Source: Accumulibacter sp.
GTDB taxonomy: Bacteria > Pseudomonadota > Gammaproteobacteria > Burkholderiales > Rhodocyclaceae
Assembly (NCBI GenBank): GCA_017302455.1
Contig: JAFLDO010000030.1
Location: 1 to 61,299, forward strand
Length of the DNA stretch: 61,299 bases
Direction: 5' to 3'
A program made the position numbers and the translations under genes. Shown here one piece after another: positions 1-61,299 of the stretch; position 1 is the first letter of the stretch; the number at the start of each line of letters is the position of its first letter. The notes beneath the pieces were generated by a model. It worked only from the letters and a program-made list of their open reading frames with translations, ran no database searches and had not been told where the DNA came from.

Positions 1-18
1 CCCTTCTAGCCCTCTCGT

Positions 19-61
19 CCCACGCTGACGCCGGAACCTCTTCTTCCGGCGTCAGCGTGGG
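19..61. terminator. Perfect 18-bp inverted repeat, possible bidirectional terminator
   Basis: The arms at 19-36 and 44-61 are exact reverse complements with a 7-base loop at 37-43. Such a long perfect GC-rich stem would fold strongly in RNA from either strand. The bases after the right arm (actttgcc) hold only a short T run, so Rho-independent termination is plausible but not textbook. It separates whatever lies left of the window from the gene fragments to the right. A dispersed palindromic repeat is the alternative, since a 9-base core (gcgtcagcg) recurs in the hairpin at 37417-37484. Confidence 0.55.
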
Positions 62-99
62 ACTTTGCCATCATCTCAACCTCGAATGGCTCGGGTTGA

Positions 100-459
100 A
101 GAGTTCCAGATATCGCGGGACGTAACACCTGGGTCTACGGCGTGCTGGTCAACAACATCTGGTCGCTCTCCAGCAACAAGCAGGGCGGGTCGTACAACAA
201 CGGCCTGATCCAGCCCTTCGTCAATTACAACTTCGACGGCGGTTTCTACCTGACCAGCGCGCCGATCATCACCGCCGACTGGAAGGCCGAGAGCAGCCAG
301 CGCTGGACGGTTCCGGTCGGCGGCGGGGTTGGGAAAATCTTCCACCTCGGCAGACTGCCGGTGAACACACAACTGTCGGCGTACTACAACGTGGTGACGC
401 CGGATAACGGCGCCAACTGGCAGATTCGCGCCCAGGTGCAGTTCATGTTCCCGAAGTAA
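100..459 (+). pseudogene. C-terminal fragment of an outer-membrane transporter-like beta-barrel
   Basis: An open frame follows a stop codon at 97-99. From a possible GTG at 142 it gives 105 residues. The peptide has the alternating, aromatic-rich look of the last strands of an outer-membrane barrel (NNIWSLSSN, QPFVNYNFDGG, WQIRAQVQFMFPK) and ends in a Phe-Pro-Lys strand. Full members of such families are near 250-330 residues, have a signal peptide and lack an independent C-terminal form. No start, signal peptide or N-terminal half is visible between the hairpin at 19-61 and here. I read it as a remnant; the exact family is not certain. Confidence 0.6.
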
Positions 460-478
460 GCCTTCCTCGAAGGCCGGC

Positions 479-1169
479 ATGTAGCTCCTCGACTACCTGC
501 GGAAGGCGGTCGCCGTTCTGCCAACCTTGGCCAGCTTCGCGGTATGCATGATGCTGATTGTCAGCATTCCACGCCTCTCGCGCCGCGTCCATTTTCCGGA
601 GGCGGTGGGCTTGCTGGTCGCTGGCATGCTGTTCGGGCCGCATGTGCTCGACATCTTTTCCCACGAGCATCCGGTTCTGAAATTCTTCGCTGAAGTGGGC
701 GCGCTGCTGTTGATGTTCTTCGCCGGTTTGGAACTCGACCTGACGTTGTTCCGGCAAAAGATCTTGCGCGCGCTCAGCTTTGGAGTGATCACGACTTCGC
801 TTCCGCTGCTGCTGGGAACGCTGGCCACCCTGTGGCTTGGCTACGAGTGTCTGCCGGCAATCGTCGTCGGGTCGCTGATCGCCTCGCACACGATGCTCGG
901 ATCGACCATCATCGCCAGGCTGGGGGCGAGGAATCGCGAACCCATGGTGGTGACGTTCGGCGCGACGATGGTTTCCGACACCCTCTCCCTGCTCGTTTTC
1001 GCTGCCTGCCTCCCCTTGTACACCAGCGGCCAGTCCGCTGGTCGACAACCGCATGCTCAACGCGGTTCTCATCGTGGTGCTCGTGACGGCCATCCTCGGG
1101 CCGATCCTCACACAACACTACGCGCCGCGCCTGCTCGACGAACTGCCGCCGCCACGCGGCGGCGGCTAG
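479..1169 (+). pseudogene. Kef/CPA2-type monovalent cation:proton antiporter, internally deleted
   Basis: Codons from about 485 encode the N-terminal membrane part of a CPA2 (Na+/H+ or K+/H+) exchanger, with typical stretches such as RVHFPEAVGLLVAGMLFGP and FFAGLELDL. The only in-frame ATG near a ribosome site, at 479-481, is followed directly by TAG (482-484); a TTG at 527 is the next possible start. At about 1022-1042 the reading frame changes and the next recognisable peptide (NRMLNAVLIVVLVTAILGP) is the extreme C-terminus of the same family, ending at 1167-1169. Roughly the middle half of a normal ~400-residue transporter is missing. The junction coincides with a small hairpin. It cannot make a working exchanger. 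Confidence 0.8.
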
Positions 1170-1229
1170 CGGGCGCCTACACGAAGCATTCGCGATACGC
1201 TTGAGAAGGCCTCGCCAATCCACACGGCG

Positions 1230-1625
1230 CTACTGTCCGTCGCGCAGTCGGTCGGCGAAGTGCCGATCGCGCGTGTCGATGTGACCGCGGACGAAACCAA
1301 GAATCTCTGCCGCCTGTGCTGCCAGCAGCGGAGAATTGCCCGCCGCATGATCGGCGGCGATCTGCCGCAGCCGATCGAGCATCTGGCCGTGATCGTCGAC
1401 GTGATCCGCGTAGTCGTCATGGCTGTTCAACCGCATCAGCAGTTCCTCGGACATGAAGTGCGCCTCGCTGTAGGCGATCAACTGATCCAGGATCTCGCTG
1501 ACCGAAGCGGCATCGCGATTGTCGGCGACGGCGCGGCACAGCGCCTGCAACAGGCCAAGCTGAACGTCGTGCTCGCGATCGGTAGCGGCACCTGACGCGC
1601 TGTTGAAGTCGGAGATGTTCGGCAC
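1230..1625 (-). CDS. Bacteriohemerythrin
   Basis: This 131-residue protein carries the full non-heme diiron O2-binding ligand set of single-domain hemerythrins: His19, the HxxxE pair His56/Glu60, the HxxxH pair His75/His79 and His115 with Asp120. It has no signal peptide or membrane segment, so it is cytoplasmic. Known family members bind oxygen reversibly and serve O2 storage, delivery or sensing. The start is GTG, chosen because AAAGGA lies a few bases upstream. It stands alone, 70 bases downstream of the multiheme cytochrome gene on the same strand, so the two may be co-transcribed. Confidence 0.85.
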   Translation of the reverse strand: MPNISDFNSASGAATDREHDVQLGLLQALCRAVADNRDAASVSEILDQLIAYSEAHFMSEELLMRLNSHDDYADHVDDHGQMLDRLRQIAADHAAGNSPLLAAQAAEILGFVRGHIDTRDRHFADRLRDGQ

Positions 1626-1695
1626 GGGTAATCCTTTCCAGTAGTCAGTGGCGGCCTAGATCGAGCCGGCGCTGCCTGGCCGGCAAGAGGCGAGA

Positions 1696-4122
1696 TCACC
1701 GGGCTTCGAGTTCCGCCACCAGTCGCTTCAGATTGGCGTTGTCCGGCAGGATTCCGGCGAGCTGTTTCGCATAGCCAAGCGCCGCCTGCCGGTCACCCGC
1801 CTCCCGACTCATCGACAGCAGCGCCGCAAGGATGTCGAGATCGTTGGGATGACGCTTGTCGGCGGCGCGCAGCAGCGTCAATGCTTCCTTGAGCTTGCCG
1901 GCAGAATGCACGGCTATCGCGTGAACGTAAACATAGCGCGCGTTGTCTGGCGCCAGTCTGGCCGCCTCGACGAACGCCTTCAGCGCCGCGACTTTCTCGC
2001 CCTGGCGTGTCAGCGAGAGACCCAGCGCATGCTGCAGGTGCGCATCGCGCGGCATGACGGCCAAGCCCCGGCGCAGTACGTTTCCCGCTTCGGACTCCCG
2101 CCCCTGCTGACGCCAGGCATCCGCGAGATTGATATAGGCGCCATCGAAAGCCGGGTCAAGCGCGATGGCGCGCTCAAAAGCAGCCACCGCCTCGTCCATG
2201 CGCCCCTGGCGCAGGCGCAGGTTGCCAAGGTTGACGTTGCCCGAAGGCCAGTCTGCCTCCAGTTGCAGTGAGGCCACATACTCCTGCAAGGCGGCCACGC
2301 GAGCCGCCCGCCTGCCCTCCGGGATCTGCGCGTCGGGCACGTCAGCGAGGACCCGCGCGGCCTCGACGCGCACGCCACGAACCGGGTCGGAGAGTAGCGG
2401 TGCAGCGCTAAGCACGCGGTTCAGTGGGTCGATCGGCGCGATCATGCCGAGACCGGCAATGCGTACCGACGGGTCGGCATCCTGCAGCAAGGCGCGCGCT
2501 GCCGGCAGTGTGCCGGGATGGACATGCGGCTCGGCAAGTGTCGCCGCAGTCGCCCGGATGATCGCCGGTGCGGCAGGGTTGCCGGCCAGGTCGAGCAGGC
2601 CGGGCAAGGCCGCCGCTCCCTGCGTCTGGCCGGCGTGCAGGGTCGTGCCGTACTGCGGTCGCTCGCGCCAGGTCTTGCCATACCACCTGTCCATGGCACT
2701 GGCCGCCCATTGAGCCTTCTTGTCCGTGTGGCACTGAGTACAAGCGTTCGGGCTGCCAAGCGCAATCGACACGTCTGGGCGGGGTACACGCATGCTGTGA
2801 TCCTGCCGGGCATGGATCACCATGTAGTTCTGGGTCGGCATGTGGCAGGTGACACACTGCGCGCCCTTGCCGTTGGCCTGATGCTGGTGGTGCTGCGGGG
2901 CGTCGAACTGGGCGGCGCTGTGGCAGCGCGTGCATAGCGCGTTGCCCTCGGCGCGCAACTTCTGGGTGTGCGGGTCGTGGCAGTCCATGCAGGTCACGCC
3001 GCGTTGATACATCTTGCTCTGCAGGAAGGATCCCCAGACATAGACCTCTTCGCGCTGCTGACCATCGGCATGATAGTTCGGGGCGGTGAGCATCGCCAGG
3101 CGATGCGTGTCCTCGAGCGGCGCGCCGGCCTTGCCGCCTTCGCTCAAGGTCGAGCGGCGAGCGTGGCAGGCAGCGCAGGTGTTCATCCCGGCAGGGTCGG
3201 CAAGGTGGTTGCGGACGGCAAACCTGGCGCCCGCCGACGGGAACTTCCACGCTTCGTTCCAGTGGCTCTTCAGCGATGGCAAGCCCTTGTCTTCCCGGCC
3301 GTCGTACGGCGCCCTGGCGTTCCGGGCCCAGTCCACATGGGTAGACGCCGGACCGTGGCAGGATTCGCAGGCGACGTTGATTTCGCTGAAAGTGGTCTTG
3401 TAGGTATCGCTGGCCGCGTCATAGCCCTTGCGCAGATTGGTCGAGTGGCACTCGGCGCACTGCAGCGCCCAGTTCTGGTACAGGCGCGTCCAGTGCAGGG
3501 GGTCCCGGTGATCGACCTTCTGGTTGGGGTAGAGGTGGAACCAGCGCTGGCCGCCCTCGCCCCGGGATCGCGAATCCCAGGCAATCGGCAGCGTCTGGTA
3601 GCGCCCACCGGGGAAGGGAATCAGATACTGCTGCAACGGGTAGAGGCCGAAGGTGTAGGCGATCTCGTAGTCCGCAAGCTCGCCATCGGGGCCGTCGGTG
3701 CGGACCATGAACTTGTCGCCACGCTTGAAGAAGGTGGACTCGACGCCGTGTTGCCGGAACTTGACGTTGGCGAAGTCACCGAGCACGCTCGCGGCGTTGG
3801 CCTCCTGCATCGCCAGCTGGTGATGGGAACCCGACCAGGCCTTGAATTCCGGCGCGTGGCAGGTCTTGCACGTCTCGGCGCCGACATAGGTAGCGGGCGT
3901 GCCGGCAGGCGCCGCCTCGGCCGCGGCAACGGGCACCGGCGACGCCGGCGCTACTGGAGGTGGTGGCGTCGACCGGGTGGCAAGGAACACCACGCCGGCG
4001 ACCACCAGTGCCAGGAGCAACCCGGCGACAAACCGCCAGTGGCGGCTTGGCCGTCGATCGACAACACTTGCCGACACAGCAGTTGTCTGCGGGGGGGGCT
4101 CGCTTCTCGATCGTCTGGTCAT
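1696..4122 (-). CDS. Octaheme c-type cytochrome with HEAT and TPR repeats
   Basis: The 808-residue protein begins with a cytoplasmic basic stretch and one membrane anchor (about 30-50), then a Pro/Ala linker. Eight CxxCH heme sites begin near residues 85, 222, 252, 316, 378, 397, 423 and 461, the pattern of cytochrome c554/multiheme families. The C-terminal part (about 520-800) has HEAT-like repeats, then TPR repeats (NVNLGNLRLRQGRMDEAV, YINLADAWRQQGRESEA). It is probably inner-membrane anchored with its hemes in the periplasm, passing electrons and binding a partner through the repeats. The electron donor and acceptor cannot be read from sequence. A run of eight C occurs in codons 9-11. No dedicated oxidoreductase lies beside it. 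Confidence 0.85.
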   Translation of the reverse strand: MTRRSRSEPPPQTTAVSASVVDRRPSRHWRFVAGLLLALVVAGVVFLATRSTPPPPVAPASPVPVAAAEAAPAGTPATYVGAETCKTCHAPEFKAWSGSHHQLAMQEANAASVLGDFANVKFRQHGVESTFFKRGDKFMVRTDGPDGELADYEIAYTFGLYPLQQYLIPFPGGRYQTLPIAWDSRSRGEGGQRWFHLYPNQKVDHRDPLHWTRLYQNWALQCAECHSTNLRKGYDAASDTYKTTFSEINVACESCHGPASTHVDWARNARAPYDGREDKGLPSLKSHWNEAWKFPSAGARFAVRNHLADPAGMNTCAACHARRSTLSEGGKAGAPLEDTHRLAMLTAPNYHADGQQREEVYVWGSFLQSKMYQRGVTCMDCHDPHTQKLRAEGNALCTRCHSAAQFDAPQHHQHQANGKGAQCVTCHMPTQNYMVIHARQDHSMRVPRPDVSIALGSPNACTQCHTDKKAQWAASAMDRWYGKTWRERPQYGTTLHAGQTQGAAALPGLLDLAGNPAAPAIIRATAATLAEPHVHPGTLPAARALLQDADPSVRIAGLGMIAPIDPLNRVLSAAPLLSDPVRGVRVEAARVLADVPDAQIPEGRRAARVAALQEYVASLQLEADWPSGNVNLGNLRLRQGRMDEAVAAFERAIALDPAFDGAYINLADAWRQQGRESEAGNVLRRGLAVMPRDAHLQHALGLSLTRQGEKVAALKAFVEAARLAPDNARYVYVHAIAVHSAGKLKEALTLLRAADKRHPNDLDILAALLSMSREAGDRQAALGYAKQLAGILPDNANLKRLVAELEAR

Positions 4123-4253
4123 GTCGCGTGGCGCATTTCCGGCGGTGTGCAGCCTACGTCGGCGAAGGTCGTCAGGGTGACGCCAAGCAAGCTCCGCGTC
4201 ACCCTGCCTGGAAACCCTGGGCGGCGTGCCTCACCCCAGGCTACCGCAAGTGC

Positions 4254-5066
4254 CTAAGGCTGGGCGCCGCGCAGTAGAGCGATACGCTTGGCCACCAGCT
4301 GAGACCACTTGTCGAAGGCGTCCTTGGCGTAGGTCCAGGCCTGGAAGGAACTCAGATAGCCATTGGCCCAGGTCTGCGCCGCGCCGACGGCGCTGGTATT
4401 GACGTCGACCGCGTACTTGCGGCCAATCTCGGTGTCTCGGCATTCTGCGAGAACCTTGCCCGACCCACCATCGCGAAACTGCATCTCCATGCCGGTTTCG
4501 CCCATGTACGGCGTCGAGCCTGCGGGCCTGCCGGTGGCCACGCCCGACCCCGCCTCGGCGACGAAGGCGTAGGGAATCAGCGTCCCGGCCAGGCTGTCGG
4601 TGACCGTCGTCGGCACGAGGTCGGTCAGAGCCACCCGCATCACCACCACGCCGGGTCCGGCCTTATCGACGACCCGCATCTGCGGCTGCAGCGCCTTCAC
4701 CAGGTCGTGGTGGAAATAGTCGGTGAGTGTGTTGAGATCCTTCGGATCGATGGTCTGCGGCGCCTTGCTGGCCTTGAGCGAAACCAGGATGCGCGAGACG
4801 AGAATCTTGTCATAACGTGCGGCATCGAGATTGGGGTCACGCCAGCACTCGACGCCTTCGCCCCAGGCGGTCGGTTTCAGGCGCGCGTAGTCGGACAGGA
4901 AGCCGCTCTGTGTCAGGTGCGACGTGTCGGAGACGACGGTGGTGGTGCCGCTGCCCAGGATGGCGCTTTCGGTGGCACAACCGGCGAGGACGCTGCAGCC
5001 GGCCAGGACGACCATCCGAATGGTCGTCCTGGCGCCCGCGCGTGCAAGGATTGAGATTTTTCTCAT
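4254..5066 (-). CDS. DUF3313 family lipoprotein
   Basis: The 270-residue product has a basic N-terminus and two overlapping lipobox-like sites (VLAGC and again LAGC about 8 residues later), followed by the DUF3313 signature SGFLSDYARLKP near residue 55. It should be a periplasm-facing lipoprotein. The family has no agreed function. The gene is monocistronic by spacing: 130 bases separate it from the cytochrome start and 190 from the gene downstream of its own start region. Which of the two cysteines is lipidated cannot be settled by eye. Confidence 0.8.
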   Translation of the reverse strand: MRKISILARAGARTTIRMVVLAGCSVLAGCATESAILGSGTTTVVSDTSHLTQSGFLSDYARLKPTAWGEGVECWRDPNLDAARYDKILVSRILVSLKASKAPQTIDPKDLNTLTDYFHHDLVKALQPQMRVVDKAGPGVVVMRVALTDLVPTTVTDSLAGTLIPYAFVAEAGSGVATGRPAGSTPYMGETGMEMQFRDGGSGKVLAECRDTEIGRKYAVDVNTSAVGAAQTWANGYLSSFQAWTYAKDAFDKWSQLVAKRIALLRGAQP

Positions 5067-5256
5067 CAGGGTTTCCGCAAAAGGTTAAGCATCATTCGTT
5101 GCGCCGGTTCGCTCACGCCGGCGGCGGCTGGGTTACTGCTACGGGACGACAGGCCGGTCGCGACTCGCCAACGCCATGGTGTTGATCGGTCGCGCCCGAC
5201 CGTTCCAGGCTGCCGAAGATTCTAGCACGGCGGCAGGGCATCCCTTCCAGCCACGC

Positions 5257-6048
5257 TCAGTCTGCCGACGGGGTCGGCCTGGCGCCCCGCGTCGCCTCGC
5301 GCTTCCTGCGGCGCGCGTCCCACGCCAGGCGGCGCAGGTGGTTGCACTGCTCGACGATGCTGACCAGGACGCTGGCCGTCCAGGCGAAGGTGAACATCCC
5401 GGAAATGGCGATGATCGGCGCCAGCATATGCCATTTCTCCGGCACCTGGTGGTCGCTGCCGATCGTCGTATAAGAGCGCGCGGCGAAGCGTGCAGCCTGC
5501 ACCCAGTCGGGGATGACGCCCCCGTAAACCACTGCCGCCGACCAGAGGAGAACCGACCCCAGGTGCAGGCCGAGCAACATGAAGACGGCGCCGCCGAACA
5601 TCAGGTCGACGCGCCACAGTGCCGGACGTTTGGCAATGGTTGGCGCGCGCTTGTCGACGTGGCCCGTCAGCAGACGCAGGCCGATCGCCTGAACGATCAC
5701 CACCGCGACCAGGACGCCACCTCCATAGACGATGTCCACCAACGGCATCGCCTTCGCGATGGGCAGATTCGCCTCAAGGTAGGCCTCCACCGGGGCAAGT
5801 TCCCCGGGCAGGGTCCTGATGACCGACTCGGGCACCCTGGCCAGGTCGGCGGAGGCTTTGTCCGCTGCTCGCGGCAGCGCCTGCCCGTCTTTCGACAGCC
5901 GCTCGATCGTCTGAGGAACCGGCTGCGGGTCCGCCAGCGCCGTGCCGGAAGCTGGCGCCACTCCGGCCGCGCCAGCGGGCGGCTGAGCGGCGACGGGCGG
6001 AGCCGTGACCGTCATCTCCCAGACGCCCCTCCGTGTCGTATCGGCCAT
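5257..6048 (-). CDS. Membrane protein with two-TM ion-channel-like pore segment
   Basis: From ATG at 6048 the product is 263 residues. The first ~100 residues are Pro/Ala-rich and polar. Then come a membrane segment (IVYGGGVLVAVVIVQAIGL), another (LMFGGAVFMLLGLHLGSVLLW), a short pore-like turn YTTIGSDHQVP and a last membrane segment. The order helix, re-entrant pore, helix matches the Ion_trans_2 potassium-channel fold, and the protein is clearly related to the 147-residue protein at 17245-17688. The usual filter TVGYG is replaced by TTIGSD, so potassium selectivity is not assured. The frame stays open upstream to 6225, but that extension would overlap the DUF1269 gene and reads like noise. 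It lies 14 bases after that gene, hence in the same operon. Confidence 0.65.
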   Translation of the reverse strand: MADTTRRGVWEMTVTAPPVAAQPPAGAAGVAPASGTALADPQPVPQTIERLSKDGQALPRAADKASADLARVPESVIRTLPGELAPVEAYLEANLPIAKAMPLVDIVYGGGVLVAVVIVQAIGLRLLTGHVDKRAPTIAKRPALWRVDLMFGGAVFMLLGLHLGSVLLWSAAVVYGGVIPDWVQAARFAARSYTTIGSDHQVPEKWHMLAPIIAISGMFTFAWTASVLVSIVEQCNHLRRLAWDARRRKREATRGARPTPSAD

Positions 6049-6062
6049 CCCGCTGCGCGTTG

Positions 6063-6596
6063 TTAGCTTGCTACGTCCGGCGGCGTCTGCGTGGGCCCCA
6101 CGCCAGCGGCCTTGGCAGCGTCCAGAGCGGCCTGCAGCTTCTCCGTGTCCTCGTGTGACAGCGACGTCTGAATGATCGTCCCGCCCATCCCCTGCAGTTC
6201 CTGCAGCGTCTTGTCTTCCGTCCAACTCTTGAAAAGGATGAATAACTGGGAACCGCCGGGCTTGAGGTTCGCGGCAATGTTCTTCATGAAATCGTCGTTG
6301 ATGCCGAGGTCTGAGAGAGCCCCACCGATGGCGCCAGTGGCCGCGCCGATGGCCACCCCGACGATAGGCATCATGAAGATCATGCCGATCAGCAAGCCCC
6401 AGAAGCTGCCGCTCGCCGCACCCGCGGCCGTCAGATTGATCGGCTGAATCAGCTTGACCTTGCCGTTCGGCTTCTTTATCGCGATGACCGCATCTTCCAA
6501 CTCGATCAGATACTCTTTCTGCAACTGGCCAAGCTTGAGCTTGGTCTCCTCGGCCTGGGTTTCCGTCTCGTAACCAATTACAACGAGTGTTGCCAT
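6063..6596 (-). CDS. DUF1269 family membrane protein
   Basis: The 177-residue product starts at ATG 6596, preceded by GGAGGG at good spacing. It shows an N-terminal alpha/beta part, a glycine-zipper membrane hairpin (about 57-95, GLLIGMIFMMPIVGVAIGAA) and a C-terminal soluble part rich in short helices. This is the layout of DUF1269 proteins, which have no established biochemical role. The sulfate-permease-like gene ends 17 bases upstream and the channel-like gene begins 14 bases downstream, so co-transcription is likely. The glycine zipper suggests membrane insertion or oligomerisation. Confidence 0.8.
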   Translation of the reverse strand: MATLVVIGYETETQAEETKLKLGQLQKEYLIELEDAVIAIKKPNGKVKLIQPINLTAAGAASGSFWGLLIGMIFMMPIVGVAIGAATGAIGGALSDLGINDDFMKNIAANLKPGGSQLFILFKSWTEDKTLQELQGMGGTIIQTSLSHEDTEKLQAALDAAKAAGVGPTQTPPDVAS

Positions 6597-6613
6597 GGCT
6601 CCCTCCGTGTAGG

Positions 6614-8362
6614 TCAAATTGAGGCCGGTGACGCGCCGTTGGTGCTGCTTGTCGTGGTCACCTGCGCAGCCGAAACATGCTCCCAGGCATCCACGACCGC
6701 ATGCAGGGAGCCGTAGAATGCCTGCGCACCCACGGCCTCGGTCAGTCCGTAGCGGTCGAACTGCTCGCGTACCGCAGATGAAACATGCGCAAACACCAAA
6801 AGGATCCCCTGCTCCTTCAACAGCTTGCAGGTGTCGCGCAGCATGGCGGCGGCGGAGAAGTCCACGTCGGCAATCGCTGATGCCTGAATGCACAAGCAGC
6901 CCAGCGGCGCCTGTCCCTTCGCCTTTGCCAACCGCAGAACCTCCTCGGCGAATTGCCCGGCGTTGGCGTAGTACAGACTATTCGTGAACCAGTAAACGAG
7001 CAAGCCGGGCGCGATCTGATGCGGCTCGCTCAGCGCCACCGTTTGCCAGCCCTTGCGTCGCTTGTCCGCCGCGATGATCGAATTGCGGCCACGGTAACCC
7101 CGCCGCACATGATCGAGCAGCGACAGCACCATGGCCAGGAGAATGCCCTGCTCGACACCGATCACCACCACGGTGGCTGCCGTCAGCAAAGCCACCCAGA
7201 ACTCGGCACGCGCCTCGACGAAGATTCGCCGCATACCCTGCACATCGATCATTCTTACTGCCACCAGGAAGACGATGGCAGCCAGAACGGCGGTTGGCAG
7301 GTAGGCCAACGGTCCGGTGAGAAACAACAGCACCAGCAGAACGAGGACGCAGGTGGTGAGCTGTGCAATCTGGCTGCGGCCACCACCACCGTCCACCATC
7401 GCCGTGTTGGTCGGGCTGCCGTTGACGAGGAAGGTTCCCGACAAGCCGGCACCGAGGTTGGCCATGCCGAGCCCGACCATGTCGACGTTTTCGTCGAAGC
7501 GATCGCTGTACTTCGCGGCATAGGCACGCGAGGTGGCGGCGCTCTGCGCGAGGATCACCACAAAGCAGGCAAAGGCGATCGGCAACAGCTTCTGGATCAA
7601 GGGCCAACTCCACGCCACATGCGGAAGGCCCAGCGTCGGCAGGCCGCTGGGTACGGCGCCGAGCGTCTCCAGATGAGCCCCCAGATTCAGCGCCCAACTG
7701 ACGCCGATGGCGGCGACGACGGCGATCAGCCCGCCGGGGATCCTCTCCGAAATCCTTTTCCCGCCGAGGATCACCACCAGCACGGCGAGCGAGACGCACA
7801 CCGCATAGGGATTGGTGTCCCCGATCTGCCTCAGATCGTGCACGATCTCCACAAGCGGATCGTTGCTGGTACGCTGCAGGCCCAGCAGGCCGGAAACCTC
7901 CAGCAGCGCCACCTGCACACCGACGCCGGTGAGAAAACCAGTAAGGACCGTGCGCGAAAGAAAATCGGCGAGGAAACCGAGCCGCAGCACGCGGGCGGCA
8001 AACATCAGCACCGCCGCCATCAGCGCCAGCAGGCTGCACAGAGCCAACCACTCGTTCGAGCCGCGTACCGCCATGCCGGCAAGACCGGCGGCAACCACTG
8101 CCGCCGTCGCCGAATCGGCCCCGACCGACAGATGCCGCGACGACCCGAAAATGGCAAACAGGCTCATCGGGATGAGAATGGTATATAGCCCCGTAATCAC
8201 CGGCGTGCCGATGATCTTGGTGTAACCCATGGTTCCCGGAATGGCGAGTGCCGCGAGGGTGAAGCCGGCAAGGATGTCCCGCCCCAGCCCTGACCGGTCG
8301 ACCGGCAGGAGGCCCTGGAAAACCGGCAACCGAAAACCCTGTTCTTGGCTGTCTTGCGTCAT
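6614..8362 (-). CDS. SulP family anion permease with STAS domain
   Basis: The 582-residue protein from ATG 8362 (GAGGGGAC upstream) has the SulP core of about 10-14 membrane segments, including GFTLAALAIPGTMGYTKI near the N-terminus and the NLGAGLSGTFLVNGSP stretch, and a C-terminal STAS domain (about 455-560). SulP proteins move sulfate, bicarbonate or other anions, and the substrate is not predictable here. The frame remains open upstream to 8569, but that part overlaps the end of ppk2 and lacks protein character. It probably belongs to an operon with the upstream ppk2-like gene (121-base gap) and the two downstream membrane-protein genes. Confidence 0.85.
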   Translation of the reverse strand: MTQDSQEQGFRLPVFQGLLPVDRSGLGRDILAGFTLAALAIPGTMGYTKIIGTPVITGLYTILIPMSLFAIFGSSRHLSVGADSATAAVVAAGLAGMAVRGSNEWLALCSLLALMAAVLMFAARVLRLGFLADFLSRTVLTGFLTGVGVQVALLEVSGLLGLQRTSNDPLVEIVHDLRQIGDTNPYAVCVSLAVLVVILGGKRISERIPGGLIAVVAAIGVSWALNLGAHLETLGAVPSGLPTLGLPHVAWSWPLIQKLLPIAFACFVVILAQSAATSRAYAAKYSDRFDENVDMVGLGMANLGAGLSGTFLVNGSPTNTAMVDGGGGRSQIAQLTTCVLVLLVLLFLTGPLAYLPTAVLAAIVFLVAVRMIDVQGMRRIFVEARAEFWVALLTAATVVVIGVEQGILLAMVLSLLDHVRRGYRGRNSIIAADKRRKGWQTVALSEPHQIAPGLLVYWFTNSLYYANAGQFAEEVLRLAKAKGQAPLGCLCIQASAIADVDFSAAAMLRDTCKLLKEQGILLVFAHVSSAVREQFDRYGLTEAVGAQAFYGSLHAVVDAWEHVSAAQVTTTSSTNGASPASI

Positions 8363-8483
8363 CGTCCCCTCGCGGCAATCCCTACCCACGCGGCCAGAAA
8401 AGGCTGGCCGAACCTCAGATCCCGTCGTCCGCAGGATGCATCGAGTCCCTTCCCTCAGCACGTCCTGCCACCGGCAACGCCAA

Positions 8484-9380
8484 CTACGCCTTGCCGCCGC
8501 GCTTTTCCGTTCTGTCCGCAGGCTTTGGCGTCTTGGCCACCCGCTGTTCCTGCGCGGCTTCGGCGGCATGATACTTCGCGGCGATTTCCTTGAGGTCGAC
8601 CCGCGTCGGCGGCAGCTTCAGCCCCATTTCTTGCATGCTGTCCGCGATGATCTGCGAGATGGCGAGGTTGCGGAACCACTTGTGGTTGGCCGGAATGACA
8701 TACCACGGCGCCTCCTTGCTGCTGGTCTTGCTCAGAGCCTCTTCGTAGGCACTGACGTAGGCGGACCAGAACTCGCGTTCGGAGTAGTCGCCTTCGCTGA
8801 TTTTCCAGTTGCGCGCCGGGTCGTCGAGCCGCAGCTTGAAGCGGCTGAGTTGCTCCTCGGGGCTGATGTGCAGGAAGAACTTGAGAATGCGCGTGCCGTT
8901 CTGGACGAGCAACTTCTCGAAATCGCTGATCAAGGCGTAACGTTTCGACCAGACTGCCTTCGGCACCAGATTGTGCACCCGCACGACGAGGACGTCTTCG
9001 TAATGCGAGCGATTGAAGACGGCCACCTCGCCCTTCGCCGGCGTCCGTTGGTGTGCGCGCCAGAGAAAATCGTGCGCCGCCTCTTCGGCGCTCGGTTGCT
9101 TGAAGCCGAACACCGAGGTGCCCTGCGGGTTCATGCCGGTAAACAGATGGCGGATGACGCCGTCCTTGCCAGCGGCATCGAGCGCCTGCAGCACCACCAG
9201 CAGCGACTGATTGCCGTCGGCATAGAGCAGGGCCTGCAGTTCGGCCATGCGGGCGACGTGTTTCTGAATCTCCGGCAGAGCCTCTTCAGCCGAGGCCTGC
9301 CCACCGGTGTGCGCAGGATCGATCCCGGCCAAGCTGAGTTTTTCGCCCGGGCTGACGAAGAATTGTTTGCGGTAGTCCAT
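8484..9380 (-). CDS. ppk2: PPK2 family polyphosphate:nucleotide phosphotransferase
   Basis: The 298-residue protein has the PPK2 Walker A region LDAAGKDG (about 67-74), the lid-type segment after it, and Walker B-like FNRSHYEDV (about 122-130), with the VLVVRVHNLVP stretch that follows in this family. PPK2 enzymes use inorganic polyphosphate to phosphorylate AMP or nucleoside diphosphates in the cytoplasm. The single-domain length fits classes that use AMP and/or ADP; class assignment needs alignment. The last ~25 residues are Lys/Arg/Ala-rich. The product fits a polyphosphate-accumulating lifestyle. It is first in a probable operon with the SulP permease. Confidence 0.88.
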   Translation of the reverse strand: MDYRKQFFVSPGEKLSLAGIDPAHTGGQASAEEALPEIQKHVARMAELQALLYADGNQSLLVVLQALDAAGKDGVIRHLFTGMNPQGTSVFGFKQPSAEEAAHDFLWRAHQRTPAKGEVAVFNRSHYEDVLVVRVHNLVPKAVWSKRYALISDFEKLLVQNGTRILKFFLHISPEEQLSRFKLRLDDPARNWKISEGDYSEREFWSAYVSAYEEALSKTSSKEAPWYVIPANHKWFRNLAISQIIADSMQEMGLKLPPTRVDLKEIAAKYHAAEAAQEQRVAKTPKPADRTEKRGGKA

Positions 9381-9630
9381 TCGCTACTCCTCTGGTGACG
9401 ATGAGGGTTTGGCCGACACCCCTGCGGATCGGTGGCGGGACCAAGGATCGGCTCGCTCAAACTCAACAGGTTCTTGGCCAGGACACCGGTTTTGTCGGAG
9501 TTGAGTATATCGCTGCCGGCCAGCGCACGGAGCCCCATGGTGATCGAGAAAGCCGCTGCCATCGCCAGAACCGCCGGACGTCTCCTGCGTTCGACAATCG
9601 GCGGCTTCGCTCAGCATGGCAGGGAGGCCA

Positions 9631-10475
9631 CTACGGGGCCCGCACCGGCCCGATCATCGGCACCTTCACCGGCTTGGCCATGCCGTGGAAGACGACCACG
9701 CCCTGGCCTGCACCGAGCGTCTGCAGTGCTTCGTCGACCTTGCCAAAGGTTGCCGGGTAGCGGGCGATGGCCTCGGCCGCAGCGAGCGTGTCGGTCGGCA
9801 CGCTTCCGGCCAGCCCCCTGGCCGCCGCGAAGACACTCCGGCAGGCGTCGGCCTTGAGGCGCGCGACACAGCCCGCGAGTACGTTGGCCAGCGTCGCGAA
9901 ATTGGCCAGCGTCGGCGTTTGCGCGCTGTTCAGCGCGTCGCCGATGACCTGCCCATAGCCGCCGGTGGCCAGATCGACAAAGCTGGGTACGTGGCTGGCC
10001 GCGATGCGCAGCGCGAGCGGCGGACCCTCGATTGCCGTTCCGTCGATGAACTGGTTGTGCGTCCAGGCCGAGGCGATGGTGGTCAACTCGCTGATCGTCA
10101 CCCTGGCGGGTGGGTGGCTGCCGATGACCGCCATCAGCACGATGGCCGGGTTGTCAGCGGCCGACTTATCGACACCGGAATGCCCCCTTTGGCGACGAGA
10201 TACAGGCTCGCGTCCTTGTCTGTGGGCCCGGACGCGTTCACCACGAAATGCCCGTCGGCACCGCTGCGCACCTGTGCGAGCTGTTTTGGTGCGCCGCTGT
10301 TTGCGGCCCACAGGCTCACGGTCGAACCGGCGATGGGCGAGCCGGCACCAAGCACCTGGCCGTTAATGCTGAGCGCCGCGACGGGCGCCGCCACCAGCAG
10401 GCTGCTCGTGGCGATCACCAGGATCGGCCATCTCTTCACGGCCGCGAACGTGGGGGTGAGCATTGCGCGTTTCAC
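9631..10475 (-). pseudogene. Secreted NHL/streptogramin-lyase-associated-like protein, frameshifted
   Basis: Translation from GTG 10475 (AGGGGA just upstream) gives a signal peptide (VIATSSLLVAAPVAALS) and a carboxypeptidase-regulatory-like segment (INGQVLGAGSPIAGSTVSLW). This frame runs on to a stop at 10134. Near 10170-10176 the protein-like signal moves to another frame, continuing SAADNPAIVLMAVIG, TISELTTIASAWTHNQFI and PTLANFATLANVLAGC until a stop at 9631. I recall this N-terminal module in front of beta-propeller (NHL-type) domains; no propeller follows here. The gene thus looks frameshifted and possibly 3' truncated. A single-base sequencing or assembly error could explain the frameshift. 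Confidence 0.6.
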
Positions 10476-10529
10476 TGGGCTCCCCTTGAAAACGGATTGG
10501 CGAATCCCGCGAGCAGAGAACCCATCACC

Positions 10530-10572
10530 AAAAAAAACGACTCTCGCGCCGGGGAGATTGCCCGGAGAGTCG
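10530..10572 (-). terminator. Rho-independent terminator of the lytic transglycosylase gene
   Basis: On the minus strand CGACTCTC (10565-10572) pairs with GAGAGTCG (10538-10545), with further GC pairing inside the loop, and is followed directly by eight T (10530-10537). It lies 150 bases downstream of the transglycosylase stop and just upstream of the frameshifted secreted gene, so it ends the former transcript. This is the clearest intrinsic terminator in the window. Confidence 0.8.
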
Positions 10573-10721
10573 CAACCTCGTCGATCTCGCCACGGGCAAC
10601 TACGATACGAAGGTACCGAATCTGCCCAACAGAACGCAGACACTGGCGACCTCGGGCAGGCTCGGGAGACTGCTGGGCACGTGCATCGCCGGCCTCACGA
10701 GGACGGCATGCAGCAGCCCGC

Positions 10722-11519
10722 TCATGGCCGCGCTGGCGCTTCGCCGGCGACATCGACCGGCCTGGATGCCGCTGTCAAGCCGGGCACCAGGGTGCCCGCT
10801 GACGGCAGGCTGCCGCGTCTCGGCGGCAGCGCGAGACGCACGCGGCCATCCCGGATCTGCGCCAGCTTCTTCACGCCGCCGCCGAAGTATTCGTAGAACT
10901 GCATCACCAGCTTCACGTAGGCCTGGGTTTCCGGGTACGGCGGCACCGTGTTGCTGTAGCGCTGAACGGCCCCCTCGCCGGCGTTGTATCCCGCCAGAGC
11001 AAGGATCAGATTGCCATCGAACATGTCGAGCAGGTAGCGGAGGTAGCGCGTGCCGCCGCGCACGTTTTCCTGCGGATCGTCGATCTGGCGCACCCCGTAA
11101 CGCGCCGCGGTATCGGGAATCAACTGCATCAGGCCGGTTGCCCCCTTGGGCGACACCGCCGCAGGATCGTACGCCGATTCGACGGCGATCACCGCCTTGA
11201 CCAGGGCAGGCTCCAGCTTCTGCCGCTCGGCTTCCCGGAAGACCAGCGCGTCGAATTTCTGGACGTTGGGTATGGCCTGCAGGCGCCTGGTGATGACGTG
11301 ATCTTCGATGCGCGCCTTCTCCGGCAGGTACTTGAGTTCCGACGACAACCTGAACTCGGTCCTGGCTTCGCCCCTGGCGAACAGCTCGTAGCGTTCGTCG
11401 ACCTTCTCCCTGGCGAGATGGACCGCTCCCTTCTCGTCGACAAAGCCGTACATGTCGGCGTGGGCGGCTGCCGGCAAGAGGCACAGGACAAGCAAGGGAA
11501 CGAAGCGGTGAAAGCGCAT
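10722..11519 (-). CDS. Lytic transglycosylase (SLT family) with DUF4124 N-terminus
   Basis: The 265-residue protein has a signal peptide (cleavage after AAAHA near residue 21), then a DUF4124-type segment (MYGFVDEKGAVHL). The SLT lysozyme-like domain (about 85-205) carries the catalytic Glu114 in AVESAYDP, the following GATGLMQLIP motif and ALAGYNAGEGAV. It should act in the periplasm, cleaving the MurNAc-GlcNAc bond of peptidoglycan with 1,6-anhydro product formation. The C-terminal 50 residues are low-complexity and basic. It ends at a clear terminator (10530-10572). Confidence 0.9.
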   Translation of the reverse strand: MRFHRFVPLLVLCLLPAAAHADMYGFVDEKGAVHLAREKVDERYELFARGEARTEFRLSSELKYLPEKARIEDHVITRRLQAIPNVQKFDALVFREAERQKLEPALVKAVIAVESAYDPAAVSPKGATGLMQLIPDTAARYGVRQIDDPQENVRGGTRYLRYLLDMFDGNLILALAGYNAGEGAVQRYSNTVPPYPETQAYVKLVMQFYEYFGGGVKKLAQIRDGRVRLALPPRRGSLPSAGTLVPGLTAASRPVDVAGEAPARP

Positions 11520-11740
11520 CCCGTTATTCTACCTGACGCCGGCCACCGCGCGTCAGGCGAAAATCCTCCATCGATCCCGGTCTCCGCGTGCTTCCCGGTC
11601 TTCCCCCGGGTCGGTGCGCCTGCCGGATCGGCCAGAGCAAGCCACCACCGCGCATGATGGACGGCCCTGCGCGTCGATGGCCACCAGCGACCGACTATGA
11701 TCGCCTGAAGCGAGGCCGGCCCTGACCGTCGCCGTGGTCT

Positions 11741-12358
11741 TCAGCGGAGAATCCCCAGCGCCTGCCAGGCGGCAAAGCCGAGCAGGAACAGCCCGGCGCT
11801 GCGATTGATGGCCTGCAATGCGCGTGACCCGACGCGGTGACGGATGGCGGCAACGCCAAACGCCAGCGCCAGCCACCAGAGTGCCGAACCCGTCAGGACG
11901 CCGAGGACCATGACGACAGCCGCCGGCCGCGTGCCGGCCATATCGCCGGCAAGCGTGGCGAAGACGGCGATGAACGAGACGATGGTCATCGGGTTGGCAA
12001 TCGTCAGCACAAACACAGAGGCGAAGGCCCGCCAGCTGCCTGCAGCATCGGGCAGACTCGTCGGCGCGCCGGCTGGGGCGGCGCGCATCAGGCGAACGCC
12101 CATCCAGCCGAGAAAAACAGCGCCACAGATCGCCAGAGGCGTGGCGAGGGTGACGAAGAATCGGGTGATTGCCGTCAGGCCGAAGGCGCCGATGGCGCCA
12201 TAGACGCCGTCGGCCAGGGCCGCCCCGAGGCCGCTGGCGAAACCGACGCGGGCGCCGTGCGCCAGGGTGCGCTGAATACACAGCAGGCCGATCGGCCCGA
12301 CCGGCGCGGCAATCGACAGCCCGATCAGAGCCGCCTTGAGAAACAGGAAAGCATCCAC
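11741..12358 (-). CDS. LysE/RhtB family amino-acid exporter
   Basis: The 205-residue integral membrane protein has about six membrane segments and the LysE family N-terminal signature IAAPVGPIGLLCIQRTL, with a conserved ANPMTIVSF segment in the middle. These proteins export amino acids such as lysine, threonine or their analogues. It is divergently transcribed from an Lrp/AsnC regulator gene at 12494 with 135 bases between, an arrangement that usually means the regulator senses the exported amino acid. The actual substrate is unknown. Confidence 0.85.
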   Translation of the reverse strand: MDAFLFLKAALIGLSIAAPVGPIGLLCIQRTLAHGARVGFASGLGAALADGVYGAIGAFGLTAITRFFVTLATPLAICGAVFLGWMGVRLMRAAPAGAPTSLPDAAGSWRAFASVFVLTIANPMTIVSFIAVFATLAGDMAGTRPAAVVMVLGVLTGSALWWLALAFGVAAIRHRVGSRALQAINRSAGLFLLGFAAWQALGILR

Positions 12359-12493
12359 TTAGCCACTCCCGGCCAGCACGTGTGATCTGACGAATTGTGG
12401 CAGCGAGGCGCGCACTCTTGAATGGCAAAATTCAGGGAAAGCGGGTAGATTCCCTTCATTATTCTTGCCGGCGCGCTTGTTCGCGGAACAGTC

Positions 12494-12943
12494 ATGGACC
12501 TTGACGCCAAAGCCTGGAAAATTCTCGCCGCCGTTCAGCACGACGGACGGGCCTCGTTGAAAGCCCTGGCCGAAGAGGCCAGCCTGTCGTTGCCCGCCGT
12601 CTCCGAACGTCTCAAGCGACTCGAGGAAGCGGGTATCGTGAAGGGCTACCGCGCCGAGGTGAATCCCGCGGCGGTCGGCTACGGCGTCATGGCGATGGTC
12701 GGCATGACGACCCCCCAGGCGGACAAGGCGCGGCTCGTCGCCCTGCTGAAAACCCTGCCGGAAGTCCTGGAGTGCCTGCACGTGACCGGGCAGGATTCGT
12801 TTCTCCTGCGCGTCGTGACGCGGGACATCAGCCACCTCGAACGCTTCGTCGGTGTCATCAACCATTACGGCGAAACGCGGACCTCGATCGTCATGTCAGC
12901 GCCAATCCCGATGCGCTCCGTCGCACAGCCGGCGGCCGACTAG
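12494..12943 (+). CDS. Lrp/AsnC family transcriptional regulator
   Basis: The 149-residue protein has the Lrp DNA-binding helix-turn-helix (about 5-60, SLKALAEEASLSLPAVSERL) and a C-terminal RAM ligand-binding domain ending in THE-like LRVVTRDISHLERFV. Such proteins form octameric or dimeric regulators responding to amino acids. Its start is 135 bases from the divergent LysE-type exporter start, so it probably controls that exporter and itself from the shared intergenic DNA. Confidence 0.88.
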   Translation: MDLDAKAWKILAAVQHDGRASLKALAEEASLSLPAVSERLKRLEEAGIVKGYRAEVNPAAVGYGVMAMVGMTTPQADKARLVALLKTLPEVLECLHVTGQDSFLLRVVTRDISHLERFVGVINHYGETRTSIVMSAPIPMRSVAQPAAD

Positions 12944-13060
12944 CAGCCGGCGTGTCATTTCCCAGCCGGGTCGCAGGCGGGCAAAGACGATGTCGCGCGA
13001 GCTGCCGGCGAACTTGTCGCTGCAATCTGGCAGCGAGGCGTCAGGCCGCGCCAGCGCCGG

Positions 13061-13837
13061 CTAAGCGGGTCGCCGGGAACAGTACTCGGAGAAGATCCCG
13101 GCTTCGACGTGGCGACGCGCGTCTTCGAGACCTGCGTGCGCGAGCGTCGCCATCACCTGGGCGGGAGGGACGCAGGTCTCGATGGTGTCCCAGTAGTAGC
13201 GCATGAGTTTCGGTGTGTCGCCATGGCGCGCGATCAACCAGGACAGCGCCGGTATCACGCCGCGCATGTAGGCCTTGAGAAGCAGGGCGTGTGAGCGGTT
13301 CTCCGGGTAGGTGATTTCCAGCACACAGGCTATGCCCCCGGGTCTGAGCACACGCCTGAATTCGCTGAACGCCGCCGAGAGATCGCCGACGTGGCGCAGC
13401 GCATAGCCCATGCTGACGAAATCGGCGCAAGCGTCCGGCAGTGGCAGCGCCTCGGCCCGCCCTTCGCACAGCGTCACTCCCGCCGGCACGCGGGCGCTAC
13501 TCAGCATGCCGGGGCTCGGGTCCACGCCGATCACCAGCGACCCCGCGCCGACGACGCGCACGGCCTCACAGGCGACCAGTCCGGTGCCGACCCCGACATC
13601 GACGACGCGCATGCCCGGCGCCAGACCAGCACGCAACAGCGCCTGCCGCCGATACCAGGAGCCGCTGCCGAGAGCCATCAGACGCTCGATGCGATCGTAA
13701 TCGACTGCGGATCGGTCGAAGATGGCGCGCACCCAGTCGCGGCGACCGTGTTCGTCCGCGTAATACTGCGTGAGCGGAGGATGCGGCACGCGCACTACCG
13801 CAGAATCTTCCGGTGGCAGGCGCTCGGCGTCAGACAT
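13061..13837 (-). CDS. UbiE-like class I SAM-dependent methyltransferase
   Basis: From ATG 13837, preceded by AGGAGGT, the product is 258 residues. It has the SAM motif I VVDVGVGTG (about residue 70), the acidic loop IGVDPSPGML, the post-motif GRAEALPLPDACADF and the motif III-like FRRVLRPGG, all typical of the UbiE/COQ5 branch. The C-terminal part (ARHGDTPKLMRYYWDTIE) also resembles quinone methyltransferases. It could act on a quinone or another small aromatic, but it stands outside any ubiquinone operon, so I leave the symbol blank. Confidence 0.85.
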   Translation of the reverse strand: MSDAERLPPEDSAVVRVPHPPLTQYYADEHGRRDWVRAIFDRSAVDYDRIERLMALGSGSWYRRQALLRAGLAPGMRVVDVGVGTGLVACEAVRVVGAGSLVIGVDPSPGMLSSARVPAGVTLCEGRAEALPLPDACADFVSMGYALRHVGDLSAAFSEFRRVLRPGGIACVLEITYPENRSHALLLKAYMRGVIPALSWLIARHGDTPKLMRYYWDTIETCVPPAQVMATLAHAGLEDARRHVEAGIFSEYCSRRPA

Positions 13838-14086
13838 CGCGAGCACCTCCTGAAACCACGGGCCATTGGCAGCGTCGATCCAGGGCGTCGAGCGCGCGCG
13901 CCGGCATGCCGCTGGGCGACTCGTTGCCGGCGTGTCGAGAGAGCCCGGCGGCCGGCAGGATTTCGTCCGGCAACGCCGCTTTCCTGATGCCGGTCGGCAA
14001 GGCGCCCGCAACGACGGACGTGTCGCCGCGAATGGCATGCCGGCTCATGCGGCAGCGACGCGCGGCGTTACGAGGGTAGCCGACGC

Positions 14087-14218
14087 TCACTCCTTGCCTT
14101 CTTCAAAAGGGATTCGAGCGTCCTTCTCGAAGCGTGCCTGGCGTTTGCGGCCGAACGCCCAGATCACGACGCCGATGAAAGCGGCGATGATCAGCCAATG
14201 ATAGATGGTCAGTTCCAT
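14087..14218 (-). CDS. CcoQ/FixQ-like 43-residue membrane protein
   Basis: A short gene starting ATG at 14218, with AGAGGGG about 8 bases upstream. It encodes one membrane helix (LIIAAFIGVVIWAF) followed by the basic RKRQARF stretch and the acidic tail DARIPFEEGKE. This is the layout of CcoQ, the fourth subunit of cbb3-type cytochrome c oxidase, which stabilises the CcoNOP core. The usual partners ccoN, ccoO and ccoP are absent from this window, so it is an orphan copy; another single-helix protein with a similar tail remains possible. It is 42 bases downstream of the beta-barrel gene. Confidence 0.6.
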   Translation of the reverse strand: MELTIYHWLIIAAFIGVVIWAFGRKRQARFEKDARIPFEEGKE

Positions 14219-14260
14219 GGTGATGCCCCTCTTTCGTCGACCTTGGTCAGGGACGCCGGC

Positions 14261-15268
14261 TCACAGCCCCGCACCCCAGCGGTACTGCCAGGCGATCCCG
14301 ATCAGGTCGTAATTGTTGTCGGTGCGTGCCGACACGCCTTTGCTGGCGTAGAGCTTGACCGAGTTGTTGATGTCCACGGGAAACGCCAGCGTGCCGCCGA
14401 CGCGCCAGTTCTGCTGGAGATCGTCGCCCTCAACGCCGTTTAGCGTCGTCCGACCACCGGTGAAGTAGGTAACGTCGAGCGAACCCCAGACGCCATTCCG
14501 TGAGCCGTAGATCACGTGCCCCTGCAGCGAGTAGATGGGAGCCTGCGAACGCGTGTTGCCGCCGAAGAAGTCCCTGTTGTCGGTGAAGAAGGTTGCCGCA
14601 GCCTGCGACTCCAGCGTCCACGGACCGATGGCCTGGGAAATGCCCACCTCGGGCTTGAACGACCAGCGGTTGGTGCCGATGTTGACGACCCGGTTGTTAT
14701 CGTACTGGCCCGAAGGCACGGACACCTGCAGGCTCGCGCCGACGATCAGATCCTGCTCGTAGTTCCTGAACTCATTGAGCGTCAGCGCCGGCGCGCCATA
14801 CAGGTTCACCGACAGACGGAACCGCGCATCGGCGAGACCGTCGACAATCCGCTCGACCGTCTCGCCGCGCAACTCGGCGGTCCCGGAAAGCCACGTATAG
14901 GGCACGATGGCGTCGAACTTGCCTGACATGCCCCACAGGTCAAGGACCCGCGCATAGGCAAGGACCGCGTTGGACGTCTTGAGCTGAGCGTTCTTGACAG
15001 GCAGTGACGCGTCGAATGGTACGGCGCCCTCCGTGTAGGCATAGCCCGCGATCAGGAAGTTCACGCCGACCGGCGCGTTCGAATACGCGCGTGGCTCGAT
15101 GTCCTGCGCCTGCGCGCCGGCAAGCATGCCCAAAGCAAGCGCTGTAGCGGCAAGGATCGAACGTATCGCGCGCCGGCACAGACAACCGCGTCCTGGTCGT
15201 GATCCGGAAGACATACCGGCGCACATCGAGAACGCAAGGCTGAGAAACGCATAGGGAACAGCAAACAT
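14261..15268 (-). CDS. Outer-membrane beta-barrel, phenol-degradation MetA-like transporter family
   Basis: The 335-residue product contains a signal peptide (ILAATALALGMLAGAQAQ) after an unusually long basic N-terminus and then barrel-type strands ending in IAWQYRWGAGL. Stretches such as AYSNAPVGVNFLIAGYAYTEG and AYARVLDLWGMSGKFDAIVPY fit the family Pfam calls MetA-pathway phenol degradation. The substrate is unknown, and the family name reflects one early example only. ATG 15268 has AGGAAG upstream; a start at 15214 would shorten the tail before the signal peptide. Confidence 0.7.
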   Translation of the reverse strand: MFAVPYAFLSLAFSMCAGMSSGSRPGRGCLCRRAIRSILAATALALGMLAGAQAQDIEPRAYSNAPVGVNFLIAGYAYTEGAVPFDASLPVKNAQLKTSNAVLAYARVLDLWGMSGKFDAIVPYTWLSGTAELRGETVERIVDGLADARFRLSVNLYGAPALTLNEFRNYEQDLIVGASLQVSVPSGQYDNNRVVNIGTNRWSFKPEVGISQAIGPWTLESQAAATFFTDNRDFFGGNTRSQAPIYSLQGHVIYGSRNGVWGSLDVTYFTGGRTTLNGVEGDDLQQNWRVGGTLAFPVDINNSVKLYASKGVSARTDNNYDLIGIAWQYRWGAGL

Positions 15269-15706
15269 GCAGGCTTCCTCGGCTTACTTGCCTTTCGGTT
15301 CGAGGACGGGGCAGATCAGCGATCCGAGCCTCCGGGACGACAACGATACCATTGAATGCCCAGGGCCGTCAGGCGAAGCCAGCGGGAAACGGATGTTGCG
15401 CCAACCCGTTAACCCGGTGCCGGCTGACCGCTATGGCGGCCTCTGCAAGGTGCCCGCCCTGGCCCGGACGGGCTGGCGACCACGAGCGTCCGACGAAAGG
15501 CGACTCCGGTCACTTTGCAGGGGTTCGTGGGTCCGATGCTCGATTGACGCCGCCCGTTGGGGGATCCTATACGCGCAGCGGTGCCGCTGGATTTCCCATC
15601 CCTGGATTTGGCCCGCGTCATGGCGACACCTGTACCCGGCAGACCGGGTCCGCTGCCCGGTCCTCGGCCCGCGGCGGCGCCAGAAGGACATTCCCGCCAT
15701 CGCCGC
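15269..15706 (+). other. Intergenic 438 bases with a candidate sigma-70 promoter
   Basis: No convincing gene is seen. A promoter-like pair on the plus strand reads TTGACG (15544-15549) and TATACG (15568-15573) with an 18-base spacer, pointing at the membrane-protein gene to the right. Initiation near 15580 would leave a leader of about 127 bases before ATG 15707, or about 40 before ATG 15620. I see no riboswitch that I can name. Confidence 0.35.
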
Positions 15707-16285
15707 ATGAACATCCCCGTCGTCATACTTCCTCGCCGCCTCGCGATCGCCCGTATCGTGGCGGTATTCCTGGTGGTCCTGTGGGTACACTGGATCGACT
15801 GGTTCGGCCCCCTGGCGACCGCAGCTTTCTTTGCCCTTCTCGCCGCGGCGGGCATGCTGCTGGCCCTCGCCTACTTTCCACGGATTCCCCAGCCGCCGGC
15901 TCTGCGCACGCTGACGAGCGATGACCAACTGGCGATCTGGATCATGCTCGCCGTCCTGGCCATCATCGGCTACCTGCACAACGCCAACGCATGGCTCCCC
16001 GACGGCGCCTTCAACCGTCCAACCGACATGGGGCTGTGGAAAACCGAACTGGTACTCTGCATCTCGCTGACCGTGCCGCTGGTGCGCTGGCTCGCGACGG
16101 CCCTGATACCCGGCTGGGGCGAAACGCGGGGAGGCTACTTCGCCCGCGAATTCGCGCTCTACGTAAACTTCTCCGGCGTCGCGATCATTCTGTGGACCGG
16201 CGAAGCGGCGTTGAGCCGAACGGCACTGGCTGCCCTGCTGGCGCTGATCGTGCTCGCCGAACTGACGCTGCACGCCGACCGCTGA
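15707..16285 (+). CDS. Uncharacterised integral membrane protein
   Basis: From ATG 15707 the product is 192 residues with five likely membrane segments (LAIARIVAVFLVVLWVHW, PLATAAFFALLAAAGMLL, QLAIWIMLAVLAIIGYL, LVLCISLTVPLVRWLAT, FALYVNFSGVAIILW). I do not recognise the family. No strong ribosome site precedes 15707; ATG 15620 in the same frame would add 29 Pro/Gly/Arg-rich residues that look non-coding. It is followed after 116 bases by a second unknown membrane protein and then a channel-like protein, all plus strand. Confidence 0.55.
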   Translation: MNIPVVILPRRLAIARIVAVFLVVLWVHWIDWFGPLATAAFFALLAAAGMLLALAYFPRIPQPPALRTLTSDDQLAIWIMLAVLAIIGYLHNANAWLPDGAFNRPTDMGLWKTELVLCISLTVPLVRWLATALIPGWGETRGGYFAREFALYVNFSGVAIILWTGEAALSRTALAALLALIVLAELTLHADR

Positions 16286-16401
16286 ATCGACGACTTGCAG
16301 GTTCGGCCTGTGGGATACCCTGGTTCCCTGGTTTCGGCGCGTGACACGGGGCGGGTATTACGCTAGTGTCCTCGTTTTTCTGGCCCTTCAAGGAGACTCA
16401 C

Positions 16402-17124
16402 ATGAGCAAGGAAAGAGCAACGATTGGCAGCGATGGCGTGGCGCTGCCGGTTCTGCCGCCGGAGCGTGATGCACGCGTCTGCGCGCGACTGGTGCGCGTC
16501 ATGTTCTACACACCCGGTTTTCTGGCGCTGCTTCTCCTCAAGGCGGGGGAACCGACGAGCTTCGGCATTTCGGTGGAACTGCTGATGCTGTCCAGCGTCG
16601 CGGCGATCGTCGCCGGGCTTTTCATCAGCGCGCAATCGACGATTGCCGGCTCCGACCATTCGTCGCGAGTCGGCACCTGGAGCGGGATGCTTATCCTCGA
16701 ACTGCTGTCGGTCGTCTCGATCCTCTGTGCCATTCCCTCGGTCTTCCATGAGCTGGCGAACAGCCGACTGTTGCATGCCCTGGCGCCGGGTGCCGTCGAT
16801 GTCGCGCTGGGGGCGTCGGAACTGCTTCCTGCCGTTGCGGTCATTCCGTTCATACTCTATCAGCTCGCCGGCTTTGGAATCCTGCACTACATCCTGCCGA
16901 AGCCAATGAACTGGGCGATCAACCTCGCCATTCTGGGCCTGATCGTGGTCGCGACCGCGGCCAATCGCCGGGCCGACTACGGCATGGAGAAGGCAACCGT
17001 GTCGGTCCTGGTGATCGCCATGCTGATCACCGTCTTTTTTGGCGTGCTCAAGCTGCGGCAGATGCAGACGACTTACGACACGAACTGCCCGGCCAAGGAA
17101 CCCAAGGAGAAGGATGCGGAGTGA
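16402..17124 (+). CDS. Uncharacterised integral membrane protein
   Basis: A 240-residue protein from ATG 16402, with AAGGAGA 6 bases upstream. It has a ~30-residue cytoplasmic N-terminus rich in charged residues, about six membrane segments and a charged C-terminal tail (CPAKEPKEKDAE). The family is not recognised. It precedes the channel-like gene at 17245 by 120 bases on the same strand, so the two may work together, although nothing in the sequence proves it. Confidence 0.7.
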   Translation: MSKERATIGSDGVALPVLPPERDARVCARLVRVMFYTPGFLALLLLKAGEPTSFGISVELLMLSSVAAIVAGLFISAQSTIAGSDHSSRVGTWSGMLILELLSVVSILCAIPSVFHELANSRLLHALAPGAVDVALGASELLPAVAVIPFILYQLAGFGILHYILPKPMNWAINLAILGLIVVATAANRRADYGMEKATVSVLVIAMLITVFFGVLKLRQMQTTYDTNCPAKEPKEKDAE

Positions 17125-17244
17125 ACGCGCGACCGGCCGGCAATCCCCGAGGCTGCGCAGCACGCCGTTGGCATCGGGTGGCGGCAAGCGGGAAGTGGAG
17201 AAGCCTCCTGATCTCCCCGCGGCAATTCCTGAAGCCATCGCGCG

Positions 17245-17688
17245 GTGATGAATGAGTTCGAGTACGGCCGGCAGATTCTTGCCGCCCTCATCCCGATCGC
17301 CCTGACGGTCGTCGTGCATGGTCTGGGCATGGACCTGGTGCGGCGAAGCTTTGAACGCTTCGGGAAGCCTCTGCTGCGCAAGTCACACAATGCCGGCGCC
17401 AGGACGGCCTTCATGATCAGCGTGGTCAGCATCATGGTGCTCACGCACTTTACGGGCATCATCGTCTGGGCGCTCGCCTTGCTGGTGCTGGAGATCGTCC
17501 CGGGCGTCGAGCAGGCGGTGTTCTACTCGATGCAGTACTACACGACCCTCGGCGCGAACGTCCACAAGCTGCCGGAAAGCTGGGCGGGGTTCGGTGGCTT
17601 CGAAGCGATGACCGGGATGCTGATGTTCGGCTGGTCGACGGCCATTCTCGCGCTCGTCGGCCAGAAGATGCACTCGATCGACGATTAG
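17245..17688 (+). CDS. Two-TM ion-channel-like membrane protein
   Basis: The 147-residue protein has three hydrophobic stretches, with a pore-like turn YYTTLGANVHKLP before the last one. Residues EIVPGVEQAVFYSMQYYTTL and the helix after the turn align by eye with the larger protein at 5257-6048, so the two are homologues. The Ion_trans_2 layout is clear, yet the filter GYG is replaced by TTLGAN. Start is GTG 17245 or the adjoining ATG 17248. Function as an ion channel is inferred only from topology and the pore-loop resemblance. Confidence 0.7.
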   Translation: MMNEFEYGRQILAALIPIALTVVVHGLGMDLVRRSFERFGKPLLRKSHNAGARTAFMISVVSIMVLTHFTGIIVWALALLVLEIVPGVEQAVFYSMQYYTTLGANVHKLPESWAGFGGFEAMTGMLMFGWSTAILALVGQKMHSIDD

Positions 17689-17792
17689 GAAGGGGCGCTC
17701 CCGATCCACGTTCGTGGGACAGGCGAGCCGCTTGCGCGGCATGGCGCACGTCGACCATCGAGCCGCTGGACAGGAACACCACCCAGCGGGCG

Positions 17793-18059
17793 CTAGAGCC
17801 CGTACTTGATGACCTCCGCGCTATCAACACACTGATAGTTGGTCGCGCATTTGGTCAGCGAGCAGGCGCTTTGCGTCTTGATGGCCACCTGTTTTCGCTG
17901 CTCGCACAGCCCTTCGGCCCTGGTGCGCACGTCCGCGATGGCCTTCTCGGAATTCGCGTGATTGAAGGTCAGGTAGTTCGTGTCTTCGCCGAAGCCCACG
18001 AGCAGGTTATCGGCGCAGCTTGCGAGCAGGAAAGGCAGCAAGAGTGCGCGTACGATCAC
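17793..18059 (-). CDS. Small putative lipoprotein
   Basis: An 88-residue product from GTG 18059 with a short hydrophobic signal and lipobox LLAS-C at about residue 15. The mature part is charged and contains four further cysteines (GLCEQRK, SACSLTKCAT, YQCVD), suggesting disulfides in the periplasm. The family is not recognised. The upstream gene stops 6 bases before this start, so it is the last gene of the arylsulfatase operon. Confidence 0.65.
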   Translation of the reverse strand: MIVRALLLPFLLASCADNLLVGFGEDTNYLTFNHANSEKAIADVRTRAEGLCEQRKQVAIKTQSACSLTKCATNYQCVDSAEVIKYGL

Positions 18060-18065
18060 CTGGAT

Positions 18066-18491
18066 TCACCTGGCACGCATGAAATAGACGTCGAACTTCT
18101 GCTGCGCCACCGCCTGGAAATACACGCCCTTGAGCACATCGGCCGCCGGGTCGTAGGTCAGGGAGTAGGTCGATCCGTTGTAGCCGCCGGCACGCAACTC
18201 GAAGAAAAGCTTGACGACTTTGCCTTCGAGCGTCGCCTCGGCTTTGGCAAACGGCAACGGATGCGGATTGGCATAGGCGGCGTCGAGCTTCCCGCCTGCA
18301 TCTATGCGCCTGATGTTGATGACATACCCGCCATCGGGCCGAATCCAGCGCCCCAGGAGGGTATCCAAAGCGGATTCGGAGCGGGCTGCCGGCTTGGCGT
18401 CCGGGCCAGTCTGGGCAACCGACGACGGTGGGAGCATGCCGATTCCCAGCGCCAGGAGGCAAAGGTGGAACGTCGTGGTACTTCTCGTCAT
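18066..18491 (-). CDS. Secreted protein of unknown function in the arylsulfatase operon
   Basis: A 141-residue protein with an N-terminal signal (LCLLALGIGMLPPSSVAQ) and a compact beta-rich domain: LLGRWIRPDGGYVINIR, VKLFFELRAGGYNGSTYSL and GVYFQAVAQQKFDVYFMR. Similar proteins are, from memory, found in many proteobacteria without assigned function. It follows the arylsulfatase gene by 104 bases and precedes the small lipoprotein by 6. A role as accessory or binding protein for sulfatase substrates is only a guess from context. Confidence 0.7.
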   Translation of the reverse strand: MTRSTTTFHLCLLALGIGMLPPSSVAQTGPDAKPAARSESALDTLLGRWIRPDGGYVINIRRIDAGGKLDAAYANPHPLPFAKAEATLEGKVVKLFFELRAGGYNGSTYSLTYDPAADVLKGVYFQAVAQQKFDVYFMRAR

Positions 18492-18595
18492 GTTTCGCCG
18501 TCAACTTGAAATGGGCGCGGCTGGCGCCACCCGGGGTGCCAGCCGCTTCGCTTGCTCTCTACTCACCTGATGCGCACTGCCGCGCTCCGCCAGCC

Positions 18596-21145
18596 TTAGT
18601 GCGGCCCGGGCTGCACGTGCGTCAGCGGCTTGCCGTCGAGCGCCTCGGCTTGCGCACCCTCGAGCTTGTGGAGGTCGGCGGGCGACAACTGCGGCCGCTC
18701 CACCTTGATCGTCAGCTTGTTCAGCTTCGCAGTCAGCGGGAACGGCGGCTTGTAGTCGGCGTCGTTCACGCCGGTCAGCGTATCCGAGCCGATGTCGAAG
18801 CTCTCGTCCCACTGCAGGATCATCGGTAGCGTTTTGTCCATCGTGATCGTCTGCACGGCCTTGCCGTCCACCTTGAGTGTGCCGGTGCCGGGCCGGCCGA
18901 GGCCGCTCATGTTGTTGAAGGCCAGCGTGCCGACGCCGAGGCCGTCGTACTTGAAGTCGAACTCCAGCATGTGCCGGCCGGGAGCAAGGACTTCGGGGCC
19001 TTCCCACTTCACCCGCTTCAGGTCGATCAGGTTCCACAGGAATACCGGCTTGCCCTTGAGCAGGTAGAAGCCGTAGCCGGCAAAGCGCCCGCCGGAGGTC
19101 AGGATCATGCCTTCGGCGCCGGCCTGCGGCACCTCAATATCGGCGGTGATCGTGTAGGAGGAGTTCAGCAGGAAGGGCGAGTCGCCTTGCGGCAGCCCGG
19201 TCATCGGCCGCGTGTAGACAAATTCCGTCCGGCCGGCGGTGATGTTCGGGCGCGGTGCGACGATGCGTGCCGCCACCGAAGCGTCCAGCGGGAAGACCTG
19301 GTACTTCTTCGCCTCGGCGATGAACTTCTCCTTCATCTCCTTGACCTTTTGCGGGTTCTGCGCGGCAATGTCGTCGGTCTGGTTGAAGTCCTTGCCGAGG
19401 TTGTAGAGCTGGAGCTCCTGATTGTTCAGCGGATCGGCGTTGGCCGCCCCGAAGGCCTGCCACGGCGCACGGTTCACCTTGGTGCTGAGCAGCCAGCCGT
19501 CGTCATAGAGTGCCCACTGGCCCATCATCTCGAAGTACTGCGTCTTGTGCCGCGACGCGGCCTTGGCATTAGCCGGGTCGAAGGTGTAGGCGAAGCTGGT
19601 GCCTTCGATCGGCGCCTGCCTGATGCCGTCGACCATCTCCGGCGCCTTGATGCCCGCGGCTTCGAGGATGGTCGGCACGACGTCGATGACGTGCACGAAC
19701 TGCTCGCGCAAGGCCCCTTTGTCCTTGATCCGCGCCGGCCACGAGACGACCATGTTCTGGTTGATGCCGCCGAGGCGCGAGGCGTTCTGCTTGAACCAGT
19801 CGAACGGTGTGTCGAAAGCCCACGACCAGCCGGCCGACATGTGGTTGTACGTCTGCTCGGTGCCCCAGACGTCGTACCACTTCATCTGCACCTCCGCGGG
19901 CATCTCGGCGATGCCGTTGAAGAAGGCAACCTCGTTGGGGGTCCCCATCGGCCCGCCCTCGGCACTGGTGCCGTTGTCGCCGTTGATGTAGATGACCAGC
20001 GTGTTGTCGAGCTTGCCGAGGCCCTGGAAGGCCTGTATCACGCGCCCGATCTCGCTGTCGCTGTAGGCGGCGTAGGCGGCGAAGACCTCGACCTGGCGGA
20101 TGAACAGCTTCTTCTCGTCAGCGGTGAGCTGATCCCAGGGCTTCAGAACCGAATTGGGCCAGGGCGTCAGCTTGGCATCCTTGGGAACCAGACCAAGCTT
20201 TTTCTGGTTGGCCAAGATGGTCTCGCGCAGCTTCTCGTAGCCGCCGTCAAAGAGATGCATGGCACTGATCTTGTCCACCCATTCCTTGGTCGGATGGTGC
20301 GGCGCGTGCGTGGCGCCAGGCGCGTACTTGATGAAGATCGGCTTTTCCGGGTCGATCTGATGGATGCGCGTCATGTAGTCGATCGCCTCGTCGGCCATCG
20401 CCGTGATGAGATTCCAGGTCCCCGGCGGCTTGCCCAGGAACGGATAGATCTGCGTCGTGTTGCGGAACAGGTTCGGCTCCCACTGGTTGGCGTCGCCGCC
20501 GATGAAACCGTAGAAGTACTCGAAGCCCATGCCAGTCGGCCACTGGTCGAAGGGCCCGGCCTGGCTGGCGGCGAAGGCCGGCACATTGTGGTCCTTGCCG
20601 AACCACGCCGTGGAATAGCCGTTGTCGAGCAGCATGCGGCCGATCGTCGCCTTGTCCCTGCCGATGATGCTGTTGTAGCCGGGGAAACCGGTCGACTGCT
20701 CGGAAATGACGCCGAAGCCGGCCGAGTGGTGGTTGCGCCCGGTGATCAGCGCGGCGCGCGTCGGCGAGCACAGTGCGGTGGAGAAGACCCGGTTGTAGCG
20801 CAGACCTTCGCTGGCGATGCGGTCCATGGTCGGAGTCGGGATGACGCCGCCGAAGGTGCTCGGCACGCCGAAGCCGGCGTCGTCGGTGATGATCAACAGC
20901 ACGTTGGGCGCGCCCTTGGGCGGCACCACGCGCGGCGCCCACCACGGCTTCGACTGCAGCGCGTCGTTCTTGATGACGCCGCCGAAAGCAGGGTCGGGGG
21001 CCGGGAGTTGCTTGTTGGGGATCGTCGTCGTGGCGCTGGGCGAGCCAAGCACACCAGTGACCTGTTGCGCGAGCGCTGAAGCGCTGATGCTCAACGACGT
21101 CGCCAGGAACCCGGCAAGAAGAAGAAACCGCCTGCGTGGTTGCAT
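18596..21145 (-). CDS. Type I (formylglycine) arylsulfatase, exported
   Basis: From ATG 21145 the product is 849 residues. A signal peptide (FLATSLSISASALAQ) is followed by the alkaline-phosphatase-fold sulfatase domain: metal residues in IITDDAGFG (about 85-92), the active-site CSPTRAALITGR with Cys126, and GDNGTSAEGG for the second half of the metal site. Cys126 needs conversion to formylglycine; no formylglycine-generating enzyme gene is in the window. The last ~200 residues look like a beta-sandwich carbohydrate-binding or lectin-like domain. It should hydrolyse sulfate esters in the periplasm. The outer-membrane protein gene lies 45 bases upstream. Confidence 0.9.
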   Translation of the reverse strand: MQPRRRFLLLAGFLATSLSISASALAQQVTGVLGSPSATTTIPNKQLPAPDPAFGGVIKNDALQSKPWWAPRVVPPKGAPNVLLIITDDAGFGVPSTFGGVIPTPTMDRIASEGLRYNRVFSTALCSPTRAALITGRNHHSAGFGVISEQSTGFPGYNSIIGRDKATIGRMLLDNGYSTAWFGKDHNVPAFAASQAGPFDQWPTGMGFEYFYGFIGGDANQWEPNLFRNTTQIYPFLGKPPGTWNLITAMADEAIDYMTRIHQIDPEKPIFIKYAPGATHAPHHPTKEWVDKISAMHLFDGGYEKLRETILANQKKLGLVPKDAKLTPWPNSVLKPWDQLTADEKKLFIRQVEVFAAYAAYSDSEIGRVIQAFQGLGKLDNTLVIYINGDNGTSAEGGPMGTPNEVAFFNGIAEMPAEVQMKWYDVWGTEQTYNHMSAGWSWAFDTPFDWFKQNASRLGGINQNMVVSWPARIKDKGALREQFVHVIDVVPTILEAAGIKAPEMVDGIRQAPIEGTSFAYTFDPANAKAASRHKTQYFEMMGQWALYDDGWLLSTKVNRAPWQAFGAANADPLNNQELQLYNLGKDFNQTDDIAAQNPQKVKEMKEKFIAEAKKYQVFPLDASVAARIVAPRPNITAGRTEFVYTRPMTGLPQGDSPFLLNSSYTITADIEVPQAGAEGMILTSGGRFAGYGFYLLKGKPVFLWNLIDLKRVKWEGPEVLAPGRHMLEFDFKYDGLGVGTLAFNNMSGLGRPGTGTLKVDGKAVQTITMDKTLPMILQWDESFDIGSDTLTGVNDADYKPPFPLTAKLNKLTIKVERPQLSPADLHKLEGAQAEALDGKPLTHVQPGPH

Positions 21146-21189
21146 ATCAACCTCTTCTGATAGTAAGGGCGTGATCAACACCTTGGAGG

Positions 21190-22050
21190 CTAGAAGTGGA
21201 CGGTGGCGCCGAGCGAAAACCCGGTAAAGCGCGGTTCGATGCTGTCACCACCGTTGCTGAAGTCGTAAGACAGGTTGCGCAGCGCCAGCGTCACATCGCC
21301 CCAGCCGTAGCGATAGCCCAGCGCCACCGCCGCCTGCCAGGTCGTGTTGCTCGACCCGGAGCCGATGTCCAGGTAGTAAGGCATGAAGAGGCGGCCATCG
21401 TCGCTGAGGCCGATCTCACCTTTGATACCGCCGATCGCGTCCCATTTGTTCACGCTCGTCGAGATCGCCCGCTGGCGTCCAGGCAGCAGGCCGGCGACGC
21501 CGCTGACGCTCCAGTCGAGCGATGTGTTCATATAGAGGTAGCGGGTACCAGCGAACACGTCAAGATACGAGGCGCCGCGGCGCCAGGCGGTGTAGCTGCC
21601 GGCGAGTGTCCAGACGTTGGACTTGAGATCCATCGTGCTGCCCTGATCGACCGCCGTGGAGACCCTGCCTGCCGGCCCCCTGACAGTCCGTACGCTGGTG
21701 TCCTGGGCCTTGAACTTCATGTAGATGTAGTCGGTGAACAGCGACCAGTCGCCCTTGCGCGCCTCACCGGCAATGAAGAAGGCGAAGGAGAGGTCCTTCA
21801 GATAGTCGCTGGGCGTGCTGTGCATGGCCGTGTCCACCCCGCCGGAAATCCCGAATGGTCCGGTAAGGGACGCGTTCGTGTAGATGGTCGGCAACCACGC
21901 GTAGGGCGTAACACTGAAATGCCACTGCCCATCGAAACGATTCGCTGCCGGCAGATTCTCGGCAGCCGCGGCGGGCGTCATCGCCACGAGGCCGAGCACG
22001 CCGAGCATGGCGCCGGCGACATGCTTCCGGAAACCTTGTCTTCTCTTCAT
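21190..22050 (-). CDS. Outer-membrane beta-barrel protein upstream of arylsulfatase
   Basis: A 286-residue product with a signal peptide (AGAMLGVLGLVAMTPAAAA), alternating amphipathic strands (WHFSVTPYAWLPTIYT, WSLFTDYIYMKF, LDVFAGTRYLYM) and a final strand ending in Phe (GFSLGATVHF), the signature of a BAM-folded barrel. It heads the operon and probably serves uptake or surface access for the sulfatase substrate; the substrate is unknown. It could equally be a non-specific structural barrel. Confidence 0.8.
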   Translation of the reverse strand: MKRRQGFRKHVAGAMLGVLGLVAMTPAAAAENLPAANRFDGQWHFSVTPYAWLPTIYTNASLTGPFGISGGVDTAMHSTPSDYLKDLSFAFFIAGEARKGDWSLFTDYIYMKFKAQDTSVRTVRGPAGRVSTAVDQGSTMDLKSNVWTLAGSYTAWRRGASYLDVFAGTRYLYMNTSLDWSVSGVAGLLPGRQRAISTSVNKWDAIGGIKGEIGLSDDGRLFMPYYLDIGSGSSNTTWQAAVALGYRYGWGDVTLALRNLSYDFSNGGDSIEPRFTGFSLGATVHF

Positions 22051-22200
22051 TCTGAATCCCCTCCCGCGGTCAATCAGTCATGCTGCGCTCGTTTTCATCA
22101 TCCGGGCGACGGCGAATTATAGGCCGCACACCCATCGTTCTGTCCACACACCCGAGGACAAAGCCAAGCCGCAGGGTGCAAGCAAACGTTCCGGGCGTGA

Positions 22201-22863
22201 CTACCGAGGAGCAGCGACATTGGCCACGAAGCGATACGACTCGAGGAATTCGACAGCGCCATTGAAAATCAGGCCCATGCCCATCGCCGCGACAAAGAAA
22301 CCGACGATTCGCGTTGCGGCGTCGATACCCTGCGTACCGATCTTGCGCAGGATCGGCTTGGCATAGATCAACGAGATGTAGGTCGTTCCCAGGCAAGCGA
22401 TGATCGCCAGACTGGCAGCCAGGAAATAGATGAGTTCCTCGGCCGACTGCTTGATCGTCGACGCCATGCTGATCAGCGTTGCGATCGCCCCGGGGCCGAA
22501 CATGATCGGCATCGCCAGCGGCACGAAGGCCACATCCGTGTCATTGCCGCCGGAGCGGGGAATCAAACCACCCGAGGGTGGCGGTGCGAACAATTCGAAA
22601 CCGACGCGCGTCAGGATCACGCCGCCGACGACACGCACCATGCTCAGCGGCACTTCGAAAACCCTCAGCAGGAGGGTGCCGAAGATGAGAAAGAAAAAAG
22701 ATAACAGCGTCGCGTAGAAGCAGGCCCGGCGCGCCACCTGCCGCTGTTCACTCTCCGGCCGGTTCTCCATCAGGCCGAGATAAACGGGGATCGCTTCGAG
22801 TGGATTGATGATCGCCAGCAGCGTGGTAAACAGACTGATGAAAAGCGTCAGCGTAGGGTCCAT
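22201..22863 (-). CDS. MarC family membrane protein
   Basis: From ATG 22863, with CAGGAG upstream, the product is 220 residues with six membrane segments: N-terminal FTTLLAIINPLEAIPVYLGL, then PLAMPIMFGPGAIATLI, and C-terminal ATRIVGFFVAAMGMGLIFNG. These are hallmarks of the MarC (UPF0056) family. Despite the name, family members have no proven role in antibiotic resistance, and their transport substrate is unknown. It diverges from the cardiolipin synthase gene at 23112. Confidence 0.9.
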   Translation of the reverse strand: MDPTLTLFISLFTTLLAIINPLEAIPVYLGLMENRPESEQRQVARRACFYATLLSFFFLIFGTLLLRVFEVPLSMVRVVGGVILTRVGFELFAPPPSGGLIPRSGGNDTDVAFVPLAMPIMFGPGAIATLISMASTIKQSAEELIYFLAASLAIIACLGTTYISLIYAKPILRKIGTQGIDAATRIVGFFVAAMGMGLIFNGAVEFLESYRFVANVAAPR

Positions 22864-23111
22864 GAATACCGCACTCCTGGGCAAGAAACTCGATGGGGTG
22901 CCGCCGCCGATCCGCGCAGTTCTCAAGGGATCGACCGTCAAGTGTCGCGAGGCTATCACAATCGGCCCGCGCGGCGCATCTCCGCCGCTGCCGGCCAGCG
23001 CAGGGCGTTGGCGAGAACTCGTGCCGACGACCGCCTCTCGGCCCGAAGCATGCGCGTATCGGCCGGGCTCGTCGTTGACCGGCCTGGGGGGGCAGTCTCA
23101 TACTCCTGCGC

Positions 23112-24542
23112 ATGGATTTCAGTTTTCTCACCGTCCTGCATGTCTTCGTCCTGCTGGCGGTCTCCTTGCGAATCTTCTCGCGGCGCAGTTCGCACGGCAC
23201 GGCGCTCGCCTGGTTGCTGCTCATCGTCCTGATACCAGCCGTCGGCGTCCTGGTGTATCTGCTGATCGGCGAGCGCCGTCTCGGCAAGACCTGGATGCAA
23301 CGAGCGATTGCGCTGCAACCGCAGGTGCTGAGCTGGGCCAGACGCATTCCCGCAGAGCACGTCGTACCGCCGGGCACCTTGACCACAGGGGCGGAGAGCA
23401 TCAGCCGGCTCGCCACCGGGTCGGTCGGCCTGCCGCTGATGGGCGGCCATCGACTGCAACTGCTGGCCGACAGCGAAGCGAGCATGCGCGCGTTGATTGT
23501 GGACATCGACGCGGCCCGCACCTCGGTACATCTCGAGTTCTACATCTGGAGCGCCGGCGGCTTCGTTGACGACCTCATCGCGGCGCTGGTGCGTGCTGCA
23601 CAGCGAGGGATCCCCTGCTCTGCCCTGATGGATTCTCTCGGCAGCCGGCCTTTCTTCAGAAGCGAAGCCTTCGCCAGGCTGCGCAACGCAGGGGTCAGCA
23701 TCGTCGAAGTCCTGCCGGTCAATCCGCTGCGCGCGCTGTTCGTGCGTCTGGACCTGCGCGATCATCGCAAGATCGCGGTTATCGACCGGCGCATCGCCTA
23801 TACCGGGAGCATGAATATCGCCGACCCGCATTTCTTCAAGCAGGATGCCGGGGTTGGCGAGTGGGTGGACGCGATGGTCCGCATCGAAGGGCCGGCGGCC
23901 TGGGTGCTCGAGGCCGTTTCGCTCTCGCTGACGGCGCTGCAAACGGGAGCCAATTTTGCCCCTCCGCCACCACCCAGGCTAGCGACCACTGGTGACAGCC
24001 ACGTCCAGATTTTTCCGTCGGGGCCGCAGGCGACGACACGTCACATCGAACAGCTGCTGCTCGCTGCGATCTACGCCGCCAAGCGCGAGATCGTGCTGAC
24101 GACCCCCTATTTCGTTCCCGGTGAAACGCTGTTAACGGCGCTGCGCTCGGCTGCCCTGCGCGGTGTGCGTGTCATTCTGATCGTTCCGGAGAAAGTGGAT
24201 TCGGTGCTCGTCCGCTACGCGAGCAACGCCTACAACGACGACCTGCTGGCCGTCGGGATCACGATCCTGCATTTCCACGGCGGCCTCCTGCACACCAAGA
24301 GCATGGTCGTCGATGAGGAAATCACGATCTTTGGCACGGTCAACCTCGACCTGCGCAGCTTCGAGCTCAATTTCGAAGTTTCGTTGATCGCCTACGACGC
24401 AGCGTTTTCGGCAGCGACGCGGGCGCTGCAGCGCCAGTACGAATCCCGGTCACAACCGCTGCAACTGGTGCACTGGCGTGCCCGGCCCAAGTGGCGCCGT
24501 TGGCTCGAAAACGCCGTGCAGGTGATGAGCCCGCTGCTCTGA
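23112..24542 (+). CDS. cls: Cardiolipin synthase (phospholipase D superfamily)
   Basis: A 476-residue protein with two N-terminal membrane segments (FLTVLHVFVLLAVSLRIF and AWLLLIVLIPAVGVLVYLLI) and two HKD half-sites. The first is DHRKIAVIDRRIAYTGSMNI; the second is HTKSMVVDEEITIFGTVNLD. It matches bacterial Cls-type enzymes, which condense two phosphatidylglycerol molecules, or phosphatidylglycerol with phosphatidylethanolamine, at the inner membrane. The paralogue class is not assignable by eye. It ends 62 bases from the convergent OmpA-like gene. Confidence 0.88.
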   Translation: MDFSFLTVLHVFVLLAVSLRIFSRRSSHGTALAWLLLIVLIPAVGVLVYLLIGERRLGKTWMQRAIALQPQVLSWARRIPAEHVVPPGTLTTGAESISRLATGSVGLPLMGGHRLQLLADSEASMRALIVDIDAARTSVHLEFYIWSAGGFVDDLIAALVRAAQRGIPCSALMDSLGSRPFFRSEAFARLRNAGVSIVEVLPVNPLRALFVRLDLRDHRKIAVIDRRIAYTGSMNIADPHFFKQDAGVGEWVDAMVRIEGPAAWVLEAVSLSLTALQTGANFAPPPPPRLATTGDSHVQIFPSGPQATTRHIEQLLLAAIYAAKREIVLTTPYFVPGETLLTALRSAALRGVRVILIVPEKVDSVLVRYASNAYNDDLLAVGITILHFHGGLLHTKSMVVDEEITIFGTVNLDLRSFELNFEVSLIAYDAAFSAATRALQRQYESRSQPLQLVHWRARPKWRRWLENAVQVMSPLL

Positions 24543-24604
24543 CGCCGGTGGCCCAGCACGCTACGCCTGGCCCAGATGATCGGCGGCGGGCTCGCGGCGA
24601 CTGA

Positions 24605-25174
24605 CTATTTCAGGCCCATGTCCATCAGGACGATGTCGATGCGACGGTTCTGGCTGCGGCCGGCCGGCGTATCGTTGGCCGCCACGGGCTGATATTCGCC
24701 AAAGCCTGCCGCTTCCAGCCGAACGGGGTCTATGCCCGCCGCCTGCAGGTAGCGCACCACATCACAGGCGCGCGCCGTCGACAGTTCCCAGTTGGTCGGG
24801 TAACGGGACCGCAAACCCGGGCCGATCGGCGTGTTGTCGGTATAGCCTTCGACGACGATGCGCTTGCCGGCCGCGTTCTGCAAGGTGCCGACGATCTTGT
24901 CGATCGTCGCACGTCCCTTCATGTTCATTTCTGCGCTACCCGACGAGAAGACGATTTCGTCGACCAGCGTCACGGTCAGACGCCCCTCGAGCTGCTTGAT
25001 TTTCACCTGGTCTGCCTGAATCTCTGTCTGCAACTGCTGGGTAAGCTGCGCATAGGCCTTGTTCTGGACCGACAGGGTATCGACTTGCTGGACTTCCTGC
25101 TTGTAAGTACTTTGGGACACACAGGCGCTCAGCGAGGCAACCAGCAACAAGGGAAAAACGATTCTCGCATTCAT
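24605..25174 (-). CDS. OmpA family lipoprotein
   Basis: The 189-residue protein has a lipobox (LSAC at about residue 18), a coiled-coil segment (about 25-70, TQQLQTEIQADQVKIKQLEG) and a C-terminal OmpA/MotB peptidoglycan-binding domain: EGYTDNTPIGPGLRSR followed by TNWELSTARA and GFGEYQPVA. It should be anchored in a membrane and hold peptidoglycan, a Pal-like layout. The ribosome site AGGAG precedes ATG 25174. No tol genes are nearby. Confidence 0.85.
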   Translation of the reverse strand: MNARIVFPLLLVASLSACVSQSTYKQEVQQVDTLSVQNKAYAQLTQQLQTEIQADQVKIKQLEGRLTVTLVDEIVFSSGSAEMNMKGRATIDKIVGTLQNAAGKRIVVEGYTDNTPIGPGLRSRYPTNWELSTARACDVVRYLQAAGIDPVRLEAAGFGEYQPVAANDTPAGRSQNRRIDIVLMDMGLK

Positions 25175-25385
25175 GAAATTCTCCTGGAAAGTGGGGCATT
25201 TGACGCGGCTCGTACTGCCGATGGCGAGTGACCAAGCGCTGATAGTCTAGCAAAGTTGGCCGGCCGTCCGCCGGCAAACTTCTTCACTGCGAGCTCGACA
25301 CGGACCGCGCCTTCGCCTTGCACAAGCGGCACGCAGGTCTCCGGCCGATCGGCATGGAGCACGCCCACCGCCACCCACGTAGTAA

Positions 25386-25411
25386 ACTTTGGACTTTGGA
25401 CTTTGGACTTC
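25386..25411 (+). repeat. Tandem heptamer repeat (actttgg) x3 plus partial copy
   Basis: Three exact copies of actttgg occupy 25386-25406, followed by a partial copy (actt). The repeat lies 50 bases upstream of ATG 25461 of the large lipoprotein gene. Seven-base units could change spacing by slippage. No function is shown. Confidence 0.7.
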
Positions 25412-25460
25412 GCCTTTCTCCCCCACGTCATTTCCCCGCAAGAAAAGGATACTCAAGACG

Positions 25461-28106
25461 ATGAACGTGCCCGAACCTCGCCTCCTCGCCTGCCTGCTCA
25501 GCCTCGCGGCTGTAGGCCCGATTGGCTGTACCACTTCGCCATCCGGATCATTCCCAGACTCTCCGGCCCTCAACCCTTCCACGCAGCAGTTTGACGTCAA
25601 CCCCAGCCTCGATAGCCCACCCACAACGGATAGAGCCTCCAACGCGCCAGCATCTACGGTGCCAGAGGCTCTCCGCGATCCGTGGCCGCGCCCAGTCACG
25701 CTGGCCGGCGCCACGGCACTCGTCTATCTGCCCCAGATCAACAGCTGGCAGGGTAACCAGCTCAGCTTCCGTGCAGCCGTGTCGATCAAGGAGACGGGCT
25801 CGAGTGGCGAAACCTTCGGTGTGATCTGGGGCAGCGCGCGCACCGGCGTCGATCGCCTGACGCGAACCGTCTCGCTGGAGGATCTCACCCTGACGGAGGG
25901 CAAGTTCCCGACCGTCGCCGACACTGGGCTCGCCTACGTGCAGCAGTTGCGCACCCAGTTGCCGGCCGTGCTGGCGACGATGTCGCTCGACCTGCTGCAG
26001 GGCGCACTCGCCGCCTCGCAGACGGTGAAACCACGCCCGGTACAGGTCAATAACGATCCACCGCGCGTGATCGTCAGCGACACCCCGGCGATCCTCGTGC
26101 CGATCGATGGCACACCCAGTATCCAGGCTGTCCCGAACACGCGCTTCGAGCGGGTGATCAATACCCAGGCGCTGATCATCCGGAGCAAACGGGACAGCAC
26201 CTGGTACCTGCACGTTTTCGACGGCTGGCTGTCGGCCGGCTCGCTGGAAGGCCCGTGGACGGGCCCGTCCAGTGCTCCGTTCGGGCTGAACGACCTAGCC
26301 CGGCAACTGGCCGGCCAGGGGAGCGTGGACCTGCTCGATGGCGGCCCGCAAGCAAACCCGAAGCCATCCTTGAAAACCGGCGTGCCAACGATCTACGTCA
26401 GCCAGGTTCCGGCGGAACTGATCGTCTTCAAAGGTCAGCCGAACTTCATCCCGATCACCGGCACTGGCCTGCTGTGGGCGGAGAACACGACCGCCGACGT
26501 GCTCGTCAATACGGCCAACAACGACTACTACACGCTCCTGTCGGGGCGCTGGTACCGCGCCGCCGCGCTGAGCGGGCCGTGGGCCCACGTTCCATCGACT
26601 GCCCTGCCCGCCGACTTCAGCCGCATTCCCAAGAGCGCGCCCGCCGGCGTCGTCCTGCCCTCGGTAGCCGGGACGCCGCAGGCGCAGGAAGCCCTGATCG
26701 CCAACTCGATCCCGCAGACTGCCACCGTGCCGCTGAGCAACGGCCCCCGGTTCACGCCGGTATTCGATGGCGCGCCGCAGTTCGCGGCCATCGCCGGAAC
26801 GTCGCTGCAGTACGTGCGCAACGCCGACGTGCCGATCATCCTGGTGGCACCGAACAGCTACTATGCGGTCCAGGCGGGCGTCTGGTTCACTGCCGCCGGT
26901 CTCACCGGCCCGTGGCGAGTCGCCACCAGCGTACCGAGCGTCATCTATGACATCCCGGCCAGTTCACCGCTGCATTACGTGACCTACGTCCAGGTCTATG
27001 GCGCCAGCAGCGAGGTCGTCTACGTCGGCTATACACCGGGTTATCTCGGCACCGTCGTGGCACCTGATGGCGTCGTCGTCTATGGCACCGGCTACAACTA
27101 CGTGCCGTGGGTGGGCTCGGTGTGGTACGCCGCACCTTACACCTGGGGTCTGGCCGCGGCGCCGATCTACAACCCCTACGTCGGCTTCGGCTTCGGCTTC
27201 GGCCTCGGTCTGGCGACCGCCGCCTGGGCGGCACCGTACTGGGGCGGCGCCTACTACCACCCCGGCTATTGGGGCTATCCGTGCTGCGGCTCAACCAGTG
27301 CCAGCGTCTATGGGCACTGGGGCAACACCGTCTATTCCGGCAGCCGGAGCTGGTACGCGTCTGCCGATGGCCGGGTCGGCACGACGGCCACCGGGAGCTA
27401 CGCGAACCAGCGCACGGGAACCACCGGCTCGTATGCGGCGGGCCGCAGCTACAACCCGTATACCGGGGAAGCGCAACGGGGCTACGATCGGACGTTCGAC
27501 ACGCCCGGCGGCACGACCGGTAACGTCGCGCGCGGCGGAGCCTACAATAGCGAAACCGGACAGCGCGGCTACGCCTCGAGCGTGTCGGCCACCGGCCCCG
27601 GCGGCAGTTCGGTGTCCAAGACGACCGCGGCGACCGCCGGCCCCGAGGGCGTCGGTGCCCAGCACACCACGACCGCCTACGATGCGAGGACCGGACAAAC
27701 CAAGAGCTACACGTCCAGCGGGCTGTTCGGCAACCACTATGCCGGCGCCGACGGCAATGCCTACCGCAGCACCGATGGCGGCTGGCAGCAACACAGCTCG
27801 GCGGGTTGGCAGTCAGCCGCCGGCGACACCTCCTGGGCCGATCGCGAGCAACAAGCGCGCAGTAACGCGGACAGCCGTGCGAGTGGCTGGGGAAGTGGCG
27901 GCGACCGCTTTGGTGGTGACGGCTTTGGCGGTGCCGACCGATTTGGCGGCGGCGGTTTCGGCGGCGCGGATCGGTTTGGCGGCGGCGGTTTCGGCGGTGG
28001 AGACCGCTTTGGCGGTGGCGGCTTCGGCGGCCGCTTCGGCGGCGGCGGTTTTGGTGGCCGCTTCGGCGGCGGCGGTTTTGGTGGCCGCTTCGGCGGCAGG
28101 CGCTAG
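25461..28106 (+). CDS. Large lipoprotein with three ~110-residue repeats and a Gly-rich tail
   Basis: An 881-residue product starting at ATG 25461 (AAAAGGAT upstream). Signal peptide with lipobox ending PIGC. Three repeats each end in a YY-x(5)-G-x-WF/Y-x-A-x-x-L-x-GPW motif, at DNA positions about 26199-26258, 26522-26582 and 26856-26915, a spacing of about 330 bases. A Gly/Tyr-rich region follows, then a C-terminal tail of DRFGGGGFGG-type units. I recall similar proteins carrying the automatic label carbohydrate-binding family V/XII, a weak label. It should be exported and may be cell-surface or matrix material. A few segments such as FGFGFGLGL are very low complexity. Confidence 0.7.
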   Translation: MNVPEPRLLACLLSLAAVGPIGCTTSPSGSFPDSPALNPSTQQFDVNPSLDSPPTTDRASNAPASTVPEALRDPWPRPVTLAGATALVYLPQINSWQGNQLSFRAAVSIKETGSSGETFGVIWGSARTGVDRLTRTVSLEDLTLTEGKFPTVADTGLAYVQQLRTQLPAVLATMSLDLLQGALAASQTVKPRPVQVNNDPPRVIVSDTPAILVPIDGTPSIQAVPNTRFERVINTQALIIRSKRDSTWYLHVFDGWLSAGSLEGPWTGPSSAPFGLNDLARQLAGQGSVDLLDGGPQANPKPSLKTGVPTIYVSQVPAELIVFKGQPNFIPITGTGLLWAENTTADVLVNTANNDYYTLLSGRWYRAAALSGPWAHVPSTALPADFSRIPKSAPAGVVLPSVAGTPQAQEALIANSIPQTATVPLSNGPRFTPVFDGAPQFAAIAGTSLQYVRNADVPIILVAPNSYYAVQAGVWFTAAGLTGPWRVATSVPSVIYDIPASSPLHYVTYVQVYGASSEVVYVGYTPGYLGTVVAPDGVVVYGTGYNYVPWVGSVWYAAPYTWGLAAAPIYNPYVGFGFGFGLGLATAAWAAPYWGGAYYHPGYWGYPCCGSTSASVYGHWGNTVYSGSRSWYASADGRVGTTATGSYANQRTGTTGSYAAGRSYNPYTGEAQRGYDRTFDTPGGTTGNVARGGAYNSETGQRGYASSVSATGPGGSSVSKTTAATAGPEGVGAQHTTTAYDARTGQTKSYTSSGLFGNHYAGADGNAYRSTDGGWQQHSSAGWQSAAGDTSWADREQQARSNADSRASGWGSGGDRFGGDGFGGADRFGGGGFGGADRFGGGGFGGGDRFGGGGFGGRFGGGGFGGRFGGGGFGGRFGGRR
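27903..28103 (+). repeat. Gly-rich coding repeat array
   Basis: Four 11-residue (33-base) units of the form DRFGGGGFGG[A/G] (one with an Asp) run from 27903, the last one shortened, followed by 9-residue RFGGGGFGG units. Two of these, 28032-28058 and 28059-28085, are identical 27-base copies, and a third partial copy leads into the stop. Identical neighbours show recent duplication and a potential for repeat-number variation. Confidence 0.85.
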
Positions 28107-28161
28107 CGGCTCCTTTGCACCGGCGCCGTCAGTCGCCGGATCCCGCGCAATGGCGAGAAGT

Positions 28162-28190
28162 CCGGTACAGGCTGCCGAGGCCTGTACCGG
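28162..28190. terminator. Perfect 11-bp hairpin between convergent genes
   Basis: The arms 28162-28172 and 28180-28190 are exact reverse complements (ccggtacaggc and its complement) with a 7-base loop. It lies between the convergent ends of the large lipoprotein gene (stop 28106) and the next minus-strand gene (stop 28211). A bidirectional terminator is the natural reading, although no T run follows on either side. Confidence 0.6.
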
Positions 28191-28210
28191 CAAGACGGCG
28201 CGCCGGGGAC

Positions 28211-28903
28211 TCAGGGCGTCGGCACGACGCGGTAGTAGACGCCGTTGGCGCCATAGGCTGGCAGGAACCAGGTATTCCCGAGGAGGTAGTAGGTCGTGCC
28301 GTTGCGGGAAATGGCGGCAGCCCCCGGGGGCAACGCGGCGTAGTTCACACCGACGGCGTAAGCCGCCGCGGTGTTGACGCTGCCGGCAGCGTAACCCGAA
28401 GAGTACGCATTGGCACTGGCCGCAGCGGTGTTTGCCGAGGCGACAGCCGCACCGGCGGCCATGCCCACCACAGCGCCGGCAGCGGCTGCGCCAGCGCAGT
28501 TGTAGCAACCGGACGAGTAGTACGGTACGGCGACGGGCGGATGGTACGGCGCGTAAACGGGCGCTGCCGGGTAGGCGGGCGGGCGATAGGCAGCGGCCCC
28601 GTAGGATGTCGTGTGCACGGCGCCTGCCCCGTAAGCCCCGTAGGTGCTGCCACCGTACGCATTGGTATGCTCGGTGCCGCCGCCCCAGGCGTGCGCCGAA
28701 CTGCCCCCATACATGTTGGTGTGTTCCGTTCCTTCACCGTAGGCATGTGCCGAGCTGCCGCCAAAAGCGTTGGAGTGCTCGGTGGCACCCGGAACGTGCT
28801 CGGTACTGCCGCCAAAACGATTGGCGCTCGCCCAGGCCGCAGCCGGGCCGCTAGGCAGCGCGACGCCAAGCGCCACGGCCATGCCGATGATCGTCGATTT
28901 CAT
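28211..28903 (-). CDS. Secreted repetitive protein (GGS-x-EH repeats)
   Basis: A 230-residue product with a signal peptide (MAVALGVALPSGPAAAWA). The mature N-terminus is built of imperfect repeats of the kind NRFGGSTEHV, NAFGGSSAHA, NMYGGSSAHA and NAYGGST, about 17-20 residues apart with EGTEHTN linkers. A Pro/Tyr/Ala-rich middle follows. The C-terminus ends in TTYYLLGNTWFLPAYG, a motif resembling the YY-x-GxW motif of the convergent lipoprotein at 25461-28106. The family is not recognised. It follows the DUF2092 gene by 12 bases, so it is in an operon. Confidence 0.7.
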   Translation of the reverse strand: MKSTIIGMAVALGVALPSGPAAAWASANRFGGSTEHVPGATEHSNAFGGSSAHAYGEGTEHTNMYGGSSAHAWGGGTEHTNAYGGSTYGAYGAGAVHTTSYGAAAYRPPAYPAAPVYAPYHPPVAVPYYSSGCYNCAGAAAAGAVVGMAAGAAVASANTAAASANAYSSGYAAGSVNTAAAYAVGVNYAALPPGAAAISRNGTTYYLLGNTWFLPAYGANGVYYRVVPTP

Positions 28904-28915
28904 GGTTCGATCTCC

Positions 28916-29836
28916 TCAAGGGGTCTTCGTGGGCTGCGGCTTGGCCGCTGGCTTGCCGGCAGGCTTGGCCTTCGCCGGCGGCCGAAAGCCGCTCGCCGCC
29001 GAGCCACCCGGGTGAGCAAAAGCGATCGGGACCGCGCCGGCGAACTTGGTCGAGGTGAACGTGTCCGCAGCCACCACTGGATCAAGCTTCCAGTTGGACA
29101 GTTCCATCTGGTGGCGCAGGCGCAGCGGATCCCTGCGAAAGACGGCGCGCAGCATGCGCGGCAGCTTGTCCTCGGCGCCAATCCAGATCTGCACGAACAC
29201 ATTGTCGTTGACCAGGGCCACCATGTCGGTCGTCGTTCCGCCGATGACCTTGGACTGGCCGACGTAGAAGGCGACGGTCAGGCCCTCGGCGAGTGCCCTG
29301 TAGGGATCGGCAAGCACCACATCGCTGAACGGAAAGTAGATTGCCGCGCTGTCGAAAGCCGCTTTGAGTGTGGCATCGATCGTCGGCGGCGCCGCCGTGA
29401 CAGCGACCAGATTCTCGGCCGGGGCGAACGCCGTCATCGTCTTGCCATCGTAATAGAACTCCGACGCCGGTCCGTCGCCGAGCGTGATCACGCGCAGCTT
29501 GTCGGGCCGCTGCATGACCACCTCGGACATCGTCGTATAGGCCAGCGCGGGGCCAATGCGACTCGGGCTTTCGTAGGTCACCACCGCCGTGAACGACAGC
29601 GAACGTGCCGCTGCCAGACGCTCGCTCGTCGCTTTCAGCAAGTCAATCGCCTTGGCTTCGAGTTCCGGCTTGGGCGCGGGCGCCACCGCTTTGCTCGACG
29701 CCTTGGTAGTGGCCGCTTTCGCTGCCTTGCCGGCTGTCGGCGCGCTCGCTGACGGCTGCGCGTTGGCGCCGCCGGCAAAAAGAATGGCCACGGCGAGCAG
29801 CACGGCGCGGCCAAAGTATTGGTACGGGATCATCAA
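28916..29836 (-). CDS. DUF2092 family periplasmic protein
   Basis: The 306-residue protein has a signal peptide (VLLAVAILFAGGANAQ), an Ala/Lys-rich linker, then a domain of about 200 residues with repeated beta strands (ARSLSFTAVVTYES, KLRVITLGDGPASEFYYDG, VTAAPPTIDATLKAAFD). This is the DUF2092 pattern, thought to have a LolA-like fold; its function is unknown. A Pro/Lys/Ala-rich tail closes it. GAAGGAGGAG precedes the ATG pair at 29836 and 29833. Co-transcribed with the genes on both sides. Confidence 0.75.
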   Translation of the reverse strand: MMIPYQYFGRAVLLAVAILFAGGANAQPSASAPTAGKAAKAATTKASSKAVAPAPKPELEAKAIDLLKATSERLAAARSLSFTAVVTYESPSRIGPALAYTTMSEVVMQRPDKLRVITLGDGPASEFYYDGKTMTAFAPAENLVAVTAAPPTIDATLKAAFDSAAIYFPFSDVVLADPYRALAEGLTVAFYVGQSKVIGGTTTDMVALVNDNVFVQIWIGAEDKLPRMLRAVFRRDPLRLRHQMELSNWKLDPVVAADTFTSTKFAGAVPIAFAHPGGSAASGFRPPAKAKPAGKPAAKPQPTKTP

Positions 29837-29879
29837 GTTTCTCCTCCTTCAATCGAACCGACAAGCGGGCGACCCTAAG

Positions 29880-30164
29880 TTACGGGATCATCCCGCATTC
29901 GAACATCTTGTTGGCGATCGGACCCGCCACCCGGTTGATGAACTCCGTGCGCATCGCCGGATCGGCGCGCAGCCTCGCAACGGCTTCCTGCACCTGCGGC
30001 GACTTCGGTTCACCCTTCTTGATCCATAACTGCTCGCAACTCGATTGCTGGTACTTCTCGACGACCTTGCCGGCGATCATGTCGAGGATCGGAAACTGCG
30101 CAAAACTGACGCCGGCAAAAAAGACGGCCGGCACGGCGGCCAACAGCCAATAGCGTTTGGTCAT
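29880..30164 (-). CDS. Small secreted protein of unknown function
   Basis: A 94-residue product with a signal sequence (LLAAVPAVFFAGVSFAQ) and a ~75-residue, mostly helical mature part containing two cysteines (SSCEQLW, MFECGMIP). I do not recognise the family. GAGGAG sits just before ATG 30164. It heads a three-gene operon: this gene, the DUF2092 gene (43-base gap) and the repetitive secreted protein gene. Confidence 0.7.
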   Translation of the reverse strand: MTKRYWLLAAVPAVFFAGVSFAQFPILDMIAGKVVEKYQQSSCEQLWIKKGEPKSPQVQEAVARLRADPAMRTEFINRVAGPIANKMFECGMIP

Positions 30165-30506
30165 GATCTACTCCTCATCTCTGGAATTGATGGACACGCG
30201 CGCTGACGAGCCTGCGCGCCGCCACACTATATGCATTTCGTGTGCGCGGCGCCATTTTTTTCGACCAGTTCTGCGTGGCCGCTGTCGATACCCCAGCGAG
30301 GCCCAGGCTCGGGAGCGCTGCCGCCAGGTCTCCGGTGAATATCTTCCCAGTGCGCGAGCGCGCGGTTGAACACACGGCGCCAGAACAACCGAAAAGAGCG
30401 GCAAACACCTCGACGCTGGTGGCCGTCTCCCGGCGAAGCAGAGGTCGATGTATTCGATGCGTACTTGGTGTGGAAAAACTGAAACGGTCAAAGGGGAGAG
30501 CGCTCC
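30165..30506. other. Intergenic 342 bases, probable promoter region
   Basis: No gene is supported. On the minus strand a TATAGT box (near 30230, reading left) could serve as the -10 element of the operon starting at 30164, but no good -35 box is seen. A run of seven T at about 30253-30259 follows a short GC stem; I could not build a convincing terminator. An AAGGGGAG ribosome site (30491-30498) belongs to the broken gene at 30507. Confidence 0.3.
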
Positions 30507-30852
30507 GTGAGTTCAATGGCCATAGCGCTGATCGCGTTGATCGCGTTGATCGCCTTCATCGGCATTCCGGGCGGCCGGTGCATTACTCGGCTTGTTCCTG
30601 AGCGTGGCCTTCCCGCAGCATCACCTGAGCAGTGACTCAACGGAGACCGTGAGGCTGGGTGCGGGCCTCGTTGCCACCATAGCCGCCGTCGTTCGCGGCT
30701 TGTTCGTCGGCTCGGCCAAGAACTCGTTCGACGCCATGAACACCGGCATCACCGAGATGGGCGTCAGGACCATCCTAATCGCCCGCGTCCTCGCCCACTA
30801 CGGCCTGCAGGCGAACGAGGTGCGCAACGTGGCTGTAGGACTACAATGTTGA
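30507..30852 (+). pseudogene. DUF4239 (bestrophin-like) membrane protein, frameshifted and truncated
   Basis: A GTG at 30507 with AAGGGGAG upstream opens MAIALIALIALIAFIGIPGG. About 25 codons later the protein-like reading moves one frame, continuing ALLGLFLSVAFPQHHLSSDS, LGAGLVATIAAVVRGLFVG and NSFDAMNTGITEMGVRTIL to a stop ending at 30852. This is the N-terminal third of a DUF4239 protein, normally near 250 residues; the rest is missing. The 9-base ctgatcgcg/ttgatcgcg repeats just before the shift offer a slippage site. Confidence 0.7.
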
Positions 30853-30955
30853 CTGCCGCGCTCGGCCTGCATCCCGTCGAAGCCCGACGGGCCCCCTTTT
30901 TGTGACCTGATCCGTGGTCGCCTCTCGGGCGAGCGGATACCACCGGAGAAACACG

Positions 30956-31210
30956 ATGAAGACTATTGTCATGTCCCTCAGTGCCGCCTTGGTGATGATG
31001 GCCGCCGTCACCAAAGCCGACGCGGTTACCTGCGCCAACGGCGTCTATCGGGCCGGCTGTGCAGGACCCAACGGTGCGGTCGTCGCCCGCAAGCCGGTTG
31101 CGGTTGCGCCGGCACCGAAGGCCGTGGTCGTCGCGCCGGCGCCGAGAGCGGTAGTGGTCGCCCCGGCTGCCGGTTGCCGCTATGTCAACGGTGTCCGTGT
31201 CTGTCGGTGA
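30956..31210 (+). CDS. Small secreted Ala/Val/Pro-rich protein
   Basis: An 84-residue product from ATG 30956 with a cleavable signal (AALVMMAAVTKADA). The mature part has two cysteine-bearing ends (TCANGVYRAGCAGPNGAV and CRYVNGVRVCR) around a low-complexity centre of repeated APAPKAVVV and APAPRAVVV units. Similar short proteins occur in other proteobacteria as far as I recall, without function. It is isolated from its neighbours. Confidence 0.6.
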   Translation: MKTIVMSLSAALVMMAAVTKADAVTCANGVYRAGCAGPNGAVVARKPVAVAPAPKAVVVAPAPRAVVVAPAAGCRYVNGVRVCR

Positions 31211-31572
31211 TCGCGACGGCCAGCCCGGCAAGCCACAGTTCATCGAGTCCAGTTCACTCAGGCGCGAGCGATTGACGGCAACGGCGCGAGCCGCGATACT
31301 CATGGCCGCTCTGGTTTGCGCGCCAGCCGCGTGCTTAGCCAACTCACCCGGGTGCAGACCACGGCGATATCCTTGGCCTGGCGGCATTCACCAGCGGTCG
31401 ACCACGTCTCGGCGGCGACCACAGTGGGAATGCGCCCGGCCAGTTCCCAACACGCTCGCCATGTCGCTGGACCCGACGGCTTCCGACACGCGCCGTTTGT
31501 CGGGCCGGTAACCGACGAAGCCAGCGACACGCGCTATACCAACCCCAACCAAACCCCTTCAAGGAGACCTCG
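31211..31572 (+). other. Intergenic 362 bases, possible decayed secreted-protein gene
   Basis: A frame near 31270-31340 reads like a signal peptide (ATARAAILMAALVCAP), but the sequence after it loses protein character and no single frame continues. The last bases hold AAGGAGA, the ribosome site for ATG 31573. I see no RNA gene here; a gene remnant is possible but weak. Confidence 0.3.
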
Positions 31573-32016
31573 ATGTTCCGAAAGACTGCCTCTTACCTCT
31601 CGGCCCTGGTGCTGGCCGTCGTCCTTGCCGCTTGCGCGGCCCCCGGACAGCAAGCCGGTGAAGTCCAGATCCGCACCGGCGTCATCGAACAGATCACGAT
31701 GGTTCAACTGCCCAGCAATCATCATTCGGGGGTCGGCGCGGTGGTCGGTGGCCTGGCCGGGGTCGGCATCGGCAGTCTGATCGGTGCCGGTACCGGGCGC
31801 GACGTTGCGATGGTGGCTGGAGCCATTGGCGGCGCTTTCGCGGGCAACGAGATCCAGAAGAAGTACGACCAGCCGGTCCCGGGTCAGCAGATCATCGTCC
31901 GCGCCAGCAACGGTGTCCTGGTATCGATCACGCAACCCGTCAATCCAAATCTCTTCCAGGGCCAGCGCGTATATATCGAAGGCTACGGCGACGGCGCACG
32001 GGTCGTTTCGCGCTAG
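31573..32016 (+). CDS. SlyB/PcP-like glycine-zipper outer-membrane lipoprotein
   Basis: A 147-residue protein with a lipobox (VVLAAC), a beta-rich N-part and a central glycine-zipper 2TM stretch (VGAVVGGLAGVGIGSLIGAG then GAIGGAFAGNEIQKK). The C-terminal beta domain is VRASNGVLVSITQPV. This is the layout of the Rickettsia 17 kDa antigen/SlyB/PcP family of outer-membrane lipoproteins, which help keep envelope integrity. AAGGAGA precedes the ATG. Confidence 0.82.
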   Translation: MFRKTASYLSALVLAVVLAACAAPGQQAGEVQIRTGVIEQITMVQLPSNHHSGVGAVVGGLAGVGIGSLIGAGTGRDVAMVAGAIGGAFAGNEIQKKYDQPVPGQQIIVRASNGVLVSITQPVNPNLFQGQRVYIEGYGDGARVVSR

Positions 32017-32117
32017 GCCGCGAGGCGGTCGCCGGGCAGCGCGCCACCCGCCGGCACGCTGCCCCCCGGATCGCCACGAGGCGACATTACATTGACACTT
32101 GCGGCTCCCCTACGATC

Positions 32118-32504
32118 ATGACCCATCACGACTACCCGTCATCCCGCGTTCGACCACCCGGAGGGGCGCTGCTCGCCACCCTGCTTGCTGTCGTTGTCAG
32201 CGCCTGTGCTGCCGATGCGTGGCGGCCAGACCCACGCTACGAAGCATTCCTGGACCAGGTGCAGAACACATGCGGTACGGAGCGCATCGGCAGCAGAAGC
32301 ATCGGCTCCGACCTGATTCAGGACGCCTATTTCCTGGACGTGACATCGCGTTTCTACAACGGAGAAGTAACCCGGAACGACTACGCCAATTCCCTGGCTG
32401 GGTCGTTCGGCGGCGCTGCCGACGCGGCTGGCATCCTGTGCATTCTCGCTCAGGTTCCGAATCAGGCTTCCAGTCCGCCGCCGCGAATGCCGGGCTACAG
32501 ATAG
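32118..32504 (+). CDS. Putative lipoprotein, unknown family
   Basis: A 128-residue product with a signal and lipobox (LLAVVVSAC at about residue 30). The mature part contains two more cysteines (NTCGTERIG, GILCILAQ) and a segment DVTSRFYNGEVTRNDYANSL. I do not recognise the family. It lies 101 bases after the SlyB-like gene on the same strand. Confidence 0.6.
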   Translation: MTHHDYPSSRVRPPGGALLATLLAVVVSACAADAWRPDPRYEAFLDQVQNTCGTERIGSRSIGSDLIQDAYFLDVTSRFYNGEVTRNDYANSLAGSFGGAADAAGILCILAQVPNQASSPPPRMPGYR

Positions 32505-32714
32505 TCGGACCCGCGCCAGATGGCCGTCACCAAGGCCGAATCTGTCGGCGAGCGTTGCACCCGCCCAGTATCGGCCAGGACGCGAGGTGCGCAGGACGCC
32601 AACCCGATCGCCCGCGAGCAACCCCGGCTGTCGCTCCTGCCCGGCGGCGGGCGGTTTGAGCAAACGCCGGATGCCTGCCCGGAGAACCACAGAGGTGTCA
32701 AGGCGAGCAAATCC

Positions 32715-33257
32715 ATGGTGGCTCGAGCGATGACGGCGGCCTGGCTGCTCGCCCTGCCGTGCGTCGCGACGGCCTGCAGCCCGCATGTCGAGGCGCAACC
32801 CGATGGCGACTCGGCGTCATTGCGTCAGCACACTGACGCCTTCACGCGCTGCGAAATGACCGAGTCGAGTTACCGGGAGGTGGTCGGCAAGTGGTTGCGG
32901 CAGCGACCGACGAGCGCCCCTCCCTTGCGGGGCCTGTCGCTCGGGCGGGCATTCGATTACCCCTGGATCTCGCACCACCTCGCCGAGGTCGCACTGCGCC
33001 ATCCGCAATGGGCGGCGAGCCGCGGGAAAGCGCGTAGCGGCGGGCCAAACCAGTGGGTTGCCTCGGTGCTCTCGGAACCGGCCTTTCTGGCCCGCCTCGC
33101 GGTTCCCTTCACGGACACGCCATACGCGCCGGTCGCCGTGTCGGTGGAGAAAGTCCTCGTCGGCAGTGCGCAGGACGTCGCGCCGGAGTTGAATGCCGGC
33201 AAGCTGCTCGTACCGTTCGACGCGCAAGTCTGGCTCCATGTCGAGACCAGGCGATGA
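32715..33257 (+). CDS. Putative lipoprotein, unknown family
   Basis: From ATG 32715 the product is 180 residues, with a signal and possible lipobox (LPCVATAC, near residue 20). The mature part shows YREVVGKWLRQRP and SLGRAFDYPWISHHLAEVAL but no known domain. A longer in-frame version starting at 32520 would put 65 Arg/Pro-rich residues in front of the signal peptide and is less likely. No strong ribosome site is seen. Confidence 0.5.
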   Translation: MVARAMTAAWLLALPCVATACSPHVEAQPDGDSASLRQHTDAFTRCEMTESSYREVVGKWLRQRPTSAPPLRGLSLGRAFDYPWISHHLAEVALRHPQWAASRGKARSGGPNQWVASVLSEPAFLARLAVPFTDTPYAPVAVSVEKVLVGSAQDVAPELNAGKLLVPFDAQVWLHVETRR

Positions 33258-33330
33258 GCCCCGAGGCCAACTCGTGTCGGCTGTGCCGACAGCGCAATCG
33301 GCCAGCAGCGTTTGCCGTGGCAGGAACGCC

Positions 33331-33966
33331 GTGAACTGGAATCCTGCTCGTCTGCTCAACGCCATGAACGTGGCCATCTGGGGATGCCCGGCCGATCCCG
33401 TGCCGGCGTGGCAGCAGCATCCCGAGTCGCTGGTCGCAACCGGGGGCGAACCGCGACTCAGCAACCGGATGCGCGAGCGCCTTGCCCTGGGAATCATGGG
33501 CATGATCGGCGCGCACTACCTGAGCGGCCGGCCAGCATGGACTCTCAGGCAGCTATGTCAGGCACTGCAGGTACCGAGCCATAGCGTGGCGGCGATTCTC
33601 GACGCCTTGCAGGACGGCGGCCTGCTCGTGCAGAGCAGGGACAATCCGCGAGGCTACCTGCCGGCGCGCGACCTTGGCGCGGTCTCGGTAAAGCAGTTGC
33701 TGGACATCGTCCGCTCCGCCGGCGAAGACGGCTTCCTGAATCCGGCCGCGTTGCCGGTTTCCGCTACTGTCGAGCACGTCCTGCAGTCGATCGAGCGCTC
33801 GCTTGACAGGCCATTCCAGACCATGAGCATCATGGAACTCGCCGGCCAAGCGGCCGGGCACGACCACATCACGATACCGAACGGAAATTTGCTGAAGTCG
33901 GTGCAACAAGCGGCAGGTGGAGCGGGCGAAGGGAATCGAACCCTCGGCTCTAGCTTGGGAAGCTAG
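33331..33966 (+). CDS. Stand-alone C-terminal winged-helix domain of a YihY/BrkB-like protein
   Basis: From GTG 33331 the product is 211 residues. Residues about 50-125 (LALGIMGMIGAHYLSGRPAW, LCQALQVPSHSVAAILDAL, NPRGYLPARDLG) resemble the soluble winged-helix domain at the C-terminus of many YihY/BrkB membrane proteins. The ~300-residue membrane part of that family is absent; no such frame lies upstream. The reading frame runs into the tRNA-Gly gene on the other strand, and its last ~15 codons are complementary to tRNA sequence, so the natural stop has apparently been lost. Either a truncated gene or an independent regulator. Confidence 0.5.
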   Translation: MNWNPARLLNAMNVAIWGCPADPVPAWQQHPESLVATGGEPRLSNRMRERLALGIMGMIGAHYLSGRPAWTLRQLCQALQVPSHSVAAILDALQDGGLLVQSRDNPRGYLPARDLGAVSVKQLLDIVRSAGEDGFLNPAALPVSATVEHVLQSIERSLDRPFQTMSIMELAGQAAGHDHITIPNGNLLKSVQQAAGGAGEGNRTLGSSLGS

Positions 33967-33991
33967 GGTATTACCATTATACGACGCCCGC
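33921..33991 (-). tRNA. glyT: tRNA-Gly (anticodon CCC)
   Basis: A 71-base gene without encoded CCA. Acceptor arms 33985-33991 and 33922-33928 pair in all seven positions, with discriminator U. The anticodon stem CUAGC/GCUAG encloses loop UUCCCAA, so the anticodon is CCC, reading GGG. The T arm is GAGGG/CCCUU around UUCGAUU. The D arm is short, GUAU/AUAC. The symbol follows the E. coli CCC-type gene; other naming is possible. Confidence 0.93.
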
Positions 33992-34160
33992 GCAGGCCGC
34001 TATTCTACGACGCTTGTGCTCCTCTTAACAACGGCCGCGCGCTCGGCGTACGTCCACCACCCAGTGCGTGCCGCCGCCTGGATTCGCCAGGCGCCGAGCG
34101 TACCACCACCGCGCGCGGTCTGCAGAAGGAGTCAGACTGCCGCCTGCTGCGCGATCACAG

Positions 34161-34190
34161 CTGACATCGGAGGGTCAGCGTGTCTATAAT
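34161..34190 (+). promoter_or_regulatory. Strong sigma-70 promoter at the start codon of the 118-residue protein gene
   Basis: CTGACA (34161-34166) matches TTGACA at five of six positions and TATAAT (34185-34190) is exact, with an 18-base spacer. Initiation is expected at about 34196-34198, which is at the ATG 34197, so the message would be leaderless. It probably also drives the miaB-to-lnt operon that follows. Confidence 0.65.
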
Positions 34191-34196
34191 GCTTCG

Positions 34197-34553
34197 ATGG
34201 ATATCCCCACTGCTCTCCTGTACACGATCATCAGCACGATTGCCGAGATGGCCATGACGCCGTCTGCCGACTCGCAGTCCGCGTACGAAACGGCCGCCAT
34301 CGCCAGAACGCTGCCACCCGAGGCCAAACAGGGCGTGATGCAGCCACCGGCCGGCGACGGCTTCCTGATCATCAATGGACGTGAGTGGCCGCTGGCCCCG
34401 ACAGCCCAGATTCGCAGCCGCCAAAACCTGATCGTCGTGCCGATGCAGATCCAGAACCCGGTCGACGTTGTCTATCTTACCGACGCCTCCGGCGCCATTT
34501 TTCGCGTCTGGATGCTGACGCCGAGCGAAGCCTCGGTGCCCCGCCCGCGCTAG
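34197..34553 (+). CDS. Conserved hypothetical protein upstream of miaB
   Basis: A 118-residue protein from ATG 34197 (MDIPTALLYTIISTIAEMAM). The N-terminal ~20 residues are hydrophobic and could be a membrane anchor. The rest is a small beta-rich domain (GFLIINGREWPLAP, NLIVVPMQIQNPVDVVYLTD, IFRVWMLTP). I do not recognise it. No Shine-Dalgarno sequence is at the normal distance; the promoter at 34161-34190 suggests leaderless translation. It is 12 bases before miaB and so probably co-expressed with it. Confidence 0.65.
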   Translation: MDIPTALLYTIISTIAEMAMTPSADSQSAYETAAIARTLPPEAKQGVMQPPAGDGFLIINGREWPLAPTAQIRSRQNLIVVPMQIQNPVDVVYLTDASGAIFRVWMLTPSEASVPRPR

Positions 34554-34565
34554 GTCAAACACACG

Positions 34566-35933
34566 ATGGCAAGAAAACTGTTCATCCGCACCTTTGGGTG
34601 CCAGATGAACGAATACGACTCGGACAAGATGGCCGACGTGCTCGCCGGATCCGAAGACATCGTCAAGACGGATAGCCCTGACGATGCCGACATCATCCTC
34701 TTCAATACCTGCTCGGTGCGCGAGAAGGCGCAGGAGCGCGTCTTCCACGACCTCGGCCGCGTGCGCCTGCTCAAGCGGGCCAATCCGGATCTGGTGATCG
34801 GCGTGGGGGGCTGCGTGGCCAGCCAGGAGGGTGCGGCGATCGTCGCGCGCGCGCCTTACGTCGACGTGGTTTTCGGACCACAGACGCTGCACCGGCTGCC
34901 GCAACTGATCGCCGACCGCCGCCGACTGGGCAAGTCGCAGGTCGACATTTCCTTCCCGGAGATCGAGAAGTTCGATCATCTGCCGCCCGCCCGGGTCGCC
35001 GGGGCTTCGGCCTTCGTCTCGATCATGGAGGGCTGCAGCAAGTTCTGCTCGTTCTGCATCGTTCCCTACACGCGCGGCGAAGAGGTTTCACGCCCCTTCG
35101 ACGACGTGCTGACCGAGGTCGCCGGTCTCGCCGCGCAGGGCGTCAGGGAAGTGACGCTGCTCGGGCAGAACGTCAACGCCTACCGGGGAGCGATGAGCGG
35201 CGTCGGGCAGGCGCCCGCCGGCGACGAGGCCGCCGATCTCGCGCTGCTCATCGAGTACATTGCCGAGATACCCGGCATCGAACGCATCCGCTACACGACC
35301 TCGCATCCGCGCGAGGTATCGCAACGCTTGATCGACATCTACGCGAGAGTTCCCAAGCTCGTTTCGCATCTGCATCTGCCGGTGCAATCGGGTTCGGACC
35401 GTGTTCTGGCGGCGATGAAGCGCGGCTATACGGCAATCGAATACAAGAGCCTGGTGCGCAAGCTGCGCGCGGCGCGCCCCGACCTGTCGCTGTCGTCCGA
35501 CTTCATCGTCGGCTTTCCCGGCGAAACCGCGGACGATTTCGAGAAGACGATGAAACTGATCGACGATGTCGGCTTCGACGCTTCATTCTCCTTCCTGTAC
35601 AGTTCGCGTCCCGGCACGCCGGCCGCCGAGCTTGCCGACGACACGCCGTCGACGCTGAAGCTGGAAAGGCTGTTGCGCCTGCAGGCGCGCATCGACGAAC
35701 TGGCGCAGGCCGTCTCCGTCAGCATGGTCGGCACCGTCCAGCGCGTGCTGGTCGAAGGTCTGTCGAAAAAGGACAGCGGCGAACTCGCCGGACGCACCGA
35801 CAACAACCGGGTCGTCAATTTCGCTGCCGGCTCCGACGACTGCACGCGATGGCTGGATCGTTTCGTCGATGTGCGCATCACGTCGGCGATGCCGCATTCG
35901 CTGCGCGGTGAACTGGTGGGTGGCCTGGCATGA
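34566..35933 (+). CDS. miaB: tRNA-2-methylthio-N6-dimethylallyladenosine synthase MiaB
   Basis: A 455-residue protein with the UPF0004 N-terminal cluster domain ([16 protein letters not shown], then cysteines in [10 protein letters not shown] and GGCVASQEG), the radical-SAM motif CSKFCSFC near residue 158 with VPYTRGEE, and a C-terminal TRAM domain (about 385-450). It methylthiolates i6A37 of tRNAs using two 4Fe-4S clusters. The next gene overlaps by four bases (ATGA). The length is normal for the family. Confidence 0.95.
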
Positions 35934-36964
35934 GCGAGAAGACAGCGGCGGCGAAAAGCCGGGCGACCGAACTCCTGCTCTCACCGGTCAACAACAAGCA
36001 ACTGGCCAACCTGTGTGGTCCTCTCGACGAGAATCTGCGGCAGATCGAGACCGCCCTCGACGTCATGATCGCTCGCCGCGGCGAACGCTTCACGCTGCGC
36101 GGCGAGCCCGCGCAGACCGCGCGCGCCTCCGAAGCGCTGCAACAGTTCTACGCACAGGCCAAGGACACGCTGTCGGTCGATGAGATCCAGTTGGGCCTGA
36201 TCGAACTCCTCAACCGGCCGGTTCGCAGCATCTCGTCGGGAGGGGGCGTGTCGCCGGCGCTGATGACTCGCAAGAGCGAACTGCACGGCCGTACGCCCCG
36301 CCAGATCGAATACCTCAAGAATATCCAGGAGCACGACATCACGTTCGGCACCGGCCCGGCGGGCACCGGCAAGACCTACCTGGCGGTGGCTTCGGCGGTG
36401 GATGCCTTCGAGCGCGAACTGGTGCAGCGCATTGTCCTCACCCGCCCCGCCGTCGAGGCCGGCGAGCGCCTGGGCTTCCTGCCCGGTGACCTGGCGCAAA
36501 AGGTCGACCCCTATCTGCGACCACTTTACGACGCGCTCTACGACCTGATGGGTTTCGAGCGCGTCGGCAAGCTGTTCGAGCGCGGCGCGATCGAAATCGC
36601 CCCGCTCGCCTACATGCGCGGGCGCACGCTGAACCACGCCTTCATCATCCTCGACGAGGCACAGAACACGACGCCCGAGCAGATGAAGATGTTCCTGACG
36701 CGCATCGGCATCGGCGCCAAGGCGGTGGTCACCGGCGACGTGACGCAGATCGACCTGCAGCGCGGCCAGAAAAGCGGCCTGATCGAGGCCCGCCAGATCC
36801 TCAAGGAAGTTCGCGGCATCGCCTTCACCGAGTTCCTCAAGGAAGACGTGGTCCGCCACCCCCTGGTGGCCCGCATCGTCTCCGCCTACGAGGCACACAC
36901 CGCCGCACTCGAGGCACGCGATGCGGCGGCGGCAACGGCGGGAAAGCATGCCGGCAGCAAGTAA
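35930..36964 (+). CDS. ybeZ: PhoH family ATPase (YbeZ)
   Basis: The 344-residue protein has a KH-like N-terminus, Walker [12 protein letters not shown] (about residue 140), Walker [16 protein letters not shown] and the downstream arginine-rich [16 protein letters not shown]. This is the ATPase encoded next to YbeY in most proteobacteria, with which it is thought to act in RNA maturation. It overlaps miaB by four bases and the next gene by 17. Confidence 0.92.
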
Positions 36965-37415
36965 GCGGCTGCACGTTGGCGTGCAGTACGCCTGCCTGGC
37001 CAACGAACTGCCGCAAAAGCCGCAAGTCCGGACCTGGGCGCGCGCCGCGATTGACGTTGACGGCAAGCGGCGGGGGCAGATCACCGTGCGCTTCGTCGAT
37101 GCCGACGAAGCGCGTCGCCTGAACCGCGACTACCGCCACCGGGACTACGCCACCAACGTCCTGTCGTTTCCCTACGCACGGGAACCGGTCGTCTGCGGTG
37201 ATTTGGTGCTCTGCGCCCCGGTGGTGGCGCGCGAGGCGGCCGAGCAAGGCAAGCCACTGGAAGCGCACTATGCACATCTGATCGTGCACGGCCTGCTGCA
37301 CCTGCAGGGCTACGACCACGAAACGAGCGCACGGCAGGCTGCGGAAATGGAAAGTCGGGAACGCCGAGTCCTGCATGCTCTGGGCTATCCGGACCCGTAC
37401 GCCATGGAGGTGTGA
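36948..37415 (+). CDS. ybeY: rRNA maturation endoribonuclease YbeY
   Basis: From ATG 36948 the product is 155 residues, with the family's zinc motif [11 protein letters not shown] near residue 115 and the upstream [11 protein letters not shown]. YbeY is a metal-dependent RNase needed for 16S rRNA 3' end maturation and 70S quality control. It overlaps ybeZ by 17 bases, a sign of translational coupling. An in-frame ATG 36921 is too deep inside ybeZ. Confidence 0.92.
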
Positions 37416-37416
37416 C

Positions 37417-37484
37417 GCGTCAGCGGCGCCGGGCGACGAATGCCATGAATCCAATGAACCTCCGTCACCCGGCGCCGCTGACGC
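37417..37484 (+). repeat. 22-bp inverted repeat inside the ybeY-corC interval
   Basis: Arms 37417-37438 and 37463-37484 are complementary over 22 bases with one mismatch; the first 17 are perfect (gcgtcagcggcgccggg). The 24-base loop carries atgaatccaatga. It lies between the ybeY stop and the corC start within the operon. It could attenuate transcription or stabilise RNA, or be a mobile palindrome. Confidence 0.85.
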
Positions 37485-37505
37485 CTCATTCCTCAAAAGG
37501 TCAGT

Positions 37506-38351
37506 ATGGACAGTAGCAGCCCAAGTGGCAAACCCGGTTTCTTTGAACGTCTCTCGTCGCTCCTGGTGCGCGAACCGGAAGACCGCGAACAACTGGTGCA
37601 ACTGCTGCACGCGGCACACCAGCGCAAGCTTCTCGACGCCGACGCCTTGAGCATCACCGAAGGCGCCCTCGCCGCCTCGGAAATGATCGTTCGCGAAGTC
37701 ATGGTGCCGCGCCCGCAGATGGAAGTGGTCGATGTCGGCGACACGCTCGATGACGTCATCGACCGTGTCAACACCACGGCTCACTCGCGGTTCCCGGTAA
37801 TCAACGGCGACCGCGATCATGTGGTCGGCATTCTGCTCGCCAAAGATCTGCTGCGCGTACGGCGCGATGCGCCCTTCAACCTGCGTGAGTGGGTGCGCCC
37901 GGCGGTGTTCATCCCCGAATTCAAGCGTCTCGACGTCCTGCTCCGCGAATTCCGCGTCTCGCGCAATCACATGGCCATCGTCATTGACGAATACGCCGGA
38001 ATTGCCGGCCTCATCACCATCGAGGACGTCCTCGAACAGATCGTCGGCGAGATCGAGGACGAATACGATTTCGACGAAGCCGACGAGAACATCCAGCTCG
38101 ACCAGAATGGTCTGTATCGCGTCAAGGCGCACGCGGCAGTGGCGGATTTCAACGCCGCGCTGGGAACCCACTTCAGCGACGAGAAATGCAATACGGTCGG
38201 TGGACTGGTCCTGCACCACCTGGGCCGGGTGCCGCAGTTCAACGAGACGATCGTCATCGACGGCACGCGCTTCCAGGTATTGCGCGCCGACAGCCGGCGC
38301 ATCTACACCCTGATCGTCACGCGGCCACCCGAGGCTGACAGTCCTGAGTAA
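37506..38351 (+). CDS. corC: CorC/HlyC family CBS-domain protein (YbeX)
   Basis: The 281-residue protein has two CBS domains (about 60-180: REVMVPRPQMEVVDVGDTL, NHMAIVIDEYAGIAGLITI) and a C-terminal transporter-associated CorC_HlyC domain (about 195-275, TVGGLVLHHLGRVP). YbeX/CorC is implicated in Mg2+/Co2+ efflux and in ribosome maintenance, and normally sits between ybeY and lnt, as here. It has no membrane segments of its own. Confidence 0.9.
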   Translation: MDSSSPSGKPGFFERLSSLLVREPEDREQLVQLLHAAHQRKLLDADALSITEGALAASEMIVREVMVPRPQMEVVDVGDTLDDVIDRVNTTAHSRFPVINGDRDHVVGILLAKDLLRVRRDAPFNLREWVRPAVFIPEFKRLDVLLREFRVSRNHMAIVIDEYAGIAGLITIEDVLEQIVGEIEDEYDFDEADENIQLDQNGLYRVKAHAAVADFNAALGTHFSDEKCNTVGGLVLHHLGRVPQFNETIVIDGTRFQVLRADSRRIYTLIVTRPPEADSPE

Positions 38352-39879
38352 CGCGCTGCGCTGGCACTGCCTCGGCGCGCTGCTGCTCGGCGCGGCCGGC
38401 GTCCTCGCCTTTGCCCCGCTTGGCTGGTTTCCGGTCAACTGGCTGAGCCTCGGCGGCCTGTTCGGCCTGCTCTCTGCCGAAGCCGCCGGCGCCAGGAGTT
38501 CGCGCCGTGCCGCCTTGATCGCCGGAGCCTATGGCTGCGGCCTGTTCCTGACCGGCGTTTCGTGGGTCTATGTCAGCCTCAGCGTTTTCGGCGGCATGCC
38601 GGTATGGCTTGCGGGCGTGGCCACGGTCCTTTTCTGCGCTGTACTCGCACTGTTTTCGGCACTGGGCGGCGCGCTGTTCGTTCGTCTCTCGGCGCCTGGC
38701 TGGTTTCCCCGGGCACTGCTCTTCGCCGGCCTGTGGACGCTTGCCGAGTGGACGCGCACCTGGGCCTTCACCGGCTTTCCCTGGCTCGCCGCCGGGTATT
38801 CTCAGACACCGCCGAGCCCGCTCGCCGGCTATGCGCCGCTGCTCGGCCTGCATGGCGTCACGCTGGCATCGGCGCTGATCGGGGCGCTGATTCTCGAGGT
38901 CGTCAGGCGCTGGCTGTCGAGCGAAAGCTGCGGCACGCGCAGCTTGCTGCGCTGGTGTCCCGCCTTGCCGCTGCTCGCCACGGCCGTGGTTCTTGCTGCG
39001 GGCGGCCTGCTCCGCGAAGTCCGCTGGACGCAACCGACGGGCGAGCCGCTGTCGGTAGCCCTGCTCCAGGGCAACGTCGCCCAGGAAATGAAATGGCGGC
39101 CCGAGCGCTTCGTCGATTCGCTGCGCACCTACTATCGTCTGGCGCTGGAGAATCCAGCGCAGCTTACGGTGCTGCCGGAGACCGCCCTGCCCGCTTTTCT
39201 CGAGCAGATTCCGGGCGAGTATCTCGACGCCTTGCGACAACTTGCACTCCGCCAACAAGGTGACCTGCTGCTCGGTATCGCCATCGCCGACGGCCGGCAG
39301 TACTTCAATGCGGCGCTGAGCCTCGGTGCCAGCGGCCAACAGCACTACAGCAAGAGCCACCTGGTGCCCTTCGGCGAGTTCGTTCCCCCCGGCTTTGCCT
39401 GGTTCATGGCCAAGGCCAACATCCCGATGTCGGACTTCACGGCCGGCGCGCGCGCGCAGGCGCCGCTGCGCCTGGGCGGCCAGTACGTCGCGGTGAACAT
39501 CTGCTACGAGGATGCCTTCGGCGAGGAGATCATCGGTGCGCTGCCGACCGCCACGCTGCTGGTCAACATCTCCAACGTGGCGTGGTTCGGCGACTCGCTG
39601 GCGCCGGCACAGCACTTGCAGATCGCCCAGATGCGCGCACTTGAAACCGGCCGCATGATGCTGCGCGCGACCAACACCGGCATGACCGCCATCGTCGATG
39701 TCGACGGTCATGTGCAGTCGGTGTTGCCGCCATTTACCCGCGGCGCGCTGGTCGGCGAAGTACGGGGCTATTCCGGAGCGACGCCTTATGTTCGCTGGGG
39801 TAACTGGCCGGCCGTCGTTCTCGCGTTGCTGCTCATCGCCCTGGCGAGCGACCGCAAGGCGTTCCCACGACAGGCATGA
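38344..39879 (+). CDS. lnt: Apolipoprotein N-acyltransferase, probable CTG start
   Basis: In frame the protein-like sequence extends upstream to CTG 38344 (LSNALRWHCLGALLLGAAG), giving 511 residues. No ATG, GTG or TTG lies nearby until TTG 38515, which would delete the first two membrane helices. GAGG lies 9 bases before the CTG, and the CTG overlaps the corC stop by 8 bases. Five or more N-terminal membrane segments are followed by a nitrilase-like periplasmic domain with a catalytic Glu region (TVLPETALPAF), Lys region (YSKSHLVPFGEF) and Cys (VNICYEDAFGEE). It N-acylates lipoproteins in the inner membrane. Confidence 0.88.
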   Translation: MSNALRWHCLGALLLGAAGVLAFAPLGWFPVNWLSLGGLFGLLSAEAAGARSSRRAALIAGAYGCGLFLTGVSWVYVSLSVFGGMPVWLAGVATVLFCAVLALFSALGGALFVRLSAPGWFPRALLFAGLWTLAEWTRTWAFTGFPWLAAGYSQTPPSPLAGYAPLLGLHGVTLASALIGALILEVVRRWLSSESCGTRSLLRWCPALPLLATAVVLAAGGLLREVRWTQPTGEPLSVALLQGNVAQEMKWRPERFVDSLRTYYRLALENPAQLTVLPETALPAFLEQIPGEYLDALRQLALRQQGDLLLGIAIADGRQYFNAALSLGASGQQHYSKSHLVPFGEFVPPGFAWFMAKANIPMSDFTAGARAQAPLRLGGQYVAVNICYEDAFGEEIIGALPTATLLVNISNVAWFGDSLAPAQHLQIAQMRALETGRMMLRATNTGMTAIVDVDGHVQSVLPPFTRGALVGEVRGYSGATPYVRWGNWPAVVLALLLIALASDRKAFPRQA

Positions 39880-39896
39880 CCAGTCGGCGAGTGTCA

Positions 39897-39964
39897 ATGT
39901 TGCCAGAATGACGGGCGCCGGGCCGCCGGTTGCGTCGAAGGAGAAGAAATCTCACTGGCAACAT
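39897..39964 (+). repeat. 10-bp inverted repeat after lnt
   Basis: atgttgccag (39897-39906) and ctggcaacat (39955-39964) are exact reverse complements, separated by 48 bases that hold a GC-rich segment. Located downstream of the lnt stop and upstream of the enoyl-CoA hydratase gene, it may separate the two messages. No T run is present, so termination is uncertain. Confidence 0.5.
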
Positions 39965-40035
39965 GCAGCAGTTTCATGCTCCGCCGCGGCCGTCTCCCTA
40001 TGCTTGGTCCTCCTCAACCAACCTGGGAACCCACC

Positions 40036-40821
40036 GTGTCCGATTCCAGCATCGTCGTCTTCGAGCAACACGCCGGCATCGTCGTGCTGACGCTCAACCG
40101 CCCCGAGGCGCTCAATGCGCTCAACCTCGCCGTCTTGCAGCAACTCGCCGCGCTACTCGACAGGTTGCGCACCGACGCTGCGGTGCGTGCCGTCATCCTC
40201 ACCGGTGGCGGCACGCGCGCCTTCTGCGCCGGCGCCGACATTCGCCACCTCAACAGCGCCTCGCCGCTCGCCGTGCGCGAGTTCGCCAGGCTCGCCGTCG
40301 AAGTCAATTGCCGCATCGAGACACTGGGGAAGCCGGTGGTCGCCGCGATCAACGGTGCGGCGCTGGGTGGCGGCCTGGAACTGGCCGAGGCGTGCACGCT
40401 GCGCATCGCCGCTCGCGGTGCGCGGCTCGGCCACCCGGAAGTGCAGATCGGTGCCATCGCCGGCTTCGGCGGCACCACCCGGCTACCGCGTCTGGTCGGC
40501 CGCGGTCGGGCGGCCGAAATGCTGCTGCGTGGACGCGCTGTCGATGCCGACGAGGCTCTGCAGATCGGCTTGGTACAGAGTGTCGTCCCCGTTGACCGTC
40601 TCCTCGACGAGGCACAAGTCTTCCTTGCAGACATCCTCGCGCAGTCGCCCACCGCCGTGCGACTGACCTGGGAGGCGATGCACCGCGGGCTGAACCTCTC
40701 GCTCGACGACTCGGCGCAACTCGGCGCCGACTACTTCGGCCTCGTCGCCGCCAGCGAAGATTTCCGCATCGGCACCACCGCTTTCCTCAACAAGCAGCAG
40801 CCCCGCTGGACAGGCCAGTGA
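40036..40821 (+). CDS. Enoyl-CoA hydratase/isomerase family protein
   Basis: From GTG 40036 the product is 261 residues with the crotonase fold: NRPEALNALNLAVL at the N-terminus, oxyanion-hole segments AFCAGADI and AALGGGLELAEAC, and the catalytic-glutamate region GHPEVQIGAIAGFGG. It probably hydrates enoyl-CoA in beta-oxidation or branched-chain amino acid breakdown. The substrate and exact class are not readable. An earlier in-frame ATG 40000 would add 12 residues lacking family resemblance. Confidence 0.85.
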   Translation: MSDSSIVVFEQHAGIVVLTLNRPEALNALNLAVLQQLAALLDRLRTDAAVRAVILTGGGTRAFCAGADIRHLNSASPLAVREFARLAVEVNCRIETLGKPVVAAINGAALGGGLELAEACTLRIAARGARLGHPEVQIGAIAGFGGTTRLPRLVGRGRAAEMLLRGRAVDADEALQIGLVQSVVPVDRLLDEAQVFLADILAQSPTAVRLTWEAMHRGLNLSLDDSAQLGADYFGLVAASEDFRIGTTAFLNKQQPRWTGQ

Positions 40822-40892
40822 AGCTCATTCCTCATTCCTCGCTCCAGGCCAGGCGCGCACCGCACACATGCGCCTCCTCACGACCGAAGCCG

Positions 40893-40936
40893 GCTTGCCC
40901 GCAGGCTCTGCGTTTCCGCAGGGAACAAGGGCAAGC
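40893..40936. terminator. Nested hairpin between convergent genes
   Basis: gcttgccc (40893-40900) pairs with gggcaagc (40929-40936), and within the loop ctgcg (40908-40912) pairs with cgcag (40917-40921) around tttc. It sits between the ends of the convergent hydratase gene (stop 40821) and the fused dehydrogenase/synthase gene (stop 40995), so it could stop transcription from both sides. No T tract is present. Confidence 0.5.
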
Positions 40937-40994
40937 AGCGCGGCGAGCCAGGTACTGCGCCTTGACCGTCTCTTGGGCCTGGGTCGCCGGTCCT

Positions 40995-43900
40995 TCAGAC
41001 CACTTCCAGGACGGCGCCGCCGAAGGTAAATCCTCCCCCAAAAGCGGTAAGACCCCACTTCTGCCCCGCTGTAGCCAAGGGCAGAAGTTCCTCAAGGCAA
41101 AGGGGAATGGTCGAGCTGGAGGTGTTCCCACTGTGGCCGATGTTGGAGTAAACCTGGTCTTCCGCCAGCTTCATTCTCTGGCGGAGAGCATTGATGATCC
41201 TCTGGTTGGCTTGATGCGGAACGACGAGATCCAGGTTCTGCGGTTCCATGCCCAGCTGACGACACGCGTCCACCAAGGCCTGCGGCATGTACTTGACCGC
41301 GCCCAGGTAGACCTTGGGACCATCCATTGAAATCTTCTCGCCGGGATTGGCGGGCAGCTTCAGTATTTCACCCGACTCTCCATGCGTTCCTATGGCTGTT
41401 TCCAATACCTTGAGTTTCATGACTCCGGCTCTCCCCGACCCGACAAGCAGAGTAGCCGTGGCAGCGTCGGCGAACACCGGCGCGGTACCGTAGTCGGCCA
41501 TGTCGATCTGCGGCGACAGGACTTCCGCGGTAATCAGCAGCACCCGATCCTTTTGCCGGAGTTTCAAGTGATCGGACGCCTGCTTCAATCCAAAAATATA
41601 CCCGGAGCAAGCAGAAGAGAAGTCATAGGCAGGAACCAGGATGGGATCGGCCTCATCGAGGTTCAGATTCATCTGGATCATGGCAGCCAGGGACGGGGTG
41701 TGGGCTGGCGGCGTACCCGTCGACACCAGGATCAGATCGATGTCCGCCAATGTCAGGCCCGTTTGTTTGAGCAACTTTCTCGCTGCCGCCGTGGCCAGGA
41801 ACAATACCGTCTCTCCGTCGGCAATCCAGGGCCTGGTTTCAATACCGATGCGCTTGAAGATATCATCGGTCTCCCACTCGGGACACATCCCGGCAATCTC
41901 CAGGTTGGTGACAACCCGACTTCCCTTGACACTCGTTACGGCCTGAATGCCCACCAATCCTTGGGAATCCCGGTGAGAAACCAGCGGTGCGACCGGCGTG
42001 GCGGGCGCCAGCCGCAGGTCGGATATCCGAGGTTGTCCCGGATTCTCTTTCGTCAGAGGCTTGAAGCCTTCCTCGCCCTCGCCGATCTTGACCTTTAGAA
42101 CAGGCGTACCCACCTTTACCATGGTTCCTTCTGGAACCAGGATTTCTTCCAGGAGTCCAGAGGCTGGCGATCGCAACTCCACGGCGGCCTTGTCGGCTTC
42201 CAGGTCGCCGATATAGTCCCCTTCCCCGATCGTATCGCCCGGCTTTACCAACCACCTGGCCACCGTGACGGATTCATCAGAGGGGCTGGAACCAATGGCC
42301 TCCACCAAGAAGCAACCTCTTGGCGCGGTGGGCGGAAGCTCCCAGCCAACATGACCTCCAAGCATTTCCACAGCCGTTTCAAGTAGGCGTTTATAGCTCG
42401 GGAGAACCTCCAGCTGGTTGGCAAAGTTACAGGGCACATAGGTGTCTGCCCTCGCCACCCGGCGGACGCGGAAGGGTCTCGCTACCGTTTCTGCCATGAC
42501 CGCTATGATTTCCGCACCCATGCCCGCACTCTCGTTATCCTCGTGCACGACGACAAGGCGCCCGGTCTTCTCCACCGAAACGGCCACAGTCCTCCGATCC
42601 CAGGGCTGGAGCGTTCTGAGATCGATGACCTCCGCCTCAGCACCCTGCGATGACAAAGCCACAGCCGCCTGGAGGCAGAGTTTCACGGTGTTGCCGTAGC
42701 CAACCAGGGTGATGTCCTTTCCCTGACGGACGGTTCTCGCTCTTCCCAGGGGAATGAGCTGTTTCTCCACGTCGCAACTGGTGGCGTTGTCCCGGTCATT
42801 GAGGCAGCTCTTCGGATAAAAGAAAAGGGTTGGACGTCCGCTTTCGAAGGCCGCGTTGAGAAGACCTGCGGCGTCGCCAGCGGTCGAAGGCATGAAAACG
42901 TCCACTCCGGGCGTGTGAACAGCCAGGGCTTCGTAACTCGAGGCGTGGAAAGGACCCAAACCGGGTTTGTAGCCGCCGCAGGTGACCATGACGATTACGG
43001 GCGCTTCCCAACCCCCGTCGGTTCGCCAATGCATGGACCCCAGTTCTGAAACGATCTGATTGTAGGCAATGGGAAGGAAGTCCGCGAATTGAAGAAAGGC
43101 CACCGGGCGCCTTCCCGCCAGGGCTTCCCCGATGCTGACTCCGACGATGGTGGCTTCGGCCAGTGGCGAGTTCCTTACCCGGCCCGGAAAGGTGGTCGAC
43201 AGGCCTTTGGTCAGCCCGAAGACGTCGCCCTTGGGATCCTCGAGATCCTCACCGAACAGGGTGATCCTTTCGTCCTCCGACATCCGTTTTCTCAGCACTT
43301 CGCGGATGGCTTCCAGCATCACCAGATTGTCTTCACCGGTGGCGGAAGGGGAGCCTCGATATTCAGACGAGGGGTCTTCCAGCGTTGGTGGCAAAGGCTT
43401 CAGCGCCGTACGGGTGGGAGACGGCTCCGGACTTCTTTGGGCCAGGGAAGCTTGTATCTTGAGATCGGCACGCAGGGAGTCCCCTAGCCCAGCAAAGAAG
43501 TCTTCCGGTACACCCTGAGCCTTGAGCCAGATTTCCAGGTTCACAATGGGGTCCCCGGATTCCTTCACCTGCTCGAGTTCGCCGACACTGCGGTAGATTC
43601 TCTGGTCATCGGCATTGGTGTGGCTATGTAAGCGGTCCACGTCCATGATGACAATGGCCGGACTCCGGTCTTTTCGCATGGCCGCGACCAGCGTTGCGAA
43701 AGTCTCCAGGCAGGTTTGCGGATAGCGCCCATTGATCCGGTGAATGGGAATTCCATAGAACTCTGAAGCATCTCCCGCCGGCGTCTGGTAAAAGGTCTTG
43801 GCGGTGGTGGAGGTGGAGATGGCCAGCTTGTTGTCCTGGACCAGAAAAAGCACAGGCAGGTTTTCTCGGACGGCGTGCGCCAGGGCTTCAAGAACCTCTC

Positions 43901-44357
43901 CCTGCTGAGTCATTCCATCGCCAAGCGAGCACAGCACCACCGGTTGATCGGCGTCACCTTTCACCGCGTTGGCAACGCCAACCGCCTGCAGAGCCGAGTT
44001 GCCCACCGGCCCCACGAGGGACAGAATCCTGAGTTGCGGGCAACTCATATGCGCGTTCATTTGACGGCCCCGGCTGTGGGAGGCGTCTTTGTTGAAAAGC
44101 GCAAGAAAGAACTGCTGTGGGGCAATGCCACGGGCCATCATCAGAGCTTTGTCGCGGTAGTGGCAGTGGAGCCAGTCCTGCGGTCCCAGAAACGGACTCA
44201 GGGCTGCAGAGGCTTCGTGGCCTGCTCCGGAAACGTGAAAGACAGCCTCCCCTCGACCCGTGTATTCCTGCTCGATCAGATCGACCTCGCGCGACATCAC
44301 CATGGTCCGGTAAAGGGCTTTGAGGATATCCAGAGGTGCTGAGGCTTTGATTGCCAT
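40995..44357 (-). CDS. Fused 2-oxoacid dehydrogenase E1alpha-E1beta, lipoyl domain and ketoacyl synthase III
   Basis: From ATG 44357, with AGGAGA upstream, 1120 residues. Domains: E1alpha (about 10-305) with thiamine-diphosphate motif GDG at 146-148 and Asn176; E1beta (about 345-665) with GEDLED at 369-374; lipoyl domain (about 680-760) with Lys723 in LEADKA; FabH-type synthase (about 805-1120) with Cys917 in SSACSGY, His1048 in VPHQANQ and Asn1078 in SGNTSSS, the full KASIII triad. An E2 catalytic domain is absent. Inference: a 2-oxoacid is decarboxylated, the acyl group is carried on lipoate, and the synthase condenses it, perhaps with malonyl-ACP. An E3 from elsewhere would be needed. Region GC is lower than its flanks (33 of 60 bases at 42781-42840), suggesting transfer. 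Confidence 0.88.
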   Translation of the reverse strand: MAIKASAPLDILKALYRTMVMSREVDLIEQEYTGRGEAVFHVSGAGHEASAALSPFLGPQDWLHCHYRDKALMMARGIAPQQFFLALFNKDASHSRGRQMNAHMSCPQLRILSLVGPVGNSALQAVGVANAVKGDADQPVVLCSLGDGMTQQGEVLEALAHAVRENLPVLFLVQDNKLAISTSTTAKTFYQTPAGDASEFYGIPIHRINGRYPQTCLETFATLVAAMRKDRSPAIVIMDVDRLHSHTNADDQRIYRSVGELEQVKESGDPIVNLEIWLKAQGVPEDFFAGLGDSLRADLKIQASLAQRSPEPSPTRTALKPLPPTLEDPSSEYRGSPSATGEDNLVMLEAIREVLRKRMSEDERITLFGEDLEDPKGDVFGLTKGLSTTFPGRVRNSPLAEATIVGVSIGEALAGRRPVAFLQFADFLPIAYNQIVSELGSMHWRTDGGWEAPVIVMVTCGGYKPGLGPFHASSYEALAVHTPGVDVFMPSTAGDAAGLLNAAFESGRPTLFFYPKSCLNDRDNATSCDVEKQLIPLGRARTVRQGKDITLVGYGNTVKLCLQAAVALSSQGAEAEVIDLRTLQPWDRRTVAVSVEKTGRLVVVHEDNESAGMGAEIIAVMAETVARPFRVRRVARADTYVPCNFANQLEVLPSYKRLLETAVEMLGGHVGWELPPTAPRGCFLVEAIGSSPSDESVTVARWLVKPGDTIGEGDYIGDLEADKAAVELRSPASGLLEEILVPEGTMVKVGTPVLKVKIGEGEEGFKPLTKENPGQPRISDLRLAPATPVAPLVSHRDSQGLVGIQAVTSVKGSRVVTNLEIAGMCPEWETDDIFKRIGIETRPWIADGETVLFLATAAARKLLKQTGLTLADIDLILVSTGTPPAHTPSLAAMIQMNLNLDEADPILVPAYDFSSACSGYIFGLKQASDHLKLRQKDRVLLITAEVLSPQIDMADYGTAPVFADAATATLLVGSGRAGVMKLKVLETAIGTHGESGEILKLPANPGEKISMDGPKVYLGAVKYMPQALVDACRQLGMEPQNLDLVVPHQANQRIINALRQRMKLAEDQVYSNIGHSGNTSSSTIPLCLEELLPLATAGQKWGLTAFGGGFTFGGAVLEVV

Positions 44358-44866
44358 GGGTTCTCCTAGGACTCTAACCAGCATCTATCGACTTCGTGTC
44401 ACAGCCCGGGGCTAACGTGGTTTCCTCAAGATCCATGACCATCGTTCCCGACTGTCGGCGAATTCTCTTGAAAGACGGTTAGGCGTTCTCCGGGAGTTAG
44501 TCCCCAATCAAGGGCTTGTTCCACGTTTTCCGGGGTACTGGCGGTTTCTGACAACTGGATCAGGCAAGGCGATCCAGGGGGCATCGTGACAGGTTGCGAA
44601 AATCAGTCTGACAAGGCTGGTCACCCCCGGCGTGCCACACTCACGCCCGCTCGCGAAAGTGTCGGCATCAGACGCTCGCGACGGCGGCTTACCGGGTCGA
44701 CCGTCGATTCGATCTCGGGACTCTCATCGGGCGGCGCTGGGCGGCGGCCGCAGCCCGGGCGCCACAATCCCGGCGCGCGATCCGGGCGGCTGACGTTCAT
44801 CGAGAAGGGCCAGGACAGCTATCCCCGGCGTAATCCGGATCGCGCCCTGAGGGAGAATTCTGTGGC
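44358..44866. other. Intergenic 509 bases upstream of the fused enzyme gene
   Basis: This stretch holds the presumed promoter of the fused gene and a possible 52-residue reading frame (listed separately). The half nearer lpxD (about 44600-44860) is GC-rich with a long, featureless plus-strand open frame that looks accidental. No RNA gene or riboswitch is recognised. Confidence 0.4.
44426..44584 (-). CDS. Possible 52-residue reading frame upstream of the fused enzyme
   Basis: ATG 44584 to TGA 44426 encodes a peptide starting MPPGSPCLIQLSETAS and containing NVEQALDWGLTPGERLTVF. Its codon use has the relaxed third position of the fused gene rather than the GC-rich use of its surroundings. No ribosome site is visible, and a chance frame is a real alternative. 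If genuine, it would be a small partner or carrier-like factor; it lacks a recognisable phosphopantetheine site. Confidence 0.25.
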   Translation of the reverse strand: MPPGSPCLIQLSETASTPENVEQALDWGLTPGERLTVFQENSPTVGNDGHGS

Positions 44867-45883
44867 TCATTTCGAGCCTGCCGTTCTCTTGAGCGCATCG
44901 GCGAGGGCACCCAAGCGCCGCACATGCACCACATTCCTGAGCCAGTCAGCGTGTTTCATCAACGGCATCGACCCGGTGTACATTCCCGGCTCGGTAATCG
45001 ACTTGGTGACCAGCGTCATCGCCGAAACGACGGCGCCGTCGCAGATCTCCAGATGACCGACAACACCGGAGCCGCCGCCCATCATGACGCGGCGGCCGAT
45101 TGTGCTGCTGCCGGCAATGCCGACGCATCCGCAGATGATTGTGTGATCACCGATCACGCAGTTGTGGCCGATCTGAACCTGATTGTCGATCTTGACGTCG
45201 TTGCCGAGCACGGTGTCATCGATCGCACCGCGATCGATGGAGGTGTTCGCACCGATTTCGCAGTCATCGCCAATGACGACGCGGCCGACCTGCGGGATTT
45301 TTGCCCAGCCACCGTCGCCTTCCGAAAAGTCGGGCGCAAACCCGAAGCCATCGGCGCCGATCACCACGCCGGCATGGATGATCCCGCGCGCGCCAATCGA
45401 GCAGCGCGCGTAGATTGTGACGCGCGCGACGAGGCAGGTGTGGGCACCCACCGACACCTCGTCACCCAGGATACATCCCGGTCCGATGCGCGCACCTTCA
45501 CCAATCACGGCGCCGCGACCGATCGAAACATGTTCTGCGACGGAAGCGCTTTCAGGTACGCGCGCCCCGGCGTGGATGATGGCAGACGGATGGACGCCGC
45601 TGGCGTAGAGCGGTGGCGGACTGAAGAGTTGGGCCACCCGCGCGAAACAGACGTACGGGTTGGCAACCACCAGACGTGGCAGCGGCGTCAGGTCCCGGTC
45701 TGCAGCGCCGAGAATGACCGCCCCGGCACGCGAAGCCGCCAGATCGGAACGGTATCGTGAATTCGCCAGGAAGGTTATTTGGGTCGGCGTGGCCGAACGG
45801 ATTGTGCCGACGCCGGTGAGCGGCTGATTGACTTCGCCCACCATCTCGCCGCCGAGTTTCTGCTGAAGATCGCGCATGTACAT
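44867..45883 (-). CDS. lpxD: UDP-3-O-acylglucosamine N-acyltransferase LpxD
   Basis: From ATG 45883 (or 45877) the product is 338 residues. It has the LpxD N-terminal UDP-binding domain (TQITFLANSRY, AGAVIL) and a left-handed beta-helix of hexapeptide repeats (about 100-290) with the catalytic His segment QIGHNCVIGDHTIICG. It ends with VRRLGALADALKR. It acylates UDP-3-O-acyl-GlcN at N2 in lipid A synthesis using acyl-ACP. In most Gram-negatives it sits in a bamA-lpxA-lpxB cluster; here it stands alone. Confidence 0.93.
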   Translation of the reverse strand: MYMRDLQQKLGGEMVGEVNQPLTGVGTIRSATPTQITFLANSRYRSDLAASRAGAVILGAADRDLTPLPRLVVANPYVCFARVAQLFSPPPLYASGVHPSAIIHAGARVPESASVAEHVSIGRGAVIGEGARIGPGCILGDEVSVGAHTCLVARVTIYARCSIGARGIIHAGVVIGADGFGFAPDFSEGDGGWAKIPQVGRVVIGDDCEIGANTSIDRGAIDDTVLGNDVKIDNQVQIGHNCVIGDHTIICGCVGIAGSSTIGRRVMMGGGSGVVGHLEICDGAVVSAMTLVTKSITEPGMYTGSMPLMKHADWLRNVVHVRRLGALADALKRTAGSK

Positions 45884-46151
45884 GCCCGCATTTTCGCACG
45901 GGACAGGCTGCCGGGGATAGTCAAAGCCTTGCAACAACGGGTGGTTTCGATCCGCGCTTGACAGCGCCGAGCGAGCCGGAGATACTCTCCCGCCGGTCGG
46001 CGTTGTCTCCTCTTGCCATTTTCCTCCCCCGCTACCGCCTGAATTGGCCATCCGCTCCGCGTCGAGCGAGCGGCCTGCCGCGAGTTACCGAACTCGCTGC
46101 CATGTCCGGGAGGCGTGCGGCGCTCTTTTCTTGTTCTCTCCCTTCCTGCCC

Positions 46152-47717
46152 ATGACTCCGATCTTTCTCTACGACACGACCCTGCGTGACGGCTCGCAGC
46201 GTGAAGACATCTCGCTTTCCGTTGACGACAAGCTGACCATCGCGCAGCGCCTGGCCGCTTTCGGCATGCATTACATCGAATGCGGCTGGCCCGGTTCCAA
46301 CCCCAAGGACGCCGACTTCTTCGCGCGCGTCATGCGCATGAATCTGCCGGCGCGCCTGGCAGCCTTTGGACGGACGCGCAACGCCAACGGATCGTGTGAG
46401 GAGGACACCAACCTGCGCGCCCTGGTCGTCGCCGGTACGCCAGTGGTAACGCTGGTCGGCAAGGCCTGGGACTACCACGTGACGCATGTACTCTCGACGA
46501 CCCTCGAAGAGAACTTGGCGATGATTCGCGACAGCGTCTCCTGGATGAAGGCGCAGGGCAAGGAAGTCGTCTTCGACGCCGAGCATTTTTACGATGGTTT
46601 CCTGGCCAACCCGGACTACGCCGTGGCGACCCTGCGCGCGGCAGCCGACGGCGGGGCCGACTGGCTCGTGCTCTGCGAAACCAACGGCGGCAAGCTGCCA
46701 TGGGAAATGGAGTCGATCACCCGCGCGGTTGCCGAACGGCTGCCCGCAGCCCGAATCGGCGTGCATTGTCACAACGACACAGGCTGCGGCGTCGCCAATT
46801 CGCTGGCGGCCGTCCGTTCTGGCGCGACGATGGTACAGGGAACGATCAACGGCTATGGCGAGCGTGTCGGCAATGCCGACCTGGTGACCATCCTGCCCAA
46901 TCTGCAACTGAAGATGGGCTATTCCGTGCTGGCCGAGGAGCGCCTGCGCGAGTTGACCGCGCTTTCGCGCTATGTCGCCGAGGTGGCCAACCTGAAGCAC
47001 AACGACCACCAGCCCTATACGGGTCATTCGGCATTCGCGCACAAGGGGGGCATTCACGTCGCCGCGATCCTGAAGTCGCCGGATACCTACCAGCACATCG
47101 ACCCGGAGCAGGTGGGTAACCTGATGCGTTCGGTGACCTCGGAGTTGTCCGGTCGCGGCAACATCGTTCTGCAGGCGCGCCGCATGGGACTCGACCTCGA
47201 CAACGAGGCGGCACAGCATGTGCTGGCACAGATCAAGCACCTTGAGCACGAAGGCTTCACCTTCGAGGCAGCCGAGGCCAGTGTCGAACTGATGTTCCAC
47301 CGGCTGAGCCCACACTACCGCCGCCCCTTCGAACTCCTCGACTATTTCGCGATCACCGAAAGGCGGCATGGGCGTGGGCTGGTGGCCGAGGCAACGGTCA
47401 AGATCAAGGTCGGCCAGACCGTGAAATTCACCGCTGCCGAGGGCAACGGCCCGGTTAACGCACTGGCCAGCGCGCTGCAGGAGGCACTCGTCGAGGACTA
47501 TCCGGTTCTCCGCACAGTACGACTCGCCGACTACAAGGTGCGCATCCTGGGCGGTACGGCCGGCACGGCGGCCAATACCCGCGTCCTGATCGACTTCCAG
47601 AGCGGAACGGAAGCCTGGACCACCGTCGGCGCCAACGCCAACATCATTGACGCCAGTTGGCGGGCGCTCTCCGACAGTATGGAGTACGCGCTGATCCGGC
47701 TGACGGAAAAGGACTGA
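46152..47717 (+). CDS. cimA: (R)-citramalate synthase
   Basis: A 521-residue protein from ATG 46152. It shows the DRE-TIM signature [10 protein letters not shown], the metal and substrate site [17 protein letters not shown] and the GGIHVAAI loop. A C-terminal LeuA dimerisation/allosteric domain (about 395-515) begins near [13 protein letters not shown]. The fit is best with the citramalate-synthase branch rather than LeuA because of the [14 protein letters not shown] segment and length. It makes citramalate from pyruvate and acetyl-CoA, the first step of isoleucine from pyruvate. leuC follows in 64 bases. Confidence 0.85.
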
Positions 47718-47781
47718 ATTGCGGCGACCAAAGCCCGCGAAATGCGATAATCTAGACTTTCCTTGGCCCGGCAAATTGATC

Positions 47782-49212
47782 ATGGCACGCACGCTTTACG
47801 ACAAACTCTGGGACGCGCACGTCGTCCATCAGGAAGGCAATGGCACGGCGTTGATTTATATCGACCGTCATCTGGTGCATGAAGTGACCAGCCCACAGGC
47901 TTTTGAAGGACTCAAGCTGGCTGGCCGCCGCCTGTGGCAGGCAAAGACGGTTCTCGCCACCCCCGATCACAACGTGCCGACCACCGACCGCGCCGCCGGC
48001 ATCGTCGATCCGGTCTCGCGGACCCAGGTGGAAACCCTCGACGCCAACTGCGCCGAGTTCGGCCTGAACGAATTCCGAATGGACGACAGCCGCCAGGGCA
48101 TCGTCCATGTCATCGGGCCCGAACAGGGTTTCACCCTGCCGGGGGCGACGCTGGTCTGCGGCGATTCGCATACCAGCACGCACGGCGCCTTCGCTGCGTT
48201 GGCCTTCGGCATCGGAACTTCCGAAGTCGAGCAGGTGCTGGCGACACAATGCCTGTGGCAGAAGAAGTCGAAGTCGATGCTGGTGCGAGTCGACGGCAAG
48301 CTGCCGGCCGGCGTGACCGCCAAGGATCTCGCGCTGGCGATCATCGGCAGAATCGGCACGGCGGGTGGCAATGGTTATGCCGTCGAGTTCGGCGGTAGCG
48401 CGATCCGCGGGCTGTCGATGGAAGGCCGCATGACGCTGTGCAACATGGCGATCGAAGCCGGTGCCCGTGCCGGCATGGTGGCCGCGGACGAAAAGACGAT
48501 CGCCTATGTCGAGGGCCGTCCACAGGCGCCAAGAGGTGCCGACTGGCAACAGGCGGTGGCGTACTGGCGCACCCTGCACTCGGATGACGGCGCCCAGTTC
48601 GACGCCGTGCTCGAATTCGACGCAGCAACGATCAGGCCGCAGGTGACCTGGGGCACGTCGCCGGAAATGGTGTCGTCGGTCGAAGACCGCGTGCCCGACC
48701 CGGCGGATGCGCCAAGTGCCGTCAAGAAAGCCGGTTGGGAACGGGCACTGGCCTACATGGGGCTGACCGCCGGCACACCGATCACCGAGATCGCCATCGA
48801 CAAGGCCTTCATCGGCTCGTGCACCAACTCGCGCATCGAAGACCTGCGTGAAGCCGCTGCCGTGGCGCGCTGGGCGGTTGCGCAGGGGCGCCGCGTCGCC
48901 GCCAATGTCCGCTTGGCCATCGTCGTTCCCGGCTCCGGTCTGGTCAAGTCCCAGGCCGAGGCGGAAGGGCTCGACAAGGACTTCCGCGCCGCCGGTTTCG
49001 AATGGCGGGAGCCCGGCTGTTCGATGTGCCTGGCGATGAATGCCGACCGCCTTGAGCCGGGGGAGCGTTGCGCCTCGACCTCGAATCGCAACTTCGAGGG
49101 GCGTCAGGGACAGGGTGGTCGCACCCATCTCGTATCACCGGCGATGGCGGCGGCAGCGGCCGTGTTCGGGCATTTCGTGGATATCCGCGGCTTGACCGGC
49201 GAGGCCCGGTGA
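47782..49212 (+). CDS. leuC: 3-isopropylmalate dehydratase large subunit
   Basis: From ATG 47782 the product is 476 residues, with the aconitase-type start KLWDAHVV, the [17 protein letters not shown] region and three cluster-binding cysteines in [10 protein letters not shown] and [10 protein letters not shown]. It binds a 4Fe-4S cluster and, with LeuD, isomerises 2- to 3-isopropylmalate; the same complex can act on citramalate made by the upstream cimA. The stop overlaps the next small frame by one base. Confidence 0.95.
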
Positions 49213-49319
49213 TGACGGCAAACACTCTTCACCGCTGCGACGCACGCCAAGTCGCGCGCGCGATTGACCTGGATCTTCGAGGGGCTGGCATGGCCAGCCG
49301 GAAGGCAGACGACAAATGA
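49212..49319 (+). CDS. 35-residue frame joining leuC to leuD
   Basis: ATG 49212 overlaps the leuC stop, and its own TGA (49317-49319) overlaps the leuD ATG at 49316, so it bridges the two genes with no spacing. The peptide (starting MTANTLHRC, ending RKADDK) has no signal peptide. Other betaproteobacteria can carry a small entericidin-like gene here; this sequence does not resemble one. It could be a translation-coupling device with no functional product. Confidence 0.4.
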
Positions 49320-49957
49320 AACCGTTCACCACCCTGCAGGGTCTGGTCGCCCCGCTCGACCGCGCCAATGTCGATACTGACGCGATCATCCCCAAACAGT
49401 TTCTCAAGTCGATCAAGCGCTCGGGCTTCGGCCCCAACGCTTTCGACGAATGGCGCTACCTGGATCGCGGCGAACCGGACCGCGATTGCGCGACGCGCCC
49501 GCTGAACCCGGATTTCGTTCTCAACCAGCCGCGCTACCAAGGTGCGTCGATCCTGCTCACGCGCGAAAATTTCGGCTGTGGTTCGAGCCGTGAGCACGCG
49601 CCTTGGGCGCTCGAGGATTATGGCTTCCGCGCCATCATCGCTCCGAGCTTCGCAGACATCTTCTTCAACAACTGCTTCAAGAACGGCATCCTGCCGATCG
49701 TTCTGGCTGCCACCACTGTCGATCGACTGTTCCAGGAGACCGCAGCACACGCCGGCTATAGCCTCAGCCTCGATCTCGCCGCGCAAACGGTCACCACACC
49801 GGCCGGCGAGGTGATTCCCTTTGTCGTCGATGGCGAGTGTAAACACCGCCTCTTCAACGGTCTCGACGACATCGGCCTGACCCTGCTGCACACCGACAAG
49901 ATCAAGGCCTACGAGGCGCGGCGCCAGGCCGAGGCGCAATGGCTGTTCCAGACATGA
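49316..49957 (+). CDS. leuD: 3-isopropylmalate dehydratase small subunit
   Basis: The 213-residue protein shows the swivel-domain motifs [32 protein letters not shown] and [16 protein letters not shown]. It completes the LeuC active site. Length is normal. Its stop overlaps the next gene start by four bases (ATGA). leuB is not within the window. Confidence 0.95.
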
Positions 49958-50253
49958 AGCACGTGATCTGGGTCATGTGGCCGGCCTTTATCGCCGCCGG
50001 CATCGCCGAGACGCTGTTTTTCACGATGATCGATCCGCGGCAGTTGTACCTGTTCGGCGAACTCGTCGAATGGTCGCCGACAGCCACCTACTCGACGGGT
50101 TTCCTGCTCTTCTGGATGATCTGTATGTGCTCGAGCCTGATGACCTATTTCATGATGCCGCAACCGGCCAAGGATGCGCTGAAACAAGCCGCCGGCGATC
50201 GTGACGATCTGGCCCGGCCGAAACGCCGCGAGCCCTCCGGCGGCAACCGCTAG
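49954..50253 (+). CDS. Small two-helix membrane protein after leuD
   Basis: A 99-residue product from ATG 49954, overlapping the leuD stop. Two membrane helices ([20 protein letters not shown] and [19 protein letters not shown]) are separated by a short acidic loop, and the C-terminus is basic and soluble. Its family occurs widely in betaproteobacteria as far as I know, without function. Its stop shares the CTAG at 50250-50253 with the convergent metZ stop. Confidence 0.75.
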
Positions 50254-51431
50254 ATCGACGACAGGCCGATTTCGAGGTCGGTCTGCAGATCGACCACGGC
50301 CTCGAGACCGACAGCAATGCGCAGCAGGTCGTCGCCGATGCCCGCGGCGGCGCGCTGTTCGGGCGTAAGCCGGCCATGCGTGGTCGAAGCGGGATGCGTC
50401 AGGGTCGTCTTCGTATCCCCGAGGTTGGCGGTGATCGACAGCAGACGACAGCTATCGACGACCTTCCAGGCTTCGGCGCGCGCTCCCTTGACAGTAAAGG
50501 AGACGATCGCACCACCGCTCTTCTGTTGCCGTCGCGCCAGTTCGAACTGTGGATGCGAGGGCAAGCCGGGATAGTAAACCCGTGCCACGCTGGGATGCTT
50601 CTCCAGCCACAACGCCAGTTGCATGGCCTTCGCCGATTGCGCTTCGAGGCGAATCTGGAGCGTCTCCAGCCCTTTCAGCAGCACCCAGGCGTTGAAGGCG
50701 GAAAGCGTCGGCCCGGCGGTTCGCAGAAACTTGAACACCTCGTCGGTGAGTAGCCTGGGCCCGGCAACAGCACCGCCGAGGACCCGCCCTTGACCGTCAA
50801 GAAACTTGGTCGCCGAATGGACGACCAGATCGGCGCCCAGGTCGAGCGGTCGTTGCAGAATCGGCGTGCAAAAGCAGTTATCGACCGCCACCAGGACACC
50901 CTGCGCGCGCGCGATGCCCACCAGCGCGGCGATGTCGGCGATTTCGGTCAGCGGATTCGACGGGGTTTCGAGGAAGAACATCTTCGTTTCAGGCTGTATC
51001 GCCGCGTGCCACGCGGCGACATCGGTCTGCGCAACAAAGGTCGTACGGATGCCGAAGCGCGGCATGATGGTGCCGAGCAATTGCTGCGTGGCTCCGAACA
51101 GGCCCGTCGACGCGACCACGTGGTCGCCGCTGCTGCACAGCGCCATGACCAGAGAGAGAATGGCCGACATTCCCGACGCCGTGGCCACGCACGCCTCGGC
51201 GCCCTCGAGGGCTGCCAGACGATCCTGGAAAGCGGCCACCGTCGGATTGGTGAAGCGCGAGTAGACGTTGCCGGCTTCCTCCCCCGAAAAGCGTGCAGCA
51301 GCCTGCGCCGCGCTGTCGAAGACAAAGCTCGATGTCAGGTACAGGGCCTCGCTGTGCTCGTTGAACTGGCTGCGTTCCTGGCCCTCGCGCACGGCCAGCG
51401 TTTCGAGGGAATAGTTGCGATCGAGTGCCAT
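50250..51431 (-). CDS. metZ: O-succinylhomoserine sulfhydrylase
   Basis: From ATG 51431 the product is 393 residues, a cystathionine-gamma-synthase-like PLP enzyme. Sequence signs are YSRFTNPTVAAFQDRLAALEG, the active-site Tyr region, and the lysine in HSATKFLDGQGRVLGG. It converts O-succinylhomoserine and sulfide to homocysteine in methionine synthesis. The order purF-metZ is typical in betaproteobacteria. It starts 5 bases after the purF stop, the last gene of the long minus-strand operon. Confidence 0.9.
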   Translation of the reverse strand: MALDRNYSLETLAVREGQERSQFNEHSEALYLTSSFVFDSAAQAAARFSGEEAGNVYSRFTNPTVAAFQDRLAALEGAEACVATASGMSAILSLVMALCSSGDHVVASTGLFGATQQLLGTIMPRFGIRTTFVAQTDVAAWHAAIQPETKMFFLETPSNPLTEIADIAALVGIARAQGVLVAVDNCFCTPILQRPLDLGADLVVHSATKFLDGQGRVLGGAVAGPRLLTDEVFKFLRTAGPTLSAFNAWVLLKGLETLQIRLEAQSAKAMQLALWLEKHPSVARVYYPGLPSHPQFELARRQQKSGGAIVSFTVKGARAEAWKVVDSCRLLSITANLGDTKTTLTHPASTTHGRLTPEQRAAAGIGDDLLRIAVGLEAVVDLQTDLEIGLSSI

Positions 51432-51436
51432 CGACT

Positions 51437-52963
51437 TCAGTCCACCGACATCAGGTTGAGTTGCAACTGCCTTGACGTCCAACGATCGTCCTTGGTCAAG
51501 GCATGGTGACCCTCCCGCGCCAGTTCGATGGCGTTGAGGTACTCCAGGCTGACATCGCCAGTAACGTAAGTACCATCAAAGCAGGAGGTGTCGAAGCTGG
51601 CGAGCGCCGGCTTGAGCTCACGAATCGACGCTTTCAGCGCGTCCAGATCCTGATAGACCAGCGCGTCGGCGCCGATCTCGAGGGCGATCTCCTCGCCGGT
51701 ACGACCGGTGGCAATGAGTTCGCCACGTGTCGGCATGTCGATTCCGTAAACGTTCGGAAAGCGCACGGGCGGCGACGCCGAAGCGAAGTAAACCTTCAGC
51801 GCGCCGGCGGCGCGTGCCATCTCGACGATCTCGCGGCTCGTCGTTCCGCGCACGATCGAATCATCGACCAGGAGGACGCGTTTGCCTTTGAATTCCTGCG
51901 CCACGGTGTTGAGTTTCTGCCGTACCGACCGCTTGCGCGTCGCCTGACCAGGCATGATGAAAGTACGTCCGATATAGCGGTTCTTGACGAAACCTTCGCG
52001 ATACGGGACGCCGATGCGCTGGGCCAGCTGCATTGCCGAAGGACGGCTCGAGTCGGGGATCGGGATGACCACATCGATCTGATCGACCGGAATGCGTTTG
52101 ATCAACTTGTCTGCCAGATGCTCACCCATCCGCAAACGCGCCTCATAGACGGACACGCCGTCGATCACCGAGTCTGGGCGTGCCAGGTAGACAAATTCGA
52201 AGATACAGGGCGAGAGTGTCGAAGTCACGGCGCACTGACGCTGATGCATGCGGTGCTCCAGGTCGATGAAGATCGCTTCGCCGGGAGCAACATCCCGAAG
52301 CACCTGGAAACCGAGGGTGTCGAGCGCCACCGACTCGGAAGCGAAAAGATACTCCGTGCCTTCGGGAGTCTCGTTGGTGCCGAAGACCAGCGGGCGGATG
52401 CCGAATGGATCGCGGAACGCCAGCATGCCATAACCGGCGATCATTGCGACCACCGCATAGGCTCCCCGGCAACGACGATGAACGGCGGCGACGGCGGCGA
52501 AGATCGTATCGAGATCCAGGCGGCAGCCCTGGGCTGTCGCCTGCAACTCGTGCGCCAGCGCATTGAGCAGGACTTCCGAGTCGGAGCTGGTGTTGATGTG
52601 CCGCAAGTCCTGACGGAACATCTCCTCCTTCAACTGTTCGGTGTTGGTCAGGTTGCCGTTGTGCCCAAGGACTATCCCGAACGGCGAGTTGACATAAAAG
52701 GGCTGCGAGAGTGCGGCATCGAACGCCGAACCGGCGGTGGGGTAGCGACAGTGGGCGATGCCCATGTTGCCCGGCAAGGCCCGCATGTTGCGGGTGCGGA
52801 AAACGTCGCGCACCAAGCCCGAACCCTTGTGCATGTGGAACGCATCATCCTCGGCCGTCGCAATACCGGCGGCATCCTGACCTCGGTGCTGCAGGACCAT
52901 CAGACCATCATACAGCAACTGGTTTACCGCCGTGGTGGCGACCACCCCGAGAATCCCGCACAT
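51437..52963 (-). CDS. purF: Amidophosphoribosyltransferase
   Basis: The 508-residue protein begins MCGILGVV, with the nucleophilic Cys2 of the Ntn-type glutaminase domain. The phosphoribosyltransferase domain (about 250-460) carries the PRPP-loop-like LLVDDSIVRGTT. It catalyses the first committed step of purine synthesis, PRPP plus glutamine to phosphoribosylamine. It is 9 bases after cvpA. Confidence 0.95.
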   Translation of the reverse strand: MCGILGVVATTAVNQLLYDGLMVLQHRGQDAAGIATAEDDAFHMHKGSGLVRDVFRTRNMRALPGNMGIAHCRYPTAGSAFDAALSQPFYVNSPFGIVLGHNGNLTNTEQLKEEMFRQDLRHINTSSDSEVLLNALAHELQATAQGCRLDLDTIFAAVAAVHRRCRGAYAVVAMIAGYGMLAFRDPFGIRPLVFGTNETPEGTEYLFASESVALDTLGFQVLRDVAPGEAIFIDLEHRMHQRQCAVTSTLSPCIFEFVYLARPDSVIDGVSVYEARLRMGEHLADKLIKRIPVDQIDVVIPIPDSSRPSAMQLAQRIGVPYREGFVKNRYIGRTFIMPGQATRKRSVRQKLNTVAQEFKGKRVLLVDDSIVRGTTSREIVEMARAAGALKVYFASASPPVRFPNVYGIDMPTRGELIATGRTGEEIALEIGADALVYQDLDALKASIRELKPALASFDTSCFDGTYVTGDVSLEYLNAIELAREGHHALTKDDRWTSRQLQLNLMSVD

Positions 52964-52972
52964 AGTCTGTTC

Positions 52973-53461
52973 CTAACCGAACCTGATTCGTTTAGCCACG
53001 TCCGTCGGCAACCAGGGCCTGCTGGCCAGCACCGCCGTTTCCAGCGGAGCAGCGAAGTACGCCTCGCTCCACCATTTCTCTTTCGGCAAGGACGTCATGC
53101 CGCCAACCGCCACGAAGGCCAGGACGATGACCAGACCCCGCGCCACACCGAACATGACGCCGAGCAGGCGGTCGGTAACGGTCATCCCCAAGGCCTTGAG
53201 CAGGCCCTGTACGACCATGCGCAGAAGAGCCATGGCGATGAGCACGATCACGAAGACTGCGACCCACCCGGCGACGATGCGCAGGGTTGGATCGGCAATC
53301 GCCGAGAACCCTAGGGCAAGTTCCGCGCCCCAGGCCCTTGCCGCCAGGAAAGCCAGGATCCACGCCACGAGGGCGATGATCTCGCCCACCACGCCGCGCC
53401 ACATGCCGAGCAACAGCGAAGCAGCGACGACCATCACCACGGAATAATCGAAGACTGTCAT
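52973..53461 (-). CDS. cvpA: Colicin V production-like membrane protein CvpA
   Basis: A 162-residue protein with four membrane segments (VVMVVAASLLLGMWRGVVG, IIALVAWILAFLAARAW, WVAVFVIVLIAMALLRM, RGLVIVLAFVAVGGM) and the family linkage to purF. Its role is in envelope stress or biofilm contexts and is not biochemically settled. Its start overlaps the dedD stop by four bases (ATGA). Confidence 0.9.
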   Translation of the reverse strand: MTVFDYSVVMVVAASLLLGMWRGVVGEIIALVAWILAFLAARAWGAELALGFSAIADPTLRIVAGWVAVFVIVLIAMALLRMVVQGLLKALGMTVTDRLLGVMFGVARGLVIVLAFVAVGGMTSLPKEKWWSEAYFAAPLETAVLASRPWLPTDVAKRIRFG

Positions 53462-54471
53462 TGCCTGCCGGCGACAACTCCATTGATGCCACTGCGCTTC
53501 AACTTTTCGAGAGCATTGTCGGCGGCCTCGCGAGTGGGAAAAGGACCGGCGCGCACTCGCGTCTTGGCGCCATCCGGCGAGTTGAGCATCTCGGTGTAGG
53601 TGCTGACGCCCAGTCCACCGATCTTGCCCTGCAACTGTTTGACATTCTCGGGATTGGCAAAGGCCCCGATCAGAATGACATGCTGCCCACCGGGTTTCGC
53701 TGGCGCCGGCGCTGGCACCGCTGCGGCTGTCTTGCCGGCCGGCGGGGCCGCGCTGGCGGGGCGCGCCGACTCGTCCGCCGCAGGCTTGGCACCTTCGTCA
53801 ACGGGTTTCTCTCCCGGTTTGTCGGCTGCCGGCTTGCTGGCGTCGTCGACAGCCTTGTCCAGTGGCCTGGAGACCGGCTTCTCGACCGGTTTCTCAACGG
53901 CTTTCGTCACCGGCTTCTCCGCTGGCTTCTCCACCGCTTTCTCGACTGGCTTCGGAGTCGGCTTCTCGGCCTTCTTGACTTCCGGCTTCTCCGCCGGCTT
54001 GTCGATCTTCTTTACGACCGGCTGTTTGTCGGGGGTCTTGTCGACGGGCTTGACGGCTTTTTTCTCGGGAGATTGTTCCGCCAGCCTCTCGGGCGGCTTC
54101 GCCACTTTCTTCTCCGGGGCCTTGTCCGCCCCCTTGTCGGCCGGCGCGGTACCGGAGAGCTTTGCCGTCGGCACGATTGCCTGTGACTTTTCGGCGGCAT
54201 CGTGCGAAGTCCCTACAGCCGCCTGCTCGGCACTCGCCACGGGCGCACCCGAAGGCGTCGGCAAGGCCGCACGGGCAGGCTCAGCTGGTCTCACGGGCAC
54301 CTGTTCCTGACCGGGAATGCGTATCTGGACGTCCTGAAGCCGCTGTTTCGGTTCCTCATCCATGACCATCGGCAAGACCACCGCAGCCAGGCCAGCAAAA
54401 GCGACTGCGCCGACGAGGCGGCGACGAGCCCGTTTCTTGAGTTGCAGTTGCGGGTCAGAGGATTCAGTCAT
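53458..54471 (-). CDS. dedD: SPOR-domain protein DedD
   Basis: From ATG 54471 the product is 337 residues. It has a cytoplasmic KKRARRR stretch, one membrane helix (VGAVAFAGLAAVVLPMVM), a very long linker with repeated KPVEKP/KPAEKP units (about 110-225) and a C-terminal SPOR domain (about 265-335, HVILIGAFANPENVKQL). SPOR domains bind denuded glycan at the division septum, so it is a septal accessory protein. The Lys/Pro linker is longer and more repetitive than I would expect from the E. coli protein. Confidence 0.88.
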   Translation of the reverse strand: MTESSDPQLQLKKRARRRLVGAVAFAGLAAVVLPMVMDEEPKQRLQDVQIRIPGQEQVPVRPAEPARAALPTPSGAPVASAEQAAVGTSHDAAEKSQAIVPTAKLSGTAPADKGADKAPEKKVAKPPERLAEQSPEKKAVKPVDKTPDKQPVVKKIDKPAEKPEVKKAEKPTPKPVEKAVEKPAEKPVTKAVEKPVEKPVSRPLDKAVDDASKPAADKPGEKPVDEGAKPAADESARPASAAPPAGKTAAAVPAPAPAKPGGQHVILIGAFANPENVKQLQGKIGGLGVSTYTEMLNSPDGAKTRVRAGPFPTREAADNALEKLKRSGINGVVAGRQ

Positions 54472-54498
54472 CGGTATCGTGGCGCCCACTCGCTTCGT

Positions 54499-55839
54499 TC
54501 AGCGGCCATTCTGCATGCTGTGCATGGCCGCCGCGACCGTGTAGAACGATCCAAAAACCACAATTCTATCATTTTCCCCGGCCAGCTTGACAGAACGCTG
54601 GAAAGCCAGAGAGGGTGAAGCGAGACACTCGACATGGCCACCCAAGGTGGCGGCCGTCACCACGTCCGCCAGAAAGGCAGCCGACGCACCACGCGGTAGG
54701 TCGAGATCGGCCAGCAGCCACAAGTCAACCCTGCCCGCCAGCGGCGCCAGTGAACCGGCAATGTCCTTGTCGGCAAGCATCCCGACGACAGCGATGGTGC
54801 GGGCGAAGAAACCCATGTCACCGAGGTTGTCGACCAAGCCGACAACGGCCTGCGGATTGTGCGCCACATCGAGGACGACCACCGGCCGCCCCGGGAGAAC
54901 CTGGAAACGCCCGGGCAACTGAAAATCGACGAGGCCACGCCGTACCGCCTGCATCGACGCGGGCAGTTGCGACCTGAGAAGTTCGATGGCAGCCAGAGCG
55001 GCGCTGGCGTTGCGCATCTGACAGGCGCCCCGCAGGGCGGGATTGGCGAGACCACCACGGCGCAGCCCATGACGCCCCCAGAATGTCCATTGCTGTCTGT
55101 CGCCGAAGTACCCGAAATCACGCCCGATCAGGTGCAGGTCGGCACCAATCGCCAGCGCATGCTCGATCAGCGATGGCGGCGGGTCGGGATCGGCACAGAT
55201 CGCCGGTTTGCCGGCCCGGTAGATGCCCGCTTTCTCAAAACCGATGGTCGTTCGCGTCGGGCCCAGCCAGTCGGTGTGATCGAGAGCAATACTGGTCACC
55301 ACCGCGCAACTCGCGTCGTAACAATTGACCGCATCAAGCCGGCCGCCCAGCCCGACTTCGAGAATGATGACCTCGACCTCGCGCGCACGGAACACTTCCA
55401 GAGCGGCCAGGGTTCCGAATTCGAAATAGGTCAGCGCTATGCCGCCGGAAGCCAGTCTCGCCGCCTCGACTCGCGCAAAAGCCTCGCACAGCGCGCGGTC
55501 GTCTACGGGCAGGCGATCCACGCGCACCCGCTCGTTGTAGACGAGTAGATGCGGCGAAGTGTAGCAGCCAACCCGGTAGCCGGCGAACGAGTAGACGGCC
55601 TCGAGATACGCGCAAGTCGACCCCTTGCCGTTCGTACCGCCGACGGTTATCACAGGGCAGGCGGGTTCCTGAGCCAGAGCTTCCTTGACACGCAGCACCC
55701 GCTCCAATCCCAGTTCGATTCCCGCCTGTCCCCTGGGGTGGAGGCCTTCGAGATGCGCCAGCCACGCCGTCAAAGTAGAGGGCTCCGGGGCCTCGCCTGT
55801 AGGTGCAGCCGACTGCTCCCTGCCTTCCTCGGCGGTCAC
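54499..55839 (-). CDS. folC: Bifunctional folylpolyglutamate synthase/dihydrofolate synthase
   Basis: From GTG 55839 (GAGGGA upstream) the product is 446 residues. It has the Mur-ligase-type ATP loop VGGTNGKGSTCAYLE, the downstream GCYTSPHLLVYNERVR and the C-terminal Rossmann-like VLDVAHNPQAVVGLV. It adds glutamate to dihydropteroate and folates. In-frame codons up to 55896 are inside the accD 3' end and are unlikely. It follows accD by 10 bases. Confidence 0.93.
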   Translation of the reverse strand: MTAEEGREQSAAPTGEAPEPSTLTAWLAHLEGLHPRGQAGIELGLERVLRVKEALAQEPACPVITVGGTNGKGSTCAYLEAVYSFAGYRVGCYTSPHLLVYNERVRVDRLPVDDRALCEAFARVEAARLASGGIALTYFEFGTLAALEVFRAREVEVIILEVGLGGRLDAVNCYDASCAVVTSIALDHTDWLGPTRTTIGFEKAGIYRAGKPAICADPDPPPSLIEHALAIGADLHLIGRDFGYFGDRQQWTFWGRHGLRRGGLANPALRGACQMRNASAALAAIELLRSQLPASMQAVRRGLVDFQLPGRFQVLPGRPVVVLDVAHNPQAVVGLVDNLGDMGFFARTIAVVGMLADKDIAGSLAPLAGRVDLWLLADLDLPRGASAAFLADVVTAATLGGHVECLASPSLAFQRSVKLAGENDRIVVFGSFYTVAAAMHSMQNGR

Positions 55840-55849
55840 GCCGCGTCCC

Positions 55850-56722
55850 TCACGACAACGCGGGTCGCTTCTGCAGCAGGGCCAGCAACGATGCAACCCG
55901 GTTTTTCATTTCCCGGCGGTCGACGATCATGTCGACTGCGCCTTTTTCGAGCAGGAACTCGGATCGCTGAAACCCCTCGGGAAGCGTCTCGCGGACGGTT
56001 TGCTCGATGACCCGCGGGCCGGCAAAGCCGATCAGAGCGCCTGGCTCGGCAATCACGACATCGCCAATGAAGGCGAACGAAGCCGACACGCCGCCCATCG
56101 TCGGGTCGGTCAGGATCGAGATGAAGGGCAGCCCCGCTTCCGTCAGCCGGGTCAGGATCGCCGTCGTCTTCGCCATCTGCATCAGCGAGAAAAGACCTTC
56201 CTGCATGCGTGCCCCGCCCGACGCGGTGACGCAGATGAACGGCACGTGGTGTTCGACCGCCGCCTGCACGCCACGCGCGAAGCGCTCGCCAAGCACCGAA
56301 CCCATCGACCCACCCATGAAATCGAACTCGAAGACGGCCAGGACCACGGGCAGCGTCCGGATCGTGCCGCGCATCACCACCAGAGCGTCCGTCTCGCCGG
56401 TTGCCGCCGTCGCGTCCTGCAGGCGATCCACATAGCGACGACTGTCCTTGAACGACAGGGAATCCACCGGCAGGACCTCGGCACCAATTTCCGCACGCCC
56501 TTCCGTATCGAGCAGCAGGTCGATGCGGGCCCGCGAGTCAAGACGTTTGTGATGACCACACTTGGGGCAGACGTTGCTGTTGTTCGCGAGGTCGGTGGCG
56601 TAGAGCACGGCCTCGCACGCCACGCACTTGCTCCACAGACCTTCGGGCAGGGACGACTTGCGGGCGACGCCATTGTCGTTACGCTTGATCTTCGGCGGTA
56701 GCGGTTTGTTGAGCCAGCTCAT
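55850..56722 (-). CDS. accD: Acetyl-CoA carboxylase carboxyltransferase subunit beta
   Basis: From ATG 56722 the product is 290 residues. The N-terminal zinc ribbon has paired CxxC sites (KCVACEAV and VCPKCGHH), followed by the carboxyltransferase core [18 protein letters not shown] and [14 protein letters not shown]. It forms the carboxyltransferase with AccA, making malonyl-CoA. The start overlaps the trpA stop by four bases. The order trpA-accD-folC is widely conserved. Confidence 0.95.
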
Positions 56723-57537
56723 GCTTGTCCTCGCGACACCGCGGCATCCATCGCACGGCGAATGGCGTCCACCAGGGTGCCGACGTTGACACACACCTTG
56801 TCGGACGGCGACTGTTCGATTTCTTCGATGATCCGGCTACCGATGACGACCGCATCGGCCAGTTCCGCGACTGCCGCCGCTGTCGCCGCATCACGGATGC
56901 CGAAACCAACGCCGACGGGAACGCCGGTGCGTGCGCGGATCTCCGGAATGCGTGCGGCGACGGCCGCAACATCCAGCGCCGCCGAGCCGGTAACGCCCTT
57001 CAGCGACACGTAGTAGATGTAGCCGCTGGCCAGCGCACCGACCTGCGTCATGCGCGCCTCGCTGGATGTCGGCGCCAACAGGAAGATCGGATCGAGCGCG
57101 TGCCGGTGCAAGGTCTGTGCGAACTCGACAGCTTCCTCGGGTGGATAGTCAACGACCAGGACGCCGTCCACACCGGCATCAAACGAGGCCGCGGCAAAGG
57201 CTTCAAGACCCATCGACTCGATCGGATTGGCGTAGCCCATGAGCACGATTGGTGTTTCGTTGTCGTCGGCGCGAAAATTGGCCACCATCCCAAGTACGTG
57301 GCGCAGACTCACGCCCTTCGCCAGCGCTCGCTCGGAGGCACGCTGGATGGTTGGTCCATCAGCCATCGGGTCGGAGAACGGGACGCCAAGTTCGATGATG
57401 TCGGCCCCCGCTTGCACCAGCGTATGCAGCAGCGGTACGGTCAGCTCCGGCGCCGGATCTCCCGCAGTGATGAACGGAATCAGCGCCTTGCGCCCGCGCG
57501 CCTGGAGGCGTTCGAATACAGCCTGTATTTTCGACAT
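56719..57537 (-). CDS. trpA: Tryptophan synthase alpha subunit
   Basis: The 272-residue TIM-barrel protein has the catalytic Glu segment [16 protein letters not shown] (Asp and Glu roles in IGP cleavage), the [11 protein letters not shown] loop and [13 protein letters not shown]. It cleaves indole-3-glycerol phosphate to indole, which passes to TrpB. Two bases separate it from the trpB stop. Confidence 0.95.
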
Positions 57538-57539
57538 GG

Positions 57540-58745
57540 TCAGAAGGTGATTCCCGATTTTTCGGCAACGGTGTGCATGTCCTTGTCACCACGACCGGAG
57601 AGGTTGACCAGCAGTATCCTGTCCTGCGGCAAGGTCGGCGCCAATCGGCTGGCGTAGGCCAGGGCATGGCTCGATTCGAGCGCCGGAATGATGCCTTCGA
57701 GGCGACACAGATCGTGAAAGGCCTGCAGCGCCTCGCTATCGCTGACTCCGACATACTCCGCCCGGCCGCTATCCTTGAGCCAGGCGTGCTCCGGGCCGAC
57801 GCCCGGATAATCGAGGCCGGCCGAAATCGAATGCGTCTCGATGATCTGACCGTCCTGATCCTGCAGCAGATAGGTCCGGTTACCGTGCAGCACGCCTGGC
57901 CGCCCTGCCGTCAACGAGGCCGCATGCCGTCCCGTCGCGATGCCTTCGCCGGCCGCCTCGACGCCGATCAGACGCACACCGGCAACCGGAATATAGGGGT
58001 GGAAAATGCCCATCGCGTTCGAGCCACCGCCGACGCAGGCAATCACGGCGTCGGGTTGACGGCCGCACTGCTCCTGCATTTGGGCGATCGCCTCGCGGCC
58101 GATGACCGACTGAAAATCGCGCACCATCATCGGATAGGGATGCGGGCCGGCCACCGTACCGATGATGTAGAACGTGTTGGAGACATTGGTGACCCAGTCG
58201 CGCATTGCTTCATTCAACGCGTCCTTGAGCGTCCTTGAACCACTCTCGACCGGCACGACGGTCGCGCCGAGCAGTTTCATCCGGTAGACGTTGGCGGCTT
58301 GCCGTCTGATATCTTCCGAACCCATGTAGACAACGCATTCCATGCCATAGCGCGCGGCGACGGTCGCCGTTGCGACACCATGCTGACCGGCACCCGTCTC
58401 GGCGATGACGCGTGGTTTATGCATCCGCCGCGCCAGCATCGCCTGACCGATGCAGTTGTTGATCTTGTGGGCACCGGTGTGATTCAGGTCTTCGCGTTTG
58501 AGATAGATCTGGGCGCCGCCGAGTACCTCCGACCACCGCCGCGCATGGTAGAGCGGACTTGGCCGACCGACATAGTGTCTGAGGTCGTAATCGAATTCGG
58601 CGACGAATTGAGGATCGCGCTGAGCGGCGGCGTAAGCCTCCTTGAGTTCGTCGAGTGCACCGATCAGGGTTTCGGCGACGAAGACGCCACCGTACTGGCC
58701 AAAATGGCCTGTGGCGTCGGGTAAATCGTAGTCAGGCTGGGTCAT
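57540..58745 (-). CDS. trpB: Tryptophan synthase beta subunit
   Basis: From ATG 58745 the product is 401 residues. The PLP lysine is in [12 protein letters not shown] and the phosphate loop in [15 protein letters not shown]. It condenses indole with serine. The codons GTG and TTG just before ATG are in frame; AAGGA upstream favours the ATG. The 179-base gap to trpF is the largest in this operon and could hold an internal promoter, though I see none. Confidence 0.95.
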
Positions 58746-58924
58746 CAACACATATCCTTGCGAGCTGGCGACAAGGCGCTTGCGCAGCGCCGGAGAAAAG
58801 CACCAGACGCCCCCTCAGGTATGTTTCGCCAGATGCTGCCGCCAGCACATCCGCGTCCGACCACCAGACTGCCTACCCATGACCCAACCTCGCTCAGAGA
58901 CCTTCTGCATCGTTCGCTGTTCAT

Positions 58925-59566
58925 TTATCGAACAGCCCGTACCGCGGCCACAAAGGCACGCATCTTTTCGCCATCCTTGATCCCCTTGGCGGCTTCGACA
59001 CCCGACGAGACGTCCACCGCTGCCGGCCGCAGTCGGCGTACCGCTTCGCCCACGTTGCCGGCATCGAGTCCGCCTGAAAGGATCACCGGCCTGTCGAGCG
59101 ACTCCGGCACCAGCGACCAGTCGAAGACCTTGCCGCTGCCACCGTAGCCGTCCGCAAAGGCGTCGAGAAGAATCGCTTGCGCCGACGGGAAGGCAGCCGC
59201 GTATTGTACCAAATCCAGCCCTGGCCTGACGCGCGCGGCCTTGATATAGGGCCGATCGAACTGCCGGCAATAGGCTTCGTCTTCATCACCGTGAAGTTGC
59301 AACACATGCACTGGCACAGCCGAAAGCGTCGCCCGTACCAACCCCGGATCGGCATTGACGAACAGGCCGACGATGGTGACGAAGGGCGGCACCGCGCGCG
59401 CCAAACGCGCCGCAGTATCGACATCCACGCAGCGCGGGCTCGGCGGATAGAAAACCAGACCGATCGCGTCCGCGCCAGCCTGCACTGCCTGCTGCAGATC
59501 CTCGCCGCGAGTCAGCCCACAGATCTTGATACGTAACGGCAGTGGGCCGGCGAGCTTATTGTCCAT
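58925..59566 (-). CDS. trpF: Phosphoribosylanthranilate isomerase
   Basis: From ATG 59566 the product is 213 residues with the catalytic Cys in KICGLTRGEDL and Asp in ILLDAFADGYGGSGKVFDW, both hallmarks of TrpF. It isomerises phosphoribosylanthranilate. The start overlaps the truA 3' end by 11 bases, implying translational coupling. Confidence 0.94.
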   Translation of the reverse strand: MDNKLAGPLPLRIKICGLTRGEDLQQAVQAGADAIGLVFYPPSPRCVDVDTAARLARAVPPFVTIVGLFVNADPGLVRATLSAVPVHVLQLHGDEDEAYCRQFDRPYIKAARVRPGLDLVQYAAAFPSAQAILLDAFADGYGGSGKVFDWSLVPESLDRPVILSGGLDAGNVGEAVRRLRPAAVDVSSGVEAAKGIKDGEKMRAFVAAVRAVR

Positions 59567-60356
59567 AGAGCGGAATACAAGGTGTGAGGTTCGTTTGGTC
59601 CCCACTCGGCAGCCCGAGTTCCGGCGGATACCTGACCGCAAAGAGGTAGAGCCCGGCCGCCGCGAACGTCGGCGCCGCCAAGCGGCGATCGCCGGCAGCC
59701 AGCAGTTCGCCAATCCACTCGGGCGGGCGTTTCCCCTGACCGACATGAACCAGGCTGCCGACCAGATTCCGTACCATGTGATGAAGAAAGGCCGAGGCTT
59801 CGAAGTCGAAGGCGATCAGATCACCGAAACGCCGTACATGAGCCTCGCGCATCACTTTCACCGGGGAGTTGGCCTGACACTCGGCCGCCCGGAAAGCCGA
59901 AAAATCCCGCTCACCAAGCAGCAGGTGTGCAGCCGCCTGCATTGTCCCCACATCGAGCGGGTGATGATACCAACCGACCCTGCCGTTCCAGACTCCCGTC
60001 CGATGTGCGCGGTTGATCAACAAATAGCGGTATCGCCTGGCATACGCCGAAAACCGCGCATGGAAGTCGTCCGCGACCGGTCGCGCCCAGCGGACGGCAA
60101 CCGCCGACGGCAAGAAGCTGTTGGTGCCGCGTACCCAGGCAAACATCGACCGTTCAACGGCGGCATCGAAATGCACGACCTGCCCCGTCGCATGCACGCC
60201 GGCGTCCGTGCGCCCAGCGGACACCACCTGAACCGGCACACCGGCGAACTGTCGCAAGGCGTCCTGCACGGCATCCTGCACCGTACCGCCACCCGGCTGC
60301 GTCTGCCAGCCTCGAAAACCGCTCCCGTCGTATTCGACAGCCAAGGCAATGCGCAT
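59556..60356 (-). CDS. truA: tRNA pseudouridine(38-40) synthase
   Basis: The 266-residue protein has the catalytic Asp in SAGRTDAGVHATGQV and later FHHMVRNLVGSLV, the TruA signature. It modifies positions 38-40 of many tRNAs. It starts at 60356, 3 bases after the membrane-protein gene stop, and overlaps trpF. Confidence 0.94.
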   Translation of the reverse strand: MRIALAVEYDGSGFRGWQTQPGGGTVQDAVQDALRQFAGVPVQVVSAGRTDAGVHATGQVVHFDAAVERSMFAWVRGTNSFLPSAVAVRWARPVADDFHARFSAYARRYRYLLINRAHRTGVWNGRVGWYHHPLDVGTMQAAAHLLLGERDFSAFRAAECQANSPVKVMREAHVRRFGDLIAFDFEASAFLHHMVRNLVGSLVHVGQGKRPPEWIGELLAAGDRRLAAPTFAAAGLYLFAVRYPPELGLPSGDQTNLTPCIPLYGQ

Positions 60357-60359
60357 AGC

Positions 60360-60959
60360 TCAGGCCTGCCACAGCCAGACGGTCGCCAGCGTACCGGCGA
60401 CCAGCGCCAGAACCAGGAAATCCCCCCCGGAGAAAGGCCGATCGGCGATTTCGAACACCTCCTCCGTGTTGCCGGTGGTCGGCACGTCGAGCAGGATACG
60501 CCAATCGCGCGGACGCGGCAGCGTTTCAAGGTGGCGCAGAACCAGCAGCAGTCGCACCAGTCCACGATCGGGATCGACTCCCAGCCGCCGTAGCGGTCCC
60601 AACAAGCGACGCGTACCGGTCAGCAACTCGGGCAAGGACATTCGCTCGCGGAGGATTGCCACCGCCATCAACACCAGCAGCAGACGTCCGACATGCGTCA
60701 GGGCATCGGCCAGTCCCTCGCGACTGGGTGCCAGCAAGCCGCTCCACGCCGGCTCACCGGCGCCTCCCCAGGCCATGATGACGAACAGCGACACAAAAAG
60801 CCAGCGCGCACCCCAGGCCAGTCGCGCGCAACGCCGCTGCGCCTTGCTGCCGGACAGCAGCAAGGACAGCAGACCTGCCAACAGCAGGTGGCTACCTTCC
60901 AGACACTGGATCAACACCAGCGCCACGAGCCAGACCAGCAGGCCGCTTGCCGGGTGCAT
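60360..60959 (-). CDS. Uncharacterised membrane protein, possibly CbiQ/EcfT-like
   Basis: A 199-residue product with four to five membrane segments. The soluble segment RRLLGPLRRLGVDPDRGLVR with LLLVLRHLETLP resembles the coupling helices of CbiQ/EcfT transporter subunits, but the resemblance is weak and no ATPase or substrate subunit is nearby. It leads directly into truA, so it is probably the first gene of the operon within this window. Confidence 0.5.
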   Translation of the reverse strand: MHPASGLLVWLVALVLIQCLEGSHLLLAGLLSLLLSGSKAQRRCARLAWGARWLFVSLFVIMAWGGAGEPAWSGLLAPSREGLADALTHVGRLLLVLMAVAILRERMSLPELLTGTRRLLGPLRRLGVDPDRGLVRLLLVLRHLETLPRPRDWRILLDVPTTGNTEEVFEIADRPFSGGDFLVLALVAGTLATVWLWQA

Positions 60960-61090
60960 TGCCGCGTCCGTCCTTTCAGCTTACGCCCAAGCGCAGGCGC
61001 CGACGCGACCCACCCCTCACCCGGCGCACCGCCAGCCCGCCGCCCCGAAGGCACTTAGGCGGCAAGCAAAAATAACTTGAACAATACGAG

Positions 61091-61299
61091 TTATTCGTCA
61101 TTTTTCCGGGGTATCAACCGGTAGTTCCATTCGCCATGAAACGCGTCGCGCTCGATGGCAAGCGAAGCAAGTTCTTCGTCGGACACCTTGATTCCCGACG
61201 TATAGGCGTTTTCATCGATCGCAGCCTGGATTCGCAAGCCTGTCTCGGTTGTCGTGTTACCGATCAGGTTCACCACCACCTGTCGACTGACTAGCGGTC
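61091..61299 (-). mobile_element. C-terminus of an ISAzo13-like transposase, cut by the window edge
   Basis: The frame is open to the window edge (reading from 61299: PLVSRQVVVNLIGNTTT) and stops at 61091. The tail SDEELASLAIERDAFHGEWNYRLI closely matches what I recall of the C-terminus of ISAzo13-family transposases. Only about 68 residues are present, so intactness cannot be judged. The AT-rich stretch 61060-61115 just beyond the stop may contain the insertion-sequence end. Confidence 0.75.

Follow-up and report, generated by a model that had tools for sequence, protein, structure and literature searches.

A single gene on the minus strand of the window, the 61,299-nucleotide stretch of Accumulibacter sp. 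DNA analysed here, encodes a protein in which both halves of a 2-oxoacid dehydrogenase E1, a lipoyl domain and a FabH-type ketoacyl synthase III (KAS III) follow one another (Table 1). The 1120-residue frame runs from a Met codon at 44357 to a stop at 40997-40995. The earliest start permitted by the mechanical ORF call is 44384, and no open frame spans 40995..44357 on the plus strand, where stops are present. Next to the fusion gene lie lpxD and an enoyl-CoA hydratase/isomerase gene, the latter on the opposite strand. The first-pass annotation had read the locus as one frame joining E1, a lipoyl carrier and a ketoacyl synthase III; translation and Pfam bear this out, and every catalytic residue that it named (GDG 146-148, Asn176, Lys723, Cys917, His1048 and Asn1078) lies where it had been placed. 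The E2 catalytic domain that it had found missing is indeed absent. Pfam detected 10 families at E 0.01, in a scan of this protein that leaves E2s elsewhere in the cell possible, and no 2-oxoacid_dh E2 core (PF00198), E3-binding or PP-binding (PF00550) domain was among them. The KAS III domain scored 215.8 bits against TIGR00747 (FabH), below the curated cut-off of 292.1, and 250.6 against the broader PRK09352 (NCBIfam), just above the cut-off of 249.

Table 1. Position of the fusion gene and its features in the window.
Feature	Coordinates	Strand	Basis
Whole gene, E1alpha-E1beta-lipoyl-KAS III	40995..44357	minus	1120 aa; domain matches and same order in other genomes
E1alpha domain, residues 16-284	43506..44312	minus	Pfam PF00676 (E1_dh) 1.4e-36
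GDG 146-148 of thiamine diphosphate motif, Asn176 after	43914..43922	minus	Conservation in 60 fusions
E1beta region, residues 345-655	42393..43325	minus	Pfam Transket_pyr 347-519, Transketolase_C 538-650; 1um9_B match
Lipoyl domain, about residues 690-760	42078..42290	minus	Pfam PF00364 (Biotin_lipoyl) 4.3e-16, residues 696-755
Lipoyl attachment Lys723 in EADKA (predicted site)	42189..42191	minus	Lys in 60/60 fusions
Lipoyl-KAS III linker, about residues 761-800	41958..42077	minus	Length varies among copies
KAS III (FabH-type) domain, about residues 801-1120	40998..41957	minus	Pfam ACP_syn_III 911-981, ACP_syn_III_C 1033-1118; PRK09352 1.9e-74
Catalytic Cys917 (E. coli FabH Cys112)	41607..41609	minus	59/59 fusions with letters
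Catalytic His1048 (E. coli His244)	41214..41216	minus	59/59 fusions with letters
Catalytic Asn1078 (E. coli Asn274)	41124..41126	minus	58/58 fusions with letters
Trp828 at E. coli Thr28 position (adenine contact)	41874..41876	minus	Thr in 43/43 canonical, 0/58 fusions
Asp832 at E. coli Trp32 position (adenine stacking)	41862..41864	minus	Trp in 43/43 canonical, 0/58 fusions
Tyr956 at E. coli Arg151 position (adenine stacking)	41490..41492	minus	Arg in 43/43 canonical, 0/58 fusions
Thr887 at E. coli Phe87 position, small residue	41697..41699	minus	Thr/Ser in 58/58 fusions

The annotation had also proposed looking for this domain order elsewhere, and a related-locus search found it at 25 loci in other genomes, including Cysteiniphilum strains and Marinobacter halodurans; 23 of them span the whole protein, and a contig end truncates the other two (L010 and L023). 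Altogether, genomes with the order belong to Spirochaetota, Verrucomicrobiota and several Pseudomonadota, isolates among them. Since the same order recurs in these lineages, the fusion is not a chimera but more than chance or misassembly. Its rarity among kin (1/150 sampled genomes of its family, namely its own) and its GC content of 59.1%, against 64.3 +/- 1.6% for equal-size stretches, would suit a chimeric assembly or a decayed gene; that reading was rejected as extremely improbable in view of the 25 loci in named genomes, among them Ca. Accumulibacter necessarius, and the genome-sized contigs in others. The A. necessarius copy is 91% identical to the Accumulibacter sp. gene, with dN 0.044 and dS 0.469 between the two, and the resulting dN/dS of about 0.09 likewise argues against decay. 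Among plasmids, 132 records matched at E 1e-60, none with at least 80% coverage of the fusion protein. No prior description of the fusion was found in the literature searched, which comprised open-licence PMC papers alone.

Conservation was counted over 60 distinct fusion copies, all from fetched loci, after removal of one duplicate (L090). Repeats were skipped (L054, L063, L085-L088, with L085 taken as L025), and a broken locus (L060) and one with an E2-type C-terminus (L061) were excluded. Gly146, Gly148 and Asn176 of the thiamine diphosphate motif are present in 60/60 copies, with Asp (55) or Glu (5) at position 147, and neither the lipoyl Lys nor the Cys-His-Asn triad varies (59, 59 and 58 copies with letters for the triad). 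The stretch between lipoyl and KAS III domains (755 to 814) ranges from 52 to 90 aa, and that between E1beta and lipoyl domains (655-694) is 40 residues long in 60/60; a spacer of such constant length may leave the lipoyl domain with less freedom than it has in E2s. E1 and KAS distances correlate (r = 0.84 over 58 proteins; maximum 0.09 in 500 shuffles), and the two parts have diverged together. In a FastTree tree, which came with long-branch warnings, the KAS domains of the fusions group apart from canonical FabH with a support of 100.

In E. coli FabH, according to PMC4606726, Thr28, Trp32 and Arg151 hold the adenine of CoA and Asn210 contacts the pantetheine. We compared these positions between 58 fusions (without the truncated L010 and L023) and 43 canonical FabHs, made up of E. 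coli FabH, 12 from host genomes and 30 from a panel of Pseudomonadota. Left out were a partial KAS III relative from the same hosts (L047) and four distant ones (L048-L051). Each adenine contact is found in 43/43 stand-alone FabHs and in 0/58 fusions. The fusions keep the equivalents of Cys112, His244, Asn247, Arg249 and Asn274, and of Arg36 in 48/58. Ten of the 66 columns conserved at 90% or more in canonical FabH are lost in the fusions, all three adenine contacts included (hypergeometric 0.0026). At 97% or more there are 46 such columns; five are absent from every fusion, and three of these are the adenine contacts (6.6e-4). Position 28 is Trp in 34/58 fusions, four residues ahead of position 32, and 25/58 have a Lys no more than two residues from position 151; these residues could partly replace the lost contacts. 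The pantetheine/ACP side is not wholly kept, because Asn210 (29/43 canonical, 0/58 fusions), Lys214 (29/43 vs 10/58) and Lys256 (35/43 vs 27/58) have changed as well. Loss of the adenine site would fit any donor other than CoA, for example acyl-ACP, besides lipoate.

Among the distant same-host relatives L048-L051, two have Phe32 with Arg151, one has Trp32 with Tyr151 and one has neither residue; given this variation at 32 and 151, the wider superfamily does not keep the adenine contacts throughout.

Position 87, occupied by Phe87 in E. coli FabH, is one that we take to line the acyl pocket. It is Thr or Ser in 58/58 fusions, and Phe (35), Met (4), Leu (3) or Tyr (1) in the 43 canonical FabHs; M. 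tuberculosis FabH has Thr there in the alignment. A residue this small points to space for a bulky acyl group.

The first-pass annotation had inferred that the synthase Cys may receive the acyl group directly from lipoate, with neither an E2 nor free acyl-CoA. The comparison supports this at the level of sequence, with the adenine contacts gone from 58/58 fusions and the triad, Asn247 and Arg249 retained, and we consider direct lipoyl-to-Cys transfer without CoA likely; dependence on an external E2 and acyl-CoA appears unlikely. With E1, lipoyl arm and a synthase that has lost its hold on coenzyme A in one protein, fatty acid chains are probably started directly from 2-oxoacids. In the model that we propose, the fused E1, with thiamine diphosphate as cofactor, would decarboxylate a 2-oxoacid, most likely that of Val, Leu or Ile, and would reductively acylate lipoyl-Lys723 of the same chain. 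The lipoyl arm would then deliver the acyl group directly to Cys917, and the Cys-His-Asn triad would condense it with malonyl-ACP, giving a 3-ketoacyl-ACP that would enter the ordinary FAS II cycle. The dihydrolipoyl arm would be re-oxidised in trans by the cell's E3, and acetyl-CoA priming would stay with the host's separate FabH. A FabH-like gene is present in 20/20 other hosts examined and in the Accumulibacter sp. genome; E3 dihydrolipoyl dehydrogenase (above cut-off) and lipA (lipoyl synthase) are each encoded in 9/9 host genomes. The fusion is probably self-contained and independent of CoA, an enzyme that starts fatty acid synthesis. With somewhat more reserve, we regard it as representing a family spread over three or more phyla, whose ketoacyl synthase would be primed by the acyl-lipoyl arm of its own chain, fatty acid synthesis being entered without CoA, with lipoate as donor and the KAS III adenine site discarded.

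The best solved relatives of the E1alpha domain are 1um9_A and the human branched-chain dehydrogenase alpha subunit, ahead of pyruvate dehydrogenase alpha; the bacterial branched-chain E1alphas 1qs0 and 2bp7 rank under pyruvate dehydrogenase, and such matches bear on substrate as a ranking only. E1beta is closest to 1um9_B (E 8.5e-58). Pyruvate dehydrogenase models lead the NCBIfam E1 matches among the best 25 of 40, and none of them reaches its cut-off. An E1beta tree built from 21 of the 60 fusions and 20 other sequences groups the fusions with E1s encoded ahead of Streptomyces PKS loading modules. On balance we lean towards a branched-chain 2-oxoacid as the main substrate. A search with the whole fusion protein, with homodimeric E1s (AceE type) outside its scope, found no other E1alpha/E1beta gene in the three Cysteiniphilum genomes (G001-G003), G722 or G1089, where matches had 23-28% identity or numbered zero.

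The same enzyme might instead take another substrate, pyruvate to give an acetyl starter or a ketose phosphate to give a glycolyl one, so that its product would be an ordinary or hydroxylated starter. The pyruvate dehydrogenase models that lead the NCBIfam matches speak for this, as does the glycolyl unit reported for QncN/QncL and proposed for SclQ2-4 from ketose phosphate (PMC6335953). The small residue at position 87, the ranking of E1alpha with 1um9 and the human branched-chain enzyme, and the FabH-like gene already in the hosts point the other way and make it unlikely.

Some KAS III relatives are acyltransferases, and the domain could substitute for E2 by moving the acyl group from lipoate to ACP without condensation. 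The related E1s of Streptomyces do precede lipoyl-E2-ACP-KS modules, in which transfer to ACP would come before condensation, but the triad Asn, usually changed in acyltransferase-type KAS III, is kept in all 58 copies with letters, and we find this reading improbable. Equally doubtful is a conventional chain in one polypeptide, in which the E1-lipoyl part would work with an external E2 to form acyl-CoA for a synthase acting as any FabH. The hosts do encode further lipoyl proteins, in frames about as long as those of E2s, Trp at the position of Trp828 might hold adenine in part (34/58 fusions), and the changes at Asn210 and some ACP-side Lys residues may mean that the site is simply divergent; set against these are the consistent absence of all three adenine contacts, a protein without E2 core or E3-binding domain, and the little that such a chain would gain from fusion.

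For direct priming from lipoate, the nearest known logic is that of QncN/QncL/QncM and SclQ1-4 of the quinocarcin and scleric acid clusters, in which, according to PMC6335953, ThDP E1 parts work with a lipoyl domain to supply biosynthesis with an acyl unit. There the unit passes through an acyltransferase (E2) domain and an ACP into an NRPS, whereas in the fusion KAS III replaces E2 and ACP within one chain and no neighbourhood is shared. The Streptomyces PKS/NRPS loading modules (L095, L096 and L153) resemble the fusion in having E1alpha and E1beta in one chain, in falling on its side of the E1beta tree and in placing the lipoyl domain upstream of a ketosynthase; they differ in the E2 (FDHTV.NG motif) and ACP between lipoyl and KS and in a KS of modular type rather than KAS III. 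In the Bkd and FabH route to branched fatty acids, separate E1, E2 and E3 supply free acyl-CoA to a CoA-binding FabH. The expected net conversion of 2-oxoacid to 3-ketoacyl-ACP is the same, but the fusion has no E2 and lacks the CoA adenine contacts. Its KAS III shares sequence family, Cys-His-Asn triad and Arg249 with FabH (TIGR00747), and is set apart by the missing contacts, the sub-cut-off score and fusion to its presumed acyl donor. With PDH/BCKDH complexes it has in common ThDP E1alpha/E1beta with GDG...N, the lipoyl Lys and an E3 available in trans, though not the E2 acyltransferase core or E3-binding domain. If the model is correct, one protein would achieve branched priming without an E2 and without drawing on CoA, as a one-gene starter for branched fatty acids, and the cell would have a second route of priming that does not depend on the acyl-CoA pool. 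Lipoate, which serves in oxidative complexes and NRPS loading, would thereby gain a further role in priming a condensing enzyme directly.

The copies in Salinispira pacifica are broken into frames, and another E1 set lies in the same genome; its fatty acids include iso-C15:0 (11.7%) and ante-C15:0 (PMC4511686). The link to phenotype through these branched acids is weak. No Cysteiniphilum fatty acid profile was found in the literature searched, and anteiso-C15:0, which presumably occurs in the family of Cysteiniphilum, was not used as evidence.

Neighbours were clustered at the 25 loci only, several on short contigs, with 20 neighbours scanned, and no gene neighbourhood common across lineages emerged among them. 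A biosynthetic gene cluster is not favoured. The annotation had suggested priming of fatty acid or polyketide-like synthesis; for lack of a shared neighbourhood the polyketide-like option seems the less likely of the two. Within lineages, aconitase, NeuB and (in 4/5) SerRS genes are neighbours of the fusion in one spirochaete group, and a LysR-type gene and a topoisomerase I gene are so in Cysteiniphilum and kin. Both L015 and L018 encode a PLP decarboxylase upstream of the fusion. Directly downstream, L011 and L013 have a short-chain dehydrogenase with a KR-domain match, an enzyme that would fit a ketoacyl product.

The fusion of E1alpha, E1beta, lipoyl and KAS III parts is a real, conserved protein. 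In the window it occupies a single open reading frame, while translation of the plus strand over the same coordinates is interrupted by stops. Its Pfam matches run in the order E1_dh, Transket_pyr, Transketolase_C, Biotin_lipoyl, ACP_syn_III and ACP_syn_III_C, and the matches at E 0.01 include neither an E2 core nor an E3-binding or ACP domain. The catalytic residues named in the first-pass annotation were located at their positions, and the search for the same domain order elsewhere that it had proposed recovered 25 related loci in named records (23 cover the whole protein; two end at a contig edge). Their hosts are Spirochaetota and Verrucomicrobiota MAGs, three Cysteiniphilum strains, Marinobacter halodurans, single Caedibacter, Proteobacteria and Burkholderiales MAGs, and Ca. 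Accumulibacter necessarius, whose protein is 91% identical to the window fusion.

Coordinates of the fusion gene and related features (L, loci fetched from other records; G, host genomes)
Feature	Record	Position	Strand	Details
Fusion gene	window	Met 44357, stop 40997-40995	minus	1120 aa, open reading frame
E1beta-to-lipoyl-core stretch	window	42276-42395		residues 655-694
Streptomyces E1alpha-beta and adjoining lipoyl-E2-ACP-KS PKS/NRPS	L095	11962-18495
Same	L096	7911-14440
Same	L153	5929-12454
E1alpha-E1beta-lipoyl-E2 fusion	L103 (G371:C108)	1602-4835		1078 aa
E1-lipoyl protein without KAS domain	L097 (G723)	9501-11894		798 aa
Salinispira pacifica fusion copy	L102	6826-10342		several frames
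Salinispira pacifica fusion copy	G363	G363:C1:1146697-1148886		several frames
Short-chain dehydrogenase with KR-domain match	L011	13522-14400		directly downstream of fusion
Same	L013	13567-14397		directly downstream of fusion
LysR-type regulator gene	L029	8788-9681	same as fusion	upstream of fusion (Pfam scan)

Judged by residue conservation over 60 distinct fusions (KAS residues only where letters were present), the catalytic apparatus is preserved. Asn176, the E1beta residues Glu401 and His471, and lipoyl Lys723 each occur in 60/60, E1alpha position 147 is Asp in 55 and Glu in five, and His64 is kept in 57/60; the KAS III triad is equally constant (Cys917 59/59, His1048 59/59, Asn1078 58/58). 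E1 distances correlated with KAS distances at 0.84 (58 proteins), and shuffles (n=500) reached at most 0.09. The E1beta-to-lipoyl-core stretch is 40 residues long in 60/60 copies, unlike the lipoyl-KAS stretch, which varies from 52 to 90; from this difference, the arm geometry seems fixed on the E1 side.

In FabH, the CoA adenine is described as hydrogen-bonded by Thr28 and sandwiched by Trp32 and Arg151, with pantetheine contacts from Arg36, Asn209 and Asn246 in Yersinia numbering (PMC4606726). The latter two are assumed to correspond to residues 210 and 247 of the E. coli enzyme. In a comparison of 58 fusions and 43 free-standing FabHs (one from E. coli K-12, 12 from host genomes and 30 from a Pseudomonadota panel), Thr28, Trp32 and Arg151 were each present in 43/43 FabHs and 0/58 fusions. 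By this alignment, whose segments around these contacts lack gaps in 57/58 and 58/58 fusions, the adenine contacts are lost from the fusion KAS III domains. An open scan of 66 conserved FabH columns found 10 lost in fusions, including all three adenine contacts (hypergeometric 0.0026); under a stricter column rule 5/46 were lost, three of them adenine contacts. Trp at position 28 (34/58 fusions) and Lys close to position 151 (25/58) could partially compensate. Cys112, His244, Asn247, Arg249 and Asn274 are retained, as is Arg36 in 48/58. Changes at Asn210 (29/43 FabHs versus 0/58 fusions), Lys214 (29/43 versus 10/58) and Lys256 (35/43 versus 27/58) indicate that the pantetheine/ACP side is retained only in part; the ACP-side positions are ones we take to serve ACP docking in FabH.

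On sequence grounds, the most likely route for the fusion has four steps: the E1 half would transfer the acyl group from a 2-oxoacid onto the lipoyl arm of the same protein, the arm would hand it to Cys917, malonyl-ACP would accept it, and the cell's E3 would reset the arm. E3 and lipoyl synthase were both present in 9/9 genomes examined. A separate FabH-like gene was found in 20/20 other hosts searched and in the window's genome, so the fusion would provide an additional, second priming line. No other E1alpha/E1beta gene was found in three Cysteiniphilum genomes (G001-G003) or in genomes G722 and G1089, in a search covering the E1alpha/E1beta type, not AceE-type E1s. Position 87 is Phe in E. 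coli FabH, Thr or Ser in 58/58 fusions and Thr in M. tuberculosis FabH; this small residue, together with the E1alpha ranking, favours a branched-chain 2-oxoacid as the putative substrate. Salinispira pacifica is reported to produce iso-C15:0 and ante-C15:0 (PMC4511686). Its fatty acids are no clean test of the fusion's role, since both its fusion copies are broken, through either decay or sequencing error, and another E1 set is present.

Qnc/Scl enzymes are described as bringing together ThDP E1 parts and a lipoyl domain with an acyltransferase domain plus an ACP (PMC6335953), whereas the fusion carries KAS III in place of the acyltransferase (E2) and ACP. In three scanned Streptomyces plasmids, an E1alpha-beta gene is immediately followed by a PKS/NRPS starting lipoyl-E2-ACP-KS, an arrangement that looks like a CoA-bypassing loading module; those of L095 and L153 adjoin pabB and prephenate dehydrogenase genes. 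In an E1beta tree with 41 rows, rooted at its midpoint, 21 fusions, the four Streptomyces E1s and the E1-lipoyl-E2 protein of genome G371 fall on one side and the remaining 15 E1betas on the other (support 100). Together with the Qnc/Scl and Streptomyces systems, this grouping suggests that the fusion belongs to a broader E1-lipoyl scheme serving biosynthesis, in which KAS III stands in for E2 and ACP. No prior account of an E1-lipoyl-KAS III fusion was found in open-licence PMC literature. The G371 protein has a Pfam 2-oxoacid_dh catalytic domain (8.8e-40) at the place of KAS III and is, by its domains, a sister architecture. Some 0.9 kb downstream of the L097 E1-lipoyl gene comes a fusion frame that is intact; the E1-lipoyl product would be either a partial duplicate or a partner of that fusion.

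In drawn genome samples (E 1e-150), matches occurred in 10/296 Spirochaetota (eight single full frames, one broken into frames, one with an E2-type C-terminus), 25/240 Verrucomicrobiota (23 spanning the protein, two partial) and 14/33 genomes from the order of Cysteiniphilum (12 spanning it; two stopping at residues 1085 and 833, at contig ends). Pseudomonadota gave 2/398, the window's own included, and the window's family 1/150, the window genome itself. This rarity among kin and the lower GC of the gene (59.1% versus 64.3 +/- 1.6% for same-size window stretches) fit horizontal gain. Between the window and A. necessarius genes, dN was 0.044 and dS 0.469; alignment of the 23 kb A. necessarius region with the window was limited to the fusion gene and adjoining lpxD.

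Among gene neighbours, the short-chain dehydrogenases of L011 and L013 could reduce a 3-ketoacyl product. Relatives of the L029 LysR-type gene, assigned by blastp cluster, lie upstream of the fusion and on its strand in L026, L031 and L033.
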